From NCBI RefSeq assembly GCF_010671605.1, contig NZ_JAABOO010000003.1:623993-687992 (forward strand): a stretch of 64,000 bases of DNA. The letters run 5' to 3'. The notes below the pieces were generated by a model, which did no database searches, was not told where the DNA came from, and was given only the letters and a program-made list of their open reading frames with translations. The stretch's first letter is position 1. Each line of letters opens with the position of its first letter. Origin of the DNA: Leptobacterium flavescens (lineage in GTDB: Bacteria; Bacteroidota; Bacteroidia; Flavobacteriales; Flavobacteriaceae). Both the position numbers and the translations under genes were made by a program. Shown one piece after another: positions 1 through 64,000 of this stretch.

Positions 1-212
1 ATAGCTCCATGATTTCGGGAGTTCAGAATGGCATGATTAATGAGGTTGAAGGAATTATAGGGCAATATTCACAAAGATTCAAAGATTTAACAGTTATTTT
101 AACAGGTGGAGATACCCAATTTTTGTCTAAAAGATTAAAAAATACCATATTTGCCAATTCAAAATTCATTTTGGGGGGACTTAATTACATTTTAGAATAC
201 AACAAACACTAA
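1..212 (+). CDS. coaX: Type III pantothenate kinase, C-terminal fragment (cut by window edge)
   Basis: The reading frame is open from the first bases of the window, so only about the last 70 residues are present. The segment with GxxNGxxxEVEG, followed by LTVILTGGD and FANSKFILGGLNYILEYN, matches the C-terminus of CoaX enzymes, which phosphorylate pantothenate in the first step of coenzyme A synthesis in the cytoplasm. The TAA stop shares its last base with the ATG of the next gene (TAATG), which suggests translational coupling. The ATG at position 9 is internal and is not the true start. Confidence 0.85.
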   Translation, partial: SSMISGVQNGMINEVEGIIGQYSQRFKDLTVILTGGDTQFLSKRLKNTIFANSKFILGGLNYILEYNKH

Positions 213-1474
213 TGATAAGAAAGATAATTGTAGGGATTACATTGCTGCTAATTTCAAATAGTTATGCGCAAAACGGTTCGAATTCTCCATATTCATTTTT
301 TGGTTTAGGCGAACTTAGATTTAGAGGAACTGTTGAAAATCAGTCGATGGGAGGGATAAGTGTTTTTGCAGATAGTATCGCCTTTAATTTCAGGAACCCG
401 GCAGCTTTTGGAAACCTGAGATTAACTACCTATACGGTAGCTGCTTCTTATACCAATCTGAGCCTTAAAAATGAAACTACTACAGAGAGCACCGGTAACG
501 GAGCTTTCGAATATCTGGCACTGGCTTTTCCCTTGTCGCCGAAACTCGGAATAGGGTTTGGTGTTATTCCGTATTCTTCGGTTGGATATCAGCTGGAATC
601 TCTTGATGAAACCCAGGATCCTAATGTTTTGGATAGGTTTTCAGGAGATGGCGGATTAAATCGGGCATTTTTATCTGTGGGGTATGCGATCACTAAAAAT
701 TTTAGTATCGGTGCTACTGCTAATTACGATTTTGGAAGGATTGACAATGATACACGACGAATTATAGAGGGAGTCCAATTAGCTACCCGGGAAGTAAATG
801 AATCTTCACTGTCCGGGATCGATGTTAACCTGGCACTTAACTATAAAGGACGCCTTACAAAAGACCTGATGTTACATTCATCGGTTATTTATGCCCCGGA
901 AGCAACCATTACTTCGGAAAACGAAAGAAGACTGGAAACTATCTCGACTATTACCGGAGTAGATGTGGTGGCTCAAAGTATAAATGTAGATCTTGATGCC
1001 CTGAATTTAAGAGAGACAGATCTTATTATTCCCAGCACCACTACCTTTGGTCTTGGAGTAGGGAAACTCAATAAATGGTTTGTCGGCGGGGAGTACGAAA
1101 TAAAAAAAATAGGTAACTTTGAGAATTCTTTCCTGAGTATTAGTAATTTAGCCTACGAAGATGGAAGCAGATTCTCTTTAGGAGGATTTTATGTTCCCAG
1201 ATACAACTCTTTTTCAAGTTACTGGAGTAGAGTAACTTATAGATTGGGATTAAGATATGAAGAAACAGGAATCAGGTTAAATAATACCCCTGTAAACGAT
1301 TTTGGCATATCTTTTGGTTTAGGGTTACCAGTAGGAGGTTCTAAATTGAATATTGGGTTTGAAGGAGGAAGAAGAGGAACCACTACTGCAGGAAGAGTTG
1401 AAGAAACATATTTTAGTGTAAAAGTGAGCTTGTCGTTATTAGGCAAGTGGTTTAGAAAAGTTCAATATAATTAA
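212..1474 (+). CDS. Outer membrane beta-barrel protein, FadL/OmpP1-like
   Basis: This 420-residue protein has a signal peptide of about 20 residues ending in SNSYAQ. The rest is rich in alternating polar/hydrophobic strands with Gly and aromatic residues, as in an outer-membrane barrel. An early GGISVFADS...NPAAF segment resembles the start of FadL/OmpP1-type barrels of Bacteroidota. It overlaps coaX by one base and precedes the TPR gene by a short gap, so the three are probably co-transcribed. The transported substrate cannot be told from sequence. A non-transporting barrel is also possible. Confidence 0.65.
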   Translation: MIRKIIVGITLLLISNSYAQNGSNSPYSFFGLGELRFRGTVENQSMGGISVFADSIAFNFRNPAAFGNLRLTTYTVAASYTNLSLKNETTTESTGNGAFEYLALAFPLSPKLGIGFGVIPYSSVGYQLESLDETQDPNVLDRFSGDGGLNRAFLSVGYAITKNFSIGATANYDFGRIDNDTRRIIEGVQLATREVNESSLSGIDVNLALNYKGRLTKDLMLHSSVIYAPEATITSENERRLETISTITGVDVVAQSINVDLDALNLRETDLIIPSTTTFGLGVGKLNKWFVGGEYEIKKIGNFENSFLSISNLAYEDGSRFSLGGFYVPRYNSFSSYWSRVTYRLGLRYEETGIRLNNTPVNDFGISFGLGLPVGGSKLNIGFEGGRRGTTTAGRVEETYFSVKVSLSLLGKWFRKVQYN

Positions 1475-1492
1475 CCATATAAATTTTAAGTG

Positions 1493-2866
1493 ATGGAAAA
1501 GAAGACAATAATGTTTTTGTTTGGTTTGATAGGATTTGTCGGAATGACCTTTGCTCAGGCACAAAACCCTGAGTGTATGACGAACCTGTCTATCTTTGCA
1601 GAACACGTAAAAGTAAAAAATTACGATGCTGCTTATGAGCCATGGAAAATGGTGAAAGAAAATTGTCCCGAATTAAACTCAGCAACCTACACCCTGGGAA
1701 AAAGAATATTAAAAGACAAGATCAAAAAATCCTCGGGAGGGGATAAGACGTCTTATGTGAACATGTTGATGGAGATCTATGATGAGAGTCACAAATATTT
1801 CCCTAACAAATTTAAACTTGCTTCAGTGCTTTCTGATAAGGCCCTGCTTAAGTTTGATGAAAAAATAGGTTCTGATCAGGAGATATACGATCTTCTTCAT
1901 AAGGCGTTTACCGAAGACAGAGCTAATTTTAAAAACCCAAAAGCATTATATCTTTATTTTTCAACTTTAGTGAATTTGCATAATTCAGGGAGTAAAGAAT
2001 TACAGTTGGTATTTGATACCTATGATAACGTAGGAGAAAGAATTGAAGATGAGTCCAAGTCTTTATCAGGTACTATCGATAAATTATTACCAAAAGAAGA
2101 AGCGGGTTCTCTTAGTGCTAAAGAGCAGAGAACTTTAAAAAGAGTAAGAACGAACTTTAACGCTTATAATACGATAAAAGGAAGTATCGACAGTAAGCTT
2201 GGAGCGTTGGCAGATTGTGCAAACCTTATCCCTCTTTACCAGAAGAGCTTCGACGCTAAAAAGAGCGATGCGGTTTGGTTAAACAGAGCTGCTGGAAGAA
2301 TGGCTAATAAAGATTGTGATGACGACCCGTTATTTGTACAATTAGTGGAAGCGTTACACCAATTGGAGCCATCGGCTAACTCGGCGTACTATTTAGGTAT
2401 CCTTAATGATAAGAAAGGAAACTCTTCTGAAGCTATTAAGTATTACAATGAGTCTGTAGACCTTGAAACAGATAACTTTAAGAAGGCAAAGACGCTTACA
2501 AGAATTGCCAGTAAGTATGAGAAGAGAAGACAGTATTCAACTGCAAGGAACTATGCTCAGAGAGCTATAGATATCCAACCTTCTAACGGAAGAGCGTATT
2601 TATTGATCGCTAAAATGTATGCGAACAGCGCAAACAACTGTGGAACAACTCCTTTTGAGAAGAGAGCTATTTACTGGAAAGCTGCGGACCTTGCAAGAAA
2701 AGCAGGAAGAGTAGATTCTTCTCTTAAGTCTGCTGCTGCAAAATCAGCTGCCAGCTACGCGGGTAGAGCACCTAGTAAGACCGATATCTTTAATGCGGGA
2801 ATGGCTGGGAAGACAATTACCTTTAAGTGCTGGGTAGGTGGAAGCGTAAAAGTTCCGACACTATAA
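1493..2866 (+). CDS. Exported tetratricopeptide-repeat protein
   Basis: This 457-residue protein begins at ATG 1493. A GTG codon immediately upstream would add one residue but is less likely to be the start. The N-terminus is a signal peptide (MEKKTIMFLFGLIGFVGMTFA then QAQN). Helical repeats occupy the C-terminal half, with clear TPR-like units at about residues 295-400 (for example SAYYLGILNDKKGNSSEAI and RQYSTARNYAQRAIDIQPSN). It is probably a periplasmic or outer-membrane-associated scaffold. It lies between an outer-membrane barrel gene and lptC, a typical flavobacterial envelope neighbourhood. No enzymatic motif is seen. Confidence 0.7.
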   Translation: MEKKTIMFLFGLIGFVGMTFAQAQNPECMTNLSIFAEHVKVKNYDAAYEPWKMVKENCPELNSATYTLGKRILKDKIKKSSGGDKTSYVNMLMEIYDESHKYFPNKFKLASVLSDKALLKFDEKIGSDQEIYDLLHKAFTEDRANFKNPKALYLYFSTLVNLHNSGSKELQLVFDTYDNVGERIEDESKSLSGTIDKLLPKEEAGSLSAKEQRTLKRVRTNFNAYNTIKGSIDSKLGALADCANLIPLYQKSFDAKKSDAVWLNRAAGRMANKDCDDDPLFVQLVEALHQLEPSANSAYYLGILNDKKGNSSEAIKYYNESVDLETDNFKKAKTLTRIASKYEKRRQYSTARNYAQRAIDIQPSNGRAYLLIAKMYANSANNCGTTPFEKRAIYWKAADLARKAGRVDSSLKSAAAKSAASYAGRAPSKTDIFNAGMAGKTITFKCWVGGSVKVPTL

Positions 2867-2919
2867 TTAAGACAGCAAATACAGGGCACCGTCCGGCCCT
2901 GGCAAAAACAGGATAACAG

Positions 2920-3474
2920 ATGAAATATCTATTAAAGAATATATTTTTAAGCATTGTCACAGTTTTTACTGTGACAATGTTTTTTTCATGTGAGGGTAAG
3001 ATCAAGGAAATTCAAAAGCTCAGTACTTCCGAGAAATTTCCGGAAGGGATAGCAGAGGATTTTGAATTGTTCTATACCGATTCGGGAAGAGTGAAGGCAA
3101 AACTAATGAGTAAAAAGAACCTGAACTTTTCCAATCAGTCTTTTCCCTACCAGGAATTCCCCGAGGGCCTGAAAGTGATCTTTTACGACAAAGAGAACAA
3201 CGAAAGTACGGTTACTGCAGATTACGGGATCATATATTCTAAAACCAATCTTATAGATCTTCAGGGGAATGTGGTTCTTGAAACTCATGACGGGAAACGC
3301 CTGGAAGCCCCGCAATTATACTGGGATCAAAAAAACGAATGGATATTTACCGAAAAAAATTATACTTTTACTGGGCCTGACACCTATATGAATGGAACCG
3401 GTATCGATTTCAATAAGGAGTTTACACTGGTAAATGCAAATGTGGATACAGGAGATAGAGTAATTGATGAATAA
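2920..3474 (+). CDS. lptC: LPS export lipoprotein LptC
   Basis: This 184-residue protein has a lipoprotein signal peptide with Cys at about residue 24 (TVTMFFSC). The rest is a single beta-jellyroll of the LptC/OstA type: GRVKAKLMSKKNL, then TADYGIIYSKTNLIDLQGNV and TFTGPDTYMNGTGIDFN. LptC links the LptB2FG ABC transporter to LptA and passes lipopolysaccharide towards the outer membrane. The length fits the family. A perfect 11-bp hairpin with a T-tract lies inside the signal-peptide codons (reported separately). Just upstream, at 2882-2901, is a weak 6-bp GC-rich dyad. Confidence 0.85.
   Translation: MKYLLKNIFLSIVTVFTVTMFFSCEGKIKEIQKLSTSEKFPEGIAEDFELFYTDSGRVKAKLMSKKNLNFSNQSFPYQEFPEGLKVIFYDKENNESTVTADYGIIYSKTNLIDLQGNVVLETHDGKRLEAPQLYWDQKNEWIFTEKNYTFTGPDTYMNGTGIDFNKEFTLVNANVDTGDRVIDE
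2952..2986 (+). terminator. Terminator-like hairpin inside the lptC signal-peptide codons
   Basis: The arms 2952-2962 (CATTGTCACAG) and 2969-2979 (CTGTGACAATG) are perfectly complementary, with a 6-base loop, and are followed by seven T residues. This is the form of a rho-independent terminator. It lies inside the coding region of lptC, about 30 bases after its ATG and about 85 bases after the TPR gene stop. It could end part of the upstream transcription or attenuate lptC. The structure is seen directly; the function is inferred. Confidence 0.55.
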
Positions 3475-3484
3475 ACACTGAGAA

Positions 3485-3679
3485 ATGAGGTTTTTTAAAT
3501 TTTTTGAGATCATATACCTGGTAGTAGCGGTAATTTCTATTAGAGAAGTAATTACCCAATGGAATGCAGATAGAAGCAGGGCTTATATTTTTGTGGCTTT
3601 TGCAGTTGTGTCTATTTTCATGTTTTTCTTCAGAAGGCATTATCGTAAAAAATTCGAAGCGAGAAAAAATAATAAGTAA
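3485..3679 (+). CDS. Small two-helix membrane protein, unknown function
   Basis: This 64-residue protein has two hydrophobic segments at about residues 7-20 and 33-48, with a basic tail (FFRRHYRKKFEARKN). It sits 10 bases after lptC, and its stop is immediately followed by the ATG of the CNNM gene, so it is clearly part of the operon. The size and position match small conserved membrane proteins found beside lptC in flavobacteria. No function is recognised. Confidence 0.7.
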   Translation: MRFFKFFEIIYLVVAVISIREVITQWNADRSRAYIFVAFAVVSIFMFFFRRHYRKKFEARKNNK

Positions 3680-4954
3680 ATGGATTTTTCGGTCCTGATC
3701 ATTATTATTTGCTTAATTCTTTCTGCTTTTTTTTCAGGCATGGAGATCGCATATGTCTCTGCCAATAAGATTCATATTGAAATTGAAAAAAAGCAGGACA
3801 ACTTTCTGGCAGGCATACTGACCAAGCTTACCCGGAAGCCTTCCAAATTTATTGCTACCATGCTGGTAGGGAATAATATTTCCCTGGTGGTTTACGGTTT
3901 TTTTATGGGAGAGCTTATCGTTAAATGGTGGTGGCCTCAGCATGTGGGGATCGAGAATAAACCCTTCGATATCATCCTGTGGCAAACCATTATTTCTACC
4001 CTGATCATTCTTTTGACAGCAGAATTCCTTCCCAAAGTATTTTTTCAGATCTATTCCAATACTTTGCTTAAGATCCTGGCAATTCCGGCTTATATATTTT
4101 ACGTCTTGTTCCATTTTTTATCGGAATTTGTGATCTGGATATCCGATATGGTACTAAGGGTATTTTTTAAGACCAAGGGTGATCAGATACAGCTGGCGTT
4201 TACCAAAGTGGAACTGGGCGATTATATCTCGGAGCAAATGGAAGCTGTAGCCGATGAGGACGATGTGGATTCTGAAATACAGATATTCCAGAACGCTCTT
4301 GAATTCTCTGAGGTTAAGGCCAGAGAGGTGATGATCCCGAGAACGGAGATCGCTGCGGTGGAATTACACGAAACACCGAAGAACCTGGCGAAGCTGTTTG
4401 TTGAGACCGGTTATTCCAAGATCATTGTGTATAAAGCTACCATAGATGATATTATCGGATATGTACATTCCTTCGAGCTTTTTAAAAAACCCAAAAGTAT
4501 AAAGAGTATCCTCCTTCCGGTAGAGTTTGTTCCGGAAACCATGCTTATTAACGATATCCTGGATGTTCTGACGAAAAAGAGAAAGAGTGTTGCGGTGGTT
4601 TTGGATGAATACGGAGGAACTTCAGGTATTATGACCGTAGAGGACATCGTAGAAGAGCTTTTCGGAGAGATTGAGGACGAACACGATACCGTAGAGCTTA
4701 CAGAGGAGAAGATCGAAGAAAATGAGTTTAAACTTTCGGCGCGACTGGAGGTAGATTATATCAATGAAGAATACAAGCTCAACCTTCCCGAAAATGAGAA
4801 TTATGAGACCCTTGGAGGGCTTGTGGTAAGTCAGTTGGGAGAGATCCCGGAAAAAGGGGAAGTTATTAAAATAGATCACTATCATTTTACCGTTCTGGAA
4901 GTGAGTAATACAAAAATAGACCTCCTGCATCTTCATGTATTCGATGAAGATTAA
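3680..4954 (+). CDS. CNNM/CorC-type membrane protein (hemolysin family)
   Basis: This 424-residue protein shows the usual three-part structure. A DUF21/CNNM transmembrane domain spans about residues 1-170 with several helices. A pair of CBS domains covers about 200-325 (REVMIPRTEIAAV; KKRKSVAVVLDEYGGTSGIM; VEDIVEELFGEIEDE). A CorC_HlyC domain covers about 340-420. Proteins of this family are linked to magnesium or cobalt transport and bind nucleotides at the CBS pair. GldE has the same architecture, but its usual gldD/ssb/mutY neighbours are absent here, so I keep the general name. The start codon directly follows the preceding stop. Confidence 0.85.
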   Translation: MDFSVLIIIICLILSAFFSGMEIAYVSANKIHIEIEKKQDNFLAGILTKLTRKPSKFIATMLVGNNISLVVYGFFMGELIVKWWWPQHVGIENKPFDIILWQTIISTLIILLTAEFLPKVFFQIYSNTLLKILAIPAYIFYVLFHFLSEFVIWISDMVLRVFFKTKGDQIQLAFTKVELGDYISEQMEAVADEDDVDSEIQIFQNALEFSEVKAREVMIPRTEIAAVELHETPKNLAKLFVETGYSKIIVYKATIDDIIGYVHSFELFKKPKSIKSILLPVEFVPETMLINDILDVLTKKRKSVAVVLDEYGGTSGIMTVEDIVEELFGEIEDEHDTVELTEEKIEENEFKLSARLEVDYINEEYKLNLPENENYETLGGLVVSQLGEIPEKGEVIKIDHYHFTVLEVSNTKIDLLHLHVFDED

Positions 4955-5045
4955 AAAAAGCTCTTAATTAATAGGTCTGCAGGTTTTTATTATCCCAAAA
5001 AAATGGTATTTTCGCCCACTGTAATTTTATAAATAGTAATGACAG

Positions 5046-7175
5046 ATGGCAATTCTTGAGAAAATTAGAAAGCGTTCACTTTTCCTGATTTTGGTGATTG
5101 GTTTGGCACTTTTTGCATTTGTAATTTCCGATTTATTCAGAAACGGAGGTTTCGAATCTACCAAATCTATCGTAGGTGAGGTTAATGGAGAGAGTATCTC
5201 CAGAGATGAATTCATCCAGGAGGTAGAAAGGACTTCAAGGGCTTACGGGCCTAGTGCATCTACTATACAGGTAGTGAACCAGGTGTGGAATAGAGAATTG
5301 AGAAATACTTTATTGTCACAACAGTATGAAGAACTCGGATTGAGTATAGAAAAAGATCAGATCATCAATGTCGTAAAGGCAAATCCTTCTTATGCTTCAG
5401 ACCCTACTTTCCAGAATGCGTCTGGTGTTTTTGATGAAGGAAGATTTATAGAGTTTATCGCCGATCTGAAAGCTAATAATCCTATTGCCTTTGAACAGTG
5501 GAAACAGCAGGAGCAAAGCCTGGTAGATGCTGCCAAGGAGCAAATGTATTTTAACCTTATTAAAGCAGGGGTTGGAGCCACTGCAAAAGAGGGAGAACTT
5601 AATTATAAACTTGAAAACGATAAAGTGGATATCAAATACGTAAGAGTACCATATTCTTCTATCCCTGATAGCACGGTAACCGTTAGCAAAAAAGATATCC
5701 AGAGTTATATTAACGATCATAAAGACCTTTACGAAGAAGATGCTTCCAGAAGTATCGAATATGTTTTCTTTGAAGAAAAACCTTCTCTGGAAGATGATCA
5801 GGAAGTTCTCGGTATAGTAAATAAGCTTAGAGATAAGAGTGTTGAGTTCAGAGATGGGAAGAACGATACCATTGCGGGTCTTTCTACCACTACAGATGTT
5901 GAAGCTTTTGTAAATGAGCATTCAGATACTAAATACCTTGATAAATACCTTTTCAGAGCACAGCTTCCAGTTGCTGAGGCAGACACGTTGTTGAATTCTG
6001 AAGTTGGATATGTTTACGGACCATACAAGGACGGGGAAGCGTATAAAATGTCGAGAGTAGTAGCTAAAGCAAGAATTCCCGATTCTGTTCAGTCAAGTCA
6101 TATTCTTGTGCGTTTCAGCGGAGCTTTGGGTGCCGGTACAGATGTTACCAAAACTGAAGAAGAAGCAAGAAAGAGCATCGATAGTATTTTAAGACTGGTA
6201 AGGAACGATAAAGAGAAGTTTGCTGAAGTTGCAGATTCCATCAACCCTGACGGTACCAAAGGAAGAGGAGGAGATCTTGGATGGTTCCTTTACTCTCAGA
6301 TCACTGATGATACTTTCGACAGAGATTTTAGTGATTACCTCTACTTTAACAACAAAGGAGATATAGATGTGGTTAAGACCAAATTCGGTTTCCACATTAT
6401 CAGAATAGATGATCAGGCGGCATTTTCGGATGCGGTAAAACTGGCAACTATTGAGCGTGAAGTTGAACCTTCTGAAAAGACGATCAATGATCTTTTCACT
6501 ACAACTACCAAGTTTGAGATCGATGCTACTTCCAAAGACTTTGCGGAAGCGGCAAGTGAAAAGAACTACGTATTACGACCTGTAAATAAGGTTAGGGCGC
6601 TTGATGAGAATTTACCGGGATTAGGAGCTCAGAGAGGCATAGTTCAGTGGGCATTCTCTAAAGAGGCCAAGGTGGGTGACGTAAGAAGATTTAATCTTAC
6701 CAACGGATATGCTGTGGTAAGACTTACCGGAAAAAGTAAAAAAGGAGTATTATCGGCAGAAGAGGCTTCTGCAAGGGTATTACCTATTATCAGAAGACAC
6801 AAAAAAGCTGAGATGATCATGAGTAAGAGCAATGCCACTACACTGGAAGATTTTGCTGCGGCAAACGGAACTTCAGTTAGTGCGGCTTCTTCACTTGATA
6901 TGAAGAGCTCTACGATTGCAGGGGCAGGAAGAGAGCCGAAAGTGATCGGTGCTGCCTTCGGACTTCAGGAAGGAGCAACTTCTAGTCTTATTGAAGGTGA
7001 GAACGGAGTGTTTATGGTTCAGGTAACCAAAAAGACAGATGCGGCTTCACTGGACAGTTATTCTGTTTATTTACTAAGACAAAAAACAGATAACAGGAAC
7101 CGTGTTAATAATTCGGTTTTCAATGCACTGAGAAAATCAGCGGAGATAGAAGATAACAGAGCAGATTTCTATTAA
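5046..7175 (+). CDS. PpiD-like periplasmic peptidyl-prolyl isomerase/foldase
   Basis: This 709-residue protein has one N-terminal membrane anchor (about residues 11-30, FLILVIGLALFAFVISDLF). A SurA/PpiD-type N-terminal chaperone region follows (VGEVNGESISRDEF). A parvulin domain lies at about 345-455 (QSSHILVRF; GTKGRGGDLGWF; FGFHIIRI). A long C-terminal region with a second weak parvulin-like fold completes it. The protein is anchored in the inner membrane facing the periplasm and helps fold outer-membrane and secreted proteins. It follows the CNNM gene by about 90 bases and ends at a strong terminator. Confidence 0.85.
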   Translation: MAILEKIRKRSLFLILVIGLALFAFVISDLFRNGGFESTKSIVGEVNGESISRDEFIQEVERTSRAYGPSASTIQVVNQVWNRELRNTLLSQQYEELGLSIEKDQIINVVKANPSYASDPTFQNASGVFDEGRFIEFIADLKANNPIAFEQWKQQEQSLVDAAKEQMYFNLIKAGVGATAKEGELNYKLENDKVDIKYVRVPYSSIPDSTVTVSKKDIQSYINDHKDLYEEDASRSIEYVFFEEKPSLEDDQEVLGIVNKLRDKSVEFRDGKNDTIAGLSTTTDVEAFVNEHSDTKYLDKYLFRAQLPVAEADTLLNSEVGYVYGPYKDGEAYKMSRVVAKARIPDSVQSSHILVRFSGALGAGTDVTKTEEEARKSIDSILRLVRNDKEKFAEVADSINPDGTKGRGGDLGWFLYSQITDDTFDRDFSDYLYFNNKGDIDVVKTKFGFHIIRIDDQAAFSDAVKLATIEREVEPSEKTINDLFTTTTKFEIDATSKDFAEAASEKNYVLRPVNKVRALDENLPGLGAQRGIVQWAFSKEAKVGDVRRFNLTNGYAVVRLTGKSKKGVLSAEEASARVLPIIRRHKKAEMIMSKSNATTLEDFAAANGTSVSAASSLDMKSSTIAGAGREPKVIGAAFGLQEGATSSLIEGENGVFMVQVTKKTDAASLDSYSVYLLRQKTDNRNRVNNSVFNALRKSAEIEDNRADFY

Positions 7176-7203
7176 TAGAATAAAGCCTGAAAGAAATATA
7201 AAG

Positions 7204-7233
7204 AACCCTGATGTATATCGTCAGGGTTTTTTT
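7204..7233 (+). terminator. Rho-independent terminator after the ppiD-like gene
   Basis: The 8-bp arms AACCCTGA (7204-7211) and TCAGGGTT (7221-7228) enclose a 9-base loop and run into a T-tract. The T-tract touches the stop codon of the convergent GHMP kinase gene. The minus strand has no T-run after the stem, so it acts mainly on the plus strand. Confidence 0.85.
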
Positions 7234-8155
7234 ATTGATCGATATTTAAGATCATATTGGAATAAGGAATAACGGTTTCAAACCCCTTGCTTTTAAAATA
7301 GCCGGCGGTCTCTTCATTTCCGGTAGCCAGGATAAAATCGCCGCCCCAGGCCCCAAGACTTTTTAGCTCTCCGAAATAATCCGGGAACAACTGCTCTTTA
7401 ACCGTTGGAAGCTCTATCAGAGAAGAGATCAGCTGTTCGTGCTCTTTTATATGGTTTTCAAAAAGCTCTAGGGAATCACAGTCAGATAACTCACTGCTGA
7501 TACGGGATACAGCAGAGATCACTTCATTTTTTCTGCTCTCGTTTTTAAAAGACCTGTAGCGGGCTATACCTTCCCTGCTGTTCTGTTTTTTGTTCAAGTG
7601 CACAAAGAACAAGCTGTCTTTAAAGGAAGGGTCAAAATTAACCGGCCTGCTGATGGCTTTTTTGCCTTCCAGGCGATAGCTGAGAGGAGTCGAACTCCTG
7701 GCACAGGCAATATCATAACCGCTCCCCGAAAAAGCATTCCAGAGAAGTGTGTACGGATCAACTCCGGCCCATTGGGCAATATTGTTTATAAGAGTTGACG
7801 ACGACCCCAGGCCCCAGTTCCTGGGAAAATCCAGTTTGGTCAGAACCTCAAAACCTGAGTCCGGTTTTAGGAATTCGGGATTCAGTTTCCGGGCTTCTTT
7901 CAGGATCTTAATTAAAACATCGGCTATATCTTTATCGGTAGCGGTAAAATGTATCCCTGACAGCTCGAAGGTACCTTCAAACCAGGTTTCTCCCTTTTCA
8001 TCAAGACTTTTCCAGTGAAGTTCCGGTTTTTTAACTTCCCGCAGTTTGAGAGATTGGCCATAAGTAGTGGGCAGCGCAAGACTCAGAGCCCCGTCCAGAA
8101 CTACGTACTCTCCGGTGAGGAGTAATTTTCCATGGCTGTAATATTCTTTTTGCAT
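7232..8155 (-). CDS. GYDIA-family GHMP kinase (mevalonate-pathway type)
   Basis: This 307-residue protein has the GHMP-kinase start KLLLTGEYVVLDGALSLALP, an ATP-binding Gly/Ser loop at about residues 113-121 (RNWGLGSSST) and the sequence SGYDIACA at about 144-151, the hallmark of the flavobacterial GYDIA GHMP kinases. These are thought to phosphorylate mevalonate or a later intermediate in isoprenoid synthesis. The start codon overlaps the HMG-CoA reductase stop by one base, and the two genes form an operon. The precise substrate cannot be fixed from sequence. Confidence 0.85.
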   Translation of the reverse strand: MQKEYYSHGKLLLTGEYVVLDGALSLALPTTYGQSLKLREVKKPELHWKSLDEKGETWFEGTFELSGIHFTATDKDIADVLIKILKEARKLNPEFLKPDSGFEVLTKLDFPRNWGLGSSSTLINNIAQWAGVDPYTLLWNAFSGSGYDIACARSSTPLSYRLEGKKAISRPVNFDPSFKDSLFFVHLNKKQNSREGIARYRSFKNESRKNEVISAVSRISSELSDCDSLELFENHIKEHEQLISSLIELPTVKEQLFPDYFGELKSLGAWGGDFILATGNEETAGYFKSKGFETVIPYSNMILNIDQ

Positions 8156-9477
8156 TAGGCTTTGGCCCGTAATTTATTGAAGGCGTCCACTACCTGGCTG
8201 TGGGTAACCGTCTTGTCTTTAAAGTAATTTACAAAATAAACTTTCTCTTCTTCCGAAGCCTGCAGCTGGTTCAGGATGTTCAGGAGGTGCATTTTCATGT
8301 GGCCCTTTTGTATCCCGGTAGTGATCAATGATCTGAGGGCTGCAAAGTTTTGTGCAAGGCCTGCTACGGCCACTACCTGCATTAGCTCTTTGGCACTTGG
8401 TTTGCCCAGCATTTCCAAGGCAAGTTTAACCAAAGGATGGAGAGAAGTGAGTCCGCCTACGGTTCCCAGTGCCAGGGGAAGTTCTATCCAGAATTTAAAA
8501 ATTCCATCTTCCACAGCGGCATCGGTAAGGCTTGAATATTTTCCGTCTCTGGCTGCATAGGCATGTATCCCTGCTTCCACCGCCCGGAAATCGTTTCCGG
8601 TAGCCAGCACTACTGCATCCACCCCGTTCATAATCCCCTTATTATGGGTTACCGCCCTGTAGGGTTCTACCTTGGCAATATTAACTGCATCTATAAATTT
8701 TTCGGCAAACTCCTCGGGGGAAATACCCTTGTCTTCATTCAGTTCTTCTATCGGACAGGAAACTTCTGCTCTGACCACGCAGTTGGGGACGTAATTGGAA
8801 AGGATGCTCATTACAATCCTGATCTGCCTTTCCGTTTCGTCAAAAGCGGTATAAGACCTGGCTTCTTCCGTGAAGGTTTTGGAAAATTGCTCCAGGCAGG
8901 AATTGATAAAATTCGCTCCCATAGCGTCCAGCGTATTAAAAGTACAATGCAACTGATAATATTGCTCCAGTTCTCCGGTCTTGTCTTTTAATTCTATATC
9001 GAGGATACCTCCCCCTCTTTTCTCCATATTAGCTGTAATATGGGCGCAGTCTGAAATTAAACGACCTTTTATTTGCTCAAAAAAGGCAGTTAGCTTCTCC
9101 TTGCTTCCGGAATACATAAAATGTACCTGACCTATTTTTTCTGTCGAAAGTACTTTGGCGGTGAATCCACCTCTATTTTGCCAGAACTTGGCCGCTTTTC
9201 CTGCCGCCGCCACTACAGAGCTTTCTTCTATGGTCATAGGTATGCTGTACACCTTCTCATTGATCAGGAAGTTGGGAGCAATGGCAAAAGGAAGGTAAAA
9301 ATTAGAAAGGGTATTCTCTATAAACTCATCGTGAAGTTTCTGTAGTTGAGCATCTTCATTCCAGTACTGTTTCAATAGCTTGGATGCCTGTTCACTCTCT
9401 TCAAAATAGGTGGCAGTAAGCCATTCAATTTTCTGTTCTTTCGTCAGTTTGGAAAACCCTTCTATATGCTTATTCAT
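8155..9477 (-). CDS. mvaA: Hydroxymethylglutaryl-CoA reductase, class II
   Basis: This 440-residue protein is of the class II (degradative-type) HMG-CoA reductase size. Key sites are visible: the catalytic Glu region PMTIEESSVVAAA at about 80-92, the Lys-containing THNKGIMNG and the Asp-containing ATGNDFRAVEAG. It interconverts HMG-CoA and mevalonate. Because the next gene is a mevalonate-type GHMP kinase, the biosynthetic direction towards isoprenoids is likely. A good -7 box (TATCTTTG on the minus strand, 9509 to 9502) lies about 24 bases before the start. Confidence 0.93.
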   Translation of the reverse strand: MNKHIEGFSKLTKEQKIEWLTATYFEESEQASKLLKQYWNEDAQLQKLHDEFIENTLSNFYLPFAIAPNFLINEKVYSIPMTIEESSVVAAAGKAAKFWQNRGGFTAKVLSTEKIGQVHFMYSGSKEKLTAFFEQIKGRLISDCAHITANMEKRGGGILDIELKDKTGELEQYYQLHCTFNTLDAMGANFINSCLEQFSKTFTEEARSYTAFDETERQIRIVMSILSNYVPNCVVRAEVSCPIEELNEDKGISPEEFAEKFIDAVNIAKVEPYRAVTHNKGIMNGVDAVVLATGNDFRAVEAGIHAYAARDGKYSSLTDAAVEDGIFKFWIELPLALGTVGGLTSLHPLVKLALEMLGKPSAKELMQVVAVAGLAQNFAALRSLITTGIQKGHMKMHLLNILNQLQASEEEKVYFVNYFKDKTVTHSQVVDAFNKLRAKA

Positions 9478-9501
9478 TATTTGAATTCAATTTTCGGAAA
9501 A

Positions 9502-9509
9502 CAAAGATA
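9502..9509 (-). promoter_or_regulatory. Candidate -7 promoter box for HMG-CoA reductase
   Basis: On the minus strand this reads TATCTTTG, an exact match to the Bacteroidota -7 consensus TAnnTTTG, 24 bases upstream of the ATG. No good -33 TTG is seen at the usual distance. The 173-base divergent spacer 9478-9650 shows nothing else that I can name. Confidence 0.45.
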
Positions 9510-9650
9510 ATAATTAAGAAGGCTTGAGAAGTTTTGGCTGGGTTTTTGTTGTTTGGAAAGTTCAAATTATTAGATGTTTAACGAAAAAAGTTTATTTTTT
9601 TGTGAAATTATTAGTAAACTTGACGGTTTTTTACTTAAAACTTAATCTTC

Positions 9651-11876
9651 ATGAAGAAATATATTATTCTTTCCTTTTTAATCACTGGAATAATCACGTC
9701 GGTAGTAGCTCAAGATCAGAAAATTACTTTAGAAGAAATATGGGGAGGAGCCTTTAGAACACAAGGGATGGATGTACTGCGTTCCCTTAAGAACGGAAAA
9801 CAGTATTCCGTACTGAATTTTGATCGCTCTTCAAGGAGCACATCAGTAGATAAATACGATTATGAAACCCTTCAGAAAGTAGAAACCATCGTTTCTTCAA
9901 AAGACCTGAACGGAGTGGATTTCTTTACTTCCTATGAGTTTAGCGCAGATGAGTCTAAGCTTATGTTGGCAACGGATGTTACACCTATCTTCAGACGCTC
10001 CAGATTAGGGAAGTATTTTGTTTATGATATAAAGAGTAAGTCGCTTACCCAGGTTTCGGATAATAAGATCCAGGAGCCTACATTCTCTCCTAACGGAGAT
10101 AAGGTGGCTTATGTGTATGAAAACAATATTTACGTAAAAGACCTTAACAGTGGTAATACAAAACAAATTACCACCGACGGGGTGAAGAACAAGATCATCA
10201 ACGGTATTACCGATTGGGTATACGAAGAAGAATTTAGCTTTGTAAGAGCCTTCGAATGGAATTCAAACGGGACTCATATTGCATTTATACGTTTTGATGA
10301 AACAGAAGTGCCTGAGTTCTCCATGGACTTCTACGGAAACCAGTTGTATCAGACTCAATACGTATTCAAATATCCTAAAGCAGGAGAAAAAAATGCGGAC
10401 GTTTCGCTATTCGTATATGACCTGGGGAATGGAAATACCGAAAAAGTAGCTCTTAATGATGCTTACTATATTCCAAGGATCAAATGGACCAACGATGCCA
10501 ATGTTCTGAGTATTCAGGTGATGAATCGTCATCAGAATAACCTGGACCTGATCTTTTATGATGCATCGGCAAAGACAGCAAAGACCATTTACAATGAAAC
10601 GGATAAGGCTTATGTAGATGTTACGGACAATCTTACATTCCTGAACGATAATAGCTTTTTATGGACAAGTGAAAAAGACGGATACAACCATATTTATTTA
10701 TTTGATAAGACCGGAAAGCTAATCCGTCAGATCACATCCGGAGATTGGGAAGTAACTAATTTTTATGGTTTCAGCCCGAAAACGGCCCGTGTGTATTTTC
10801 AATCTACAGAAAACGGTTCTATCAACAGAGCTATATATTCTATGGGGATTAACGGAAAAGGGAAGAAAATGCTAACCAAGACGGTTGGAACGAATAATGC
10901 AACCTTTAGTGCAGACTTCACATATTTTATCAACGCTTTTTCCAATACGGACACTCCGAACCGTTACACGCTTCACAAAGCGAAGGACGGAAAGGAGATC
11001 AAAGAGATCGTAAATAACAATTCACTTAAGGATAAATTAAAATCTTATAACCTTCCACAGAAAGAATTCTCTACCATCACTATTAATGGGAACGATCTTA
11101 ATATGTGGATGATCAAACCCGCTAATTTCGATCCCAACAAGGAATATCCTTTATTTATGTTCCAATACAGCGGACCCGGTTCTCAGCAGGTGTCTAACAG
11201 ATGGGGAGGAAGTAACGATTACTGGTATCAGATGCTGGCACAACAGGGATATATTATTGCCTGTGTAGATCCGAGAGGTACCGGTTTTAAAGGTGCAGAT
11301 TTCAAAAAAGTAACCTATAAAGAACTCGGAAAATACGAAGTTGAAGATCAGATCGCAGCAGCACAAGAATTGGGAAAAAGAGCCTATGTAGATGCTGAGA
11401 GAATAGGGATCTGGGGATGGAGTTACGGTGGATTTATGAGTAGTAACTGCCTTCTTAAAGGAAATGATGTATTTAAAATGGCTATTGCCGTTGCCCCGGT
11501 AACCAGCTGGAGATTCTACGATACCGTTTATACGGAGCGCTATATGCAGACTCCTCAGGAAAACCCTAGTGGTTATGATGAAAACTCTCCGATCAATCAT
11601 GTTGATAAATTAAAGGGAGATTACCTTTTAATTCACGGTAGTGGAGATGACAATGTGCATGTTCAGAATACCATGCGTATGGTAGAAGCCCTGGTGCAGG
11701 CCAATAAGCAATTTGACTGGGCGATCTATCCTGATAAGAACCACGGGATCTTTGGTGGAAACACGCGATTACAACTTTATAATAAAATGACCAATTTCAT
11801 TAACAGGCATTTGGGAGATAAGCTTCAGGAAGAGAAGAAAGAGTTGGAATTGGAAAATAAAGTTAAAGGAAAGTAA
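9651..11876 (+). CDS. Dipeptidyl peptidase IV (S9B prolyl oligopeptidase family)
   Basis: This 741-residue exported enzyme has a signal peptide ending at about residue 20 (SVVAQ). A DPP-IV beta-propeller covers about residues 40-470, and the Glu-rich WVYEEEFSF segment matches the Glu pair that binds the substrate N-terminus in this family. A C-terminal alpha/beta hydrolase follows. The catalytic triad is Ser591 (GWSYGG), Asp666 (GSGDDNVH) and His698 (KNHGI). It removes N-terminal X-Pro or X-Ala dipeptides. Two POT peptide transporters follow at 26 and 33 base spacing, consistent with release and uptake of di/tripeptides. Confidence 0.93.
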   Translation: MKKYIILSFLITGIITSVVAQDQKITLEEIWGGAFRTQGMDVLRSLKNGKQYSVLNFDRSSRSTSVDKYDYETLQKVETIVSSKDLNGVDFFTSYEFSADESKLMLATDVTPIFRRSRLGKYFVYDIKSKSLTQVSDNKIQEPTFSPNGDKVAYVYENNIYVKDLNSGNTKQITTDGVKNKIINGITDWVYEEEFSFVRAFEWNSNGTHIAFIRFDETEVPEFSMDFYGNQLYQTQYVFKYPKAGEKNADVSLFVYDLGNGNTEKVALNDAYYIPRIKWTNDANVLSIQVMNRHQNNLDLIFYDASAKTAKTIYNETDKAYVDVTDNLTFLNDNSFLWTSEKDGYNHIYLFDKTGKLIRQITSGDWEVTNFYGFSPKTARVYFQSTENGSINRAIYSMGINGKGKKMLTKTVGTNNATFSADFTYFINAFSNTDTPNRYTLHKAKDGKEIKEIVNNNSLKDKLKSYNLPQKEFSTITINGNDLNMWMIKPANFDPNKEYPLFMFQYSGPGSQQVSNRWGGSNDYWYQMLAQQGYIIACVDPRGTGFKGADFKKVTYKELGKYEVEDQIAAAQELGKRAYVDAERIGIWGWSYGGFMSSNCLLKGNDVFKMAIAVAPVTSWRFYDTVYTERYMQTPQENPSGYDENSPINHVDKLKGDYLLIHGSGDDNVHVQNTMRMVEALVQANKQFDWAIYPDKNHGIFGGNTRLQLYNKMTNFINRHLGDKLQEEKKELELENKVKGK

Positions 11877-11902
11877 TAAGATAGTAACCAATATATAGAT
11901 TT

Positions 11903-13435
11903 ATGGAAAATCAGACAGTAGCACCACAAGAACAGGAGATGTTCGGACATCCTAAAGGATTGTTTTATTTATTTTTTGCTGAACTCTGGGAACGATTTAG
12001 TTTCTATGGAATGAGGGCATTATTAACCTTGTACATGGTTAATGAAATTTTTGAAGCCCTGGCAAGTCGAGACATAGCTGCTGCTGCTGTTTATGCTTCT
12101 TACGGATCTATGGTATACGCCTCTACAGTAATTGGAGGTAGGATCTCAGATACCATTCTCGGAATGCGCCAGTCCATATTTTTGGGCGGTGTTCTTATGG
12201 CGTTAGGACACTTTGTTTTAGCCATAGAAAATAACTGGGCTTTTTATCTGGCTCTGTCCCTGATAATTGTTGGGAACGGATTCTTTAAACCTAATATTTC
12301 CACTTTTGTAGGTTCTCTTTATAAAGATGGGGATGCAAGAAAAGATTCAGGATTTACCATCTTTTATATGGGGATCAATATCGGTGGTTTTGTAGCTCCC
12401 CTCGTTTGTGGGTGGCTGGGAAATACCTATGGATGGCATTACGGTTTCGGATTGGCCGGAATTGGGATGTTAACCGGACTTATTTTCTTCTGGAGCGGAA
12501 TCAAGAAGAGTGTTTTCGGAGATAGAGGTTTACCACCAAGTATAGAAGTATATGAAAGGAAATATCTGGGAATTCCTCAAAAAACACTTGTCCCGATATT
12601 AGCATTCTTATCTGCACCTGTAATTGCAATATTACTTTCTTCCTATGAAGCTATCGGAGGAGGAGATACCTTTTTCGGAGATCAGAATGTAGTTAATGTT
12701 ATATTTAAGATTATCGGATTTGTGATCCTCGCGTATCTGGGTTATATCATGATCAAAGCAACTGCCGATGAGCGTAAAAAGCTTTTTATGGCAGTACTGA
12801 TCACAATCTTTATGACCATTTTCTGGGGATTCCATGAATTATCGGGAAGTGTAATTACATTGTTTGCGGCTCGTAATGTTAACCTGACATATATAACGGC
12901 CTCTCAGACAAATGCATTGAACTCTATGTTTATCATTATTCTTGCAATTCCTATTTCTCTTCTTTGGACCTATCTTTCCAAAAAGAAAATGAATCCGAGA
13001 ACACCTTATAAATTCGGGCTGGGACTTTTATTTGCAGGTATCAGTTTTTACATATTATCTATCAGTGGCGGTAGTGCAGATGAAAACGGGATGGTTCCCT
13101 TTTCTTTTCTGCTGATCATGTATTTCCTGATCTCTGTTGGGGAATTATTTATGTCACCGGTAGGATTATCCAAGATCACCGATCTTTCACCAAAACGTAT
13201 CGTAGCCTTTATGATGGGGGTTTGGTTCCTGTCTTCGGCTTACGCTTTTCAGGTAGTTGGATTTATCGGAAAACAATTAGCTGTTGAGAGTGATGACAGT
13301 AATGTTGGAGGTCTGGAAACTTTAAGTATCTATTTAGGCGGATTTGATCTTATTGCCAAATACGCTGTTGGAGCGGGCTTGATAGTCCTTTTATTCTCAC
13401 CCCTTTTAAAGAGGTTGATGGGCAACGTTCACTAA
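11903..13435 (+). CDS. POT-family proton-dependent peptide transporter (first copy)
   Basis: This 510-residue polytopic membrane protein belongs to the POT/PTR branch of the major facilitator superfamily. The signature helix-1 motif ExWERFSFYGMRALL is at about residues 27-41, and the family sequence GNGFFKPNISTFVGSLY is at about 128-144. It couples proton entry to di/tripeptide import across the inner membrane. It lies between a dipeptidyl peptidase and a second POT gene on the same strand with short gaps. Confidence 0.93.
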   Translation: MENQTVAPQEQEMFGHPKGLFYLFFAELWERFSFYGMRALLTLYMVNEIFEALASRDIAAAAVYASYGSMVYASTVIGGRISDTILGMRQSIFLGGVLMALGHFVLAIENNWAFYLALSLIIVGNGFFKPNISTFVGSLYKDGDARKDSGFTIFYMGINIGGFVAPLVCGWLGNTYGWHYGFGLAGIGMLTGLIFFWSGIKKSVFGDRGLPPSIEVYERKYLGIPQKTLVPILAFLSAPVIAILLSSYEAIGGGDTFFGDQNVVNVIFKIIGFVILAYLGYIMIKATADERKKLFMAVLITIFMTIFWGFHELSGSVITLFAARNVNLTYITASQTNALNSMFIIILAIPISLLWTYLSKKKMNPRTPYKFGLGLLFAGISFYILSISGGSADENGMVPFSFLLIMYFLISVGELFMSPVGLSKITDLSPKRIVAFMMGVWFLSSAYAFQVVGFIGKQLAVESDDSNVGGLETLSIYLGGFDLIAKYAVGAGLIVLLFSPLLKRLMGNVH

Positions 13436-13468
13436 GAACAGATTATTTAATCACGTAAAAGTAAACGT

Positions 13469-15217
13469 ATGTCATCTGCCATAAGTTTTGGAGGTTCTAA
13501 AGAGAACCAGAAAACACTTTTAGGCCATCCTGTAGGCTTGTTCGTCCTTTTCTTTACCGAAATGTGGGAACGCTTTAGCTATACCGGAATGCGCGCTATC
13601 CTGGTGTTGTTTTTAATAAGTGAGACCAGTACGGGAGGCTTTGCCTGGAGCAGAGCGGATGCATTGGTTTTATACGCTATTTATACCGGAGCTGTTTATC
13701 TTACTCCGATCATTGGAGGATGGATCGCAGATCAGTTCCTGGGGAGCAGAAACTCCGTAATTATAGGTGCCCTTTTAATGACGATAGGACATGCTATTTT
13801 GGCCCTTGAAACCGAAATGGCTCTCTATACCGGTATCGGATTTCTGATTATCGGAACAGGATTCTTCAAACCGAGTATGACCCCCATTCTGGGAGAAATG
13901 TACCCTGATAAGAATTTGATACTTAAAGATGCCGCCTACACTATTTTTTATATGGGTGTAAATGCCGGTTATTTTGTAGGGATCATTATTTGTGGATGGC
14001 TGGGAACCAATGAGAAGTTTGGATGGAGTTGGGGCTTTGGTGCCGCCGGGCTCTTTATGTTCCTGGGGATGTTACAATTCTATTTTGCACGAAAGATATT
14101 TGGTGATATAGGATCAAAACCAAACAGGAAGAAAGATGCGCCTTCGGCAGCTGAGAAATACGGAGAAACTGAAGTGAAATTTACCAAAGGTGATTCAGGT
14201 TTATTAGGCTTGAGTGTTGTTTTAGGAATACTGACCACCATAGGATGGAACGTCTTTGAGCTGGATACGGTGTGGAAAAAATTAGGTATTATCCTTCCGT
14301 TCATTATTTCTATTTTATCATTTATTATCCTTCGGTTGAAAAAATATCCGACAGTGGAGCGGAACCGGCTTACAGTTGTAGCGGTACTGTCATTTTTTAT
14401 CGTTTTTTTCTGGCTCGCTTTTGAGCAGGCAGGAGGAACGATGACCATCTTTGCAGAAGATTACACACAGCGTTCTTTTACCACGGATGCATCAGCAAAT
14501 ACTTTCAGGACCGTAAGTTTGATATTGACCATCATCCCGATGTTGATCCTTACTTATGTTTTTATTCTTCTCAGCCGTAAAATTGCAAAGGCATATCCTT
14601 TGTCCGTTTTATTTCTGGGGATTTGTTTTGTGATCATCTGGATAGCCATGGGAGTGATCAATTATGAGAATTTCCACAGTGAAAACCTGGAAGTACCAAC
14701 TGCGTGGTTCGGGACTTTAAATGCGTTTTTTATTATTTCCCTGGCCCCGCTTTTTTCTAAAATGTGGAAGGCATTAAACAAAAATAAGATCGAACCTTCA
14801 GGGCCGATCAAATTTGCAATGGGGCTTTTCCTTCTGGGAATAGGTTTTGTTATGCTGGCTATTGGAGCCAGTTCTATTCCGGCAGGAGCCAAAACGGCTT
14901 CGGTAAGTATGGTCTGGCTGATCCTGGCTTACTTTTTTCATACGGTTGGAGAATTGGCCATATCTCCTGTCGGTCTGTCCTATGTAAATAAACTATCTCC
15001 CAAGCGTATCATGGCATTGATGTTCGGGGTGTTTTACCTGGCCAATTTTATAGCGAATTTTACAGGAGGGATCATAGGAAGTTATATAGATGATATTTCC
15101 AAGTCTATTTCTCTATCCGGTTTCTTCTCTATTTTTGTTTACAGTTCTTTTGGTTCGGCCCTTCTGCTGATCCTGCTCAATAAAAAACTAAGAAAACTGA
15201 TGCACGGTATTCACTGA
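13469..15217 (+). CDS. POT-family proton-dependent peptide transporter (second copy)
   Basis: This 582-residue paralogue of the preceding transporter carries the motif EMWERFSYTGMRAIL at about residues 31-45 and FFKPSMTPILGEMY further on. It has a longer central cytoplasmic loop (about 210-245) than the first copy. It differs enough from its neighbour to suggest distinct peptide preference rather than a recent duplication. The 3' end is only 4 bases from the convergent comEC-like gene. Its terminator appears to lie inside that gene. Confidence 0.92.
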   Translation: MSSAISFGGSKENQKTLLGHPVGLFVLFFTEMWERFSYTGMRAILVLFLISETSTGGFAWSRADALVLYAIYTGAVYLTPIIGGWIADQFLGSRNSVIIGALLMTIGHAILALETEMALYTGIGFLIIGTGFFKPSMTPILGEMYPDKNLILKDAAYTIFYMGVNAGYFVGIIICGWLGTNEKFGWSWGFGAAGLFMFLGMLQFYFARKIFGDIGSKPNRKKDAPSAAEKYGETEVKFTKGDSGLLGLSVVLGILTTIGWNVFELDTVWKKLGIILPFIISILSFIILRLKKYPTVERNRLTVVAVLSFFIVFFWLAFEQAGGTMTIFAEDYTQRSFTTDASANTFRTVSLILTIIPMLILTYVFILLSRKIAKAYPLSVLFLGICFVIIWIAMGVINYENFHSENLEVPTAWFGTLNAFFIISLAPLFSKMWKALNKNKIEPSGPIKFAMGLFLLGIGFVMLAIGASSIPAGAKTASVSMVWLILAYFFHTVGELAISPVGLSYVNKLSPKRIMALMFGVFYLANFIANFTGGIIGSYIDDISKSISLSGFFSIFVYSSFGSALLLILLNKKLRKLMHGIH

Positions 15218-15221
15218 TGCA

Positions 15222-17258
15222 TCATTCAATAATAAAAACTCCCTTTTCACCGGTATAGTGGAAAGGGATTTTTTCTTTCCGGCAACTGGCCATCCATCGC
15301 TCTACATAACTTTTGTAATTACTTCCGTCTGCAATGATCTTTTTCGGCTGGTGAAGTTTGATAAGCCTTTCCAGGTGAATTTTGGGAGAATCGCATAAAA
15401 TAACATAGTCGGCTTTGTGTTCAGTGAATTGATATATACCAAGACTATCAACCACAAGAATGGAAATATTGTTTAGCTTGAACAGACGCTGAGAGTTCCG
15501 GTCTTGCGTAACGCTTAATCTTTCTTCCCTGCTGTAATTCCGGATTAGCCTTTCTTCATAGGATGTCTTGTTTGCTTTTCCGAACAGTACCAGGTTGCTG
15601 GCTTTTTGTTTTGCCAATAGTGCTTTCCGGTTCTGATGAAAGACAATGAATTTTTCTTTTTGTCCGTGATAATTCCGGAGATAGAATTCCCTGCCGGAGA
15701 AAAGAAGAGCGGTGATAACCAAAGCTCCGATTGCCGATCGGTACCGTCTTTTTTCCTGGAAGTAAACTGTAGCCGGGATTAAGAAATAAAACAGGACCAG
15801 ATAAAGGGTGTCAAAATAAATATCTTCAAATAAAAAAGTTTCTTTATCGGCAACCCATGCTATGATGCGATTCATCAGAGCAATTAAACGGGTGTAGAAA
15901 TCCATGATCAGGGATGGCAGGACATCTGTCAATGCGAGGCAGATGATCGTAATCCCCAAACCAAGGATAAAACCCAGGAAGGGAATAATTATAAGGTTGG
16001 AAACAAAGAACAAAGCCGGAAACTGATGAAAATAAAACAAGCTGAGAGGCAGCACTCCTAACTGGGCTGCCATACTTGCCGAAAAGAGCCTCCAGAAATA
16101 ACGCGTTAATCCGTGCTGAGGGACCCATAAGCGGAAGATAAGGGGTTGGATCCATAAAATGGAAAAAACAGCCGTATAGCTAAGCTGAAAGCCAATATCA
16201 AACAGGAACAACGGATTTACACAAAGCAGGAAGAACAGAGAACCGGTAAGTAAGAGATAATTGTTTATTTGCCTTTTTCGGTACAGGCCGAAACTAATAA
16301 AGGAAAACATACCTACAGCCCTTAAAACAGATGAAGAAAGTCCGGAGAGTATGGCAAACGCCCAGAGTATCCCCAGAATTAAAATCATCTTGATCAGCCT
16401 CCCTCTTTTTCCAAGATATTCCAGGGGTTTCAGGAGGGAATGAAGCAGGAGCAGGATGATCCCGATATGTAAGCCGGAAACCGCCAGGATATGAATAGCT
16501 CCTGCCCGGGTGTAATTGTTGTATAGTTCATCGGAAATATCCCTGCGTTGCCCCAATAAGAGGGCATTTACAATAGCCAGTTCTTCTCCCTGCATCCCGT
16601 GACCTTTGAGGGAGGCCTTTATTTTTTTTCGCAACCGGGCCGTCCATCCGTATATCCCGGCAGATGTTTTTTCTATTTCAAGTAAATAATCGGGTTTTGG
16701 GTAGATCTGATGGTAAATATTCTTCTTTTCGAGAAACTTGCTGTAGTTGAACTGATGAGGGTTAAGAGGCGGTCTGATGGAATATAAAGCAGCCGAAGTA
16801 TAAAAGTGTTGCCCCGGGATCAGTTCGGCCAGACTGTCTTTTCTGGGAATATTCATCAATATCTTACCCCGGAGTTTTTTATAGTTCATTTGAAGAACAT
16901 CTGCTTCATAACGATCGTAAAAAGCCGTGGGCTTCCATACCTTCCTTATTTTTAATTCAAGGCCGGCTTCTCTGTCTTTCTCTAAAAAATGTGAGTAGTG
17001 GTTTTTGCGATTTATATCCTTTGCTAAAGAACTCCTGTTTATTCCAATGGTAAAAATAAGGCTGTAGCTGAGCAGCCCGAAGAGGCTTTGCTGAATAAAA
17101 CGCTTTCCCGAATAGTACCATTCAATACCCAGCAAGAAGATCAATGACAGAGATAGTACCTGGAGGAGCAGGATATTCAGATCGGAATAAAAGCCCAGGC
17201 AGATCCCGGCAATATAGAAGAAGGTGATCCTTACAATAATGAAATTGTATAATTTCAT
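15222..17258 (-). CDS. ComEC/Rec2-related DNA-uptake membrane protein
   Basis: This 678-residue polytopic protein has N-terminal hydrophobic segments, a DUF4131-like soluble region (about 80-200), then the Competence core with HILAVSGLHIGIILLLLHSL at about residues 253-272. The C-terminal 150 residues occupy the place of the metallo-beta-lactamase domain but lack an HxHxDH motif, as in many Bacteroidota homologues. ComEC forms the inner-membrane channel for transforming DNA. Activity in natural competence is possible but unproven here. Confidence 0.88.
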   Translation of the reverse strand: MKLYNFIIVRITFFYIAGICLGFYSDLNILLLQVLSLSLIFLLGIEWYYSGKRFIQQSLFGLLSYSLIFTIGINRSSLAKDINRKNHYSHFLEKDREAGLELKIRKVWKPTAFYDRYEADVLQMNYKKLRGKILMNIPRKDSLAELIPGQHFYTSAALYSIRPPLNPHQFNYSKFLEKKNIYHQIYPKPDYLLEIEKTSAGIYGWTARLRKKIKASLKGHGMQGEELAIVNALLLGQRRDISDELYNNYTRAGAIHILAVSGLHIGIILLLLHSLLKPLEYLGKRGRLIKMILILGILWAFAILSGLSSSVLRAVGMFSFISFGLYRKRQINNYLLLTGSLFFLLCVNPLFLFDIGFQLSYTAVFSILWIQPLIFRLWVPQHGLTRYFWRLFSASMAAQLGVLPLSLFYFHQFPALFFVSNLIIIPFLGFILGLGITIICLALTDVLPSLIMDFYTRLIALMNRIIAWVADKETFLFEDIYFDTLYLVLFYFLIPATVYFQEKRRYRSAIGALVITALLFSGREFYLRNYHGQKEKFIVFHQNRKALLAKQKASNLVLFGKANKTSYEERLIRNYSREERLSVTQDRNSQRLFKLNNISILVVDSLGIYQFTEHKADYVILCDSPKIHLERLIKLHQPKKIIADGSNYKSYVERWMASCRKEKIPFHYTGEKGVFIIE
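15240..15274 (+). terminator. Plus-strand terminator embedded in the 3' end of the comEC-like gene
   Basis: The arms 15240-15250 and 15258-15268 form an 11-bp stem with one G-U pair and a 7-base loop, followed by six T residues. It lies about 20 bases after the stop of the second POT gene and inside the last codons of the convergent comEC-like gene. It probably ends the peptidase/POT transcript. Confidence 0.7.
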
Positions 17259-17290
17259 ATGTAAAAATACCTAAAAAAATACGAAAAAGA

Positions 17291-17836
17291 CTACAGAATT
17301 CTTCTTGCTTCAATAAAAGCGTAATTCCAGTAACCTTCTTTGAGAGAAGAGATCAATACCCCACGTGAAGTAGTGGCGTGAATAAACTTTATTCCTTGTT
17401 TGTCTACAGTGACTACCAGACCCACATGATTGATCCTTTTCCTGCTTTTATTGGTATTAAAAAACAGGAGGTCTCCTTTTTTAACTTCCTTAAGCTTGAT
17501 CTGTTTTCCCTGTTTAGCCATCATATAGGAAGTCCTTTGAAGAGGAACCGAGTGTTCCTTAAAAGAGACATAAATAAGTCCCGAGCAATCCATTCCTTTA
17601 GAAGTGGTCCCTCCGTATTTGTATCGTGTACCCCTGAAAGCAAGGGCTGTGTTTATGATGTTGTCTGCTTTTTCGAGTTCTTCAGCATCTTCACCTGTAT
17701 TACTCTCTTCGACCTCCTTTTCCGGGGCCGGAGCTACAACAACTTTTCTGGGTTTGTCCTTGTTGCTTGCTTTTTTTGAAGATTTACATGCCGGAACGGC
17801 AAAAAGGATAATAATTAAAAGGGCTAGTTTTTTCAT
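17291..17836 (-). CDS. NlpC/P60 (C40) cell-wall peptidase lipoprotein
   Basis: The best start is ATG at 17836, giving 181 residues that begin with a lipoprotein signal (MKKLALLIIILFAVPAC). An upstream in-frame ATG would add 16 residues before this signal and is unlikely. The C40 domain covers about residues 65-175 with catalytic Cys in GMDCSGLIY, His in RINHVGLVV and the third polar site in HATTS. It probably cleaves peptidoglycan stem peptides from a membrane-anchored position. A Lys-rich linker separates the lipid anchor from the domain. Confidence 0.88.
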   Translation of the reverse strand: MKKLALLIIILFAVPACKSSKKASNKDKPRKVVVAPAPEKEVEESNTGEDAEELEKADNIINTALAFRGTRYKYGGTTSKGMDCSGLIYVSFKEHSVPLQRTSYMMAKQGKQIKLKEVKKGDLLFFNTNKSRKRINHVGLVVTVDKQGIKFIHATTSRGVLISSLKEGYWNYAFIEARRIL

Positions 17837-17898
17837 TTCGGGGCAAAGTTTACACAAATTAAATGAAATTTTTTTAGCCCGCATTGTTTTTTGGTTTT

Positions 17899-19011
17899 TT
17901 ACAGTTTGTCGATGATCAGTCGTGCTGTATTTTCACTGGCTCCCTTTCCTCCCAGTTTTTTCTCCAGTTCAAAGTAATCCGAGAACAATTTTTCCCGGTG
18001 TTTCTGATCCAGTATTCTCCGGAGTTCCTCTTCCAGTCTGTCCTTATTAAAATCGCCTTGTATTAGCTCTGTAACCACTTCCTTATCCATGATAAGGTTA
18101 ACCAGGGAAATATATTTCAGGGTAATGATCCTCTTTGCGATCTGGTAGGAGATCCAGTTGCCTTTATAGCAAACCACTTCCGGTATTTTAAAAAGAGCGG
18201 TTTCCAGGGTTGCGGTACCGCTGGTAACCATGGCAGCATAGGCCACGCTTAAAAGATCGTAAGTGCGGTTCGAAACAAAATGTACATTCGGGTTAGAGAC
18301 AAAAGGCTTGTAAAATTCGTAATCCAGGCTGGGTGCTCCGGCAATAACGAATTGATAATCCGGAAATTTATCCACTACTGCCAGCATTACCGAAAGCATT
18401 TTTCTGATCTCCTGTTTCCTGCTTCCGGGAAGGATAGCAATAATAGGCTTCAACTTGTCGAGCTTGTATTCCGACCTGAACTTTAACTCGTTTACCTGCT
18501 GCCGTCCGCTAATGGCATCTATAAGCGGATGACCTACAAAATGTACTTTAAACTGATGCTTGTCTTCGTAAAAAGGTTTTTCAAACGGAAGGATGACATA
18601 CATCTCATCGACATCCCTTTTTATTTTTTTGATCCGGCTTTCCTTCCAGGCCCATATTTGCGGGGAAATATAATAATGGGTACGATACCCTTCTTTTTTG
18701 GCCCATTCTGCTATCCGCAGGTTAAAACCGGGGTAATCTATAAATACTATAACATCAGGCTGGTATTCTGAAATATCCTTTTTACAAAAGGCAATATTTC
18801 CCAGGATAGTTCTGAGATTGGAAATCACTTCCACAAACCCCATAAAAGCAAGGTCCTTGAAATGCTTTACCAGGGTGCCTCCCACATTTTGCATCAGATC
18901 ACCTCCCCATATCCTGAAATCGGCATTTTTATCCTGTTCCTTTAATGCCTTCATGAGATTGGAACCGTGAAGATCTCCGGATGCTTCTCCTGCGATGATG
19001 TAGTACTTCAT
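17899..19011 (-). CDS. lpxB: Lipid-A-disaccharide synthase
   Basis: This 370-residue protein starts MKYYIIAGEASGDLHGSNLM, the LpxB N-terminal nucleotide-sugar binding motif. It continues with FIDYPGFNLRIA, YYISPQIWAWKESRI, ILPGSRKQEI and TSGTATLETAL, all LpxB signatures. It condenses UDP-diacylglucosamine and lipid X to make the lipid A disaccharide at the inner membrane. It follows a small membrane gene and surE on the same strand with gaps of a few bases. Confidence 0.96.
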   Translation of the reverse strand: MKYYIIAGEASGDLHGSNLMKALKEQDKNADFRIWGGDLMQNVGGTLVKHFKDLAFMGFVEVISNLRTILGNIAFCKKDISEYQPDVIVFIDYPGFNLRIAEWAKKEGYRTHYYISPQIWAWKESRIKKIKRDVDEMYVILPFEKPFYEDKHQFKVHFVGHPLIDAISGRQQVNELKFRSEYKLDKLKPIIAILPGSRKQEIRKMLSVMLAVVDKFPDYQFVIAGAPSLDYEFYKPFVSNPNVHFVSNRTYDLLSVAYAAMVTSGTATLETALFKIPEVVCYKGNWISYQIAKRIITLKYISLVNLIMDKEVVTELIQGDFNKDRLEEELRRILDQKHREKLFSDYFELEKKLGGKGASENTARLIIDKL

Positions 19012-19014
19012 GAA

Positions 19015-19305
19015 TTACATTAGTTTATAGATCAGTATTCCAACAGCTGCAAATACCGTAGCCATAAGCACGCCTCTTGCCCTGAGATCTCTTTTGATCC
19101 GCAGGAAAAGGAAAAAAGCAATCACATTCATAATAGCCCCGAGAGCAATAATGCTTCCGAGATTTCCCTGTTCATAGGCCACTATAATGGAGGTCTTAAA
19201 TGTGAGTTTTGTAAAATTGGCCAGGTACAGGATACAAAGGATAACCCCCAGTGTATTGGCGATCAGCCCTACCAGAAAACCTATGAAAATCTCTTTTTTA
19301 GCCAT
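19015..19305 (-). CDS. Small three- to four-helix membrane protein between surE and lpxB
   Basis: This 96-residue protein contains hydrophobic segments at about residues 6-28, 50-68 and 78-94. Its start lies within the last codons of surE (8-base overlap) and its stop is 3 bases before lpxB, so the three are translated together. I do not recognise a named family. The tight position beside lpxB suggests an envelope role, but that is inference. Confidence 0.7.
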   Translation of the reverse strand: MAKKEIFIGFLVGLIANTLGVILCILYLANFTKLTFKTSIIVAYEQGNLGSIIALGAIMNVIAFFLFLRIKRDLRARGVLMATVFAAVGILIYKLM

Positions 19306-20077
19306 TTAAATTCCACATGTTAAGATCCTGAATAGCGTGATGAGCGGTCAGATCGTACTGAACCGGAACCACAGAAATATAACCGTTGGCCAGTGCCCAT
19401 TCATCGGTATCCTGACCTTTGTCGTGATTGATGAATTTTCCGGTTAACCAGTAGTAATCACGCCCCTGTGGATTGGTCCTTTTATCAAACTCCTCCACCC
19501 AGTTGGCTTTAGCCTGCCTGCATATTTTAATTCCTTTAATTTCTTCTTTTTTGAGTTTTGGGAAGTTCACGTTCAAAACAACACCATTCGGCATCCCGTA
19601 TTTAAGGGCATTTAAGGTTATTTTCTTTACATCTTCACGGATGGCATCGAAATTAGCTTCCCAGGAATAATCACATAAGGAAAAACCTATGGCAGGAATT
19701 CCTTCAATTCCGGCTTCGACTGCTGCACTCATTGTTCCGGAATAAATCACATTGATAGAAGAATTGGAACCGTGATTAATACCGCTGATGCAGATATCCG
19801 GTTTGCGATTAAGGATCTCATTCACTGCCAGTTTAACACAATCTGCAGGAGTTCCGCTGCAACTGTATTCTATCTGATGACCTTCCTCATCAATATTTAT
19901 CGGACTGCAATACAGGGTAGAGTTAATAGTGATGGCATGCCCCATAGCCGATTGCGGGCTATCGGGAGCAACGACTACTACATCGCCTATCTCATTCATA
20001 ATACTGATCAGCGACCTGAGCCCCGGTGCCGTAATTCCGTCGTCGTTTGTAACTAATATTAAAGGTTTTTCACTCAT
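19298..20077 (-). CDS. surE: 5'/3'-nucleotidase SurE
   Basis: The chosen start is ATG 20077, giving 259 residues that begin MSEKPLILVTNDDGITAPG. An upstream ATG at 20113 would add 12 residues with no family support. The metal-binding Asp pair in TNDDG, the segment VVAPDSPQSAMGHAIT and GINHGSNSSINVIYSGTMSA are SurE signatures. The enzyme dephosphorylates nucleoside monophosphates in the cytoplasm. It is the first gene of the surE-small membrane-lpxB unit. Confidence 0.95.
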   Translation of the reverse strand: MSEKPLILVTNDDGITAPGLRSLISIMNEIGDVVVVAPDSPQSAMGHAITINSTLYCSPINIDEEGHQIEYSCSGTPADCVKLAVNEILNRKPDICISGINHGSNSSINVIYSGTMSAAVEAGIEGIPAIGFSLCDYSWEANFDAIREDVKKITLNALKYGMPNGVVLNVNFPKLKKEEIKGIKICRQAKANWVEEFDKRTNPQGRDYYWLTGKFINHDKGQDTDEWALANGYISVVPVQYDLTAHHAIQDLNMWNLNG

Positions 20078-20174
20078 ACGAAGAAGTTGTTTTGAGAATG
20101 CTAAAATAAACAATTTGGCAGTTAAATGGACTTTATGGGTCGTTTAACAAAAAATTAGTAACATTGTAGCATTG

Positions 20175-20190
20175 TGGCACAGTTTTTTCA
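20175..20190 (+). promoter_or_regulatory. Candidate sigma-54 type -24/-12 element before prc
   Basis: The sequence TGGCACAGTTTTTTCA fits TGGCAC-N5-TTGCA with one mismatch (TTTCA in place of TTGCA) and correct spacing between the GG and the C. It ends about 35 bases before the chosen start of prc. A sigma-54 activator gene lies elsewhere in this window. This is a single-site match by eye. Confidence 0.35.
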
Positions 20191-20225
20191 GTATTTTAGA
20201 GCCACTGATTAATAAAATGGATATT

Positions 20226-22358
20226 ATGAAAAGGAACCTGGTTTATATTCTTGGAGTACTGATAATCTCGGTTGCTTCATGCAGTTTTACGAATAAAACT
20301 TTTGAAAACCCCGAAAAAGATAAACTTCTTATTGAGCTTATTTCTTATGTTCTGGAAAAAGGTCATTTCGATCCCAAAGATGTAAATGACAACTTCTCAA
20401 AGAATGTATTTAAAGATTATATCAATAGCCTTGACCCGTTCAGAAGGTTTTTTACCGATGCGGATATCAAGGAATTTAAAAAGTACGAGCTTCAGATAGA
20501 TGATCAGATCAAAAACTCTGACATCAGCTTTTTTAACCTGACACACAGTCGCTTAATGAAGCGAATGGAGGAAGCTAAATCTATTTATAAAGATGTGCTG
20601 GGGATCCCTTTTAATTTTAAAAAGGATGAAACCATCGATGTGGATTACGAATCTCACACCTATGCAAAATCAAAAAGAGAATTGGCGGAAATATGGAGAA
20701 GGCAACTTAAATTCTCTACCATAGACGATTATGCTTTTAGAATAGAGGATGAAGAAAAGAAAAAGAAGGAAGATCCTTCTTATGAAATGGAATCTCTGGA
20801 TGCCATTGAGAAGGAAGTAAGGGAAAAGACACTGACCGCAATGGATGAGTATTTTGCTTTTACCGACGATTTAGAGAGAAAAGACTGGTTTTCTCAGTAT
20901 ATCAATGCCATCGTTGAGGAGTTTGACCCTCATACCTTTTATTTTGCTCCTGAGGAAAAAGACAGATTCGATATTAGTATTTCCGGGAAATTCGAAGGAA
21001 TAGGTGCTCGTTTACAGAAACGCTTTGATGTGATAAAAGTTTCGGAGATTATTTCCGGAGGTCCGGTTTGGAGAGAGCAAAGTGTTGAGGTTGGCGATGA
21101 GATCCTTAAGGTAGCTCAGGGAGATGAGGAGCCGGTGGATATTGTCGGAATGCGTTTAGACGATGCTATTAAGCTTATTAAAGGTCCGAAAGGAACAGAA
21201 GTAAAATTAACGCTTAAAAGAGTAGATGGTACTGTTGAGGTGGTATCGATCATCAGAGATGTGGTGGAGCTGGAAGAATCTTATGCAAAGACCTCTATTG
21301 TTAAAAAAGGAGACAGAAAATTCGGGATCATTAACCTTCCGAAATTCTATATAGATTTTAAAGATTATAAAGAGAGAAATGCAGCAAACGATGTTGCCAA
21401 GGAAATAGAAAGACTGCGTGCCGAAGGAATGGAAGGACTTGTTCTTGACCTGAGAGGTAACGGAGGAGGTTCCCTGAAAACTGTGGTTGATATGGCAGGA
21501 CTCTTTATTAAAGACGGACCTATTGTTCAGGTAAAATCTACCGGTCAGCGCAAAGAAGTGCTGGACGACAGGGATTCCCGAATTCAATGGGATGGTCCGC
21601 TGGTAATTCTGGTAAATGAATTATCTGCTTCAGCCTCTGAGATCCTTGCAGCAGCGATGCAGGATTACAAAAGAGCTATTGTACTGGGAAGTAAGCAGAC
21701 TTACGGAAAAGGAACCGTTCAGAATATAATAGATCTTAACCAGTTCCTGAAAAGCAATAATGACTTCGGAGACGTTGGAGCTCTGAAAGTTACGACACAA
21801 AAGTTCTATCGTATTAACGGAGGATCCACTCAGCTGGAAGGAGTAAAGAGTGATGTAGTGGTTCCGGATCGTTACAGCTATATAGATGTGGGAGAAAAAG
21901 ATCAGGAAAACCCACTGCCATGGGATAAGATAAGTGCTGCTAATTACGATGCCTGGGACGGGTATATCGATTATGAGAGCACCATCGAAAAAAGTAAAAA
22001 AAGAATGGCTATCAATGCTCAGTTGAAACTGATCGATGAAAATGCGAGATGGATAAAGGATCAGTCAGATAATAAAAAGTATTCACTGAACTATGAGGCT
22101 TATAAGAAAGAAAATGCCAAAAATGAAAAAAGGGCAGAGTATTTCAAAGCCATCTCAGATTACAAAACCAATCTGAGCTTTAATTCGCTTCCGTACGAAA
22201 CGAGATTGTTTGCAAAAGACAGTGTTTTAAAGCAGAAGCGTGATCGCTGGCACAGAGATCTTGCAAAGGATGTTTATGTGGAAGAAGCGATCAATGTACT
22301 GGAAGATCTTCAGATAAGTAATATTAGAAGAGGAAAGGTTGCAGGAATAAAAGGATAA
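20226..22358 (+). CDS. prc: Carboxy-terminal processing protease (Prc/Tsp, S41 family)
   Basis: From ATG 20226 the protein has 710 residues and a lipoprotein-like signal (MKRNLVYILGVLIISVASC). Upstream ATGs at 20172 and 20217 would only extend this. A long N-terminal helical region precedes a PDZ domain around 240-330 (GGPVWREQSVEVGDEILKVA). The S41 protease core follows, with the catalytic Ser in NELSASASEIL and Lys in KQTYGKGTVQ. A DUF3340-type C-terminal domain ends it. Prc degrades or trims envelope proteins with nonpolar C-termini. The OppC-like gene follows after 7 bases. Confidence 0.92.
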   Translation: MKRNLVYILGVLIISVASCSFTNKTFENPEKDKLLIELISYVLEKGHFDPKDVNDNFSKNVFKDYINSLDPFRRFFTDADIKEFKKYELQIDDQIKNSDISFFNLTHSRLMKRMEEAKSIYKDVLGIPFNFKKDETIDVDYESHTYAKSKRELAEIWRRQLKFSTIDDYAFRIEDEEKKKKEDPSYEMESLDAIEKEVREKTLTAMDEYFAFTDDLERKDWFSQYINAIVEEFDPHTFYFAPEEKDRFDISISGKFEGIGARLQKRFDVIKVSEIISGGPVWREQSVEVGDEILKVAQGDEEPVDIVGMRLDDAIKLIKGPKGTEVKLTLKRVDGTVEVVSIIRDVVELEESYAKTSIVKKGDRKFGIINLPKFYIDFKDYKERNAANDVAKEIERLRAEGMEGLVLDLRGNGGGSLKTVVDMAGLFIKDGPIVQVKSTGQRKEVLDDRDSRIQWDGPLVILVNELSASASEILAAAMQDYKRAIVLGSKQTYGKGTVQNIIDLNQFLKSNNDFGDVGALKVTTQKFYRINGGSTQLEGVKSDVVVPDRYSYIDVGEKDQENPLPWDKISAANYDAWDGYIDYESTIEKSKKRMAINAQLKLIDENARWIKDQSDNKKYSLNYEAYKKENAKNEKRAEYFKAISDYKTNLSFNSLPYETRLFAKDSVLKQKRDRWHRDLAKDVYVEEAINVLEDLQISNIRRGKVAGIKG

Positions 22359-22365
22359 AACTTTT

Positions 22366-23475
22366 ATGAGTAACCGGTCTACCTCATTAACTCAATTAGC
22401 GCTCCGAAAGTTTAAAAAGAACTTTTGGGGCGTTTTAAGTTTTGTCTTTATCTCCTTATGTGGTCTGATGGCCGTTTTTGCCTATGTCCTGGCACCTGAT
22501 TCCTCAAGGAATGCAAATCAGATGCATTTGTCCATACATTCAAAAGCTCCGGGTTTTAAGGTAAAAATGCTAACGATCCCCTCTCAGAATGAAGCCTCCC
22601 AATCTGCGTTGGAGAAACTGATATTCGGAACTTATATTAACGATACGGAGATCCCCATATCGACCTATAGTGTGGAAGGTGAAGAGCTGGTAATTTCCGA
22701 ATATATCGGTAACGGAGAAAAGGGAATGGAGAAGAAAGTGTCTTTAGAAGATTTTCCGGCAGGCCTCAGTACAGATGAGATCGTAAAAAAGTATATCTCC
22801 GATAAAAAATTCCTTCTCGGAACAGATAAATACGGAAGAGACCTTCTGAGCAGAATGCTGGTAGGGGCACGTATTTCCTTTTCTATCGGGTTTATTGCAG
22901 TGTTTATTTCCCTGCTTATCGGAATATTTTTGGGAGCAATGGCGGGTTACTTCGGAGGTAAAACAGACACTGTTATTATGTGGATCATTAATGTTACCTG
23001 GTCTATTCCTACTTTACTGCTTGTAATTGCTATTACTCTTACCCTCGGAAAAGGTTTCTGGCAGGTATTTATTGCCGTTGGATTAACGATGTGGGTAGAA
23101 GTGGCCAGGGTGGTACGCGGACAGGTATTAAGCGCCAAGGAGATGCAATACGTTACGGCAGCAAAGGCCCTTGGGTTTAGTGATCTGAAGATCGTTTTCA
23201 GTCATATTTTACCTAATGTTATGGCGCCGATCATTGTGATCTCGGCAGCAAACTTTGCTTCGGCTATCCTGATTGAAAGCGGACTCAGTTTTCTGGGGAT
23301 AGGAGCACAACCTCCAATGCCAAGCTGGGGAAGTATGATCAAGGATCACTACAGTTATATTATCCTGGGAAAACCATATCTGGCAGTTATTCCCGGACTG
23401 GCTATTATGAGTCTGGTAATGGCATTTATGCTTATGGGGAACGCCCTGAGGGATGCTTTGGACGTAAAAAATTAA
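22366..23475 (+). CDS. ABC transporter permease, OppC/DppC type
   Basis: This 369-residue protein has an OppC N-terminal segment with one helix, a periplasmic stretch of about 100 residues, then the BPD_transp_1 core with five helices at about residues 160-365. The cytoplasmic EAA-type motif is seen in YVTAAKALGFSDLKIVFSHI, followed by LIESGLSFLGIGAQPPMPSWG, typical of OppC. It would form half of a peptide or nickel-type importer channel, but no ATPase, OppB or binding-protein gene is nearby. It is probably co-transcribed with prc. Confidence 0.88.
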   Translation: MSNRSTSLTQLALRKFKKNFWGVLSFVFISLCGLMAVFAYVLAPDSSRNANQMHLSIHSKAPGFKVKMLTIPSQNEASQSALEKLIFGTYINDTEIPISTYSVEGEELVISEYIGNGEKGMEKKVSLEDFPAGLSTDEIVKKYISDKKFLLGTDKYGRDLLSRMLVGARISFSIGFIAVFISLLIGIFLGAMAGYFGGKTDTVIMWIINVTWSIPTLLLVIAITLTLGKGFWQVFIAVGLTMWVEVARVVRGQVLSAKEMQYVTAAKALGFSDLKIVFSHILPNVMAPIIVISAANFASAILIESGLSFLGIGAQPPMPSWGSMIKDHYSYIILGKPYLAVIPGLAIMSLVMAFMLMGNALRDALDVKN

Positions 23476-23524
23476 CTTCCTGTATTTATTTAAAGTTTAA
23501 GACGCTTGCGTATTTCTATAAAGA

Positions 23525-23556
23525 CCGAAAATGAGATCTTGCGACCCCATTTTCGG
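23525..23556. terminator. Hairpin between convergent oppC-like and peptide genes
   Basis: A perfect 9-bp stem, CCGAAAATG (23525-23533) with CATTTTCGG (23548-23556), encloses a 14-base loop in the 105-base gap between two convergent genes. There is no strong T-tract on either strand, so termination is plausible but not certain. A shorter ACGC/GCGT stem at 23502-23511 precedes it. Confidence 0.5.
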
Positions 23557-23580
23557 ATATATACTTAACTGTTACGGTTA

Positions 23581-23781
23581 TTAAAAACAAAACCAGCAGC
23601 ATCCGCCTGTATAGACATTTCCGCCTATTGCAAAGCAATGAGCCGCATTGTCTACATTACATCTGCTAAGCCCGCCTGTGCCTCCGCAAGGACCTAACTT
23701 TATACCGCTCCCGCTGATTTTAGTTTGTTCGTTTTTGCTTAACGATTGTACTCCTTTAAGATTCTTTAATTTGTTTAACAT
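23581..23781 (-). CDS. Cys-rich bacteriocin/RiPP-type precursor peptide 1
   Basis: This 66-residue peptide has a leader MLNKLKNLKGVQSLSKNEQ followed by TKISGSG, matching the LKxLKGxxxLSKxEQxxIxG pattern of Bacteroidota bacteriocin-like precursors, with Gly-Ser-Gly in place of the usual Gly-Gly. The predicted core is Gly-rich with six Cys, ending GGCCWFCF. It is the last of three related genes downstream of the C39-like/VKOR/thioredoxin fusion gene, so disulfide formation is the likeliest maturation. It is oriented towards the convergent oppC-like gene. The core has no family I can name. Confidence 0.75.
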   Translation of the reverse strand: MLNKLKNLKGVQSLSKNEQTKISGSGIKLGPCGGTGGLSRCNVDNAAHCFAIGGNVYTGGCCWFCF

Positions 23782-23825
23782 GGTTGTAATTTTTAAATAT
23801 TTATTAATAATGTTGTTTAGAAAAG

Positions 23826-23921
23826 TGAATTGGTAACATTTACCATATTTCTGAATTCCCTTAAAGGCCTTCTGGTTGCAGCATATGGGGTAAATATCAG
23901 AGAGTAGCTGTTACCAATTCA
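23826..23921 (-). repeat. Long interrupted stem-loop between peptide genes 1 and 2
   Basis: An outer perfect 12-bp stem joins 23826-23837 with 23910-23921. Directly inside it, 23838-23844 pairs with 23889-23895 (7 bp) and 23845-23848 pairs with 23883-23886 (4 bp). A 2-base bulge (23887-23888) and a 14-base bulge (23896-23909) interrupt the 3' side. The 23 pairs sit in the 181-base spacer, downstream of peptide 2 and about 45 bases upstream of peptide 1. It may be a 5' leader RNA structure or a mobile palindromic element. Confidence 0.6.
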
Positions 23922-23962
23922 TCAATTAAGAGCCAATATCAGGCCCTTTTAATATAGCTTCC

Positions 23963-24145
23963 TTAGAAACCGCAAATAGGATCAGTCCGATCTGGACATA
24001 CGCAATCACAGGGTATGTAAAAGATTTGGCCGAGGTTGTTCGCACAAACTCCTAAATTTGTACTTACTCCTGCTCCATTGATGCGATTAAGCTCTTCCCT
24101 GCTTAGTTTCTGAGTTCCTTTTAGTTTTAAAATGTTTTTTAACAT
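23963..24145 (-). CDS. Cys-rich bacteriocin/RiPP-type precursor peptide 2
   Basis: This 60-residue peptide has a leader MLKNILKLKGTQKLSREELNR followed by INGAG, clearly related to peptide 1. The remaining segment is about 35 residues and holds five Cys, including an IPCDCVCPD run and a C-terminal ICGF. The cleavage site would lie after the Gly-Ala-Gly motif. The 5' leader shares a hairpin and about 50 bases of similarity with that of peptide 3. It is in the same direction as the VKOR-fusion gene. Confidence 0.72.
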   Translation of the reverse strand: MLKNILKLKGTQKLSREELNRINGAGVSTNLGVCANNLGQIFYIPCDCVCPDRTDPICGF

Positions 24146-24171
24146 GATTTAAAATTTCTATGGTTTATACT

Positions 24172-24195
24172 CCTGAACATTTACAGACACTCAGG
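24172..24195 (-). promoter_or_regulatory. Conserved leader hairpin upstream of peptide 2
   Basis: Five pairs (CCTGA with TCAGG) enclose a 14-base loop, 26 bases before the peptide 2 start. The same layout occurs before peptide 3 at 24428-24451, with loops differing at only two positions and one compensatory change in the stem. It could be an RNA element controlling translation or RNA processing. Confidence 0.5.
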
Positions 24196-24221
24196 TTCGT
24201 GTCTTTTGCGACTAGTCAATT

Positions 24222-24398
24222 CTAGTGTGCACAGGGTGAATCATGTGGAAGTTCACATAAAGGAAAACTCCAGTTCCCTCCACATGCAATACAATCAGAT
24301 TCATTGGTGGGCCAGGTTGGGCAGCCACCGCTAATACTCTTCTGCTCTTCTTTAGCTATTAGCTGAGCATTTTTTAATTTTAAAATGTCTTTCAACAT
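24222..24398 (-). CDS. Cys-rich bacteriocin/RiPP-type precursor peptide 3 (double-Gly leader)
   Basis: This 58-residue ORF reads MLKDILKLKNAQLIAKEEQ then KSISGG, a classic double-glycine leader, followed by a core of about 33 residues beginning CPTW. The core contains five Cys and two Trp and ends SPCAH. The leader is closely similar to those of peptides 1 and 2. It starts 80 bases downstream of the VKOR-fusion stop on the same strand. The double-Gly site is the target of C39 peptidase ABC exporters; none is seen in this window. Confidence 0.75.
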   Translation of the reverse strand: MLKDILKLKNAQLIAKEEQKSISGGCPTWPTNESDCIACGGNWSFPLCELPHDSPCAH

Positions 24399-24427
24399 AA
24401 TTTAAAGTTTTGATGGTTTTGTGTTTT

Positions 24428-24451
24428 CCCGAACCTTTATAGACACTCGGG
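24428..24451 (-). promoter_or_regulatory. Conserved leader hairpin upstream of peptide 3
   Basis: Five pairs (CCCGA with TCGGG) enclose a 14-base loop nearly identical to that of 24172-24195. Compared with that hairpin, the middle pair has changed from T-A to C-G, preserving pairing. It lies 29 bases before the peptide 3 start and 27 bases after the VKOR-fusion stop. A 12-bp perfect palindrome TCCTTGCAAGGA is next to it at 24462-24473. Confidence 0.5.
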
Positions 24452-24478
24452 GATATGTCTGTCCTTGCAAGGATATCT

Positions 24479-26092
24479 TTATGTTTTTATCAGTTCGCTA
24501 TTACCCTGTTTTTTTTGAGAGTCAGATGAGTATGCAGGTGGTGCTGCGATCAGCTCATCTATAAATAAACCGAGGTCCTTGATCTCGTATTCCTTAGGGA
24601 AATAGTATCCGTTTATAACCGTGGCAGGAGTGTAATTAATGCTGTTGGCTTTACACCACTCCGATTGTGCTTCCAGGAGGTGTTTGTAGGTCAGTTTTTT
24701 ACTGATACCGAACTTCTTCTGCCAGGAAGCTATATTCCTGTCCTGAAACCATTCTTTAAAGGCATCCAGGCATTTTTCTTCATCTTCCAGGAAGAATTTT
24801 TCCAGCAAGCGATGGGAGATCTGAGTCCCTTCATTGTTCTCGCTTTGGTAATTGACATTAAAAACGAAGGAGATGTGTATATCTTCGGCATGTGTATCCA
24901 GAAGACTTGTATAAGTTTGAAAGGAAGCTTTGCAAAAACCGCAAAGCGGGTTGGTAATGGCTATAATTTTTAAGGGAGCTTTTGGATTCCCGAAACTTAT
25001 AAGCGAACCTGAATCATAGATCTTATCGTCTTTAACAAGTGCCTTTTTTGTGAGCAAACCGGTAAACAATTCAAGGTTTCGCTTGAATTTCATAAAATCG
25101 ATCCGGGCAGATCTTAAACTGTGATTTTCCTTTATCAGAGGCTTTAATCTTGTCCATAAAAAAAGCGATGCAGCAAAAGCGAAAACAAAAAAGGAAACTT
25201 CTTTGACAGGGAGATAAAAAGGAGTATTCCCGATGAGTGTTAGCGAAAACTGGGTAACTATCACTGCTGCGATCCCTAAACAGAGCAGGCACCATTTTTT
25301 TACGGAATACCACTGATAGAATACAGAGTAGATCAATACCGGCACAGAAAGTGCCCCTATACTCATTAAAATAGAATTCTGATAGCCGTTAAACAACAGA
25401 AACAGGATAAGGGTGGCAGAATAGGAGATAGCCATATCGCTTAAGGAAACCAGACCGAATAACTTTGCTCCGTTAGATTTGATCACATCAGAACAGCTCG
25501 TATTCGAATATTTGGTACAGAGCTTAACAATATTGGCTGTATTTAAACCCATTTCTTCTCTGGCGATCAAAAAACTAAGATAGGCCCCTCCAAAGGAGAG
25601 AAGATAATAGAGGACTGGGATCAGTTCAAAATTGTTCCAGCCGTACAGAAAAAGTGAAGCCACAATCAAAAGTCCACCGACCAGCTTAAAATTCGATATC
25701 CTTTTGATCTTTTTATCGAGCTCAGGTTTTTGCGGCTCTATAGCTATGATTGTAGGGCCCCATCTGGGCTCAAAATCTTCCAGTTGTATTTTTTCTTTAT
25801 GCCCTTTATCGCTATATATGCGTATCCTGGTATTTGAAGGGTGTCGGCTTACCATAACCAGCTGTTTTCCTTCTTCGGTCCCTACAAGGGTCAGGAAATG
25901 CTCAGGGAGCTGATCGAGGTATTCTTTAGGTATGGAGGCCGCAATGTTTTCTATTTTAAAATAATCCAGAGTATCTGTAATCGATTTTAAAGAAGGATAA
26001 TCGGGATGGGCCAGCAATTGTAATTTTAAATCCTGAGAGTCAATGTTTAAGTAATTGGACTCAACAAGATATTTCAATACGAGTTTATCCAT
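24479..26092 (-). CDS. C39-like / VKOR / thioredoxin fusion, predicted thiol oxidase for secreted peptides
   Basis: This 537-residue protein has three parts. Residues 1-118 resemble a C39 double-glycine peptidase fold (LLAHPDYPSLKSITDTLDYF; LEDFEPRWGPTIIAI) but lack the catalytic Cys and His. Residues about 135-315 are a VKOR domain with about six helices, loop Cys192/Cys200 and the CLLC active site Cys268/Cys271. Residues about 350-515 are a DsbA/thioredoxin-like domain with Cys384-Gly-Phe-Cys387. VKOR-Dsb fusions make disulfides in the periplasm. Three Cys-rich peptides with related leaders follow, so they are its probable substrates, with the C39-like part perhaps binding leaders. Confidence 0.88.
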   Translation of the reverse strand: MDKLVLKYLVESNYLNIDSQDLKLQLLAHPDYPSLKSITDTLDYFKIENIAASIPKEYLDQLPEHFLTLVGTEEGKQLVMVSRHPSNTRIRIYSDKGHKEKIQLEDFEPRWGPTIIAIEPQKPELDKKIKRISNFKLVGGLLIVASLFLYGWNNFELIPVLYYLLSFGGAYLSFLIAREEMGLNTANIVKLCTKYSNTSCSDVIKSNGAKLFGLVSLSDMAISYSATLILFLLFNGYQNSILMSIGALSVPVLIYSVFYQWYSVKKWCLLCLGIAAVIVTQFSLTLIGNTPFYLPVKEVSFFVFAFAASLFLWTRLKPLIKENHSLRSARIDFMKFKRNLELFTGLLTKKALVKDDKIYDSGSLISFGNPKAPLKIIAITNPLCGFCKASFQTYTSLLDTHAEDIHISFVFNVNYQSENNEGTQISHRLLEKFFLEDEEKCLDAFKEWFQDRNIASWQKKFGISKKLTYKHLLEAQSEWCKANSINYTPATVINGYYFPKEYEIKDLGLFIDELIAAPPAYSSDSQKKQGNSELIKT

Positions 26093-26132
26093 TTTAAAAA
26101 TGTTAATTGTGTGTATTAGCAGCTTTTACTGC

Positions 26133-26157
26133 AATCATTTGTACGAAATAAATGATT
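26133..26157. promoter_or_regulatory. Operator-like inverted repeat upstream of the VKOR-fusion gene
   Basis: AATCATTT (26133-26140) and AAATGATT (26150-26157) are perfect inverted repeats with a 9-base spacer, about 40-65 bases before the start of the VKOR-fusion gene. The spacing is compatible with a dimeric regulator site. No regulator gene is adjacent. Confidence 0.4.
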
Positions 26158-26355
26158 TGTTATGGTTGGAACTTTCTATAAAATTAAGAAGAGTATAGAT
26201 TAAGAAGTCAAAATCATCGACAAATTACATAATATTTAACGTTTACTTAAAAGATGCCTTGTTTTGAGCTTTAACTGTATTATATTGGAATAAAAATACC
26301 GTAGTCAGAGTGTTTTTTTACCTCAATTACGGATGTTTTTTTAAACTTTTTGCAA

Positions 26356-26385
26356 TTGGAATTTCCCATGCTATTTATAAATTTG
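26356..26385 (+). promoter_or_regulatory. Candidate promoter of the nuclease gene
   Basis: TTG at 26356-26358 is followed after 19 bases by TAAATTTG (26378-26385), matching the Bacteroidota TTG / TAnnTTTG promoter form and spacing. The start codon lies 18 bases further on, implying a short leader. Confidence 0.5.
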
Positions 26386-26403
26386 AAGGCTAATTTATTT
26401 TAA

Positions 26404-27213
26404 ATGAGAAAGAAATCCTTTTATTCTGTTGCCATAGTGCTGCTGACTATTTTGTTTTTTGTGATCGAGGAGTATGTGCTGACAGAACCGGAAAACAGGA
26501 CTCCGGTTGAGGAAAATGACCCTGAGCCAGGAGAAGGGATCAATACTTTTTATCTTCCGACCTCTACAACACGTCAGGTAGTACATCATAATTACTACTC
26601 CCTGTCTTACGATGAAGCACATGAACAGGCAGAGTGGGTGGCGTACGAGCTTAAAAAAGCACATCTTTCCCAAAACAATATAAAACGGCCGTATTTTATC
26701 GAGGATCCCAAGCTGAGATCGCGTTCTGCAGATTGGAGGAATTACAAGAATTCCGGCTACGACAGAGGGCATTTATGTCCGGCAGGAGACAGAAGGTTTT
26801 CTGTTCCGGCTTATAATGAGACCTTTTATACCAGTAATGTAACTCCTCAGAAACACAGCTTTAACAGCGGAATATGGAACAGACTGGAGCAAAAGAGCAG
26901 ATACTGGGCAAAAAAATATGACGGGATCTTTGTGGTAACGGGAGGTATTCTTAACAAGGAGCTGAAAACTATCGGAAAGGAAGGAGTATCTGTACCGGAG
27001 TACTTTTATAAGGTCTTGCTGGACAACCAGAACGGGAATTATAAGATCATAGGCTTTCTGATCCCTCATGAAGAAAGTAGTAGTTCCCTGGAAGACTTTG
27101 TAGTTCCGGTAGACAGGATCGAGGAGCTTACCGGGATAGATTTTTTTACCAAACTGGATGATCGGATAGAGGAAAAACTGGAATCAATCAATGGAAGCAG
27201 TGACTGGTTTTAG
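26404..27213 (+). CDS. DNA/RNA non-specific endonuclease, membrane-anchored or secreted
   Basis: This 269-residue protein has an N-terminal hydrophobic segment (about residues 8-22) that serves as an anchor or signal. The NUC-type beta-beta-alpha-metal nuclease core carries DRGHLCPAGD at about 120-129, with His123 as the predicted base, and Asn154 and Glu162 in FNSGIWNRLE as metal-site residues. It would degrade nucleic acids outside the cytoplasm. Its stop codon is one base from the convergent rodA stop. No immunity gene is adjacent, so a nutrient-scavenging role is more likely than toxin use. Confidence 0.9.
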   Translation: MRKKSFYSVAIVLLTILFFVIEEYVLTEPENRTPVEENDPEPGEGINTFYLPTSTTRQVVHHNYYSLSYDEAHEQAEWVAYELKKAHLSQNNIKRPYFIEDPKLRSRSADWRNYKNSGYDRGHLCPAGDRRFSVPAYNETFYTSNVTPQKHSFNSGIWNRLEQKSRYWAKKYDGIFVVTGGILNKELKTIGKEGVSVPEYFYKVLLDNQNGNYKIIGFLIPHEESSSSLEDFVVPVDRIEELTGIDFFTKLDDRIEEKLESINGSSDWF

Positions 27214-27214
27214 C

Positions 27215-28498
27215 TTATAGCCATTCATTGATCCTGTTGGCATCTAACTTAAGAAAGATAAAGAGCAGAATGGTGAAGCCCCAAAGCCCCGATCCTCCGT
27301 AGCTAAAGAACGGAAGTGGGATCCCCACAGTCGGGAGAAGGCCGATAACCATTCCGATATTGATGGCAAAATGGAAAAATAAAATAGAAGCCACACTATA
27401 ACCGTATATCCGGCTAAACTGAGATTTCTGTCTTTCGGCTAAAAACAGGAGTCGCAACAGCAAAATAGAGAATAAAAGAACTACCAGAGTACTTCCTGCA
27501 AAACCCCATTCTTCACCTACCGTACTAAAGATAAAATCGGTATGCTGTTCCGGAACAAAATCTCCTTTTGTCCTGGTACCTTCCAGGTATCCCTTTCCGA
27601 AAAAACCACCGGAACCGATAGCAGATTCCGATTGAAAAGTGTTGTAGCCAATGGTTTTTCTTATCTCATCAAGTTTTTGCGGGTCTTTTTCCAATCGTAA
27701 CCAAAGTCCGAAGCGGTCTCTGTGCCTTTGCTCGAATACATTATTGTAAATAAAACTAACCGAATAGGAAAATCCGATAGCCGCTATAAGTGTAATTAAA
27801 TAGGGGAGAACAGAAGTCCTTTTGTTCCTTCGTTTTTTAACAATAAATACCAGCAGTACAATAGCAAAACTCCCGAAAGCAACCCAGGCGGACTGAAAGA
27901 TAAGAGTAGCTACAAAAAGCAATATTGCAACCAGACCTATAAACAGGTAGAGAGGAGAAAGCCCTTCTCTGTATAGAACAAAGAAGAAAGAGGCATAAAC
28001 CAAAGCACTTCCCGGATCGGGTTGAGGGATGATCAATAGTGCCGGTATGGCAATGATAAGCAGAGCCCTTAACTGATCTTTAAGCCTGTTTATACTGGTT
28101 TGTATATCGCTGAGGTATTTAGCCAGAGCGAGCGCCGTTGCCGCCTTGGCAAATTCCGATGGCTGGAGGGTCATCCCTCCGATCGCATACCAGGAGGTAG
28201 CTCCGTTTACATTTTTTCCGAAAACAAACAAGCCGAGAAGAAAAACCAGGGAAACCAGGTAAATGATACTGGAAAACCGTTCGTAGAACTTTGCTTCGAC
28301 AGATAAGACCAGGATGATGAGAAAAACGCTTAGACCTATAAAGAACAATTGCTTTCCGTATGGAAGCGTAAGGTTAAAAACAGAAGTGTTCTCATCGGTA
28401 AGGGTGGTAGAATAGATATTCAGCCAGCCTATGATAACCAGTGAAAAATAAAGTAAAATGCTTAACCAGTCTATTTTTTGAATCAGCTTAGCGCTCAT
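27215..28498 (-). CDS. rodA: Rod-shape protein RodA (SEDS peptidoglycan polymerase)
   Basis: This 427-residue polytopic protein belongs to the SEDS family. Characteristic sequences are IGGMTLQPSEFAKAATALAL, IPQPDPGSALVY, HTDFIFSTVGEEWGF and PLPFFSYGGSG. RodA polymerises glycan strands during side-wall growth together with the class B PBP encoded just upstream. The start overlaps the mrdA stop by 11 bases. It is the last gene of the mreB-mreC-mreD-mrdA-rodA operon. Confidence 0.95.
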   Translation of the reverse strand: MSAKLIQKIDWLSILLYFSLVIIGWLNIYSTTLTDENTSVFNLTLPYGKQLFFIGLSVFLIILVLSVEAKFYERFSSIIYLVSLVFLLGLFVFGKNVNGATSWYAIGGMTLQPSEFAKAATALALAKYLSDIQTSINRLKDQLRALLIIAIPALLIIPQPDPGSALVYASFFFVLYREGLSPLYLFIGLVAILLFVATLIFQSAWVAFGSFAIVLLVFIVKKRRNKRTSVLPYLITLIAAIGFSYSVSFIYNNVFEQRHRDRFGLWLRLEKDPQKLDEIRKTIGYNTFQSESAIGSGGFFGKGYLEGTRTKGDFVPEQHTDFIFSTVGEEWGFAGSTLVVLLFSILLLRLLFLAERQKSQFSRIYGYSVASILFFHFAINIGMVIGLLPTVGIPLPFFSYGGSGLWGFTILLFIFLKLDANRINEWL

Positions 28499-30407
28499 CT
28501 TCTATTGTTGGCTTCTCGCCATTTATGCTAATAAAATCCTTTCCGTCATTAATTCTGAAAGATTTGCCGCTTAAGGGTTTTGCGTACTCTTCCTCCAGAC
28601 TGCCATTCAGCACATAATCTTCCATGTCCTTCCTGCTGATCTCTCCCTTGATGTATTTTTCTATCATCAGGCCTGCAATCCTTCCTGCCCATCGATTTCC
28701 CCAATATCCGTTTTCCACAAAAACAGCAATGGCTATTTTCGGGTCTTCAATCGGAGCAAAAGCAACAAAGATCGAATGATCTGTCAGCTGCGCTCTTTCA
28801 CCGTTAATCCTGGTGAAATTCTCAACCGTTCCGGTCTTTCCGGCGATCTTGATCCCCGGGACCTGGATCCATTTTGCAGTTCCTTTATTATAAACATCAT
28901 ACATACCCTGAATAACAGGTTCAAAATGCTCAGGGCTTATGGTCGTGAAGTGTTTTTCCGTGTATTTTTTCGCGATGGTATCCCTTTTACCTACCTTTTT
29001 TAAGATGTGCGGTTTGATGTACCATCCGCGATTGGCGATAGCTGCCGTAATATTTGCCAGCTGGATAGGAGTGGTAAGGATTTCTCCCTGACCGATCGCA
29101 TTAGAGATGGTATTCGTGGCAAACCAGCGTTTCTCTCCGTATTTCCTGTTGTATTCACCTTCACCCGGAACCCTTCCTCTCTTCCCTGTAGGCAGGTCGT
29201 AATCCAGATAGTTCCCAAGGCCAAAGCTTTTGATATGGTCAGACCATTTATTTATCCCCTCTGCCGGGCTTGGGTATTTTTCGATAACTCTTCTGTAAAC
29301 ATTGGCAAAATACGAGTTACAGGACTCGTATATCCCTCTGTTCATATTATTTCTGGCTCCGCTATTGCAATGACAGCCCATAAAAGAACTCCTTCCGTAA
29401 CGATAACCGTGATAACAGGTAAAAGTGGTATGCTCGTTTACAACTTCTTCCTCAAGGGCAATAAGAGCATTTAATGTTTTAAAAGGCGATCCCGGAGAAT
29501 ACATTGCCAGCAGACCGCGATCGAAAGTAGGATTGGCGATAGAATCGTAATAGAGTTTGGTGTAGTTTCTGGAACGCTGCCTTCCAACCAGTAAAGCAGG
29601 GTCGTAGGTAGGTGCCGAGACCAGACTGAGGATCTCTCCCGTCTTTGGATCCAGAGCAACGATCCCGCCTCTTTTGTTTACCATTAACTGTTCTCCATAC
29701 ATCTGCAGATCCCTGTCGAGGGTCAGGTGTATATCATTCCCCTGAATGGGGAGGGTATCATAGGAACCGTTTTTATAAGGGCCGATAACCCGGTTAAAAC
29801 GATCTTTCTGTATAAATTTTACGCCTTTCCTTCCTCTTAATACCTCTTCGTACTGTTCTTCTACTCCCTGTCTTCCGATCAGTTCTCCCGATTGGTAATA
29901 AGTGTGTTTTTTAAGATCGCGCTCGTTTACCTCACTAATATATCCGAGGACATTGGCGGCCGTACTCTCTGCATAATAGCGAAGAGAACGCTTCTGTATA
30001 TAGAAGCCTTCGTATTTTCTCATTTTTTCCTGCAGCAGGGCGTATTCACCTTTGGAAAGCTGAGGGACAAATACCGAGGGAAGCCTGGGAGAGTATACCC
30101 GTGCTTTTCGGTATTTCTCAATAAAATCTTCCTTACTGATGTTTAAGAGCTTGCAAAACTCCAGGGTATCCAGAGCTTTTACATCCTTGGGAATGACCAT
30201 GACATCATACGCCGGCTGATTGGCTACAAGAAGCTGCCCGTTACGATCGTATATGTATCCCCGTTCAGGATAATCATAGATGGCTTTTATCGCAGTATCG
30301 TCCAAAAGATTACCGGTAGGAGGGTTCCAGACCTGTAAATACGATAGCCGCCCGATATATACGATGGCTATAATTACGACGATAGAGGATAAAAGTAGTT
30401 TTCTCAT
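28488..30407 (-). CDS. mrdA: Penicillin-binding protein 2 (peptidoglycan transpeptidase)
   Basis: This 639-residue class B PBP has one N-terminal membrane helix (about residues 5-22), a pedestal region (about 50-210) and a transpeptidase domain. The active-site motifs are SPFK in YSPGSPFKTL (catalytic Ser), the SCN triad in ESCNSYFANV and KTG in AGKTGTVENF. It crosslinks side-wall peptidoglycan in the elongasome with RodA. The start overlaps the mreD stop by 4 bases. Confidence 0.95.
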   Translation of the reverse strand: MRKLLLSSIVVIIAIVYIGRLSYLQVWNPPTGNLLDDTAIKAIYDYPERGYIYDRNGQLLVANQPAYDVMVIPKDVKALDTLEFCKLLNISKEDFIEKYRKARVYSPRLPSVFVPQLSKGEYALLQEKMRKYEGFYIQKRSLRYYAESTAANVLGYISEVNERDLKKHTYYQSGELIGRQGVEEQYEEVLRGRKGVKFIQKDRFNRVIGPYKNGSYDTLPIQGNDIHLTLDRDLQMYGEQLMVNKRGGIVALDPKTGEILSLVSAPTYDPALLVGRQRSRNYTKLYYDSIANPTFDRGLLAMYSPGSPFKTLNALIALEEEVVNEHTTFTCYHGYRYGRSSFMGCHCNSGARNNMNRGIYESCNSYFANVYRRVIEKYPSPAEGINKWSDHIKSFGLGNYLDYDLPTGKRGRVPGEGEYNRKYGEKRWFATNTISNAIGQGEILTTPIQLANITAAIANRGWYIKPHILKKVGKRDTIAKKYTEKHFTTISPEHFEPVIQGMYDVYNKGTAKWIQVPGIKIAGKTGTVENFTRINGERAQLTDHSIFVAFAPIEDPKIAIAVFVENGYWGNRWAGRIAGLMIEKYIKGEISRKDMEDYVLNGSLEEEYAKPLSGKSFRINDGKDFISINGEKPTIEDER

Positions 30408-30913
30408 GATTTGGCTTTTCTAAGAAGGGGTATGATCAATAAGCATAAAAATACGGTAAATACACTGGAAAATAACGTATTTTTTAATATAGAAAGTATA
30501 TTAGAGAAGCTAAAAATTTCCAGACCGAAAAGTATAAGGTGGTGAATGAGTATCATAATGATTAGATATACCACTCTCTGGCCAATGGGAGTATTACTTA
30601 TTTTAATGATCTGGTATTCGTAAATATTCCCGAATGCAAACTTAAGCACTACCGGTCTTATGTAAGCAATACAGACCGATGCAGCTGCATTGACCCCTCC
30701 GGTATCACTGAAGAGATCGACAAAAAAACCGATCAGAAAAGCCAGGAAAAGGAACTGTGCCCGGTTTTCTTTTTTAATGGGATAGAGGAGGATAAAAAGG
30801 ATATAGATATACGGATTTATAAATCCAAGGAAATCTATATGATTAAACACAAGTACCTGGGCAAGGACCAGGAGAATAAAACGGACAATATTTAAGATGA
30901 TATCACTGTTCAT
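30404..30913 (-). CDS. mreD: Rod-shape protein MreD
   Basis: This 169-residue membrane protein has five to six hydrophobic segments. The segment LAFLIGFFVDLFSDTGGVNAA matches the conserved core of MreD proteins (the full run is 21 residues, at about 55-75). It overlaps mreC by 11 bases and mrdA by 4 bases, consistent with tight coupling. MreD is a membrane component of the elongation machinery, and its short, poorly conserved sequence is recognised partly by position. Confidence 0.88.
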   Translation of the reverse strand: MNSDIILNIVRFILLVLAQVLVFNHIDFLGFINPYIYILFILLYPIKKENRAQFLFLAFLIGFFVDLFSDTGGVNAAASVCIAYIRPVVLKFAFGNIYEYQIIKISNTPIGQRVVYLIIMILIHHLILFGLEIFSFSNILSILKNTLFSSVFTVFLCLLIIPLLRKAKS

Positions 30914-31730
30914 TCGTCAGGTTTTCCAATTGCTTAATTTCATCCGTATTCATGTTCTCTATAATATAAACATGCTCCAGGCTGGTCATATCATTAAACA
31001 GCTTAACGTTTATAATATAATAGTTCTCGGAATCGTCGAATTTAAAATCCATGATGGTCCCGATTGGGATATTCTTAGGGAAAATGGTAGACATCCCCCC
31101 GGTAATTATGGTGTCTCCCACCTGCGGATTTGCAAGATCCGGGATATCGGTAAGCTGAACAATATTTCTTTTTTTCGTATCCCACTCAAGAGTTCCGAAG
31201 TGAGAGGTGTTTTTTAGCTGAGCATTGATCTCAGACAAGGAATTCAGTACAGATTGCACCGTGCTGTGACCTGAAGAAGTATTGTCTATAATACCTACGA
31301 TCCCGTTCGTGGTTATCACTCCGAGATCCTGCTTTATCCCGTCCTTTTTTCCTTTGTTGATCAGGATATAGTTTTTGGTCTTATTGTAACTGTTCTTGAT
31401 AACGGTTGCACTCTTTATCCTGTAATTAAGGAGATTGTTAGTACTGTCTTTTATAAGAGAATCTACCGTATTCTCGCCCTGATTTAATATAAGATTTCTC
31501 AGTCTCAGGTTTTCTTCAACCAGTTTCTGATTTTGTTCTTTCAGATCGAAATAAGAACTGATATTATTCACAGATTCATAAACTCCCCCGGTTAACCAGT
31601 TAGCCGAATTAATGAATTTGCTTCTGTGATAGGAATGAGATTGAAAAGTAAAGACAAGAGATAATGACAACAATGCAAGGAAAAAGAAAAAATTCCTGTT
31701 TCTTATGAAAAAAGCAATAATATTCTGCAT
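30903..31730 (-). CDS. mreC: Rod-shape protein MreC
   Basis: This 275-residue protein has one N-terminal membrane helix (about residues 14-28), a coiled coil at about 60-85 (LKEQNQKLVEENLRLRNLIL) and a periplasmic beta-barrel domain with KNYILINKGKKDGIKQDLGV and VGIIDNTSSGHSTVQSVL. MreC activates PBP2/RodA and links them to MreB. It begins 15 bases after mreB. Confidence 0.93.
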   Translation of the reverse strand: MQNIIAFFIRNRNFFFFLALLSLSLVFTFQSHSYHRSKFINSANWLTGGVYESVNNISSYFDLKEQNQKLVEENLRLRNLILNQGENTVDSLIKDSTNNLLNYRIKSATVIKNSYNKTKNYILINKGKKDGIKQDLGVITTNGIVGIIDNTSSGHSTVQSVLNSLSEINAQLKNTSHFGTLEWDTKKRNIVQLTDIPDLANPQVGDTIITGGMSTIFPKNIPIGTIMDFKFDDSENYYIINVKLFNDMTSLEHVYIIENMNTDEIKQLENLTNEQ

Positions 31731-31745
31731 GTCATTTTAGCTGTC

Positions 31746-32774
31746 TTATCTGATAAGAATACTCTTGTATCTGTCTATATTCTTTAATGCAATTCCGGTT
31801 CCTCTTACCACAGCTCTTAAAGGATCTTCCGCAATAAAAACAGGAAGATCTGTTTTCTGAGATAGACGCTTATCCAGGCCTCTGAGCATAGATCCTCCTC
31901 CAGCAAGGTAGATCCCGGTATTGTAGATATCGGCTGCAAGCTCCGGCGGGGTTTGCGATAAAGTTTCCATAACCGCATCTTCCACTCTAAGAATAGATTT
32001 GTCCAGGGCTTTGGCAATCTCCCTCCAGGTAATCTGCACCTGCTTAGGCTTTCCTGTTAAAAGATCTCGCCCCTGTACGCTCATTTCTTCCGGCGGGATC
32101 TCCAGATCCTCCGTGGCCGCACCTATCTGGATCTTGATGTTTTCTGCCGTGGTCTCTCCAACGTATAAATTGTGCTGGGTGCGCATGTAGTAGATGATAT
32201 CGTTGGTAAATACATCACCTGCAATCTTCACCGATTTATCACATACGATCCCTCCGAGGGCAATTACGGCAATTTCCGTGGTTCCTCCTCCTATATCTAC
32301 GATCATATTTCCTTTTGGCTGCATGATATCAAGACCAATTCCGATAGCCGCTGCCATAGGTTCGTGAATCAGGTATACTTCCTTCCCGTTAACTCTTTCG
32401 GCAGATTCTTTTACCGCCCTCATTTCAACTTCCGTGATCCCCGACGGGATACAGATCACCATTTTAAGAGAAGGAGTGAATATCTTTTTCTTAAGTGCAG
32501 GAATATTTTTAATGAACATATTGATCATTTTTTCCGAAGCGTCGAAATCTGCAATTACCCCGTCCTTCAGTGGCCTGATCGTTTTTATATTTTCATGCGT
32601 TTTCCCCTGCATCATATTTGCTTCTTTGCCCACTGCAATAATTTTTCCGTTCATACGGTCTCTCGCAACAATAGAAGGACTGTCAACCACAACCTTATCA
32701 TTGTGGATGATCAAAGTATTTGCAGTTCCCAAATCTATTGCTATTTCCTCTGTTAAGAAGTCAAAAAATCCCAT
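31746..32774 (-). CDS. mreB: Rod-shape determining actin homologue MreB
   Basis: This 342-residue protein has actin-fold nucleotide-binding motifs: IAIDLGTANTLI at about residues 10-21, VDIGGGTTEIAVIALGGIV at about 159-177 and LAGGGSMLRGLDKRL near the C-terminus. MreB forms membrane-associated filaments that guide side-wall synthesis. It is the first gene of the mre/mrd operon, with a -7 box and a dyad in its leader. Confidence 0.97.
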   Translation of the reverse strand: MGFFDFLTEEIAIDLGTANTLIIHNDKVVVDSPSIVARDRMNGKIIAVGKEANMMQGKTHENIKTIRPLKDGVIADFDASEKMINMFIKNIPALKKKIFTPSLKMVICIPSGITEVEMRAVKESAERVNGKEVYLIHEPMAAAIGIGLDIMQPKGNMIVDIGGGTTEIAVIALGGIVCDKSVKIAGDVFTNDIIYYMRTQHNLYVGETTAENIKIQIGAATEDLEIPPEEMSVQGRDLLTGKPKQVQITWREIAKALDKSILRVEDAVMETLSQTPPELAADIYNTGIYLAGGGSMLRGLDKRLSQKTDLPVFIAEDPLRAVVRGTGIALKNIDRYKSILIR

Positions 32775-32803
32775 TTAATTTAAGCTATTAATTAATGTTC
32801 CTG

Positions 32804-32825
32804 TACTTATTTGGTCTGATAAGTA
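32804..32825. promoter_or_regulatory. 7-8-7 inverted repeat in the mreB leader
   Basis: TACTTAT (32804-32810) and ATAAGTA (32819-32825) are perfect inverted repeats with an 8-base spacer. On the minus strand they lie just after the -7 box, about at the expected transcription start. This position suits an operator. A related 6-1-6 dyad CTTATCTGATAAG occurs at 31745-31757, at the mreB 3' end. Confidence 0.4.
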
Positions 32826-32826
32826 T

Positions 32827-32834
32827 CAAATGTA
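32827..32834 (-). promoter_or_regulatory. Candidate -7 promoter box of the mre operon
   Basis: On the minus strand this reads TACATTTG, an exact TAnnTTTG match, 52 bases before the mreB ATG and just before the purH stop. No clear -33 element is seen. It suggests the mre operon has its own promoter in addition to any read-through from purH. Confidence 0.4.
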
Positions 32835-32840
32835 ATAAAT

Positions 32841-34367
32841 TTAATGTTTAAAATGACGTGTGCCTGTAAATACCATTGCCATCTTGTTTTCATTACAGTA
32901 ATCGATACTTAGTTGATCCTTTATCGAACCTCCGGGTTGAATTACAGAAGTAATACCTGCATTGTCGGCTATTTCCACACAATCCGGGAAAGGGAAGAAG
33001 GCATCGCTCGCCATAACGGCTCCTTTCAGATCGAAATTGAATGAATTTGCCTTTTCAATAGCTTGTCTCAAAGCATCAACACGGCTGGTCTGTCCTGTTC
33101 CGCTTGCCATTAACTGTTTGTTCTTGGCCAGGACGATGGTATTGGATTTGGTGTGTTTACAGATCTTGGATGCAAACAAAAGATCTTCTATTTGTGAAGC
33201 ATCCGGTTTTTCGTTTGTCTGAACGCTCAGGTCTCCTTCGGAATCGGTTTTCAGATCCTTATCCTGCAGCAATACCCCGTTCAGGCATGTTCTTACCTGG
33301 GTTTCCGGTAATTCAATATCTTTCTGGATCAGAATGATCCTGTTTTTCTTTCCTTTTAGCACAGAGAGTGCTTCTTCACTATAGGAAGGTGCGATCGCCA
33401 CTTCACAGAATAGTTTGTGGATCTCTTCTGCCGTAGCTACATCTATTTCCGTATTTGAGATCAGGATCCCTCCAAAAGCAGAAACCGGATCTCCCGCCAA
33501 TGCATCTGTGTAAGCTTGCTTTACAGTTGGACGTGTAGCTATACCACAGGCGTTATTGTGCTTTAAAATGGCAAAGGTAGGCTGGTCTCCTTTAAATTCT
33601 CCCATCAGGTTTACAGCTGCATCTACATCGAGAAGGTTGTTATATGAAAGCTCTTTTCCGTGAAGTTTATCGAACATCTCCTCAAACTCTCCGAAGAAAT
33701 ATCCTTTCTGATGCGGATTCTCTCCATATCTCAACTCTTTTCCTTTGGTAATACTGCTTTTGTAAACAACTTCATCACTGTTGAAATAGTTAAAAATGGC
33801 AGTATCATAGTGAGAAGAAACGTTAAATGCCTTGGCAGCAAAACGTTTTCTGTCTTCCAGCGAAGTAATGCCGTTCCCTTCGGAGATGATAGAAAGGAAT
33901 TCTGCGTAGTCATCAACAGAAGCTACACACATTACATCTTTAAAGTTCTTGGCTGCTGCACGGATCAGAGAAATTCCGCCTATATCTATTTTTTCAATGA
34001 TATCCTGTTCTGAAGCTCCGCTGGCAACAGTTTTTTCGAAAGGATAAAGATCTACGATAACAATATCTATCTGCGGGATCTCGTATTGCTGAAGTTCAGC
34101 TACGTCCGTATCATTGTCCTGTCTGTTCAGGATCCCTCCAAATACTTTTGGGTGCAGGGTTTTTACTCTCCCTCCTAAGATGGAAGGGTAGCTGGTTACA
34201 TCTTCAACCGGAATGACATCTATTCCCAGATCCCGGATAAATTTTTCAGTTCCTCCGGTAGAATAAATAGCAATTCCAAGCTCGTTAAGTTTTTTTACAA
34301 TGGGTTCTAATCCCTCTTTGCTGAAAACAGAAATCAGCGCCGATTTAGCAGATTTTGAAAGATTCAT
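32841..34367 (-). CDS. purH: Bifunctional AICAR transformylase / IMP cyclohydrolase
   Basis: The start is taken as ATG 34367, giving 508 residues that begin MNLSKSAKSALISVFSKEGL, the usual PurH N-terminus. An upstream ATG at 34394 would add nine residues. The MGS-like cyclohydrolase domain covers about residues 1-190 (IYSTGGTEKFI, GGRVKTLHPKVFGGIL), and the AICAR transformylase domain covers the rest (LRYGENPHQKGYFF, LKHNNACGIA). It performs the last two steps of purine synthesis to IMP. A -7-like TACTTTTG lies upstream on the minus strand at 34399-34392. Confidence 0.96.
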   Translation of the reverse strand: MNLSKSAKSALISVFSKEGLEPIVKKLNELGIAIYSTGGTEKFIRDLGIDVIPVEDVTSYPSILGGRVKTLHPKVFGGILNRQDNDTDVAELQQYEIPQIDIVIVDLYPFEKTVASGASEQDIIEKIDIGGISLIRAAAKNFKDVMCVASVDDYAEFLSIISEGNGITSLEDRKRFAAKAFNVSSHYDTAIFNYFNSDEVVYKSSITKGKELRYGENPHQKGYFFGEFEEMFDKLHGKELSYNNLLDVDAAVNLMGEFKGDQPTFAILKHNNACGIATRPTVKQAYTDALAGDPVSAFGGILISNTEIDVATAEEIHKLFCEVAIAPSYSEEALSVLKGKKNRIILIQKDIELPETQVRTCLNGVLLQDKDLKTDSEGDLSVQTNEKPDASQIEDLLFASKICKHTKSNTIVLAKNKQLMASGTGQTSRVDALRQAIEKANSFNFDLKGAVMASDAFFPFPDCVEIADNAGITSVIQPGGSIKDQLSIDYCNENKMAMVFTGTRHFKH

Positions 34368-34391
34368 TTTTAATTGTGTTGTTATTGATTG

Positions 34392-34399
34392 CAAAAGTA
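34392..34399 (-). promoter_or_regulatory. Candidate -7 promoter box of purH
   Basis: On the minus strand this reads TACTTTTG, an exact TAnnTTTG match, 25 bases before the chosen purH ATG. It overlaps the upstream alternative ATG region (34394), which supports the shorter start. Confidence 0.4.
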
Positions 34400-34437
34400 A
34401 TTTTTTGCATCAAAATCAGCACACTAAATGAAAAAAA

Positions 34438-34893
34438 TTATAGAATTTCTGCTACTTTTTCGTTCACAAATTCCAGGAAGCGTTCATCCTCTTCCGAAAA
34501 CGGATCAACAGCATGAGAATCGATGTCGATCTGACCGATATTTTCACCTTTTAAGAACAGGGGAACCACGATCTCCGATTTAACATTAATACTACATGCA
34601 ATATAGTTGTCCTGGGCTTTAACATCGGGCACTACAAAGTTCTTGTTGGATACAGCTACCTGTCCGCATATCCCTTTACCAAAAGGAATGATGGTATGAT
34701 CTGTAGGTTCTCCCGCAAAAGAACTCAGTTTTAATTCCTCTTTGTCTCCGTTCCTGAAATAAAAACCTACCCAGTTGTAATAATCCACAGAAGATTTCAG
34801 AAACTCACAAACTGCCGTCAGTCTGTCTTCTACAGATTTATTGTAATCTGCAATGATATTGTAAACAGGTTGTTTTAAAGATTCCAGATTCAT
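34438..34893 (-). CDS. GAF-domain protein, free methionine-(R)-sulfoxide reductase type
   Basis: This 151-residue single-domain GAF protein has the fRMsr pattern: WVGFYFRNG, the Cys in GKGICGQVA, the Cys in NYIACSINVKSEIVVP and the acidic IGQIDIDSHAVDPFSEED. These enzymes reduce free methionine-R-sulfoxide in the cytoplasm using the Cys residues. A minus-strand TACTTTTG (34917-34910) gives a short leader. It is divergent from the XrtF gene. Confidence 0.85.
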   Translation of the reverse strand: MNLESLKQPVYNIIADYNKSVEDRLTAVCEFLKSSVDYYNWVGFYFRNGDKEELKLSSFAGEPTDHTIIPFGKGICGQVAVSNKNFVVPDVKAQDNYIACSINVKSEIVVPLFLKGENIGQIDIDSHAVDPFSEEDERFLEFVNEKVAEIL

Positions 34894-34909
34894 AGTGTTA
34901 ATTTTTGCG

Positions 34910-34917
34910 CAAAAGTA
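34910..34917 (-). promoter_or_regulatory. Candidate -7 promoter box of the GAF/fRMsr gene
   Basis: On the minus strand this reads TACTTTTG, an exact TAnnTTTG match, 16 bases before the ATG. A plus-strand box TATTTTTG at 34954-34961 would serve the divergent XrtF gene. Confidence 0.4.
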
Positions 34918-34980
34918 TTTAAAAAATCAATTAAAAGTTGAAGCAGATTTGTATATTTTTGTTTCAAACACCTGTAAACA

Positions 34981-35511
34981 GTGCTTAAGACTTTTAAAAA
35001 ATACAAGGCTGCTGTCTTTTTTGTCCTTCGCTTTTTTGTCGCTTATACGGTGCTGACCTTACTTTATAACGCATTCCTGAATACTTTTAATGAAGCTCCC
35101 GACAGTGTTACCAGACTGGTGGCTGAGCAGAGCAGGGTTTTTGTGGACTGGTTCGATTACAAAGTAAATACTGAGATAGTAGAGAAAGAACCTTTCGTTC
35201 GCTTTTTTATAAATGACCATTATGTGGCCCGAATTGTTGAAGGTTGCAATGCTATTAGCGTTTTTATTCTTTTTACGGCTTTTATTATTGCTTATAGGGG
35301 GAGTATTAAAAAGACCCTGACCTTTATCCTCCTTGGAGGCATCCTTATCTATTTTGTGAATATCTTCAGGGTAGGCGTGCTTACCATAGGTCTTTACCGT
35401 TTTCCGGAATACAAAGATTTTATGCATCAGATCCTTTTTCCCGTAGCTATTTACGGGATGGTATTTCTGCTTTGGGTACTTTGGGTGAATAAATATGCCA
35501 AAAAGGAATGA
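34981..35511 (+). CDS. xrtF: Exosortase family protein XrtF
   Basis: This 176-residue protein is read from a GTG start, since no suitable ATG is available. It has about five membrane helices. The exosortase catalytic motifs are present: Cys in RIVEGCNAISVF (about residue 87), Arg in NIFRVGVLTIG (about 125) and His in DFMHQILFP (about 144). Exosortases cut and process proteins that carry C-terminal sorting signals. The next gene is the dedicated XrtF companion, overlapping by 4 bases. No sorting-signal substrate is recognised in this window. Confidence 0.88.
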   Translation: MLKTFKKYKAAVFFVLRFFVAYTVLTLLYNAFLNTFNEAPDSVTRLVAEQSRVFVDWFDYKVNTEIVEKEPFVRFFINDHYVARIVEGCNAISVFILFTAFIIAYRGSIKKTLTFILLGGILIYFVNIFRVGVLTIGLYRFPEYKDFMHQILFPVAIYGMVFLLWVLWVNKYAKKE

Positions 35512-35963
35512 AGTTCGTATTGAAATATTCGGGAATTGGAATTCTGTGCATTCTGCTGATTCTTATCAGGGCATTTGAAAATGAGTTGTTCTACGATCCT
35601 TTTATCCGTTTTTTTAAGAGCGAATTTACACGTATTGCATCCCCGGACTACAACTGGCCGGTACTTCTGTTAAACCATTTTTTCAGATACGCTCTCAATG
35701 CGATCATATCACTTCTTATCATTTACCTCTTTTTCAGAGACAGGCAGATCGTTAAGGTTTCTGCCCTCATTTACGGGATTGCTTTTATACTGTTGATCCC
35801 GGTTTATTTTTATCTGTTGAGGCATCTTGAAGAGAATTACCTGGCGACTTTTTACGTCCGGAGATTTCTCATCCAACCACTACTGGTTTTTATTCTGATA
35901 CCTGCTTTTTATTACCAGAAAAAGAGGCAGAGCGCTGTTAATGAAAGTATAAACAAAAGTTGA
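35508..35963 (+). CDS. Exosortase F-associated membrane protein
   Basis: This 151-residue protein has four or five hydrophobic helices. It matches the flavobacterial protein family found only next to XrtF, with the conserved segment FENELFYDPFIRFFKSEF at about residues 23-40 and a WPVLLLNHFFRYALNA stretch. The start overlaps the xrtF stop (ATGA). The molecular function is unknown; a role as membrane partner or substrate of XrtF is inferred from strict gene pairing. Confidence 0.82.
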   Translation: MKFVLKYSGIGILCILLILIRAFENELFYDPFIRFFKSEFTRIASPDYNWPVLLLNHFFRYALNAIISLLIIYLFFRDRQIVKVSALIYGIAFILLIPVYFYLLRHLEENYLATFYVRRFLIQPLLVFILIPAFYYQKKRQSAVNESINKS

Positions 35964-35987
35964 TTTTTAAATTTATTAGTACTTTTG
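35960..35987 (+). promoter_or_regulatory. Promoter of the metal-efflux island
   Basis: TTG (35960-35962) followed after 17 bases by TACTTTTG (35980-35987) is a good match to the Bacteroidota TTG / TAnnTTTG promoter. The ATG of the next gene is 8 bases downstream, so the leader would be only a few bases long. It overlaps the stop of the XrtF-associated gene. Confidence 0.6.
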
Positions 35988-35995
35988 TTGGGTAA

Positions 35996-36412
35996 ATGAA
36001 GTCATTTTTATCTAAAATATCAGCTTTTTTACTGGCACTACTGGTGTTGATGTCTACAGTTTCTTTTACTGTTCACAACCACTATTGCGGTACTTTCCTG
36101 GTAAATACTTCTGTACTTGGAGAGGCTGATAACTGTAAGATGATGATGGCTGTAAAAGACACTTCCGGCTCCTGTGCCGCAGTGGAAAAATCCTGTTGTA
36201 CCGATGAGGTGCTTCATGTTGAAGGTCAGGATGAACTGAAACTTTCCTTCAGCGACCTCGATCTGGATCAGCAGCAGTTTTTAATATCTTTTGTTTACTC
36301 TTTTCAGGACCTGTTTGAAGGTCTGGAGGAAAATATCATTCCATTCAGGGATTATTCCCCGCCTCCCCTTATAAGGGATATTCAGGTACTGCACGAGACC
36401 TACCTCATTTGA
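35996..36412 (+). CDS. HYC_CC_PP-family exported protein linked to metal efflux
   Basis: This 138-residue protein has a signal peptide (about residues 1-25) and the features that name the family: His-Tyr-Cys at 29-31 (NHYCGTF), a Cys-Cys pair in KSCCTDE and a Pro-Pro run near the C-terminus (YSPPPLIRD). Met and Cys residues in between (NCKMMMAV) could bind copper. It directly precedes the CusA gene. Its function is unknown; periplasmic metal handling is inferred. Confidence 0.72.
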   Translation: MKSFLSKISAFLLALLVLMSTVSFTVHNHYCGTFLVNTSVLGEADNCKMMMAVKDTSGSCAAVEKSCCTDEVLHVEGQDELKLSFSDLDLDQQQFLISFVYSFQDLFEGLEENIIPFRDYSPPPLIRDIQVLHETYLI

Positions 36413-36521
36413 TTTTTAAGTATAGCGCTAAATAGAAGTTTTTCTACGGAGAAAGTATTTTCTTTGTAGGAAGTACGATTGATTTAATAAATTATAGTCG
36501 AATACTTAAAAATATAAACCT

Positions 36522-39500
36522 ATGCTTAACAAAAGCATTAAGTTTTTAATAGAAAACAAACTGATAGCTGTCTTGCTATTGTTGCTTTTCTTCGGTTGGG
36601 GTGTTAGTACGGCACCTTTTAACTGGAAACTTGATCCGCTGCCACAGAACCCTGTTGCGGTAGATGCCATTCCCGATATTGGAGAGAACCAGCAGATCGT
36701 TTTCACCAAATGGGACGGGCGCTCTCCTCAGGATATAGAGGATCAGATCACCTATCCGCTTACGACCTCCCTTCTCGGAGTTCCGGGAGTAAAGACTATC
36801 CGCTCTTCTTCTATGTTCGGTTTTTCTAGCATTTATATCATTTTTGAAGAAGGTGTGGATTTTTACTGGAGTCGTAGCAGGATCCTTGAAAAACTCAATT
36901 CCCTGCCCGGGGGGCTCCTGCCGGATGGAGTTCAGCCGGCCCTTGGTCCTGATGCCACCGGTTTGGGGCAAATATTCTGGTATACGCTGGAAGGAAGAGA
37001 TGAAGACGGAGAAGTTACCGGAGGATGGGATCTTCACGAATTGAGAAGCATTCAGGATTACTATGTTAAATACGGACTTTCCTCTGCTGACGGAGTTTCG
37101 GAAGTGGCCTCTATAGGAGGGTATATTCAGGAATACCAGGTGGATGTAGATCCTGACATTCTGAAAGAATACAATATTTCCTTGCAACAGGTAGTAGATG
37201 CCGTGAGGAAGAGCAATAAGGATATAGGCGCCCAGACGCTGGAGATCAACAGGGCGGAATACCTGGTGCGTGGCCTGGGATATATCAAGACGATCGAGGA
37301 TATTGAGAACGCCGTGATCACGGCAGAAAACTTTACTCCGGTAAAGGTAAAGGACATTGCCAGAGTTAGCCTGGGGCCTGCCGCCAGAAGAGGGATACTG
37401 GATAAAGAAGGCGCAGAAGTGGTAGGAGGAGTGATCATAGCCAGGTACGGAGCCAACCCCATGGAAGTGATCAATAATGTAAAAGATCAGATAGCAGAGA
37501 TAAGCCCGGGGCTTCCTTCAAAAACACTGAGCGACGGAAGGCTTTCCCAGCTCACGATCGTGCCTTTTTACGATCGTACGGAGTTGATAAATGAAACACT
37601 CGGGACCTTAAACGAAGCCCTAAGCCTGGAGATCCTGATCACCGTGCTGGTTATAATTATCATGGTATTTAATTTAAGGGCTTCTGTCCTTATTTCGAGT
37701 TTGCTGCCGCTGGCAGTACTTATGGTATTTATTGCCATGAAGCTTTTTAATGTAGATGCCAATATTGTAGCCTTGTCCGGAATAGCCATTGCTATCGGGA
37801 CCATGGTGGATGTGGGGGTGATCCTCTCCGAAAATATTATCAGGCATCTCGATGAGAACACCAATGGCAAATCGATCAATACCGTAGTCTATAATGCTAC
37901 TTCCGAAGTATCGGGGGCTATCATTACAGCGGTAATGACCACCATTATAAGTTTTATTCCGGTCTTTACCATGATCGGTGCCGAAGGAAAGCTGTTCAGG
38001 CCGTTGGCATTTACCAAAACAGCAGCCTTATCAGCATCTATCCTGATCGCCTTGTTTTTAATGCCACCTTTTGCGGCCTGGTTATTCGGATGGAAATCAC
38101 CTAAGAAACATCTGAAAAACCTTCTTAATATCATTCTTTTGGTTCTGGGGGTTATTGGTGTGATACAGGGATTTTATATCGGACTGTTACTTGTTGCCTT
38201 TGCATTAACGGGGCTTTTAAAACAGATAGACAGTGTTCCCGCCTATAATTCCGGTCTTATAAACAATATCCTGGCGGTTATAACCATCATTGTGCTTTTA
38301 ACTGCTTATTGGAGGCCTCTCGGAGTTGATAAAAGCGTATTCTATAATCTGGTCTTTGTGTCGATTTTCTGTTTCGGATTATTGGGGGTGTTTACCCTTT
38401 TCAGACGCTATTATGTCCGGATCCTTAGTTGGGCTCTGCAGAATAAAATACTTTTCCTTTCCTTACCTACGCTTATCCTGATCTTCGGAATAAGTATCTG
38501 GAGGAATACCGGGAAGGAATTCATGCCGGCTCTGAACGAAGGTTCTTTTCTGCTGATGCCTACATCTTTACCGCATGCCGGTATTGATGAGAATAAAAGG
38601 GTTGTTCAGCAACTGGATATGGCGGTGGCCAGTATCCCGGAAATAGAAACTGTTGTCGGGAAATCGGGAAGGGTGGAAAGCGCCCTCGATCCGGCACCTC
38701 TGTCTATGTACGAGAATATTATTATTTATAAACCTGAATATGTACTCGATGAGAGTGGAGACCGGATGAAGTTTAAAACAACCGAAGACGGCTTGTTTGA
38801 GACCAGGAACGGAAACCGTATTTCTTCGGGAACGCGTATTGATAAAAATGAATTGATCCCGGATAAAAAAGGGACTTACTATAGAAACTGGAGAGACGAG
38901 ATCCGGAACCCGAACGATATCTGGGATGAGATCGTGAGTAATACAAGGCTTCCCGGTGTAACCTCGGCTCCTAAACTACAACCGATACAGACGCGTCTGG
39001 TGATGTTACAAACCGGAATGCGGGCTCCTATGGGAATTAAAGTAAAGGGACAGAACCTGGAACAGATTGAAGCTTTCGGCCTGGAACTGGAAGAGATCCT
39101 GAAAGAAGTTCCCGGAGTAAAAAGAGAAGCCGTATTTGCAGATCGTATTGTAGGGAAACCCTATTTGCTTATCGATATAGACCGTGAAAAAATAGCGCGA
39201 TACGGACTCGCCATTAACGATGTTCAGTCGGTACTGGAAGTGGCGATCGGAGGAAAGATGCTTACCCAAACCGTCGAAGGACGGGAGCGCTATGGCGTGA
39301 GGGTGCGTTATCCCAGAGAATTGAGAAGTAATCCTGAGGACCTGGAAGGTATTTTTGTTCCCGTGCCTAATGGAAGCCCGGTACCTCTTAATGAGTTGGT
39401 AGCAATTCGCTATGAGCAGGGACCACAGATCATAAAAAGTGAAGATACTTTCCTGGTGGGCTATGTGCTGTTCGATAAGCTGGCCGAAGAGGCGGAAGTA

Positions 39501-40214
39501 AGTGTTGTTGAAAATGCTGAAAAAGCGATACAGGCAAAAATTGAAAATGGAGAGCTGGAAGTTCCCAAAGGAGTGAGTTATGCTTTTACAGGGACTTATG
39601 AGAACCAGATCAGGGCAGAGAAAACTTTATCCGTTGTGGTTCCTCTGGCACTGATCATTATTTTCCTGATCCTTTATTTCCAGTTCAGGTCGGTTTCTAC
39701 TTCCCTGATGGTATTTACGGGAATAGCAGTAGCTTTTGCCGGTGGATTTTTGATGATCTGGCTCTATGGAGAGTCCTGGTTCCTGAATTTTGATTTCCTC
39801 GGAGTTAATCTGCGGGAGCTTTTCCAGATGCACCCTATTAATCTGAGTGTTGCCGTATGGGTTGGTTTTATTGCTCTTTTCGGAATTGCAACCGATGACG
39901 GAGTGGTGATGGCTACCTATCTTACCCAGACATTCAGGAGAAACCTTCCTAAAGATAAGGAAGCGGTAAGGGCATCGATCATTGAAGCGGGAGAAAAAAG
40001 AATACGCCCTTGTTTAATGACTACCGCTACTACCATACTTGCGCTTTTACCTATCCTCACATCAACAGGAAGAGGAAGTGATATTATGATCCCGATGGCA
40101 ATCCCATCCTTTGGAGGAATGCTGATCGCTTTGATCACTTTGTTTGTAGTTCCGGTATTATTCAGCTGGAAAAAAGAATTTGAACTTAAAAAAGTTGAAT
40201 CAGATGGAAAATAA
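36522..40214 (+). CDS. cusA: CusA/CzcA-type heavy-metal efflux RND pump
   Basis: This 1230-residue inner-membrane pump is recognisable by WDGRSPQDIEDQITYPL, GVKTIRSSSMFGFSSIYIIF, the helix-4 motif IGTMVDVGVILSENI and FGIATDDGVVMATYLTQTF. It is longer than E. coli CusA (about 1050). The extra length includes a strongly hydrophobic stretch at about residues 535-640. It exports metal ions to the outside in complex with the adaptor and TolC-like proteins encoded next. The last codons overlap the TolC-like gene. Confidence 0.93.
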   Translation: MLNKSIKFLIENKLIAVLLLLLFFGWGVSTAPFNWKLDPLPQNPVAVDAIPDIGENQQIVFTKWDGRSPQDIEDQITYPLTTSLLGVPGVKTIRSSSMFGFSSIYIIFEEGVDFYWSRSRILEKLNSLPGGLLPDGVQPALGPDATGLGQIFWYTLEGRDEDGEVTGGWDLHELRSIQDYYVKYGLSSADGVSEVASIGGYIQEYQVDVDPDILKEYNISLQQVVDAVRKSNKDIGAQTLEINRAEYLVRGLGYIKTIEDIENAVITAENFTPVKVKDIARVSLGPAARRGILDKEGAEVVGGVIIARYGANPMEVINNVKDQIAEISPGLPSKTLSDGRLSQLTIVPFYDRTELINETLGTLNEALSLEILITVLVIIIMVFNLRASVLISSLLPLAVLMVFIAMKLFNVDANIVALSGIAIAIGTMVDVGVILSENIIRHLDENTNGKSINTVVYNATSEVSGAIITAVMTTIISFIPVFTMIGAEGKLFRPLAFTKTAALSASILIALFLMPPFAAWLFGWKSPKKHLKNLLNIILLVLGVIGVIQGFYIGLLLVAFALTGLLKQIDSVPAYNSGLINNILAVITIIVLLTAYWRPLGVDKSVFYNLVFVSIFCFGLLGVFTLFRRYYVRILSWALQNKILFLSLPTLILIFGISIWRNTGKEFMPALNEGSFLLMPTSLPHAGIDENKRVVQQLDMAVASIPEIETVVGKSGRVESALDPAPLSMYENIIIYKPEYVLDESGDRMKFKTTEDGLFETRNGNRISSGTRIDKNELIPDKKGTYYRNWRDEIRNPNDIWDEIVSNTRLPGVTSAPKLQPIQTRLVMLQTGMRAPMGIKVKGQNLEQIEAFGLELEEILKEVPGVKREAVFADRIVGKPYLLIDIDREKIARYGLAINDVQSVLEVAIGGKMLTQTVEGRERYGVRVRYPRELRSNPEDLEGIFVPVPNGSPVPLNELVAIRYEQGPQIIKSEDTFLVGYVLFDKLAEEAEVSVVENAEKAIQAKIENGELEVPKGVSYAFTGTYENQIRAEKTLSVVVPLALIIIFLILYFQFRSVSTSLMVFTGIAVAFAGGFLMIWLYGESWFLNFDFLGVNLRELFQMHPINLSVAVWVGFIALFGIATDDGVVMATYLTQTFRRNLPKDKEAVRASIIEAGEKRIRPCLMTTATTILALLPILTSTGRGSDIMIPMAIPSFGGMLIALITLFVVPVLFSWKKEFELKKVESDGK

Positions 40215-41454
40215 AACATCCAATACCAGAAAACAGTTCAGGACATTTCTGATCTTTATTTCCGTTTTGATGAGTATTTCAACCTATTCACAATCTTTGA
40301 GAGGGTACCTGGTTGAGGCGGAAAAGAATTCTCCTGCTTTAAGGAAGATACAGCTCGAAATAGAACAGGTCTTTGAGGCTATTCAGGAGGTGGGAAGCCT
40401 TCCGGATACGGAAATAGGTTTTGGTTATTTTGTACAGGAAACCGAAACCAGAGTCGGAGCTCAAAGAGCAAGGGCCAGTGTATCTCAATCCTTTCCGTGG
40501 TTCGGGGTGCTGAAGGCAAAACGGGAGAGTGAGATCTTACGGTCGGATGCAAAAGCCAATCTGTTCAGCTATGCCAAAAGAGAGCTGTTCTTTAAGATAA
40601 AAATGGCATACTATCGCCTGCACATCCATAGGAAAAGGCATCGGGTAGTACTGGAGAACCTGGAGGTTATAAAGGCCTATGAACAAAAGGCATTACAAGC
40701 GCTGGAAACCGGAAGAGCCACTGCTTCGGATGTGCTGCTCATAGACCTGGAAAAAGATAATCTTGAAAATGCGCTGGAGCGGCATGTTAATCTGGGAGAG
40801 TCGGCCAAGGTGAGTTTTAATATTTTGATGAACAGGGAGGAAGATACAGAGGTGAAAATACCGATGGAGCTTCCCGTAGATCTGGATCTATTGAGGTATA
40901 ACAAGACGCTGATCCCCAATAACCCACAGCTGGTTCAGTACGACAACCTGGAAAAAAGCGTTGAAAAGACCAGAGAAGCTGTAAAGAAGGAAGGACTTCC
41001 TGAGATCAATGTGGGAGTAGATTATATCCTTGTAGATGAATTGCCGCTGGCAGATCTGGCCGATAACGGAAAAGATATTATCATGCCGAGGGTACAGCTT
41101 TCCATACCCCTGTTCTCTAAAAAGTATAAGGCAAAGGAAAAACGCCTTAAAATTAAACAGGAGGAACTCCAGGCCACCAGGGAAGAGATGGAAAACGAAC
41201 TGAGAATGCAGTACGAAATGGCTTTTTCCAGATTATCGAATGCGGTAAACAGTATCAGGACCTATGAAGAGAGTCTTGAAAAAGTAGATAGGGCAGAAAA
41301 GCTACTCCTTACCACCTATGAAACGGCAGCGATAGATTTTAAAAGCATAATAGATATTCAAAAACTAAAACTGGATTATGAACTCAAATTGATAAATGCT
41401 CAATTCGATTATTTCGAACAGCGTTCTATACTTGAGTTTATTACCCAGGACTAA
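40204..41454 (+). CDS. TolC-family outer membrane efflux protein
   Basis: The chosen start is ATG 40204 (416 residues), 11 bases before the cusA stop. An earlier ATG at 40180 would add eight residues. The protein has a signal peptide (FLIFISVLMSISTYSQ) and long coiled-coil helices with heptad leucines and alanines typical of outer membrane efflux proteins, in two related halves. It forms the exit duct for the CusA pump. Confidence 0.88.
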   Translation: MENKTSNTRKQFRTFLIFISVLMSISTYSQSLRGYLVEAEKNSPALRKIQLEIEQVFEAIQEVGSLPDTEIGFGYFVQETETRVGAQRARASVSQSFPWFGVLKAKRESEILRSDAKANLFSYAKRELFFKIKMAYYRLHIHRKRHRVVLENLEVIKAYEQKALQALETGRATASDVLLIDLEKDNLENALERHVNLGESAKVSFNILMNREEDTEVKIPMELPVDLDLLRYNKTLIPNNPQLVQYDNLEKSVEKTREAVKKEGLPEINVGVDYILVDELPLADLADNGKDIIMPRVQLSIPLFSKKYKAKEKRLKIKQEELQATREEMENELRMQYEMAFSRLSNAVNSIRTYEESLEKVDRAEKLLLTTYETAAIDFKSIIDIQKLKLDYELKLINAQFDYFEQRSILEFITQD

Positions 41455-41472
41455 AATAAAAATCTTAAACAG

Positions 41473-43245
41473 ATGAAAACATATATAAAATATTCAGGGA
41501 TCCTCATAGCCGGCTTATTGCTGGGCTGGTTGCTCTTCGGAAGAGGCGGCAGTTCGGAGGTGGCCTCGAATGCTTCTCATGAGCATACGGAAGATGAGAA
41601 CGGGATGTGGACCTGTTCCATGCACCCGCAGATACAGCAGCCCGAACCCGGGCAATGCCCGATCTGTGCCATGGATCTTGTTCCTGTTTCTGCCGAAGAC
41701 AGCGGAAGCCTGGAAGAGGCGCAGTTTAAATTATCGGAAAGAGCGGTTGCTCTTGCTAATATTCAGACCACCATGGTGGGAGATGTTCAAAGTACGGAAG
41801 GAGGGATTACCCTCTCCGGAAAGATCATGGAAAATGAGGAAGGTATGGTAATGCAGGCATCTCATTTTGGAGGAAGAGTAGAGAAACTGTATATCAATTC
41901 TACCGGAGAAAAGATCTATCCCGGGAAATTGCTGGCGGAGATATATTCTCCCAAACTGGTAACGGCCCAGGAAGAATTACTGACCGCTCTGGAGATCAGG
42001 AGTGAACAACCCGAATTGTACAAAGCTGTTCGAAGTAAACTGAAACTCTGGAAGCTGTCTGAAGCACAGATCCATGAAATACAGAACTCCGGGAAAGTGA
42101 AATACAATATCCCCGTCTATGCGGATGTAAGCGGAATAGTGACCGAAAAAATGATAGAAGAAGGAGAGCATGTCAGTGAAGGAGGTGCCCTTTATAAAGT
42201 AACCAATTTAAATACGGTCTGGGCAGTATTTGATGCTTATGAAAGCCAGATAAAGATGCTCAGAAAAGGGCAAAAAGTGAAGGTGAAAGTAAATGCCTTT
42301 CCGGATGAAGAAATAGATGCAGTAATAGATTTTGTAGACCCTGTACTGAACACCACTACACGAACGGTGCCTGTAAGAGTGGTCCTGAGAAACAGTAATG
42401 ATAAACTCAAGCCTGGAATGTTTGTAAGCGGAAGGATAGTCGTAAATTTGCAGGAAGGAAGCAGCCAGATCAGCATTCCGAAATCGGCAGTGCTGTGGAC
42501 CGGGAAACGTTCTGTAGTCTATGTAAAATCGCCTGCTGAGGGATCCGTATTCGAAATGAGAGAGGTAGAACTCGGGAATGCCATGAACGATTCTTATATG
42601 GTGATCTCCGGATTGGAGAATGGGGAAGAAGTAGTGACCAACGGTGCTTTTACCGTAGATGCGGCAGCCCAGTTGCAAGGGAAGAAAAGTATGATGAATA
42701 AGGATGGGGGAAGAACCAGTACCGGCCATGAGCATCATCAAATGAACATGGAAGGTGAACAGATGAACATGGAAGGCGAACCAATGAAGATGGAAGTGGA
42801 GACCGCTTTTCAGGATCAGTTAAGGGATGTGTTCTTGAATTATGAGAAACTCAAAGACCATCTGGTGGCAGATAAAGCGGAAGACGCTGGAAAATCGGCA
42901 AAAGCCGTACTGACCAGCCTGGAAAAAGTAGATATGAAGTTGCTGAAAGATCAGAAAATGCATCAGCAGTGGATGGCAATTGAAAAGGAGATCAGAAAAA
43001 CATCAACCTCTATAGGTAACAGTAAGGATATTGCAGAACAACGAAAGGCTTTTAAACCATTATCAGAACATATGATCTACGGAGTAGAGCTTTTCGGGAT
43101 CAATCAGAAGGTGTATAAGCAATTCTGTCCTATGTACGATAATAATGCCGGAGCTAACTGGCTTAGCCTGGAAAAAGAAATAAGAAACCCCTACTTCGGG
43201 GACGCAATGTTAACATGCGGAGAAGTAAAAAAAACAATAGAATAA
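41473..43245 (+). CDS. cusB: CusB-type efflux adaptor with metal-binding and DUF3347 domains
   Basis: This 590-residue protein has an N-terminal membrane anchor (about 8-24) and a heavy-metal-binding YHS-like segment TCSMHPQIQQPEPGQCPIC at about residues 52-70. The membrane-fusion core (barrel-sandwich and beta-barrel, about 100-405) is followed by a His/Met-rich linker with repeated MNMEGE units at about 418-440 and a C-terminal DUF3347 domain (about 445-590) ending NPYFGDAMLTCGEVK. It would pass Cu(I)/Ag(I) to CusA. It begins 18 bases after the TolC-like gene. Confidence 0.92.
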   Translation: MKTYIKYSGILIAGLLLGWLLFGRGGSSEVASNASHEHTEDENGMWTCSMHPQIQQPEPGQCPICAMDLVPVSAEDSGSLEEAQFKLSERAVALANIQTTMVGDVQSTEGGITLSGKIMENEEGMVMQASHFGGRVEKLYINSTGEKIYPGKLLAEIYSPKLVTAQEELLTALEIRSEQPELYKAVRSKLKLWKLSEAQIHEIQNSGKVKYNIPVYADVSGIVTEKMIEEGEHVSEGGALYKVTNLNTVWAVFDAYESQIKMLRKGQKVKVKVNAFPDEEIDAVIDFVDPVLNTTTRTVPVRVVLRNSNDKLKPGMFVSGRIVVNLQEGSSQISIPKSAVLWTGKRSVVYVKSPAEGSVFEMREVELGNAMNDSYMVISGLENGEEVVTNGAFTVDAAAQLQGKKSMMNKDGGRTSTGHEHHQMNMEGEQMNMEGEPMKMEVETAFQDQLRDVFLNYEKLKDHLVADKAEDAGKSAKAVLTSLEKVDMKLLKDQKMHQQWMAIEKEIRKTSTSIGNSKDIAEQRKAFKPLSEHMIYGVELFGINQKVYKQFCPMYDNNAGANWLSLEKEIRNPYFGDAMLTCGEVKKTIE

Positions 43246-43264
43246 TTTTAAATTTTTAACTCAA

Positions 43265-43837
43265 ATGAAAAATACAATAATAAGGACATTGGTCGTAGCA
43301 GTTTTATTTTCAACACTCTCATGCGGAAATAAAAAAGAAAAGGAGAATATTGAAGTGATCGAGGTGAATACAGGAGAAAAAGAGGAAAAGACCACTAAAG
43401 AAGAAGTGAATTACGATGAGGTAGCTCTTAATGTAAGCTTCAGTGATACCCGATATAACGATATGTATAAGGAGTATATCCGTATAAAAAATGCATTGGT
43501 ACAGGCCGATGCGGCAGAAGCTAAAAAAGGAGGAGAGAATATCGGTACTGCCTTTGCTAATATAGGTGTGGATCACGAATTGATGCAGGTTGCAGCGGAA
43601 ATTGCCGGTTCAGACGACCTTAAAACGCAACGCAAGGCTTTTTCCGATCTGAGCAATGCTATTACCGAGCTTGTTTCCAAAGCGCATATTGCTTCCGGGA
43701 AGATCTACAAACAATACTGCCCTATGGCATTCGATTTTAAAGGAGCTTACTGGCTTTCTACGGAAAAGCAGATCAGAAACCCTTATTTCGGAGATCAGAT
43801 GCTCGAGTGCGGAGAGGTAAAGCAGGAGATCCAATAA
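43265..43837 (+). CDS. DUF3347 lipoprotein, paralogue of the CusB C-terminal domain
   Basis: This 190-residue lipoprotein has Cys at about residue 20 (FSTLSCGNKK), an acidic/lysine linker and one DUF3347 domain at about 55-190. Its end (KIYKQYCPMAFDF..., IRNPYFGDQMLECGEVK) closely mirrors the end of the preceding CusB protein, so the two arose by duplication. Conserved Cys, Met and His suggest metal binding in the periplasm. It starts 19 bases after cusB. Confidence 0.82.
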   Translation: MKNTIIRTLVVAVLFSTLSCGNKKEKENIEVIEVNTGEKEEKTTKEEVNYDEVALNVSFSDTRYNDMYKEYIRIKNALVQADAAEAKKGGENIGTAFANIGVDHELMQVAAEIAGSDDLKTQRKAFSDLSNAITELVSKAHIASGKIYKQYCPMAFDFKGAYWLSTEKQIRNPYFGDQMLECGEVKQEIQ

Positions 43838-43901
43838 TTTACCACATATACAAAACCTGCTGTCCTGATACCAACGGATGGCAGGTTGTAAACTTTGGGG
43901 A

Positions 43902-44609
43902 ATGAAAAGGCTGAAACTCCTGTTACTTTTACCGATCGTTTTCGGTGGATGTGCCGATCAGAAGGAAGTACATGAGGTATTTCACGAAGGAGCCCTTCAG
44001 GAAATAATGAGAGGGGAAGCAGGAAAGGATATATCGCTTTCCGTGCTGCAGGATAAAAAGCACGCTTATGCTCTCGGAGCCATTGCAGGACTTAAAGGAG
44101 AGATCCAGGTTCTGGACGGAAAGGGCTATATAAGCAGTGTAAGTGGAAACGAAGTTTTTACAGATACTACTCTAAATAAGAAAGCATCTCTTCTGGTGTA
44201 TTCTTATGTGGAGAAATGGAAGAGTATTCAGGTTCCGAAGGAAGTTATAAGTAAAGAACAACTGGAAACATTTGTTTTTAAGGAAGCTGAAAAGAACGAT
44301 CTTAACACAGAAGAACCTTTTGCCTTTCTTTTGGAAGGCAGCCCGGAAAGGACTGACTGGCATGTGATAAACTGGACGGAAGGCGATTCCGAACACAGTC
44401 ACCGGAAACATAAAGAATCGGGTTTAAACGGTTCTCTGTATAAAGAAGAATTAACTATACTGGGATTTTATTCAAATAAACACAAAGGGATCTTTACTCA
44501 TCACTCCACCAATATGCATCTGCATTTTGTAGATAAAAAGAAGAAATTGGGAGGTCATGTGGATGATCTGAAACTCGGAGAGGGAATGATCCTTAAATTA
44601 CCGGAATAA
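43902..44609 (+). CDS. Acetolactate-decarboxylase-like lipoprotein in the metal island
   Basis: The chosen start is ATG 43902, giving 235 residues with a lipoprotein signal (LLLLLPIVFGGC). The segment GAIAGLKGEIQVLDGKGY and the late MHLHFVDKKKKLGGHVDDL match alpha-acetolactate decarboxylase, including the three His that bind zinc in that fold. Cytoplasmic acetolactate decarboxylases lack a lipid anchor, so an exported metal-binding or enzymatic role is possible. An upstream ATG at 43878 lies before the signal peptide and is unlikely. Confidence 0.7.
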   Translation: MKRLKLLLLLPIVFGGCADQKEVHEVFHEGALQEIMRGEAGKDISLSVLQDKKHAYALGAIAGLKGEIQVLDGKGYISSVSGNEVFTDTTLNKKASLLVYSYVEKWKSIQVPKEVISKEQLETFVFKEAEKNDLNTEEPFAFLLEGSPERTDWHVINWTEGDSEHSHRKHKESGLNGSLYKEELTILGFYSNKHKGIFTHHSTNMHLHFVDKKKKLGGHVDDLKLGEGMILKLPE

Positions 44610-44611
44610 CA

Positions 44612-45325
44612 ATGACACAAACATATTCTGTATCCGGAATGACCTGCGATGGTTGCAGGACCGGAGTAGAGGAAAAACTAAATTCGATAGAAGGAATTCA
44701 GGCTAAAGTAAATCTTGAGAAGAACGAAGCAGTGATAGATTCCGAAAGAGACATCAGCCTGAAAGAACTTCAGGATGCCTTGCCGTCCAAATACGCTATT
44801 AGCGAGAAAAAGGCGGAAGTTCCGGCTATGATGATGATGGAAGAAGAGAAAATATCAGATCTGCAGCAGTTAAAACCGCTGTTTATTATTTTCTTCTATA
44901 TCACGGTAGCAGCAGTACTTCTTAACATTAGTTCCTGGACCGGCAGTGAGTTTATGCTCGATTTTATGGGGCTTTTCTATATAGTTTTTAGCTTTTTTAA
45001 GATGCTTGACCTCAAAGGATTCCCGGATTCCTTCAGGATGTACGATCCGCTGGCAAAGGCTGTTCCGGCTTATGCATATATCTATCCTTTTATTGAAACC
45101 GCTCTGGGGTTAATGTTCCTGATGCGAATACAGATACGACCGGCTTTATATATCACCTTGTTTATTCTTGGTATTACTACTATCGGAGTAGTACGGGTGT
45201 TACTGGATAAAAAGTCCATTCAATGCGCTTGCCTCGGAACTGCTCTTAAATTACCAATGACAAAGGCTACTTTTATAGAGAACAGCATTATGCTGGTCAT
45301 GGCAGTCTTGATGTTGTTTTTTTAG
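44612..45325 (+). CDS. HMA metal-binding domain fused to a MauE/DoxX-like membrane domain
   Basis: This 237-residue protein has a heavy-metal-associated domain at about residues 1-65, with the CxxC metal motif in SGMTCDGCRTGVEEKL. Four hydrophobic helices at about 88-237 follow, in a MauE/DoxX-like arrangement, with CACLGT between helices 3 and 4. The fold suggests a membrane redox or metal-relay protein. It starts 2 bases after the acetolactate-decarboxylase-like gene and ends the island. Confidence 0.78.
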   Translation: MTQTYSVSGMTCDGCRTGVEEKLNSIEGIQAKVNLEKNEAVIDSERDISLKELQDALPSKYAISEKKAEVPAMMMMEEEKISDLQQLKPLFIIFFYITVAAVLLNISSWTGSEFMLDFMGLFYIVFSFFKMLDLKGFPDSFRMYDPLAKAVPAYAYIYPFIETALGLMFLMRIQIRPALYITLFILGITTIGVVRVLLDKKSIQCACLGTALKLPMTKATFIENSIMLVMAVLMLFF

Positions 45326-45332
45326 TATTGAG

Positions 45333-45350
45333 TCCCGATAGCTATCGGGA
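45333..45350. repeat. 18-bp perfect palindrome
   Basis: TCCCGATAGCTATCGGGA is identical to its own reverse complement and lies 7 bases after the stop of the metal island. Palindromes of this sequence are common in flavobacterial intergenic DNA. It could form a hairpin near the 3' end of the transcript, but there is no T-tract after it. Confidence 0.6.
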
Positions 45351-45354
45351 TGAG

Positions 45355-45451
45355 TAATGAGCAGTGAACAATTATCAATTAACAATGAGCAATTAACAAC
45401 GATCAACCAGCAACCACTAACCAACAACTATCAACTAACAACCAACAACGA
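45355..45451. repeat. Degenerate AAC/CAA-rich iterated sequence
   Basis: This stretch is built from variants of CAATTAACAA and CAACTAACAACCAAC, without exact period. A similar block in the opposite orientation (GTTAGTTGT units) lies at 63830-63885. It is non-coding low-complexity intergenic DNA. Confidence 0.55.
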
Positions 45452-46108
45452 CTAATCAACATACCCGTCAAGAAGGCTGATCAATTCATCGCAACTCTCG
45501 ATGGCTTTGAGTGAACTTTGTTTTTTGATGATACAGGCACCGTAAATGCTGTTCAGGATCCTTTTCAGTCGATCCTTGTTCCCGAAGGCGGAGCCACCTT
45601 CTTTTACCCGGTCAAAATCGAGATGATCTATATAGTAGTCGGCCAGGTATTTTTTGTTGATAGCCACCTGACGTTCGTAATCCATGGAAAGCATTCTGTA
45701 GGTTCCTGAATAATGCCCTTCAATGCTGGTCTTTAGCTTAAAATCATCTATCAGTTTCATATCTCCCGAATTGATCAGGCTGAGGTAGGTAATATTGTTA
45801 GGACTGAAATCTATGATGGAAGATATGGTTGCGAGGTTTTTGGAGATGATATCTTTTTCTTCCGCACCCGGACTTAAAACAGGAAGGATCTCCCGGATTA
45901 TGGCTGTCTTTTCATCCAGCTTACGTATGTTCTCTTCCAGTTCCTTTTTGTCTTCTTCCACATCTTTTTTCAGGTTAAGGAGGTATTGCTGCCTGAGCTG
46001 ATTATCACTTCGGTTCTCTGAATATTTGTTGATGCTAAAGGCAATGCTGATACCTATAATGACAATGAGGATCTCCCCGAAAGCATAACGCCAATTGATT
46101 TTCTTCAT
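45452..46108 (-). CDS. DUF6090-like membrane-anchored coiled-coil protein
   Basis: This 218-residue protein starts with a single membrane helix at about residues 9-24 (AFGEILIVIIGISIAFSIN), followed by a long charged helix (LRQQYLLNLKKDVEEDKKEL) and a helical C-terminal domain. The N-terminal pattern WRYAFGEILIVIIGISIAF is typical of a Bacteroidota family of unknown function. It stands alone on the minus strand, downstream of the lanthipeptide-type precursor and its terminator. Confidence 0.7.
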   Translation of the reverse strand: MKKINWRYAFGEILIVIIGISIAFSINKYSENRSDNQLRQQYLLNLKKDVEEDKKELEENIRKLDEKTAIIREILPVLSPGAEEKDIISKNLATISSIIDFSPNNITYLSLINSGDMKLIDDFKLKTSIEGHYSGTYRMLSMDYERQVAINKKYLADYYIDHLDFDRVKEGGSAFGNKDRLKRILNSIYGACIIKKQSSLKAIESCDELISLLDGYVD

Positions 46109-46181
46109 ATTTATATAAACGGTTGGTCATTATAAATATACGAAGAGAAGTAAAATAAGCGGGAATGGAGGGGTTGGAGGT

Positions 46182-46209
46182 TAAAAAAGAAAAGCGAGCC
46201 TAAGCTCGC
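46182..46209 (-). terminator. Terminator of the lanthipeptide-type gene
   Basis: On the minus strand the stem GCGAGC / GCTCGC (46209-46204 with 46199-46194) has a 4-base loop and runs into TTTTCTTTTTT (46193-46183). It starts 8 bases after the precursor stop. This supports the small gene as a real monocistronic unit. Confidence 0.8.
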
Positions 46210-46216
46210 CTTAATT

Positions 46217-46375
46217 TTATAAACAATGGCAGTAAGATCCTCCTCCGAGCAATTGGGAGATCCAGTGTTCACAATTCGGATGATCGGACGCTGCTCCTCC
46301 TTTTACTTCCTGTGATTGTAAGTTTGCAACCGATTTTTTCACAAGCTTTAAGCTTTTTAAATTTTGTTTTTTCAT
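46217..46375 (-). CDS. Orphan class I lanthipeptide-type precursor peptide
   Basis: This 52-residue ORF reads MKKQNLKSLKLVKKSVANLQ then SQEVKGGAAS, the leader form of Bacteroidota class I lanthipeptide precursors (NLKxLxLxKKxxxNLxxxxxKGG). The core of about 25 residues has Ser residues and three Cys, ending SYCHCL. It has its own terminator. No LanB, LanC or exporter gene lies within the window, so any modifying enzyme must be encoded elsewhere. Its 5' spacer to groL holds only the groL terminator. Confidence 0.65.
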   Translation of the reverse strand: MKKQNLKSLKLVKKSVANLQSQEVKGGAASDHPNCEHWISQLLGGGSYCHCL

Positions 46376-46440
46376 GATATAAAATTTTATGATATATAAG
46401 TATGTGTTGAAAAAACAGGATTCTTACCCCCAAAAAGTAA

Positions 46441-46476
46441 AAAAATAAAAAAACCGCTTTATCACTAAAGCGGTTT
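46441..46476 (-). terminator. Terminator of the groES-groEL operon
   Basis: On the minus strand AAACCGCTTT (46476-46467) pairs with AAAGCGGTTT (46460-46451) as a 10-bp stem with a 6-base loop, and the sequence then runs into a T-rich tract. It begins about 22 bases after the groL stop. Confidence 0.85.
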
Positions 46477-46498
46477 TCTGTATCTGTATGAATATGAA

Positions 46499-48145
<1,647 letters not shown>

Positions 48146-48152
48146 TTATGTT

Positions 48153-48431
48153 TTAAACAATTGCTAAAATGTCACTTTCGCGCATAATTAAATAATCGGT
48201 TCCTTCAAGTTTTAGTTCGGTTCCTGAATATTTTCCGTAAAGTACTGTGTCGCCAACCGCAACGGTAATTGGATTTTCATTAGTACCAGGCCCAACTGCC
48301 ACAACTACTCCTTTTTGAGGTTTTTCTTTTGCAGTATCAGGAATATAGATACCTGAAGCTGTTGTAGTCTCAGCTGCTACAGGCTCGATAAGAACCCTGT
48401 CAGCCAGTGGTTTAATGTTTAACTCAGCCAT
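48153..48431 (-). CDS. groES: Co-chaperonin GroES
   Basis: This 92-residue protein has the family start [20 protein letters not shown], followed by the mobile-loop region [20 protein letters not shown], and ends [11 protein letters not shown]. It caps GroEL. It is the first gene of the operon. Its upstream region has no TAnnTTTG box but has a TGGCAC-containing dyad at 48479-48497. Confidence 0.98.
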
Positions 48432-48478
48432 TTTTATACTTATTTTTTAATTGTTTATTAATTTATTCGGACTACTAA

Positions 48479-48497
48479 TTGACAGAAATTGTGCCAA
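48479..48497 (-). promoter_or_regulatory. Dyad / sigma-54-like element upstream of groES
   Basis: On the minus strand TTGGCA (48497-48492) and TGTCAA (48484-48479) form an imperfect inverted repeat with a 7-base spacer, about 50 bases before groES. The same bases read TGGCAC-N5-CTGTC, which partly fits a -24/-12 promoter (GT in place of GC at -12). It does not match the CIRCE operator. Confidence 0.35.
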
Positions 48498-48518
48498 TTT
48501 ATTTAAGCTGACATTTCT

Positions 48519-48553
48519 AAAAAAAAATGCCAGCTGGAATGACAAGCTGGCAT
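48519..48553 (-). terminator. Terminator of the secG transcript
   Basis: On the minus strand the 9-bp stem ATGCCAGCT / AGCTGGCAT (48553-48545 with 48535-48527) has a 9-base loop and is followed by eight T residues. It lies 24 bases after the secG stop and separates that transcript from groES. Confidence 0.88.
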
Positions 48554-48576
48554 TAATATTCTTTAAAATATCGTTT

Positions 48577-48921
48577 TTACTGTTGGGTGGAATCCTGTGC
48601 CTGAACAGGTACTGTATTGTCTGTTGCAGGGGTGGTATTCTCTATTTGATTCCCATCAAGTAATCTGGAATCTGCAGTTCCGTTACCGGATTTAATAGTT
48701 ACGTTGGATACCAGGATTAATATAATCAGTAAGGTTGCCAATGTCCAGGTACTCTTGTCAAGGAAATCCCCTGTTTTTTGAACACCTCCAACAACCTGAC
48801 TTCCGCTTCCTCCAAAAGAAGAAGATAATCCACCACCTTTAGGGTTCTGTACCATGATCACTAATACTAATAAAAATGAGACAATAATAATTAGTATTAA
48901 AAAGATTGAAAACATACTCAT
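48577..48921 (-). CDS. secG: Preprotein translocase subunit SecG
   Basis: This 114-residue protein has two membrane helices (about 2-22 and 55-72) and the SecG signature VMVQNPKGGGLSSSFGG between them, with the following VGGVQKTGDFLDKSTWTLA. SecG aids SecYEG in protein export. A Gln/Thr-rich tail ends it. It follows the TPR gene by a few bases. Confidence 0.92.
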   Translation of the reverse strand: MSMFSIFLILIIIVSFLLVLVIMVQNPKGGGLSSSFGGSGSQVVGGVQKTGDFLDKSTWTLATLLIILILVSNVTIKSGNGTADSRLLDGNQIENTTPATDNTVPVQAQDSTQQ

Positions 48922-48928
48922 TTCTCTG

Positions 48929-49771
48929 TCAATTATTTTGTTGTAATTTTTTTACTGCTCGAATTTGGTCTGCAAAGAAACCACTTTTTTCCGGATATTT
49001 CAAACTTAAAATTTTATAGGCCTGTATTGCCTTCTTGTATTTTTTTTGTTCGAGGTATACCCTGGCAAGAGTTTCTGTCATTAATTCGGATCGCTCCACC
49101 ATATTTTGCTTCGCCAGGTTCACGGAAGAACCCGATTCTTTACTGGGAACGATCTTAGGATTAGAGGCTATAAATTTATCGATCAGATCGAATTTCTCTT
49201 TCTTTTTATCTGTCGTATCGCTCTCTTCTTTTTTCTCTTCCTCCTGCCCGCGATCTATGGGTTTCAGTTTGGAAAGTTTCAGCCATTCGCTAAAAGAATG
49301 TTTTTCATTCTCATCAAACTCCAGAGGTTTTCCCAATTGCAATTCATCCTCTTCCTCCTCTTCTTTTTTCTCAAAAAGAGCAGGATCCAGAACGGCATTG
49401 GCCTCACTTTTGGTTCCGAGAAAAACTTCGCGGGTCTCCATTTCCCTGAAAGAAGGAACCTCCTCGGCCTCTACAAAAATATCCTCCAGAGCTACAGACT
49501 GTTTGCTGATATTTTTAGCAATGGAATTCTGTTTAAAATCCTCGGAAGTGATAAAATCGAAAAGGATTGTCCGGTCTGCCGTATAGGCCGCCGTACATTT
49601 TAAAGCCTGATTGTACTTAAAGCTGTCCAGATTCTTTAAACCTTTGAGGTATACGGCTCTTGCCGCCTGAAAATATGGATACTCATCCAGTACTTTTTCC
49701 AGGGAAACAGAGCCCTCCAGGTCTACAGTGTCGGGTCTGTGCAAAAGCTGTATAAAATCTGAAACATTCAT
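48929..49771 (-). CDS. TPR-containing cytoplasmic protein, unknown function
   Basis: The start is taken as ATG 49771, 2 bases after the lptE stop, giving 280 residues. An in-frame TTG at 49780 is less likely. The N-terminus (FQAARAVYLKGLKNLDSFKYNQ) is helical, the middle is highly charged and probably disordered (EEEEEDELQL, EEEKKEESDTTDKKKEK), and the C-terminus has one TPR-like unit (YLEQKKYKKAIQAYKILSLK). No signal peptide is seen. The setting between lptE and secG is common in flavobacteria. Confidence 0.68.
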   Translation of the reverse strand: MNVSDFIQLLHRPDTVDLEGSVSLEKVLDEYPYFQAARAVYLKGLKNLDSFKYNQALKCTAAYTADRTILFDFITSEDFKQNSIAKNISKQSVALEDIFVEAEEVPSFREMETREVFLGTKSEANAVLDPALFEKKEEEEEDELQLGKPLEFDENEKHSFSEWLKLSKLKPIDRGQEEEKKEESDTTDKKKEKFDLIDKFIASNPKIVPSKESGSSVNLAKQNMVERSELMTETLARVYLEQKKYKKAIQAYKILSLKYPEKSGFFADQIRAVKKLQQNN

Positions 49772-49773
49772 CT

Positions 49774-50280
49774 CTACCAATCGGCTAGGGAAGCGTTAAA
49801 TATATCTTGTGTTAAACGGTCGAAGATCTCCTCGAAAGCCGTTTGTTCTATGGCATCTACCTGTGTGGTGGCCGGGAAATCGAAGAAGAAAGAAAATCTC
49901 CTTTCAAAATCCTTGTCGTCTTCCACATTGTTTGTAAAGCGTACATTAACCGCAATGGTTAGGCGGTTCAGGGCAGCTGTCTGATTAGAAGTTGCACTGT
50001 TAGGGGTGATCCGGTAATCTACGATCTCTCCCGCATATACCAGATCTGCGCTGGCCGTAACCAGATCCAGGTTGGTCTGACTCTGAATGACATCCTGCAG
50101 CGCCAGTGTAAACTGACGGTCCAGCCCCGGTTCTATAATAGGGGCATTGTTCTGAAAGAAATCTACCTGAAAGGTCTTGGCAAGTCCGGGGTTCCCTCCG
50201 GTAAAGTTATAGATCCCGCATCCCTGAGCTACAAACAGGAGTAACATTAATGCGGATAGTTGTTTTATATATCTTATCAT
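49774..50280 (-). CDS. lptE: LPS-assembly lipoprotein LptE
   Basis: This 168-residue protein has a lipoprotein signal with Cys at residue 21 (LLLFVAQGCGIYNFTG). The region FQVDFFQNNAPIIEPGLDRQF, followed by ADLVYAGEIVDYRITP, resembles LptE of Bacteroidota. LptE plugs the LptD barrel and helps insert lipopolysaccharide in the outer leaflet. It belongs with the sigma-54 activator gene upstream and the TPR gene downstream. Confidence 0.82.
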   Translation of the reverse strand: MIRYIKQLSALMLLLFVAQGCGIYNFTGGNPGLAKTFQVDFFQNNAPIIEPGLDRQFTLALQDVIQSQTNLDLVTASADLVYAGEIVDYRITPNSATSNQTAALNRLTIAVNVRFTNNVEDDKDFERRFSFFFDFPATTQVDAIEQTAFEEIFDRLTQDIFNASLADW

Positions 50281-50386
50281 CCTTCTTGGATTGTAGTAAT
50301 TCTACAAAATTAAGTAATTGCTTCTTTAAAGATAGCTGCCTTAGCTACTTTGGGTTAACTTTTACATTATTTAACTGAAATTTAGT

Positions 50387-50417
50387 TTTTTAGTTATTAA
50401 CTCTTGATAACTAAAAA
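50387..50417. repeat. 11-9-11 perfect inverted repeat before lptE
   Basis: TTTTTAGTTAT (50387-50397) and ATAACTAAAAA (50407-50417) are perfectly complementary with a 9-base spacer. It lies in the 171-base gap between the sigma-54 activator stop and lptE. It could be an AT-rich bidirectional terminator or an operator. Next to it, 50415-50450 is an AAATC-rich iterated sequence. Confidence 0.45.
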
Positions 50418-50451
50418 TCATAAATCTTCAATCGTAAATCCGAAATCCCGA

Positions 50452-51714
50452 TCACAGATCATATTGTTTGATCTTGCGGTAGAGGGTACGCTCTGAGATC
50501 CCCAGTTCGGCGGCCGCCGCCTTGCGTTTTCCCTTATTCCTTTCCAGGGCTTTTTTTATCAGCTCCAGTTCCTTATCGTGCAAGGACAGGGTTTCTTCTT
50601 CTTCTATTTCTTCTGCAAAATGATATTTGTCTTCCTGTGTTATTTGTGGGCTGGGAGCATGCACCTGCTGAGGTATCTGTAACACTTCCATCTCATCGTC
50701 CGTATCTTCGAAAGCCACCTGTTCTTCTTCCCTGTAGATCTTTCGGATAAGTCCCTCATTCTCTTCCTGAACCTCTTTATGGTTGTCGTTCTGCATCAGC
50801 TCCAGGGTAAGTTTCTTCAGGTCGTTAAGGTCGCTTTTCATATCAAAAAGCACCTTGTAGAGGATCTCTCTTTCATTGCTGAAATCGCTTTCATTCTTCT
50901 CCTTGCTTATGACTGCCGGAAGATTGGATCCTGTATGAGGAAGATAGCCCATCAACGTGCTTCCGCTAATAGAACGATCCTGTTCCAGAACAGATATCTG
51001 CTCGGCAACGTTTCGCAATTGCCGGATGTTTCCTCCCCACCGGTGCTTCAGGAGTACCTGTATGGCATCTTCCTGCAAGCGAATGGTAGGCATTTTGTAT
51101 TTCTGTGCAAAATCTGCTGCGAACTTCCTGAACAGTAAATGGATATCCTCTTTTCGGTCGCGCAGTGGAGGGAGGTTGATCTCTACCGTACTCAGACGAT
51201 AATAGAGGTCTTCCCTGAATTTTTCCTTTTTAATGGCATCGAACATATTAACGTTGGTCGCAGCCACTATTCTCACATCGGTCTTCTGAACTTTAGACGA
51301 TCCGACCTTCAGGAATTCCCCGTTCTCCAGTACCCTTAGCAAACGTACCTGGGTGGTAAGCGGCAGTTCTCCAACTTCATCCAGGAAGATGGTTCCGCCG
51401 TCGGCTTCCTCAAAATACCCGCTTCTGGTAGAAGTGGCTCCGGTAAAGGCCCCTTTTTCGTGCCCGAAAAGCTCACTGTCTATAGTTCCCTCCGGAATAG
51501 CTCCGCAGTTCACAGCAATGTATTTCCCGTGTTTACGATGTGAAAGGGAATGTATGATCTTCGGAATGCTCTCTTTTCCAACACCACTCTCTCCCGTTAC
51601 CAAAACAGAAATATCGGTAGGTGCTACCTGGATACTCTTTTCTATGGCACGGTTGAGTTTTATATCGTTACCGATAATACCGAAACGTTGTTTTATGGCC
51701 TGAACGGATTCCAT
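50452..51714 (-). CDS. Sigma-54-dependent transcriptional activator without receiver domain
   Basis: The chosen start is ATG 51714, giving 420 residues. An upstream ATG at 51756 would add 14 unsupported residues. The AAA+ domain has Walker A GESGVGKE, the sigma-54 contact loop GAFTGA within ELFGHEKGAFTGATS, Walker B GGTIFLDEVGE and the Arg-finger region DVRIVAATN. A long acidic linker leads to a C-terminal Fis-type helix-turn-helix (AAAAELGISERTLYRKIKQY). There is no N-terminal receiver or GAF domain, so control must come from other proteins or level. It lies between miaB and lptE. Confidence 0.93.
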   Translation of the reverse strand: MESVQAIKQRFGIIGNDIKLNRAIEKSIQVAPTDISVLVTGESGVGKESIPKIIHSLSHRKHGKYIAVNCGAIPEGTIDSELFGHEKGAFTGATSTRSGYFEEADGGTIFLDEVGELPLTTQVRLLRVLENGEFLKVGSSKVQKTDVRIVAATNVNMFDAIKKEKFREDLYYRLSTVEINLPPLRDRKEDIHLLFRKFAADFAQKYKMPTIRLQEDAIQVLLKHRWGGNIRQLRNVAEQISVLEQDRSISGSTLMGYLPHTGSNLPAVISKEKNESDFSNEREILYKVLFDMKSDLNDLKKLTLELMQNDNHKEVQEENEGLIRKIYREEEQVAFEDTDDEMEVLQIPQQVHAPSPQITQEDKYHFAEEIEEEETLSLHDKELELIKKALERNKGKRKAAAAELGISERTLYRKIKQYDL

Positions 51715-51793
51715 ATATATTGTATTAGATTGTCTGCCATAGCCTGTCAAAAACAATACCAGGCATTTTTAACTGACAGATTCTGTTGTTTTC

Positions 51794-53239
51794 TTAGTTG
51801 TTCTTAGAGTAACCCACTGCTTCCCCTATTAAAGTAGCAGAGGTACAATCGGTAATCTTTACATCGACAAAATCCCCTACCTTATAATCTCCTTTCGGGA
51901 AAACAACCACGGTGTTCTGAGTATTGCGCCCCGACCAGTGCTCATCCGATTTTTTAGAAGCTTTTTCAATAAGTACCTCTTCGGTTTTGCCTAGATGTTG
52001 CTGTGTTCTGTAAAGACTGTGCTCCTGCTGCAGGTTTACGATCTCCTGTAAGCGCCTTTTCTTTACATCATCGGGAATATCATCTTCCATCTTACGGGCA
52101 GCCATTGTGCCAGGCCTTTCCGAGTAAGCGAACATAAAGCCAAAGTCGTATTTCACATATTCCATAAGAGACAGTGTATCCTGATGATCTTCTTCGGTCT
52201 CTGTAGGGAACCCGGTAATCATATCCTGGGAAACCGCACAATCCGGAATGATCTCACGGATCTTATCGATAAGCCCGAAATACTCTTCCCTGGTGTGAAG
52301 CCTGTTCATTTCTTTCAGGATGCGATCACTTCCCGATTGAACGGGCAGGTGGATATACTTACAGATATTCTCATATTTTGCCATAACGTGAAGCACATCT
52401 TCTGTCATGTCCTGAGGATTGGAAGTGGAGAAACGTATCCTCATTTTTGGTTGCGCTTCGGCCACCAAAGAAAGAAGTCCGGCAAAATCGGTAGCCGTGG
52501 CTTTCTGCATCTCGGAAGCCTTCTCGAAATCCTTTTTCAATCCACCGCCATACCACAGATAACTATCTACATTCTGTCCTAAAAGAGTGATCTCCTTAAA
52601 GCCTTTGTTCCAAAGGTCGTTAACTTCCTCAATAATGGATTGAGGATCCCTGCTTCGTTCTCTTCCGCGGGTAAAAGGAACCACACAGAAGGTACACATA
52701 TTGTCACATCCCCTGGTAATGGAGACAAAAGCCGTTACTCCATTGCTGTTTAAACGTACCGGGGCGATGTCGCCATAAGTTTCTTCTTTGGAAAGGATGA
52801 CATTTACGGCATTCCTTCCTTCATCTATTTCCTGTACGAGGTTGGGCAGGTCCTTATATGCATCTGGGCCAACCACCATATCTACGATCTTCTCTTCTTC
52901 CAGGAATTTGCTTTTCAGACGCTCGGCCATACAGCCCAGCACACCGACTTTCATTCCGGGATTGATCTTTTTAACTGCATTGAATTTTTCCAGGCGCTTT
53001 CTAACCGTCTGCTCCGCTTTATCTCTGATAGAACAGGTGTTTACAAGAACCAGATCGGCTTCCTCCATCTGCTGGGTAGTATTAAAACCCTCCTTGGCGA
53101 GGATCGAAGCTACGATCTCACTATCTGAAAAGTTCATTTGGCAACCGTAACTTTCAATATAAAGCTTACGCTTGTTCTCTGTATTCTGCTCTAAAACAAG
53201 GCTGTTACCCTGTTTGTTTTCATCTATGATTTTCTCCAT
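51794..53239 (-). CDS. miaB: tRNA-2-methylthio-N6-dimethylallyladenosine synthase MiaB
   Basis: This 481-residue protein has the N-terminal MTTase domain with Cys in [22 protein letters not shown] and GCMAE (second cluster), the radical-SAM cluster motif in [17 protein letters not shown] and a C-terminal TRAM domain. It adds the methylthio group at A37 of certain tRNAs. A -7 box TATCTTTG lies 24 bases before the start on the minus strand. Confidence 0.96.
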
Positions 53240-53263
53240 AATTCAATCTCCAAAAAGAGAAGG

Positions 53264-53271
53264 CAAAGATA
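53264..53271 (-). promoter_or_regulatory. Candidate -7 promoter box of miaB
   Basis: On the minus strand this reads TATCTTTG, the same octamer at the same 24-base distance from the ATG as seen for HMG-CoA reductase. It matches TAnnTTTG exactly. Confidence 0.45.
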
Positions 53272-53377
53272 AATTAAAATAATGAGGTGTCAAAGTGTCA
53301 GTTTTAAGATAATCTTTATATTGAGGTAACATTAAATTTGTTACTTTGGACGTAAATTTTCAATCAAAAAAGTAAGA

Positions 53378-54298
53378 TTGCGTTACCTCCTTTATTTTGT
53401 ATTTTGTCTTTTCAGTATTCCAATACTTTCCGCACAGGACGGAGAGTACAGGAATCAGATCCTGGTAGGTCATGATAACGACTTTTTTACGAGGAGCGAC
53501 CGGTACTATTCTTTCGGTACCTGGTTTAACTATTCACGTGCACTGGAGTCCGATTTTATTTTCAGGAAAGAAGACGACGGCGTCCTTCAGCTTAACTTCA
53601 GCTTGTTTCAGGCAGGCTATTCTCCCGATGAGCTGGATGAAAGAAATACGGATGTATTTGATTACCCCTTTTCGGGCTGGTTGTCTGTTTCCTCCGAGAT
53701 CCTGAAAGCCAACCGCAAGAATTTATGGGGACTTCAATTGGAGGCGGGAGTAACCGGTAATGCCTCCCTGGCAGGGAAACTGCAGATCTGGTATCATGAC
53801 CTTCTCGACTTTGGGGATGAACCTACCTGGGAAGCACAGATCCCCGGAGAATTTATGCTGAACCTCAAAGGACGTTATATTGCAGATTTCCGACTCTCTG
53901 AAAAAGGAGGGGCTTTCTTTAGTCTTGAATCCAATGCCTCTCTGGGAACCAAAGATATTTTTGTTCAGCAGGGGCTTACCTTCTCCTTTGGAAGAAGAAG
54001 GACACTTCATCAATCTTCTCTCTATAATATAATAGGTAATGATCAGACAGAGTTCTTTGGATATGTAGGAGCTTCATACAGATATGTAGCACACAATTCA
54101 CTGATAGAGGGAAGTTTTTTAAATGATAATGCTCCCTTTACCCTGGATGCCGAAACCCATCTTTTGTTTTTTAAAGCAGGAGTTACCCTTAATATCAAAC
54201 GCAGCATTTTTAAGGTAGAGTACAGAGCTAACAGTAAGGAGACGCCACTGGCGAGAAATCACAGTTTTATCTCCCTTGCATTCGGCCGTAACTTTTAA
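53378..54298 (+). CDS. LpxR-family lipid A 3'-O-deacylase (DUF2219)
   Basis: The frame starts at a TTG codon (53378) that gives a clean signal peptide (RYLLYFVFCLFSIPILSA then QDG); no ATG is available nearby. It has 306 residues with the hallmark ILVGHDNDFFTRSDRYYSFG, holding the Asn-Asp pair and the Thr/Ser-Asp-Arg-Tyr-Tyr region of LpxR. The rest is beta-strand rich, as in a 12-stranded barrel. LpxR removes a 3'-linked acyl chain from lipid A at the outer membrane. The start codon choice is uncertain. Confidence 0.78.
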   Translation: MRYLLYFVFCLFSIPILSAQDGEYRNQILVGHDNDFFTRSDRYYSFGTWFNYSRALESDFIFRKEDDGVLQLNFSLFQAGYSPDELDERNTDVFDYPFSGWLSVSSEILKANRKNLWGLQLEAGVTGNASLAGKLQIWYHDLLDFGDEPTWEAQIPGEFMLNLKGRYIADFRLSEKGGAFFSLESNASLGTKDIFVQQGLTFSFGRRRTLHQSSLYNIIGNDQTEFFGYVGASYRYVAHNSLIEGSFLNDNAPFTLDAETHLLFFKAGVTLNIKRSIFKVEYRANSKETPLARNHSFISLAFGRNF

Positions 54299-54336
54299 AA
54301 TTTTAAACTTCAAACTAGGAAATTATTAAATTCTAT

Positions 54337-54344
54337 TACTTTTG
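54337..54344 (+). promoter_or_regulatory. Candidate -7 promoter box of topA
   Basis: TACTTTTG matches TAnnTTTG, 20 bases before the topA ATG, in the 66-base gap after the LpxR-family gene. No clear -33 TTG is seen. Confidence 0.45.
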
Positions 54345-54364
54345 TATTCTCAAAAAATGAGCGT

Positions 54365-56842
54365 ATGGCTAAGAATTTAGTAATTGTGGAGTCGCCTGCC
54401 AAGGCAAAGACTATTGAAAAATTTCTGGGAAAGGATTATAAAGTAGAGTCGAGTTTCGGTCATATTGCGGATCTTCCTTCCAAGGAGATGGGGATTGATG
54501 TGGAGAAAGATTTTAAGCCCAAATATATAGTCTCCAAAGACAAAAAAGCGATAGTTAAAAAATTAAAGGAACTGGCAAGTAAAGCAGAGTTAGTTTGGCT
54601 GGCCAGTGATGAAGACCGCGAGGGGGAGGCCATTGCATGGCACCTGGCGGAAACCTTAAAATTAGATAAAAATAAAACCAGAAGGATCGTTTTTAATGCG
54701 ATTACAAAGAACGCTATTCTCAAGGCTATAGAAAACCCGAGAAGTATAGATTATAACTTGGTAAATGCACAGCAAGCCAGAAGGGTACTGGACAGACTTG
54801 TTGGATACGAATTATCGCCCGTTCTCTGGAAAAAAGTAAAGGCAGGTCTTTCTGCCGGAAGGGTACAATCTGTTTCCGTACGATTGATCGTTGAACGTGA
54901 AAGGGAGATCCAGGCATTTAAACCGGAAGCTTCTTTCAGGGTAGTAGCCGAATTTAAAAATCAGAAAGGAAAAGGATTCCGTGCCAGATTAGGTAAGACC
55001 TTCCCGACCAGGGAAGAGGCAAAGCTGTTTTTGGAAAAGAATGCAGGGGCCGAATTTACCATTGCCGATCTCGATACAAAACCGGCAAAGAAATCGCCGG
55101 CAGCACCGTTTACGACTTCCACACTTCAGCAGGAAGCTTCAAGAAAACTTTATTTCTCGGTAAGTAAGACCATGACCGTGGCACAGCGACTGTACGAAGC
55201 GGGATTGATCACCTATATGAGAACGGATAGTGTGAACCTTTCGGGAGAAGCGATCGAAGCGACGAAAAATGAGATCATAAACTCATACGGAGATAAATAC
55301 AGCAAGCCGAGAAACTATACCAGCAAAGCTAAAGGGGCACAGGAGGCTCACGAAGCGATACGCCCGACAGATATTTCCAGGAGTTCTGTAAATATGGAAA
55401 GAGACCAGGCCAGATTATATGAGCTGATCTGGAAGCGGACCATCGCCTCGCAAATGAGTGATGCCGAACTGGAACGTACTAATGTTAAGATACAATCGAA
55501 TACACATAAAGAATTATTTACTGCCAACGGAGAGGTATTGAAATTTGATGGTTTCCTGAAAGTGTACCTGGAAGGAACCGATGATGAAGAAGAAGAGCAG
55601 GAAGGAATGCTTCCGGAATTAAGGGTTTCGGAAGAGGTCTTCAATACATTTATAACGGCTACCGAACGTTTTACACGTCCTCCTTACCGTTACACGGAAG
55701 CTTCCCTGGTAAAGAAACTGGAAGAACTGGGTATCGGAAGACCGTCTACCTACGCCCCGACCATTTCAACCATTCAGAACAGAGGCTATGTAGAAAAAGG
55801 AGCTGTAGAAGGTGTAGAACGTAAATATGTTCAGCTTACTTTAAAAAGTCATGAGATCAAGGAAGCTACCCTCACCGAAAATGTGGGAAGCGATAAAGGA
55901 AAAATGACCCCTACCGATATAGGGATGATCGTAAATGATTTTCTGGTAAATAATTTCTCTTCCATCCTGGATTACAACTTTACCGCCAAGGTAGAGCAGG
56001 ATTTTGATGATATTGCATCGGGAGGAGAAGACTGGACCCAGATGATGAAGGATTTCTACAAAGATTTCCATCCGCAGGTACTGGACGTAGAGGAAAATGC
56101 AGAGCGGGAAACAGGAGAGCGTGTCCTTGGGGTTGATCCCAAGAGCGGGCGACAGTTGAGTGTACGCCTCGGACGCTTCGGGTCTATGGTACAGATAGGT
56201 ACTGCAGACGAGGAAGAAAAACCTTTGTTTGCCAGCTTACTGCCGGATCAGTCTATAGACACCATTACCTTTGAAGAGGCACTCGACCTCTTTAAGTTGC
56301 CGAGATCTTTAGGGGAATACGAGGGGCAGGCTGTAGAAGTAAATGTCGGTAGATTTGGCCCGTATGTACGCTTCGGAAAGAGTTTTGTGTCTCTGGACAA
56401 GGATGACGATGTCTTTGATGTTAGTATGGAGAGAGCCATAGAACTTATCAAACAGAAACAAAAGGCAGATGCTCCTATCGCATCTTATAAAGGTTTTGAA
56501 GTGACCAAAGGAAAAGGACGCTTCGGTCCGTTTATCAAATGGAACGGGATGTTCATCAACGTAAACAGAAAATACGACTTCGATAATCTGTCTCAGCAGG
56601 ATATTGAGCAGCTTATAGAAGACAAGATAAAAAAGGAGGCCGAAAAGCTTATCCAGGAATGGACAGAAGAAGGGATCCGAATTGAAAAAGCGCGTTGGGG
56701 CAGATCAAATATCATCAAAGGGAAAACCAAAATAGAGCTTTCCAAAGATGTGGATGCATCCAAATTAAGCCTTGAAGAAGTAAAAGAAATTATTGAAAAA
56801 CAAAGCCCTAAGAAAAAAACAAGAGCCAAGGCTAAAAAATAG
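54365..56842 (+). CDS. topA: DNA topoisomerase I (type IA)
   Basis: This 825-residue protein has an N-terminal TOPRIM domain (LVIVESPAKAKTIEKFLG; ASDEDREGEAIAWHLAE) and the catalytic core with the active Tyr in LITYMRTDSVNLS. The C-terminus has several TopoI_C repeats (for example GRFGPYVRFGKS and GRFGPFIKWNG) instead of zinc fingers, as in other Bacteroidota. It relaxes negative supercoils. The arginase-fold gene begins 5 bases after the stop. Confidence 0.97.
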   Translation: MAKNLVIVESPAKAKTIEKFLGKDYKVESSFGHIADLPSKEMGIDVEKDFKPKYIVSKDKKAIVKKLKELASKAELVWLASDEDREGEAIAWHLAETLKLDKNKTRRIVFNAITKNAILKAIENPRSIDYNLVNAQQARRVLDRLVGYELSPVLWKKVKAGLSAGRVQSVSVRLIVEREREIQAFKPEASFRVVAEFKNQKGKGFRARLGKTFPTREEAKLFLEKNAGAEFTIADLDTKPAKKSPAAPFTTSTLQQEASRKLYFSVSKTMTVAQRLYEAGLITYMRTDSVNLSGEAIEATKNEIINSYGDKYSKPRNYTSKAKGAQEAHEAIRPTDISRSSVNMERDQARLYELIWKRTIASQMSDAELERTNVKIQSNTHKELFTANGEVLKFDGFLKVYLEGTDDEEEEQEGMLPELRVSEEVFNTFITATERFTRPPYRYTEASLVKKLEELGIGRPSTYAPTISTIQNRGYVEKGAVEGVERKYVQLTLKSHEIKEATLTENVGSDKGKMTPTDIGMIVNDFLVNNFSSILDYNFTAKVEQDFDDIASGGEDWTQMMKDFYKDFHPQVLDVEENAERETGERVLGVDPKSGRQLSVRLGRFGSMVQIGTADEEEKPLFASLLPDQSIDTITFEEALDLFKLPRSLGEYEGQAVEVNVGRFGPYVRFGKSFVSLDKDDDVFDVSMERAIELIKQKQKADAPIASYKGFEVTKGKGRFGPFIKWNGMFINVNRKYDFDNLSQQDIEQLIEDKIKKEAEKLIQEWTEEGIRIEKARWGRSNIIKGKTKIELSKDVDASKLSLEEVKEIIEKQSPKKKTRAKAKK

Positions 56843-56847
56843 AACCT

Positions 56848-58005
56848 ATGAATTTTGATTTTCTCTCTCCTGTTGAAAGTGTTGTACTGGCACATAATCA
56901 ATTATTGCCGAAACAGGCCCTGGGTAAGATCATAAAAATTCATTCCGAAAAGGATGGCCTTCCGGATCTTTCCGATGTTAAAATTGCAATAATAGGAGTA
57001 GGTGAGAGCCGCAATGCCTTTGTGAAACCCAAGGAGAAACTCAACCTGGGTAATATCCGCCTGGAGATCTACAAGTTGTTTAGCGGTAACTGGAGCCATG
57101 GTATTGCCGATATGGGCGATATCAGCGAAGGTGAAACGGTAGAGGATACCTACTTTGCCATTAAATCTGTTGTTGCCGAACTGCTGGAGAAAAAGATCAT
57201 CCCCGTACTTATAGGGGGCAGTCAGGATATAACCTATGCTACATACCGCGCTTATGACGGTCAGAGCGATATGGTTAATATGGTATCTGTAGACAGCAAG
57301 TTCGATTTTGGCGGGACAGATGAGCTGATCTCCTCTCAATCCTATATGAGTAAGATTATAGTAGAGAAACCCAATAACCTTTTTAACTTCTGCAACCTGG
57401 GCTACCAGAGTTATTACAACGCTCAGGAAGAGATAGATCTTATGGAGAAGTTGTTCTTCGACACTTACAGGCTGGGCCAGGTAATTAACGATATTACCAT
57501 CGTGGAGCCTGTTATGAGGGATGCCGATATTGTAAGTGTGGATATGAATTCGGTAAAGGGCAGTGAACTGGGCAGTGCGTACCATACGGCCCCTAATGGT
57601 TTTGACGGCAGGGAGATCTGTGCTATCTCCCGATATGCGGGTATCAGTGATAAGGTTTCTGTTTTTGGTGTTTATGAGTGCGGAAATACCCCTCAGTTCT
57701 CTCAGCTTATTGCACAGATGATATGGTACTTTATTGAAGGGGTGAACTTCAGGAAAAATGACTACCCTTTTACATCATATGAAAACTATGATAAATATAT
57801 AGTCCTTATAGAAAGTGAAGAATTATCGTTTTATAAGAGCAATCTTTCAGGTCGATGGTGGATAGAAATACCAATTATTCCAAATTTGAATAATAAATTA
57901 AAAAGACATGCGTTATTACCTTGCACACATCAGGATTACCTGGATGCATGCAATGAAGTAATACCTGAAAGATGGTGGAAAGCTTATAAGAAAACGATAG
58001 TTTAA
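56848..58005 (+). CDS. Arginase/formimidoylglutamase-fold protein with lost metal ligands, next to gldKLMN
   Basis: This 385-residue protein belongs to the ureohydrolase fold but three of six usual manganese ligands are changed. GGxH has become GGSQ (Gln126). DAHxD has become DSKFD (Lys151 for His, Asp149 and Asp153 kept). DxDxxDP has become DMNSVK (Asp232 kept, Asn234 for Asp, Lys237 at the following Asp). A C-terminal extension of about 80 residues is added. It is probably a non-catalytic family member. Its position before gldK is common in flavobacteria and suggests a link to gliding or type IX secretion. Confidence 0.8.
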   Translation: MNFDFLSPVESVVLAHNQLLPKQALGKIIKIHSEKDGLPDLSDVKIAIIGVGESRNAFVKPKEKLNLGNIRLEIYKLFSGNWSHGIADMGDISEGETVEDTYFAIKSVVAELLEKKIIPVLIGGSQDITYATYRAYDGQSDMVNMVSVDSKFDFGGTDELISSQSYMSKIIVEKPNNLFNFCNLGYQSYYNAQEEIDLMEKLFFDTYRLGQVINDITIVEPVMRDADIVSVDMNSVKGSELGSAYHTAPNGFDGREICAISRYAGISDKVSVFGVYECGNTPQFSQLIAQMIWYFIEGVNFRKNDYPFTSYENYDKYIVLIESEELSFYKSNLSGRWWIEIPIIPNLNNKLKRHALLPCTHQDYLDACNEVIPERWWKAYKKTIV

Positions 58006-58132
58006 GGATTATGTTAGATAAAATACATTTATTTATCGATGAAATAGAGATTTCACAAAAAAAATTGTGTATATCGAATATATTAAATAGGTTTACAGCC
58101 TCGAATCTTAATTTTAATTTAACCTACAACGT

Positions 58133-59488
58133 ATGAAAAAGCTATTAATATTCATAGCCTTAGGTTCACTTTTGTATAGCTGTGGTTCGAAAGACAAAGG
58201 TGAATTAGTGGGAGTAAAGGGAAAAAAATGGTACCCTGAAAAACCCTATGGTATGACTCTAATCCCGGGTGGTTCTTTCATCATGGGTAAGTCAGATGAC
58301 GATTTTGCGCAAGTAAAGAATGCGCCCACAAAAACCGTTACCGTTCGTTCCTTCTACATGGACGAAACAGAAATCACCAATAGTGAATACAGGCAATTTG
58401 TTGAATGGGTAAAAGATTCTATTGTTAGAACCAAACTAGCCATTTTTGCTGACGAACTAGGTGAAGTTCCCGGAAACGGAGGTATTGGCGAGTTTGCCTT
58501 TAAAGATGCCGATACTACTAATCTATCAGAATACGATAAGTATATGCTCGACAATTATGCCGGCTTGGGAGAAACCGGTTATGAGGGAAGAGCTTTAAAT
58601 AAAGAGATCGACCTTGAATGGAATACATCGGACTATCCTGATGCGTACTATTCTGAGATCATGGACTCTATGTATATTCCTTTGGAGGAATCGTACAACG
58701 GAGTTCGTACAATAGATGTGAAAAAACTTCAGTTCCAGTACTCATGGATGGATATCCAGGCTGCTGCCCGTGCTAAAAAGGGTAACAGAAAGGATTTTGT
58801 GAGAACGGAAAAAATAGAGATCTATCCGGATACTACGGTATGGATCAAGGATTTTGCATACTCGTATAACGAGCCTATGCACAACGATTATTTCTGGCAC
58901 GATGCCTTTAGTGACTATCCGGTTGTAGGGATCAACTGGAAACAGGCCAAGGCATTCTGTAACTGGAGAACAAAATACAAGAATGACGATCAGAAAAGAA
59001 GAAAACGTCATAATGTAAACCAGTTCAGACTTCCAACAGAAGCTGAATGGGAATATGCTGCGCGAGGCGGACTCGAATCGGCTACCTATCCGTGGGGAGG
59101 TCCGTATATCCTGAATGACAGAGGATGTTTCCTTGCAAACTTCAAACCTCAGAGAGGGGATTATGCAGCAGATCAGGCGCTTTACACAGTTGAAGCTAAG
59201 TCTTACGAGCCAAACGATTACAATCTTTATAATATGGCGGGGAATGTGTCTGAATGGACAAATTCTTCCTTCGACCCCAATTCTTATGAGTATGTTTCAA
59301 CCATGAACCCTAATGCTTATGACGACAGTAACAGGCGTAAGGTTATTAGAGGAGGTTCATGGAAAGATGTTGCGTATTTCCTGCAGGTAAGTACCAGAGA
59401 TTACGAATATCAGGATTCCGCGAGAAGCTATATCGGTTTCAGAACGGTTCAGGATTATTTAGGTACTGATGCAGTCTCTACGAAGTAA
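58133..59488 (+). CDS. gldK: Gliding motility / type IX secretion lipoprotein GldK
   Basis: This 451-residue protein has a lipoprotein signal with Cys17 (LGSLLYSCGSKDKG) and an FGE/SUMF1-like fold: PYGMTLIPGGSFIMGKSDDD, FYMDETEITNSEYRQF, RLPTEAEWEYAARGG, NMAGNVSEWTNS and GGSWKD. GldK forms periplasmic rings with GldN that attach to the outer membrane. It starts the gldK-gldL-gldM-gldN cluster. The 127-base spacer before it is AT-rich, with no box I can name. Confidence 0.96.
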   Translation: MKKLLIFIALGSLLYSCGSKDKGELVGVKGKKWYPEKPYGMTLIPGGSFIMGKSDDDFAQVKNAPTKTVTVRSFYMDETEITNSEYRQFVEWVKDSIVRTKLAIFADELGEVPGNGGIGEFAFKDADTTNLSEYDKYMLDNYAGLGETGYEGRALNKEIDLEWNTSDYPDAYYSEIMDSMYIPLEESYNGVRTIDVKKLQFQYSWMDIQAAARAKKGNRKDFVRTEKIEIYPDTTVWIKDFAYSYNEPMHNDYFWHDAFSDYPVVGINWKQAKAFCNWRTKYKNDDQKRRKRHNVNQFRLPTEAEWEYAARGGLESATYPWGGPYILNDRGCFLANFKPQRGDYAADQALYTVEAKSYEPNDYNLYNMAGNVSEWTNSSFDPNSYEYVSTMNPNAYDDSNRRKVIRGGSWKDVAYFLQVSTRDYEYQDSARSYIGFRTVQDYLGTDAVSTK

Positions 59489-59532
59489 CCAAATTTTTAT
59501 TATTAATTATACTTAACTAAAACCAAATTACT

Positions 59533-60177
59533 ATGGCACAATCAAAGTCAACAAAAAAGCTATTTAATTTAGCTTACGGATTAGGAGCTTCTATTGTTAT
59601 CCTGGGAGCATTATTTAAGATCTTACACTGGGAATTAGGTCCGTTAAACGGTGGATTCCTGTTAGCTGTAGGTTTGATCACAGAGGCGGTTATTTTCGCG
59701 ATCTCTGCTTTTGAGCCTGTAGATGATGATTTAGACTGGACCCTGGTATATCCTGAATTGGCAGGAGGAGCTTCCAAAAAGAAAGAAGCTAACCAGGTGA
59801 AAGAAGCTGAAGGACAATTATCTAAGAAATTAGATGATCTGTTAAAAGAAGCTAAGATCGATTCTGAATTAATGAACAGTCTTGGAGAGAGCATCAGAAA
59901 CTTCGAAGGAGCTGCTAAAAATATGGCGCCTACGGTAGATGCTATTTCTTCTACTCAAAAATACAGCGAAGAGCTTTCATTGGCTGCTGCCCAAATGGAG
60001 TCATTGAACAGTTTGTATAAAGTTCAGCTGGAAAGCGCTAGCAGACAAGCTACAATTAACGAAGAAGTTACCAATAACGCTGGTAAGCTTAAAGAGCAAA
60101 TGGCTTCTTTAGCTACAAACCTTTCTTCTTTAAATGGTGTTTACGGTGGAATGTTATCTGCAATGAACAAAAACTAA
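59533..60177 (+). CDS. gldL: Gliding motility / type IX secretion motor protein GldL
   Basis: This 214-residue protein has two membrane helices at about 13-31 and 41-61, then a cytoplasmic coiled-coil tail. Glu51 (GLITEAVIF) and Glu61 (SAFEPVDDDLDW) are the equivalents of the membrane Glu residues (F. johnsoniae GldL E49 and E59), of which E49 is known to be needed for proton-driven function. GldL and GldM form the proton-powered motor for type IX secretion and gliding. Confidence 0.96.
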   Translation: MAQSKSTKKLFNLAYGLGASIVILGALFKILHWELGPLNGGFLLAVGLITEAVIFAISAFEPVDDDLDWTLVYPELAGGASKKKEANQVKEAEGQLSKKLDDLLKEAKIDSELMNSLGESIRNFEGAAKNMAPTVDAISSTQKYSEELSLAAAQMESLNSLYKVQLESASRQATINEEVTNNAGKLKEQMASLATNLSSLNGVYGGMLSAMNKN

Positions 60178-60221
60178 TTAGTGTATAACCTACTTATTTT
60201 ATTAACCAAAACTAATTAGAA

Positions 60222-61787
60222 ATGGCAGGAAATAGTTTATCACCTAGACAGAAGATGATTAACCTCATGTATCTTGTATTTATTGCGATGCTTGCACTGA
60301 ATATGAGTAAGGAGGTACTATCGGCTTTCGGTCTGATGAATGAGAAGTTAGAAACTTCAAATCAGAAAACTACGGAAAATAACTTGGCATTCCTTTCCGG
60401 TCTTGAAGTGAAGGCTGGCGAGAACGCTGAGAAATATGGGCCTTTGTTCGAAAAAGCCCAAACGGTAAAGCAATTATCATCAGATTACTACACATATCTG
60501 GAAGGTATTAAAACCGCAATGACCGAAAAGCTAGAAGATAAAACGGATTACGAAACAATGGACAAAGCTGATTATCTTGATCAGAGGTTCTTCCAGGGAG
60601 ATAAGTACTCTTCTGAAGGACAGGAGTTCATTGATAAAATGAATTCGTTCAGAACTGAAGTACTTGCTGCTTTAGGAGAGGATTTTAAAGATACTCAGGA
60701 AGCAGTAATGAACCGCTTTACTACCGGTGAGAACGGAAAAGTAAAGAATAGAGACGGAAGACCGGTTGACTGGTTAAACTACCACTTCGAAGGTTTCCCA
60801 CTGATCGCATCGCTTACAAAGATCACTCAGATCCAGTCGGATGTTAAATCTACTGAGGAAGATGTGCTTAAAGCTATGCTACAGGGACAACTTACAAGTG
60901 AAGTTTCTTATGACAACTATGCAACCCTTCTTCAGCAGCCTAAAGCTGCCTACTACCAGGGAGAAACCTTTAACGGTGCTATCGTTTTAGGAAGAACCGA
61001 TGCTACTACCAGACCAAATGAGGTAAACCTTACTTTAGACGGTAGAAAGCTTGTAGAAGGAAGAGACTTCGATATCGAAGGTGGTCAGGTTAAGCTTAAG
61101 GTAAACTCCGGAAACGCAGGAGACCATAAGATTGAAGGTAACCTTGTATTTATGCAGGACGGTGAGCCGATAGAAGTACCGGTTTTACAATCTTTCGCTA
61201 CTATTACCAAGCCGAATGCGGCGGTAATCTCTGCAGATAAGATGAACGTTGTGTATAGAGGTGTTGCTAACCCTATTACGATCTCTATTCCTGGTATTCC
61301 TGATAATAAGGTAAGAGCTTCGGCTCCCGGACTTAACAGAGCCAGCGGAAGTAAGTATATCATGAACCCGGGTACAGGTAGAACTGTTACCATTACGGCT
61401 TCTGGTACACTTCCTGACGGACAGACGGTTAATTCCAGATCTGAATTCCGTATCAAGGATATTCCAAGACCTTCTGGTACGATCAGAGGTGATTTCGGTG
61501 AGGTTAAAATGCCTAGAAAGAACCTTGAGATCTCTACTGTAGGAGCAATCCTTGAAGATTTTGATTTCGACTTAAATCTTGCGATCAGCGGATTTAAATT
61601 CAAAGTTCCCGGACAACCTACTGTTGAGGTTAGAGGAAACAAACTGGACACCAGAGCCAAAAGTGCTTTAAAAAGAGCTAAAAGAGGTGAAGCTGTACAG
61701 ATCTTTGATATTCAGGCTTACATAACTAATAACAGAACATACAGACTTAAGAAAGTATCTCCTGTTATTATTGAGCTTACAAACTAA
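60222..61787 (+). CDS. gldM: Gliding motility / type IX secretion motor protein GldM
   Basis: This 521-residue protein has one membrane helix at about residues 14-33, preceded by Arg9 (SLSPRQKMINLMYL), the equivalent of the Arg in F. johnsoniae GldM that faces the GldL glutamate. A long periplasmic part follows, with helical D1 and Ig-like D2-D4 domains (for example TITKPNAAVISADKMNVVYR and PNPITISIPG-like turns). It transmits motor rotation across the periplasm to GldK/GldN. Confidence 0.96.
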   Translation: MAGNSLSPRQKMINLMYLVFIAMLALNMSKEVLSAFGLMNEKLETSNQKTTENNLAFLSGLEVKAGENAEKYGPLFEKAQTVKQLSSDYYTYLEGIKTAMTEKLEDKTDYETMDKADYLDQRFFQGDKYSSEGQEFIDKMNSFRTEVLAALGEDFKDTQEAVMNRFTTGENGKVKNRDGRPVDWLNYHFEGFPLIASLTKITQIQSDVKSTEEDVLKAMLQGQLTSEVSYDNYATLLQQPKAAYYQGETFNGAIVLGRTDATTRPNEVNLTLDGRKLVEGRDFDIEGGQVKLKVNSGNAGDHKIEGNLVFMQDGEPIEVPVLQSFATITKPNAAVISADKMNVVYRGVANPITISIPGIPDNKVRASAPGLNRASGSKYIMNPGTGRTVTITASGTLPDGQTVNSRSEFRIKDIPRPSGTIRGDFGEVKMPRKNLEISTVGAILEDFDFDLNLAISGFKFKVPGQPTVEVRGNKLDTRAKSALKRAKRGEAVQIFDIQAYITNNRTYRLKKVSPVIIELTN

Positions 61788-61802
61788 TAAAACTTACGTG
61801 AT

Positions 61803-62693
61803 ATGAATTGGAAAAGCATATTTTTATCTGTTGTAGCCGTACTTGTAGTACAGAGCGCGGTTGCACAAGCAAATTTGCTTAATGCGAAACGTCCCGAGGA
61901 AATCGGAGTTAAGACGAACGAACAGAAACTAGCAGATAACGATGCTCCCCTGCCTTACGGTTATGTAGACGACAGGGATATCCTCTGGTCCAAGACCGTA
62001 TGGGAGGTCATAGACCTTGATGAGCGTGTTAACTTCCCGTTCTACTATCCTATTGATACTGTTGATATAGGAGCAGACAGAAGATCTCTTTACGATGTTC
62101 TGATGAAGAACGTTCAAAGCGGAAGGCTGAAAGATATCTATGTAGATTCTTATTTTACAGAAAAAAGAACCTTAGAAGACCTTGAAGCAACGCTTACCAA
62201 GATTGATACTACCGATGCCGGATATGAGCAATACAATGCGGGTGAGCCTATTTCTCCAGAGTACATCAACAGGAGAGACCTTACCGCAGCAGATATTGAA
62301 GAATGGCATATTAAAGGAGTTTGGTATTTCGATAAGAGACAAGGTGAACTTAAATATCGTTTACTTGGAATAGCACCTGCTGCTCCCGATGTGAACTTTA
62401 TTGACGACCCTAACCAGCCTCCGGTAGAGCTATTCTGGGTATGGTACCCAAGTGTGCGGCAGATCCTGCACGAAGCCAAGGTGTTTAACGGAAGGAATAG
62501 TGCACGACCCTTCTCCTTCGACCACCTCCTGAATTCGAGGCGCTTTAACGGCACCATTTATAAGGAGGATAACGTTTACGGCGATAGGGAAATACAGGAT
62601 TATCTGAAAGATAACGCACTTTTCCAACTCCTGGAATCTCAGAAGATCAAGGAAAATATCCGAGACTTCGAACAGGATATGTGGAGTTATTAA
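61803..62693 (+). CDS. gldN: Gliding motility / type IX secretion ring protein GldN
   Basis: This 296-residue protein has a signal peptide (SVVAVLVVQSAVAQ) and the GldN pattern DRDILWSKTVWEVIDLDERV, FWVWYPSVRQILHEAKVFN and FDHLLNSRRFNGTIYKEDN. It forms periplasmic rings with GldK. The stop is followed by a strong terminator, so it ends the gld operon. Confidence 0.95.
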   Translation: MNWKSIFLSVVAVLVVQSAVAQANLLNAKRPEEIGVKTNEQKLADNDAPLPYGYVDDRDILWSKTVWEVIDLDERVNFPFYYPIDTVDIGADRRSLYDVLMKNVQSGRLKDIYVDSYFTEKRTLEDLEATLTKIDTTDAGYEQYNAGEPISPEYINRRDLTAADIEEWHIKGVWYFDKRQGELKYRLLGIAPAAPDVNFIDDPNQPPVELFWVWYPSVRQILHEAKVFNGRNSARPFSFDHLLNSRRFNGTIYKEDNVYGDREIQDYLKDNALFQLLESQKIKENIRDFEQDMWSY

Positions 62694-62732
62694 AGACATA
62701 TCTTTTCAATTCATAAAACAATATCATATGAA

Positions 62733-62759
62733 AAACGCTCACTTTGGTGAGCGTTTTTT
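62733..62759 (+). terminator. Terminator of the gldKLMN operon
   Basis: AAACGCTCAC (62733-62742) and GTGAGCGTTT (62747-62756) form a perfect 10-bp stem with a 4-base loop, leading into a T-run. The T-run overlaps a TATTTTTG box (62759-62766) that could be the -7 element of the next gene. Confidence 0.9.
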
Positions 62760-62770
62760 ATTTTTGCGCC

Positions 62771-63826
62771 ATGGTAGATTATATTGTGGTTGGCCTTGGA
62801 CTGGCAGGTATTTCCTTCTGTGAACTCCTGGAAAGAGAAAACAGATCCTTTGTGGTTTTTGACGATGCTTCCCAGCAGTCTTCCGGCGTGGCGGGAGGTC
62901 TGTACAATCCTGTTATCCTTAAACGCTTTACCAAGGTGTGGAAAGCAAAGGAACAACTGCAACTGGCACTCCCTTTTTACAAACAACTGGAAGAAAAGCT
63001 CGATACCACTTTCGATCATAAGATCAGGGTTTTGCGCAGATTTGTCTCCGTTGAGGAACAAAACGGCTGGTTTGAAGCGGCCGACAAGCCTTTTCTCACC
63101 GAATTCATGTCTACTACCCTTGTGAAGAACGAAAACGCCTGTATCGACGCCCCATTCGGTTTTGGGGAAGTTTTACAGACCGGAAGGGTAGATAGTGGCA
63201 AATTACAGGAGTATTTCAGAAAATATCTCGAAGCCGGAAACAGGATCCGGAAAGAATCTTTTGATCACGCTCTTCTGGAGATCAATGATGATTATATAGA
63301 GTACTGCGGCCAGAAAGCAAAGCAAATTGTCTTTGCCGAAGGTTATGGCCTGAAAAAGAATCCTTTCTTTAATTACCTGCCTTTAAACGGAACCAAGGGA
63401 GAATTACTCACCATCAAAGCTCCCGAGCTGAAACTGGATTTTGTTTTAAAGTCCTCAGCCTTTATTATTCCCATTGGCAACGATATCTATAAGATCGGAG
63501 CTACCTATGAGTGGCACGATAAGACCAACGAAACTACACAGAAGGCCAGAACCGAACTGCTGGATAAACTGAAGAGTTTTTTAAAATGCGATTTTGAGAT
63601 CGTAGATCAGCAGGCTGGCATCCGCCCTACGGTAACCGACAGAAGGCCGCTGGTAGGGAAACATCCGCTAAGATCCCGTACCTACCTCCTGAACGGAATG
63701 GGCAGCAGAGGTGTGATGATAGCTCCCTATATTTCCCTGCAATTACTGGAACATATCGAAAAAGGAACCTCCCTGGATCCTGATATCGATATCAAACGTT
63801 TTGAGAAGAAGCATTTTGTGGGTTAG
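62771..63826 (+). CDS. FAD-dependent oxidoreductase, DAO family
   Basis: The chosen start is ATG 62771, giving 351 residues that begin MVDYIVVGLGLAGISFCELL, with the FAD-binding GxGxxG. An upstream ATG (62744) lies inside the terminator stem and is unlikely. A middle substrate domain and a C-terminal FAD segment (GIRPTVTDRRPLVGKHP; YLLNGMGSRGVMIAPYIS) resemble glycine or D-amino-acid oxidases and the MnmC-C type. The substrate is not clear. It lies after the gld operon with its own probable promoter. Confidence 0.82.
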   Translation: MVDYIVVGLGLAGISFCELLERENRSFVVFDDASQQSSGVAGGLYNPVILKRFTKVWKAKEQLQLALPFYKQLEEKLDTTFDHKIRVLRRFVSVEEQNGWFEAADKPFLTEFMSTTLVKNENACIDAPFGFGEVLQTGRVDSGKLQEYFRKYLEAGNRIRKESFDHALLEINDDYIEYCGQKAKQIVFAEGYGLKKNPFFNYLPLNGTKGELLTIKAPELKLDFVLKSSAFIIPIGNDIYKIGATYEWHDKTNETTQKARTELLDKLKSFLKCDFEIVDQQAGIRPTVTDRRPLVGKHPLRSRTYLLNGMGSRGVMIAPYISLQLLEHIEKGTSLDPDIDIKRFEKKHFVG

Positions 63827-64000
63827 CCTTTGGTTGTTAGTTGTCGGTTGGTGGTTGTTAGTTTGTAGTTGATAGTTGTTGTGCCCTGTTTTTTCTAATT
63901 GAAACCAGAGTTTGATTGTTCTATTATTGTAACCTACAAATTGCAAATTTCAATCTCCAAATCATTAAATTTCCAAATTGAAGATCTAATTTCATCATTT
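63827..64000. repeat. Iterated low-complexity intergenic sequence to the window end
   Basis: The first 60 bases are variants of TTGGTTGTTAGTTG, the reverse orientation of the block at 45355-45451. The last 60 bases are AAATT/TTTCAAATC-like iterations. No gene is seen. Confidence 0.5.

Follow-up and report, generated by a model that had tools for sequence, protein, structure and literature searches.

The window analysed here is a single stretch of 64 kb, and the locus of interest lies on its minus strand, where a gene for a large fusion protein is followed by three genes for short Cys-rich peptides, two of them with a pseudoknot ahead. The features are:

24479..26092, minus strand: fusion gene, 537 aa (ORF; Pfam; 112 homologous ORFs; AF2 model, pLDDT 90.8; fold matches)
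25706..26092, minus strand: predicted C39-like (degenerate peptidase) domain, residues 1-129 (PCAT1 and LahT150 fold matches; Cys and His together in 0/112 ORFs)
25148..25690, minus strand: membrane part, residues 135-315, in which six helices are predicted and which holds the VKOR cysteines C192, C200, C268 and C271 (DSSP of the model; invariant Cys; 6wv8)
24530..25051, minus strand: thioredoxin domain resembling DsbA/ScsC, residues 348-521, with its CGFC at 384-387 (5idr_C; invariant C384, C387, P489)
24428..24460, minus strand: H-type pseudoknot before the 58-aa peptide, stems AGACAT/GTGTCT and CCCGA/TCGGG (R1 46.5 bits; an R1 training sequence)
24222..24398, minus strand: leader peptide gene, 58 aa, 5 Cys (ORF; leader HMM seed)
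24172..24204, minus strand: H-type pseudoknot before the 60-aa peptide, stems AGACAC/GTGTCT and CCTGA/TCAGG (R1 34.0 bits; an R1 training sequence)
23963..24145, minus strand: leader peptide gene, 60 aa, 5 Cys (ORF; leader HMM seed)
23581..23781, minus strand: leader peptide gene, 66 aa, 6 Cys (ORF; leader HMM seed)

A first-pass annotation of this DNA had described three adjoining peptides with a common double-glycine-type leader and, immediately upstream, a C39-like/VKOR/thioredoxin fusion; both descriptions hold, the fusion by its ORF and Pfam matches and its C39 part by structure. A scan of genome contigs with the single protein returned Flavobacteriaceae bacterium R38 only, after which whole-genome searches were adopted. 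A second fusion gene followed by three leader peptides lies elsewhere in the same genome, a relative has the same gene order with six peptides, and leader peptides accompany the fusion at 96 of 112 loci, so that the order of the locus goes beyond chance. On the explanation that we consider likely overall, exported peptides with disulfide bonds form a genome-wide set, two clusters of which carry the enzyme, the window locus being one.

Domains of the fusion protein

Pfam recognises two parts of the fusion: VKOR (PF07884) at 46.5 bits against a cut-off of 27.5 (residues 161-285) and Thioredoxin_4 at 37.4 bits against 23.2 (residues 365-512). The N-terminal domain of the window protein has no Pfam match; its paralogue matches Peptidase_C39 at about 24.3-27.3 bits (cut-off 22), and the same profile is matched by seven of ten homologs scanned, four of the seven above the cut-off and all seven from profile position 16 or later. 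A conserved-domain model of a VKOR with a C39-like N-terminus may already exist. In the structural model, residues 1-129 match PCAT1 (8vp5_B: Z 13.9, rmsd 3.2, 125 aligned) and the LahT150-leader complex (6mpz_B: Z 13.2, rmsd 2.7, 116 aligned), giving the domain a predicted PCAT-type C39 fold. In the PCAT1 chain the match starts at residue 22 and in LahT150, whose nucleophile is Cys27 according to PMC6363468, at residue 28. Across the 112 ORFs the triad columns hold Cys in 8, His in 1 and Asp in 18, with Cys and His together in none; read from the alignment, the catalytic Cys/His pair is lost and the Cys, His, Asp triad of an active peptidase is missing. The domain is like the C39 domains of PCAT and AMS exporters in fold, and unlike them in this loss and in not being carried on an ABC transporter. 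Inactive C39 folds that tether a substrate have a precedent in the C39-like domain of HlyB, there as part of an exporter and here, it would seem, as the substrate holder of an oxidase.

The membrane part matches 6wv8 (Z 13.6, rmsd 3.5, 138 aligned), and since this Z lies near the tool's warning level for helical bundles the VKOR assignment rests on the Pfam match and the cysteines; the bundle, the loop Cys pair and the CxxC of the VKOR family are all present. The thioredoxin domain matches 5idr_C (Z 18.4, rmsd 2.6, 162 aligned) and has both the CxxC and the active-site Pro of DsbA-like proteins within a thioredoxin fold. C192, C200, C268, C271, C384 and C387 are invariant across 96 aligned homologs, as is P489, taken as the cis-Pro, and conservation of these six redox cysteines is 96-99% over the whole set of 112 ORFs, which includes some trimmed at a late ATG. 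Among known VKOR-thioredoxin fusions, 4nv6 and 3kp9 ('VKORC1/thioredoxin domain protein'), which we take to be Synechococcus proteins, gave profile matches at E 1.5e-5 and 0.0016; they share the VKOR bundle and C-terminal thioredoxin domain, to which the window fusion adds an N-terminal membrane helix and the C39-like domain.

Leader peptides, exporters and co-occurrence

All three window leaders open M-L-(N/K)-x-(L/I)-x-x-L-K-x-x-Q and close I-(S/N)-G, and the consensus across loci is MLKNILNLKGAKKLSKNEQKNINGGG. Their ends read SISGG, RINGA and KISGS, an exact Gly-Gly in one of three; a Gly-Gly leader on a short precursor, as in double-glycine bacteriocins, is what these genes encode. Cores are hypervariable, with up to 16 peptides at one locus (L129). 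The claim that the window cores are unrelated holds only in part, since the core of the 58-aa peptide has clear four-Cys orthologues, identified by eye, at L006, L064 and L173. When 77 of the 236 distinct peptides were scanned at E <=0.01, at most six had NCBIfam matches (NF047798, 'bacteriocin-like protein') and at most four matched any Pfam model.

Whether fusion and peptides associate at random was one condition on which the first-pass annotation had staked its reading, and the association is not random: leader peptides with at least two Cys occur at 96/112 fusion loci, a count that becomes 93/109 once the search's three seed loci, the window among them, are set aside. Leader matches fall on the fusion strand in 240 of 267 cases, 225 of those 240 counted downstream, and a looser search read by eye raises the loci with same-strand peptides to 101/112; the remaining 11 had no convincing same-strand peptide even then, one of them (L120) having a peptide on the opposite strand. 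The peptide-bearing loci span several families and orders, and all counts in this analysis are raw, drawn from loci and genomes that are related to one another. Such a spread of same-strand peptides bears on a very improbable alternative, namely that the fusion serves general folding of envelope proteins and that peptides adjoin it through a common accessory island. The thioredoxin domain does resemble ScsC and BdbD, which are thiol enzymes without a link to peptides, and the fusion is accessory, present in 56 of 397 genomes of the family; yet 96 of 112 loci have same-strand peptides, and a C39-like domain with a C39 exporter nearby indicates leader peptides.

A C39 ABC exporter lies within 8 kb of the fusion at 75/112 loci, with HlyD at 71 of those 75. 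None was found within 8 kb at the other 37, the window included; seven of the 37 have less than 5 kb of downstream flank. The earlier remark that the window lacks an exporter holds, as no C39 exporter match occurs in its 64 kb; the proposed search elsewhere in the genome returned a single full C39 ABC exporter, on another contig. As the exporter is within 8 kb at 75/112 loci, its lack in the window is a local absence.

That single exporter sits in a class I lanthipeptide locus, a point in favour of another improbable alternative, to which we give very little weight: that the Cys-rich cores are modified otherwise (e.g. as lanthionines or metal-binding peptides) while the fusion sets the redox state of their cysteines. 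LanB homologs do occur at 3/112 loci. Nevertheless, this genome's LanB found no match at the other 109 (tblastn, E <=1e-6), and no LanB homolog lies in the window, LanB/LanC being typical of class I lanthipeptide clusters; six conserved Cys give the fusion a complete oxidase relay; and most peptides have an even number of Cys (188 of 204 after thinning). Peptides with 4, 5, 6, 7 and 8 Cys number 64, 13, 120, 5 and 22, against 106, 54, 30, 13 and 8 among control small ORFs; the excess of four over five Cys is partly ordinary, that of six over five and seven is not. Two of the three window peptides carry an odd count, five Cys, which runs against the disulfide pairing view.

Orientation and a proposed disulfide pathway

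In the AF2 model the fusion has six membrane helices (by DSSP), and the charges that flank them are strongly one-sided: K/R near the membrane come to 10.20 on the side of the domains and 0.69 on the other, with the same bias in 100/100 homologs of at least 480 residues. The side bearing the VKOR cysteines is the richer in K/R in 107/107 fusions versus 1/14 ordinary Bacteroidota VKORs (the lone exception being L192), a reversal relative to these Bacteroidota controls. With charge bias as the predictor, the C39-like domain, the VKOR cysteines and the thioredoxin domain are all on one side of the membrane, probably the cytosolic one. The bacterial cytosol is reducing and a cytosol-facing oxidase would be unusual, whereas known bacterial VKOR-thioredoxin fusions face the periplasm, where disulfides are usually formed. 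It is conceivable, though unlikely, that the fusion is an ordinary periplasm-facing oxidase acting after export, its C39-like domain merely holding the exporter or the peptide in the periplasm, and the resemblance of its VKOR and thioredoxin parts to known periplasmic thiol enzymes fits this account. The evidence against it is threefold: Firstly, periplasm-facing oxidases have the catalytic side out and positive charges opposite, a pattern that 13 of the 14 ordinary Bacteroidota VKORs follow as expected and that all 107 fusions are predicted to break. Secondly, no signal peptide was noticed by inspection ahead of the N-terminal domain. Thirdly, removal of the leader, the expected ligand of a C39 fold, takes place at the cytosolic face; PMC6959990 and PMC6363468 describe PCAT exporters as cutting the leader there, and if so the leader would be reachable on the cytosolic side only.

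The likely explanation, in our judgement, is that exported peptides receive their disulfides from a system that faces the cytosol and is guided by the leader. The fusion would be an inner-membrane protein that exposes three parts to the cytosol: the C39-like domain, the active site of the VKOR and the thioredoxin domain. Its degenerate C39 domain would bind the double-glycine-type leader uncut and thereby offer the Cys-rich core to the thioredoxin domain with its CGFC motif. That thioredoxin domain would oxidise core cysteines to disulfides and be re-oxidised in turn by the VKOR bundle, with electrons passing to membrane quinone. A PCAT-type ABC exporter, encoded within 8 kb of the fusion at 75/112 loci and elsewhere in this genome, where export would occur in trans, would then read the leader again through its catalytic C39 domain and cut at the Gly-Gly site, releasing what is most likely a bacteriocin-like or signalling peptide. 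The suggestion in the first-pass annotation that the peptides are oxidised by the fusion as it holds their leader gains support, still by inference, from co-occurrence, the Cys/His pair lost from the C39 fold, the one-sided domains and the mostly even Cys numbers; that annotation had not noted the RNA element, the second cluster or the orphan peptides. The PCAT1 barrel is described in the literature as roomy enough for a small protein and its cargo as unstructured within the cavity; given the latter, export of a disulfide-bonded peptide is uncertain.

Bacteroidetocins offer a close parallel in Bacteroidota, with a Gly-Gly leader, a Cys-containing core, a dedicated thiol oxidoreductase and a C39 exporter. 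According to PMC6671954, their loci comprise the Gly-Gly peptide, the oxidoreductase, a five-TM protein and a C39 ABC exporter; two locus types are described, with a separate oxidoreductase gene and one four-Cys peptide, and deletion of the neighbouring oxidoreductase gene attenuated the toxin. The loci described here differ in joining degenerate C39, VKOR and thioredoxin in one protein and in having up to 16 peptides. Searches of the accessible literature found no paper joining 'vitamin K epoxide reductase' with 'peptidase C39', none combining VKOR, C39, thioredoxin and Bacteroidetes, and, among the matches listed by title and abstract opening, no description of such a system; the main text of a Bacteroidales RiPP mining paper (PMC10352776) is without VKOR and thioredoxin, and that of a VKOR phylogeny (PMC4555120) without Bacteroidetes and peptidase. 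Within disulfide-bonded double-glycine bacteriocins, this locus type is probably a variant for which we found no earlier description. That it amounts to a new class of leader-guided modification, in which an inverted VKOR with a dead-peptidase substrate domain makes cytosolic disulfides before export, the leader is read twice and a scattered peptide set is marked by a previously undescribed coordinating pseudoknot RNA, is a bolder proposal that we hold at a little under an even chance.

If true, a dedicated leader-guided disulfide machine would operate at the cytosolic face, where stable disulfides are unexpected, and would provide a simple genetic route to large disulfide-rich peptide families. 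The VKOR of Aeropyrum pernix, reportedly found by Hibender in 2017 to act in two compartments, the second being the cytoplasm, would be an earlier example of a VKOR making disulfides in a second compartment; it is said to be archaeal, without a C39 domain and without a link to peptides. The system may also explain disulfide-bonded exported peptides in bacteria without a general Dsb system, as Bacteroides is described in PMC6671954.

A pseudoknot ahead of the peptide genes

We find an H-type pseudoknot ahead of 111 of 238 peptide genes, and its stems covary within the element family. The 75 A2 elements were picked by a scan demanding both stems, which biases covariation taken from them; a second set comprised 51 elements collected with a structure model that lacked stem B but still carried the majority letters of stem B. 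Pairing in the front hairpin is weaker, at 67.6% of cells. Rfam, searched over window positions 23400-26300 at E <=10, returned three low matches, all below gathering scores and none at the elements, and at gathering scores seven loci gave two tRNAs and nothing else. The repeats were also considered as terminators, a reading rejected on the grounds that no T-run follows (by eye) and that the distance to the start codon is nearly constant. Placed in the 5' leaders of many peptide mRNAs, the pseudoknot probably coordinates joint translation of the peptides and is a probable new regulator. Among the 397 genomes, fusion and element occur together in 40, the element only in 5, the fusion only in 16 and neither in 336. 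A missing element is no firm result in these counts: of the R1 genome searches, one scored 150 of its 1825 first-look candidates and another 13 per genome. That genomes with a peptide-linked element are largely those with the fusion speaks further against a general role in envelope folding.

The element doubles as a search tool for peptide genes: used as the sole query, it pointed to peptide genes lying outside the enzyme clusters in 45 of 51 cases, allowing ATG, GTG, TTG, ATT and ATA starts, a loose leader pattern and at least two Cys. L237, L253 and L260, among the 51 elements, adjoin broken pieces of fusion genes.

Gene order and leader peptides

The layout described in the first-pass annotation, a gene for a 537-residue protein with three short peptide genes downstream, is correct:

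Window 24479..26092 (-): fusion of a C39-like domain, a VKOR membrane bundle and a thioredoxin domain (Pfam: VKOR and Thioredoxin_4)
Window 23581-26092 (-): the whole cluster, with peptide genes of 58, 60 and 66 codons downstream of the fusion

The same genome (4.21 Mb, 8 contigs) carries a second fusion at C3:351602-353140, with 37% identity to the first and followed by three further Cys-rich leader peptides, and in Flavobacteriaceae bacterium R38 the first cluster contains six peptides alongside the same neighbour genes. Adjoining the window cluster is a divergent gene (26404-27213, +), whose product, with a DRGH motif, resembles a secreted DNA/RNA non-specific nuclease.

Searches recovered the fusion from 56 of 397 Flavobacteriaceae genomes, one of them (G340) with a weak fragment only, and from 42 of 395 genomes of a Bacteroidota-wide draw that overlaps the family sample. 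The proposed association of enzyme and peptides recurs in relatives: among 112 loci (the window, L005, L006 and 109 others), 96 carry a minimum of one leader peptide that is encoded on the fusion's strand and contains two Cys or more. An iterated leader profile recovered 240 same-strand peptides, 225 of them counted as downstream of the fusion, and 27 opposite-strand matches, 26 with a Cys-free core. A looser pattern, judged by eye at the 16 remaining loci, gave a fitting peptide in five (L110, L124, L141, L167, L171) and no fitting same-strand peptide in 11, including L099, where the sequence ends soon after the fusion, and L120, where the peptide sits on the other strand. Opposite-strand peptides of another Gly-Gly family, lacking Cys (e.g. 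KLTFEDF...ISKKEQKTIKGGD), lie beside fusions in L103, L135, L139, L140 and L142; Gly-Gly peptides without Cys form arrays in L103, L135 and L139.

Across the 112 loci the leader consensus, MLKNILNLKGAKKLSKNEQKNINGGG, is hydrophobic at -4 and -12. The groove of LahT150 is described as taking the side chains of leader positions -4, -7 and -12 (PMC6363468); the consensus here keeps the hydrophobic -4 and -12 but has Gln at -7 instead of Leu. The cores vary extremely from peptide to peptide, and a single locus can hold as many as 16 peptides (L129). Cys number is even in 188 of 204 different peptides after thinning, six being commonest; among control small ORFs, six Cys are not more frequent than five (30 and 54 cases, respectively). 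The odd count of five in two of the three window peptides counts against a disulfide pairing pattern.

Fold, active sites and orientation of the fusion

Eight residues are invariant in 96 aligned homologs (C192, C200, Q260, C268, C271, C384, C387 and P489); the cysteines are two VKOR pairs and the thioredoxin CGFC, and P489 is taken as the cis-proline of the thioredoxin domain. An AlphaFold2 model using this alignment (mean pLDDT 90.8, pTM 0.79) has helices at 135-153, 157-180, 217-235, 239-264, 269-287 and 296-337. In VIA-align comparisons, a VKOR-like structure, 6wv8, aligns with residues 154-293 (Z 13.6, rmsd 3.5, 138 aligned), and ScsC, 5idr_C, with the thioredoxin domain (Z 18.4, rmsd 2.6, 162 aligned). 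By sequence, fold and cysteines, the fusion belongs to the VKORs.

For residues 1-129 the structural matches are the PCAT1 C39 domain, 8vp5_B (Z 13.9, rmsd 3.2, 125 aligned), from its chain residue 22, and leader-bound LahT150, 6mpz_B (Z 13.2, rmsd 2.7, 116 aligned), from residue 28; the LahT150 nucleophile is given as Cys27 (PMC6363468). At the triad columns, aligned to the genome's own exporter, 8 of the 112 fusion ORFs have Cys, 1 has His and 18 have Asp, and no ORF combines Cys with His. The N-domain thus has the C39 fold but is not expected to cleave, and the fusion is not an active C39 peptidase. Eight fusions (L108, two in L110, L112, L113, L117, L119 and L121) keep the nucleophile Cys without the His.

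Six helices place the N-domain, the C-domain and both VKOR Cys sites on one side of the membrane. Membrane-near Lys and Arg average 10.20 on that side versus 0.69 opposite; the excess favours the domain side in 100 of 100 homologs of at least 480 residues, all 107 fusions measured agree in direction, and ordinary Bacteroidota VKORs, on a similar measure, run the opposite way in 13 of 14. The positive-inside rule predicts a cytosolic working side, and judged by charge the fusion is not a periplasm-facing VKOR. Such a placement fits a leader-binding domain, because PCAT exporters cut off the leader at the cytosolic face. A short VKOR-like protein at L192 has a reversed charge bias (6 vs 3) and is perhaps another inward-facing VKOR.

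An RNA pseudoknot before the peptide genes

Many peptide genes are preceded by an H-type pseudoknot (e.g. AGACAC-AAA-CCTTGA-GTGTCT-TTAAATG-TTCAAGG) whose 3' end lies some 20-30 nt upstream of the start codon; a small hairpin frequently precedes the pseudoknot. A strict scan placed a pseudoknot before 111 of 238 peptide genes against 11.4 expected in shuffled sequence, so that some of the 111 are chance. In the window there are two:

Window 24428-24460 (-): pseudoknot before the 58-residue peptide
Window 24172-24204 (-): pseudoknot before the 60-residue peptide

None was found before the 66-residue peptide. By eye, a 12-bp inverted repeat (GAATTGGTAACA ... TGTTACCAATTC) precedes that gene at window 23829-23927 (-).

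Genomes were searched with a covariance model of the outer stem alone. Covariation was assessed in 51 elements (all 45 family-search hits outside the fetched fusion loci and six of this genome, own rows counted once); downstream of 45 of the 51 lies a leader peptide that contains at least two Cys. The inner stem was no part of the model's structure; 94.7% of its cells are paired, and all six pairs show changes on both sides. Taken together, the two stems have 98 double-change cells, compared with 20.3 in shuffles. The presence of G-U pairs favours RNA over DNA; the element had no Rfam match. From its place before start codons, we guess at translation control.

In this genome the model gave ten hits at E up to 10, nine of them ahead of Cys-rich leader peptides. 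Four of the nine, located in the fusion clusters, are training sequences of the model; the other five mark orphan peptides away from enzyme clusters:

C4:257435: pseudoknot and orphan leader peptide
C1:711124: pseudoknot and orphan leader peptide
C2:281942: pseudoknot and orphan leader peptide
C3:287344: pseudoknot and orphan leader peptide
C1:1521603: pseudoknot and orphan leader peptide

No Cys-rich leader peptide follows the tenth (L218). A leader search from the protein side gave 14 matches, these nine and five before which no pseudoknot was found: the window's 66-residue peptide, the second cluster's middle peptide, ORFs with 2 and 4 Cys at C1:324245 and C4:268436, and a 29-residue piece at C3:621614. 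Within the family, the pseudoknot was found in 45 of 397 genomes; 40 have both pseudoknot and fusion, 5 the pseudoknot only, 16 the fusion only and 336 neither (Fisher p 2.8e-36, kinship ignored). In a phylum sample of 296 genomes it occurs in 7, all Flavobacteriaceae, and thus looks narrower in spread than the fusion. At L242, L266 and L274 it stands, by eye, before Cys-rich peptides with lanthipeptide-like leaders.

Candidate exporters and relation to bacteroidetocin loci

A C39 ABC exporter with its peptidase domain within the match lies within 8 kb of the fusion at 75 of 112 loci (73 same strand, 72 downstream), accompanied by HlyD in 71; the window belongs to the 37 loci with none in that range. 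The suggested search elsewhere in this genome yielded a single full C39 exporter, at C1:864154 in a class I lanthipeptide locus, which is the natural candidate for exporting the window peptides in trans. The genes of that locus (L172, C1:856154-872516) presumably include a LanB split in two, a LanC-like gene and HlyD.

No description of such a fusion and peptide system was found among the matches listed from a mostly open-access literature. In working it resembles bacteroidetocin loci, where a thiol oxidoreductase gene is described beside a Gly-Gly peptide and a C39 exporter and its deletion attenuates toxin activity (PMC6671954). Unlike those loci, the leader-binding fold, VKOR and thioredoxin are here joined in one protein, probably inward-facing, with large peptide sets and an RNA pseudoknot element.
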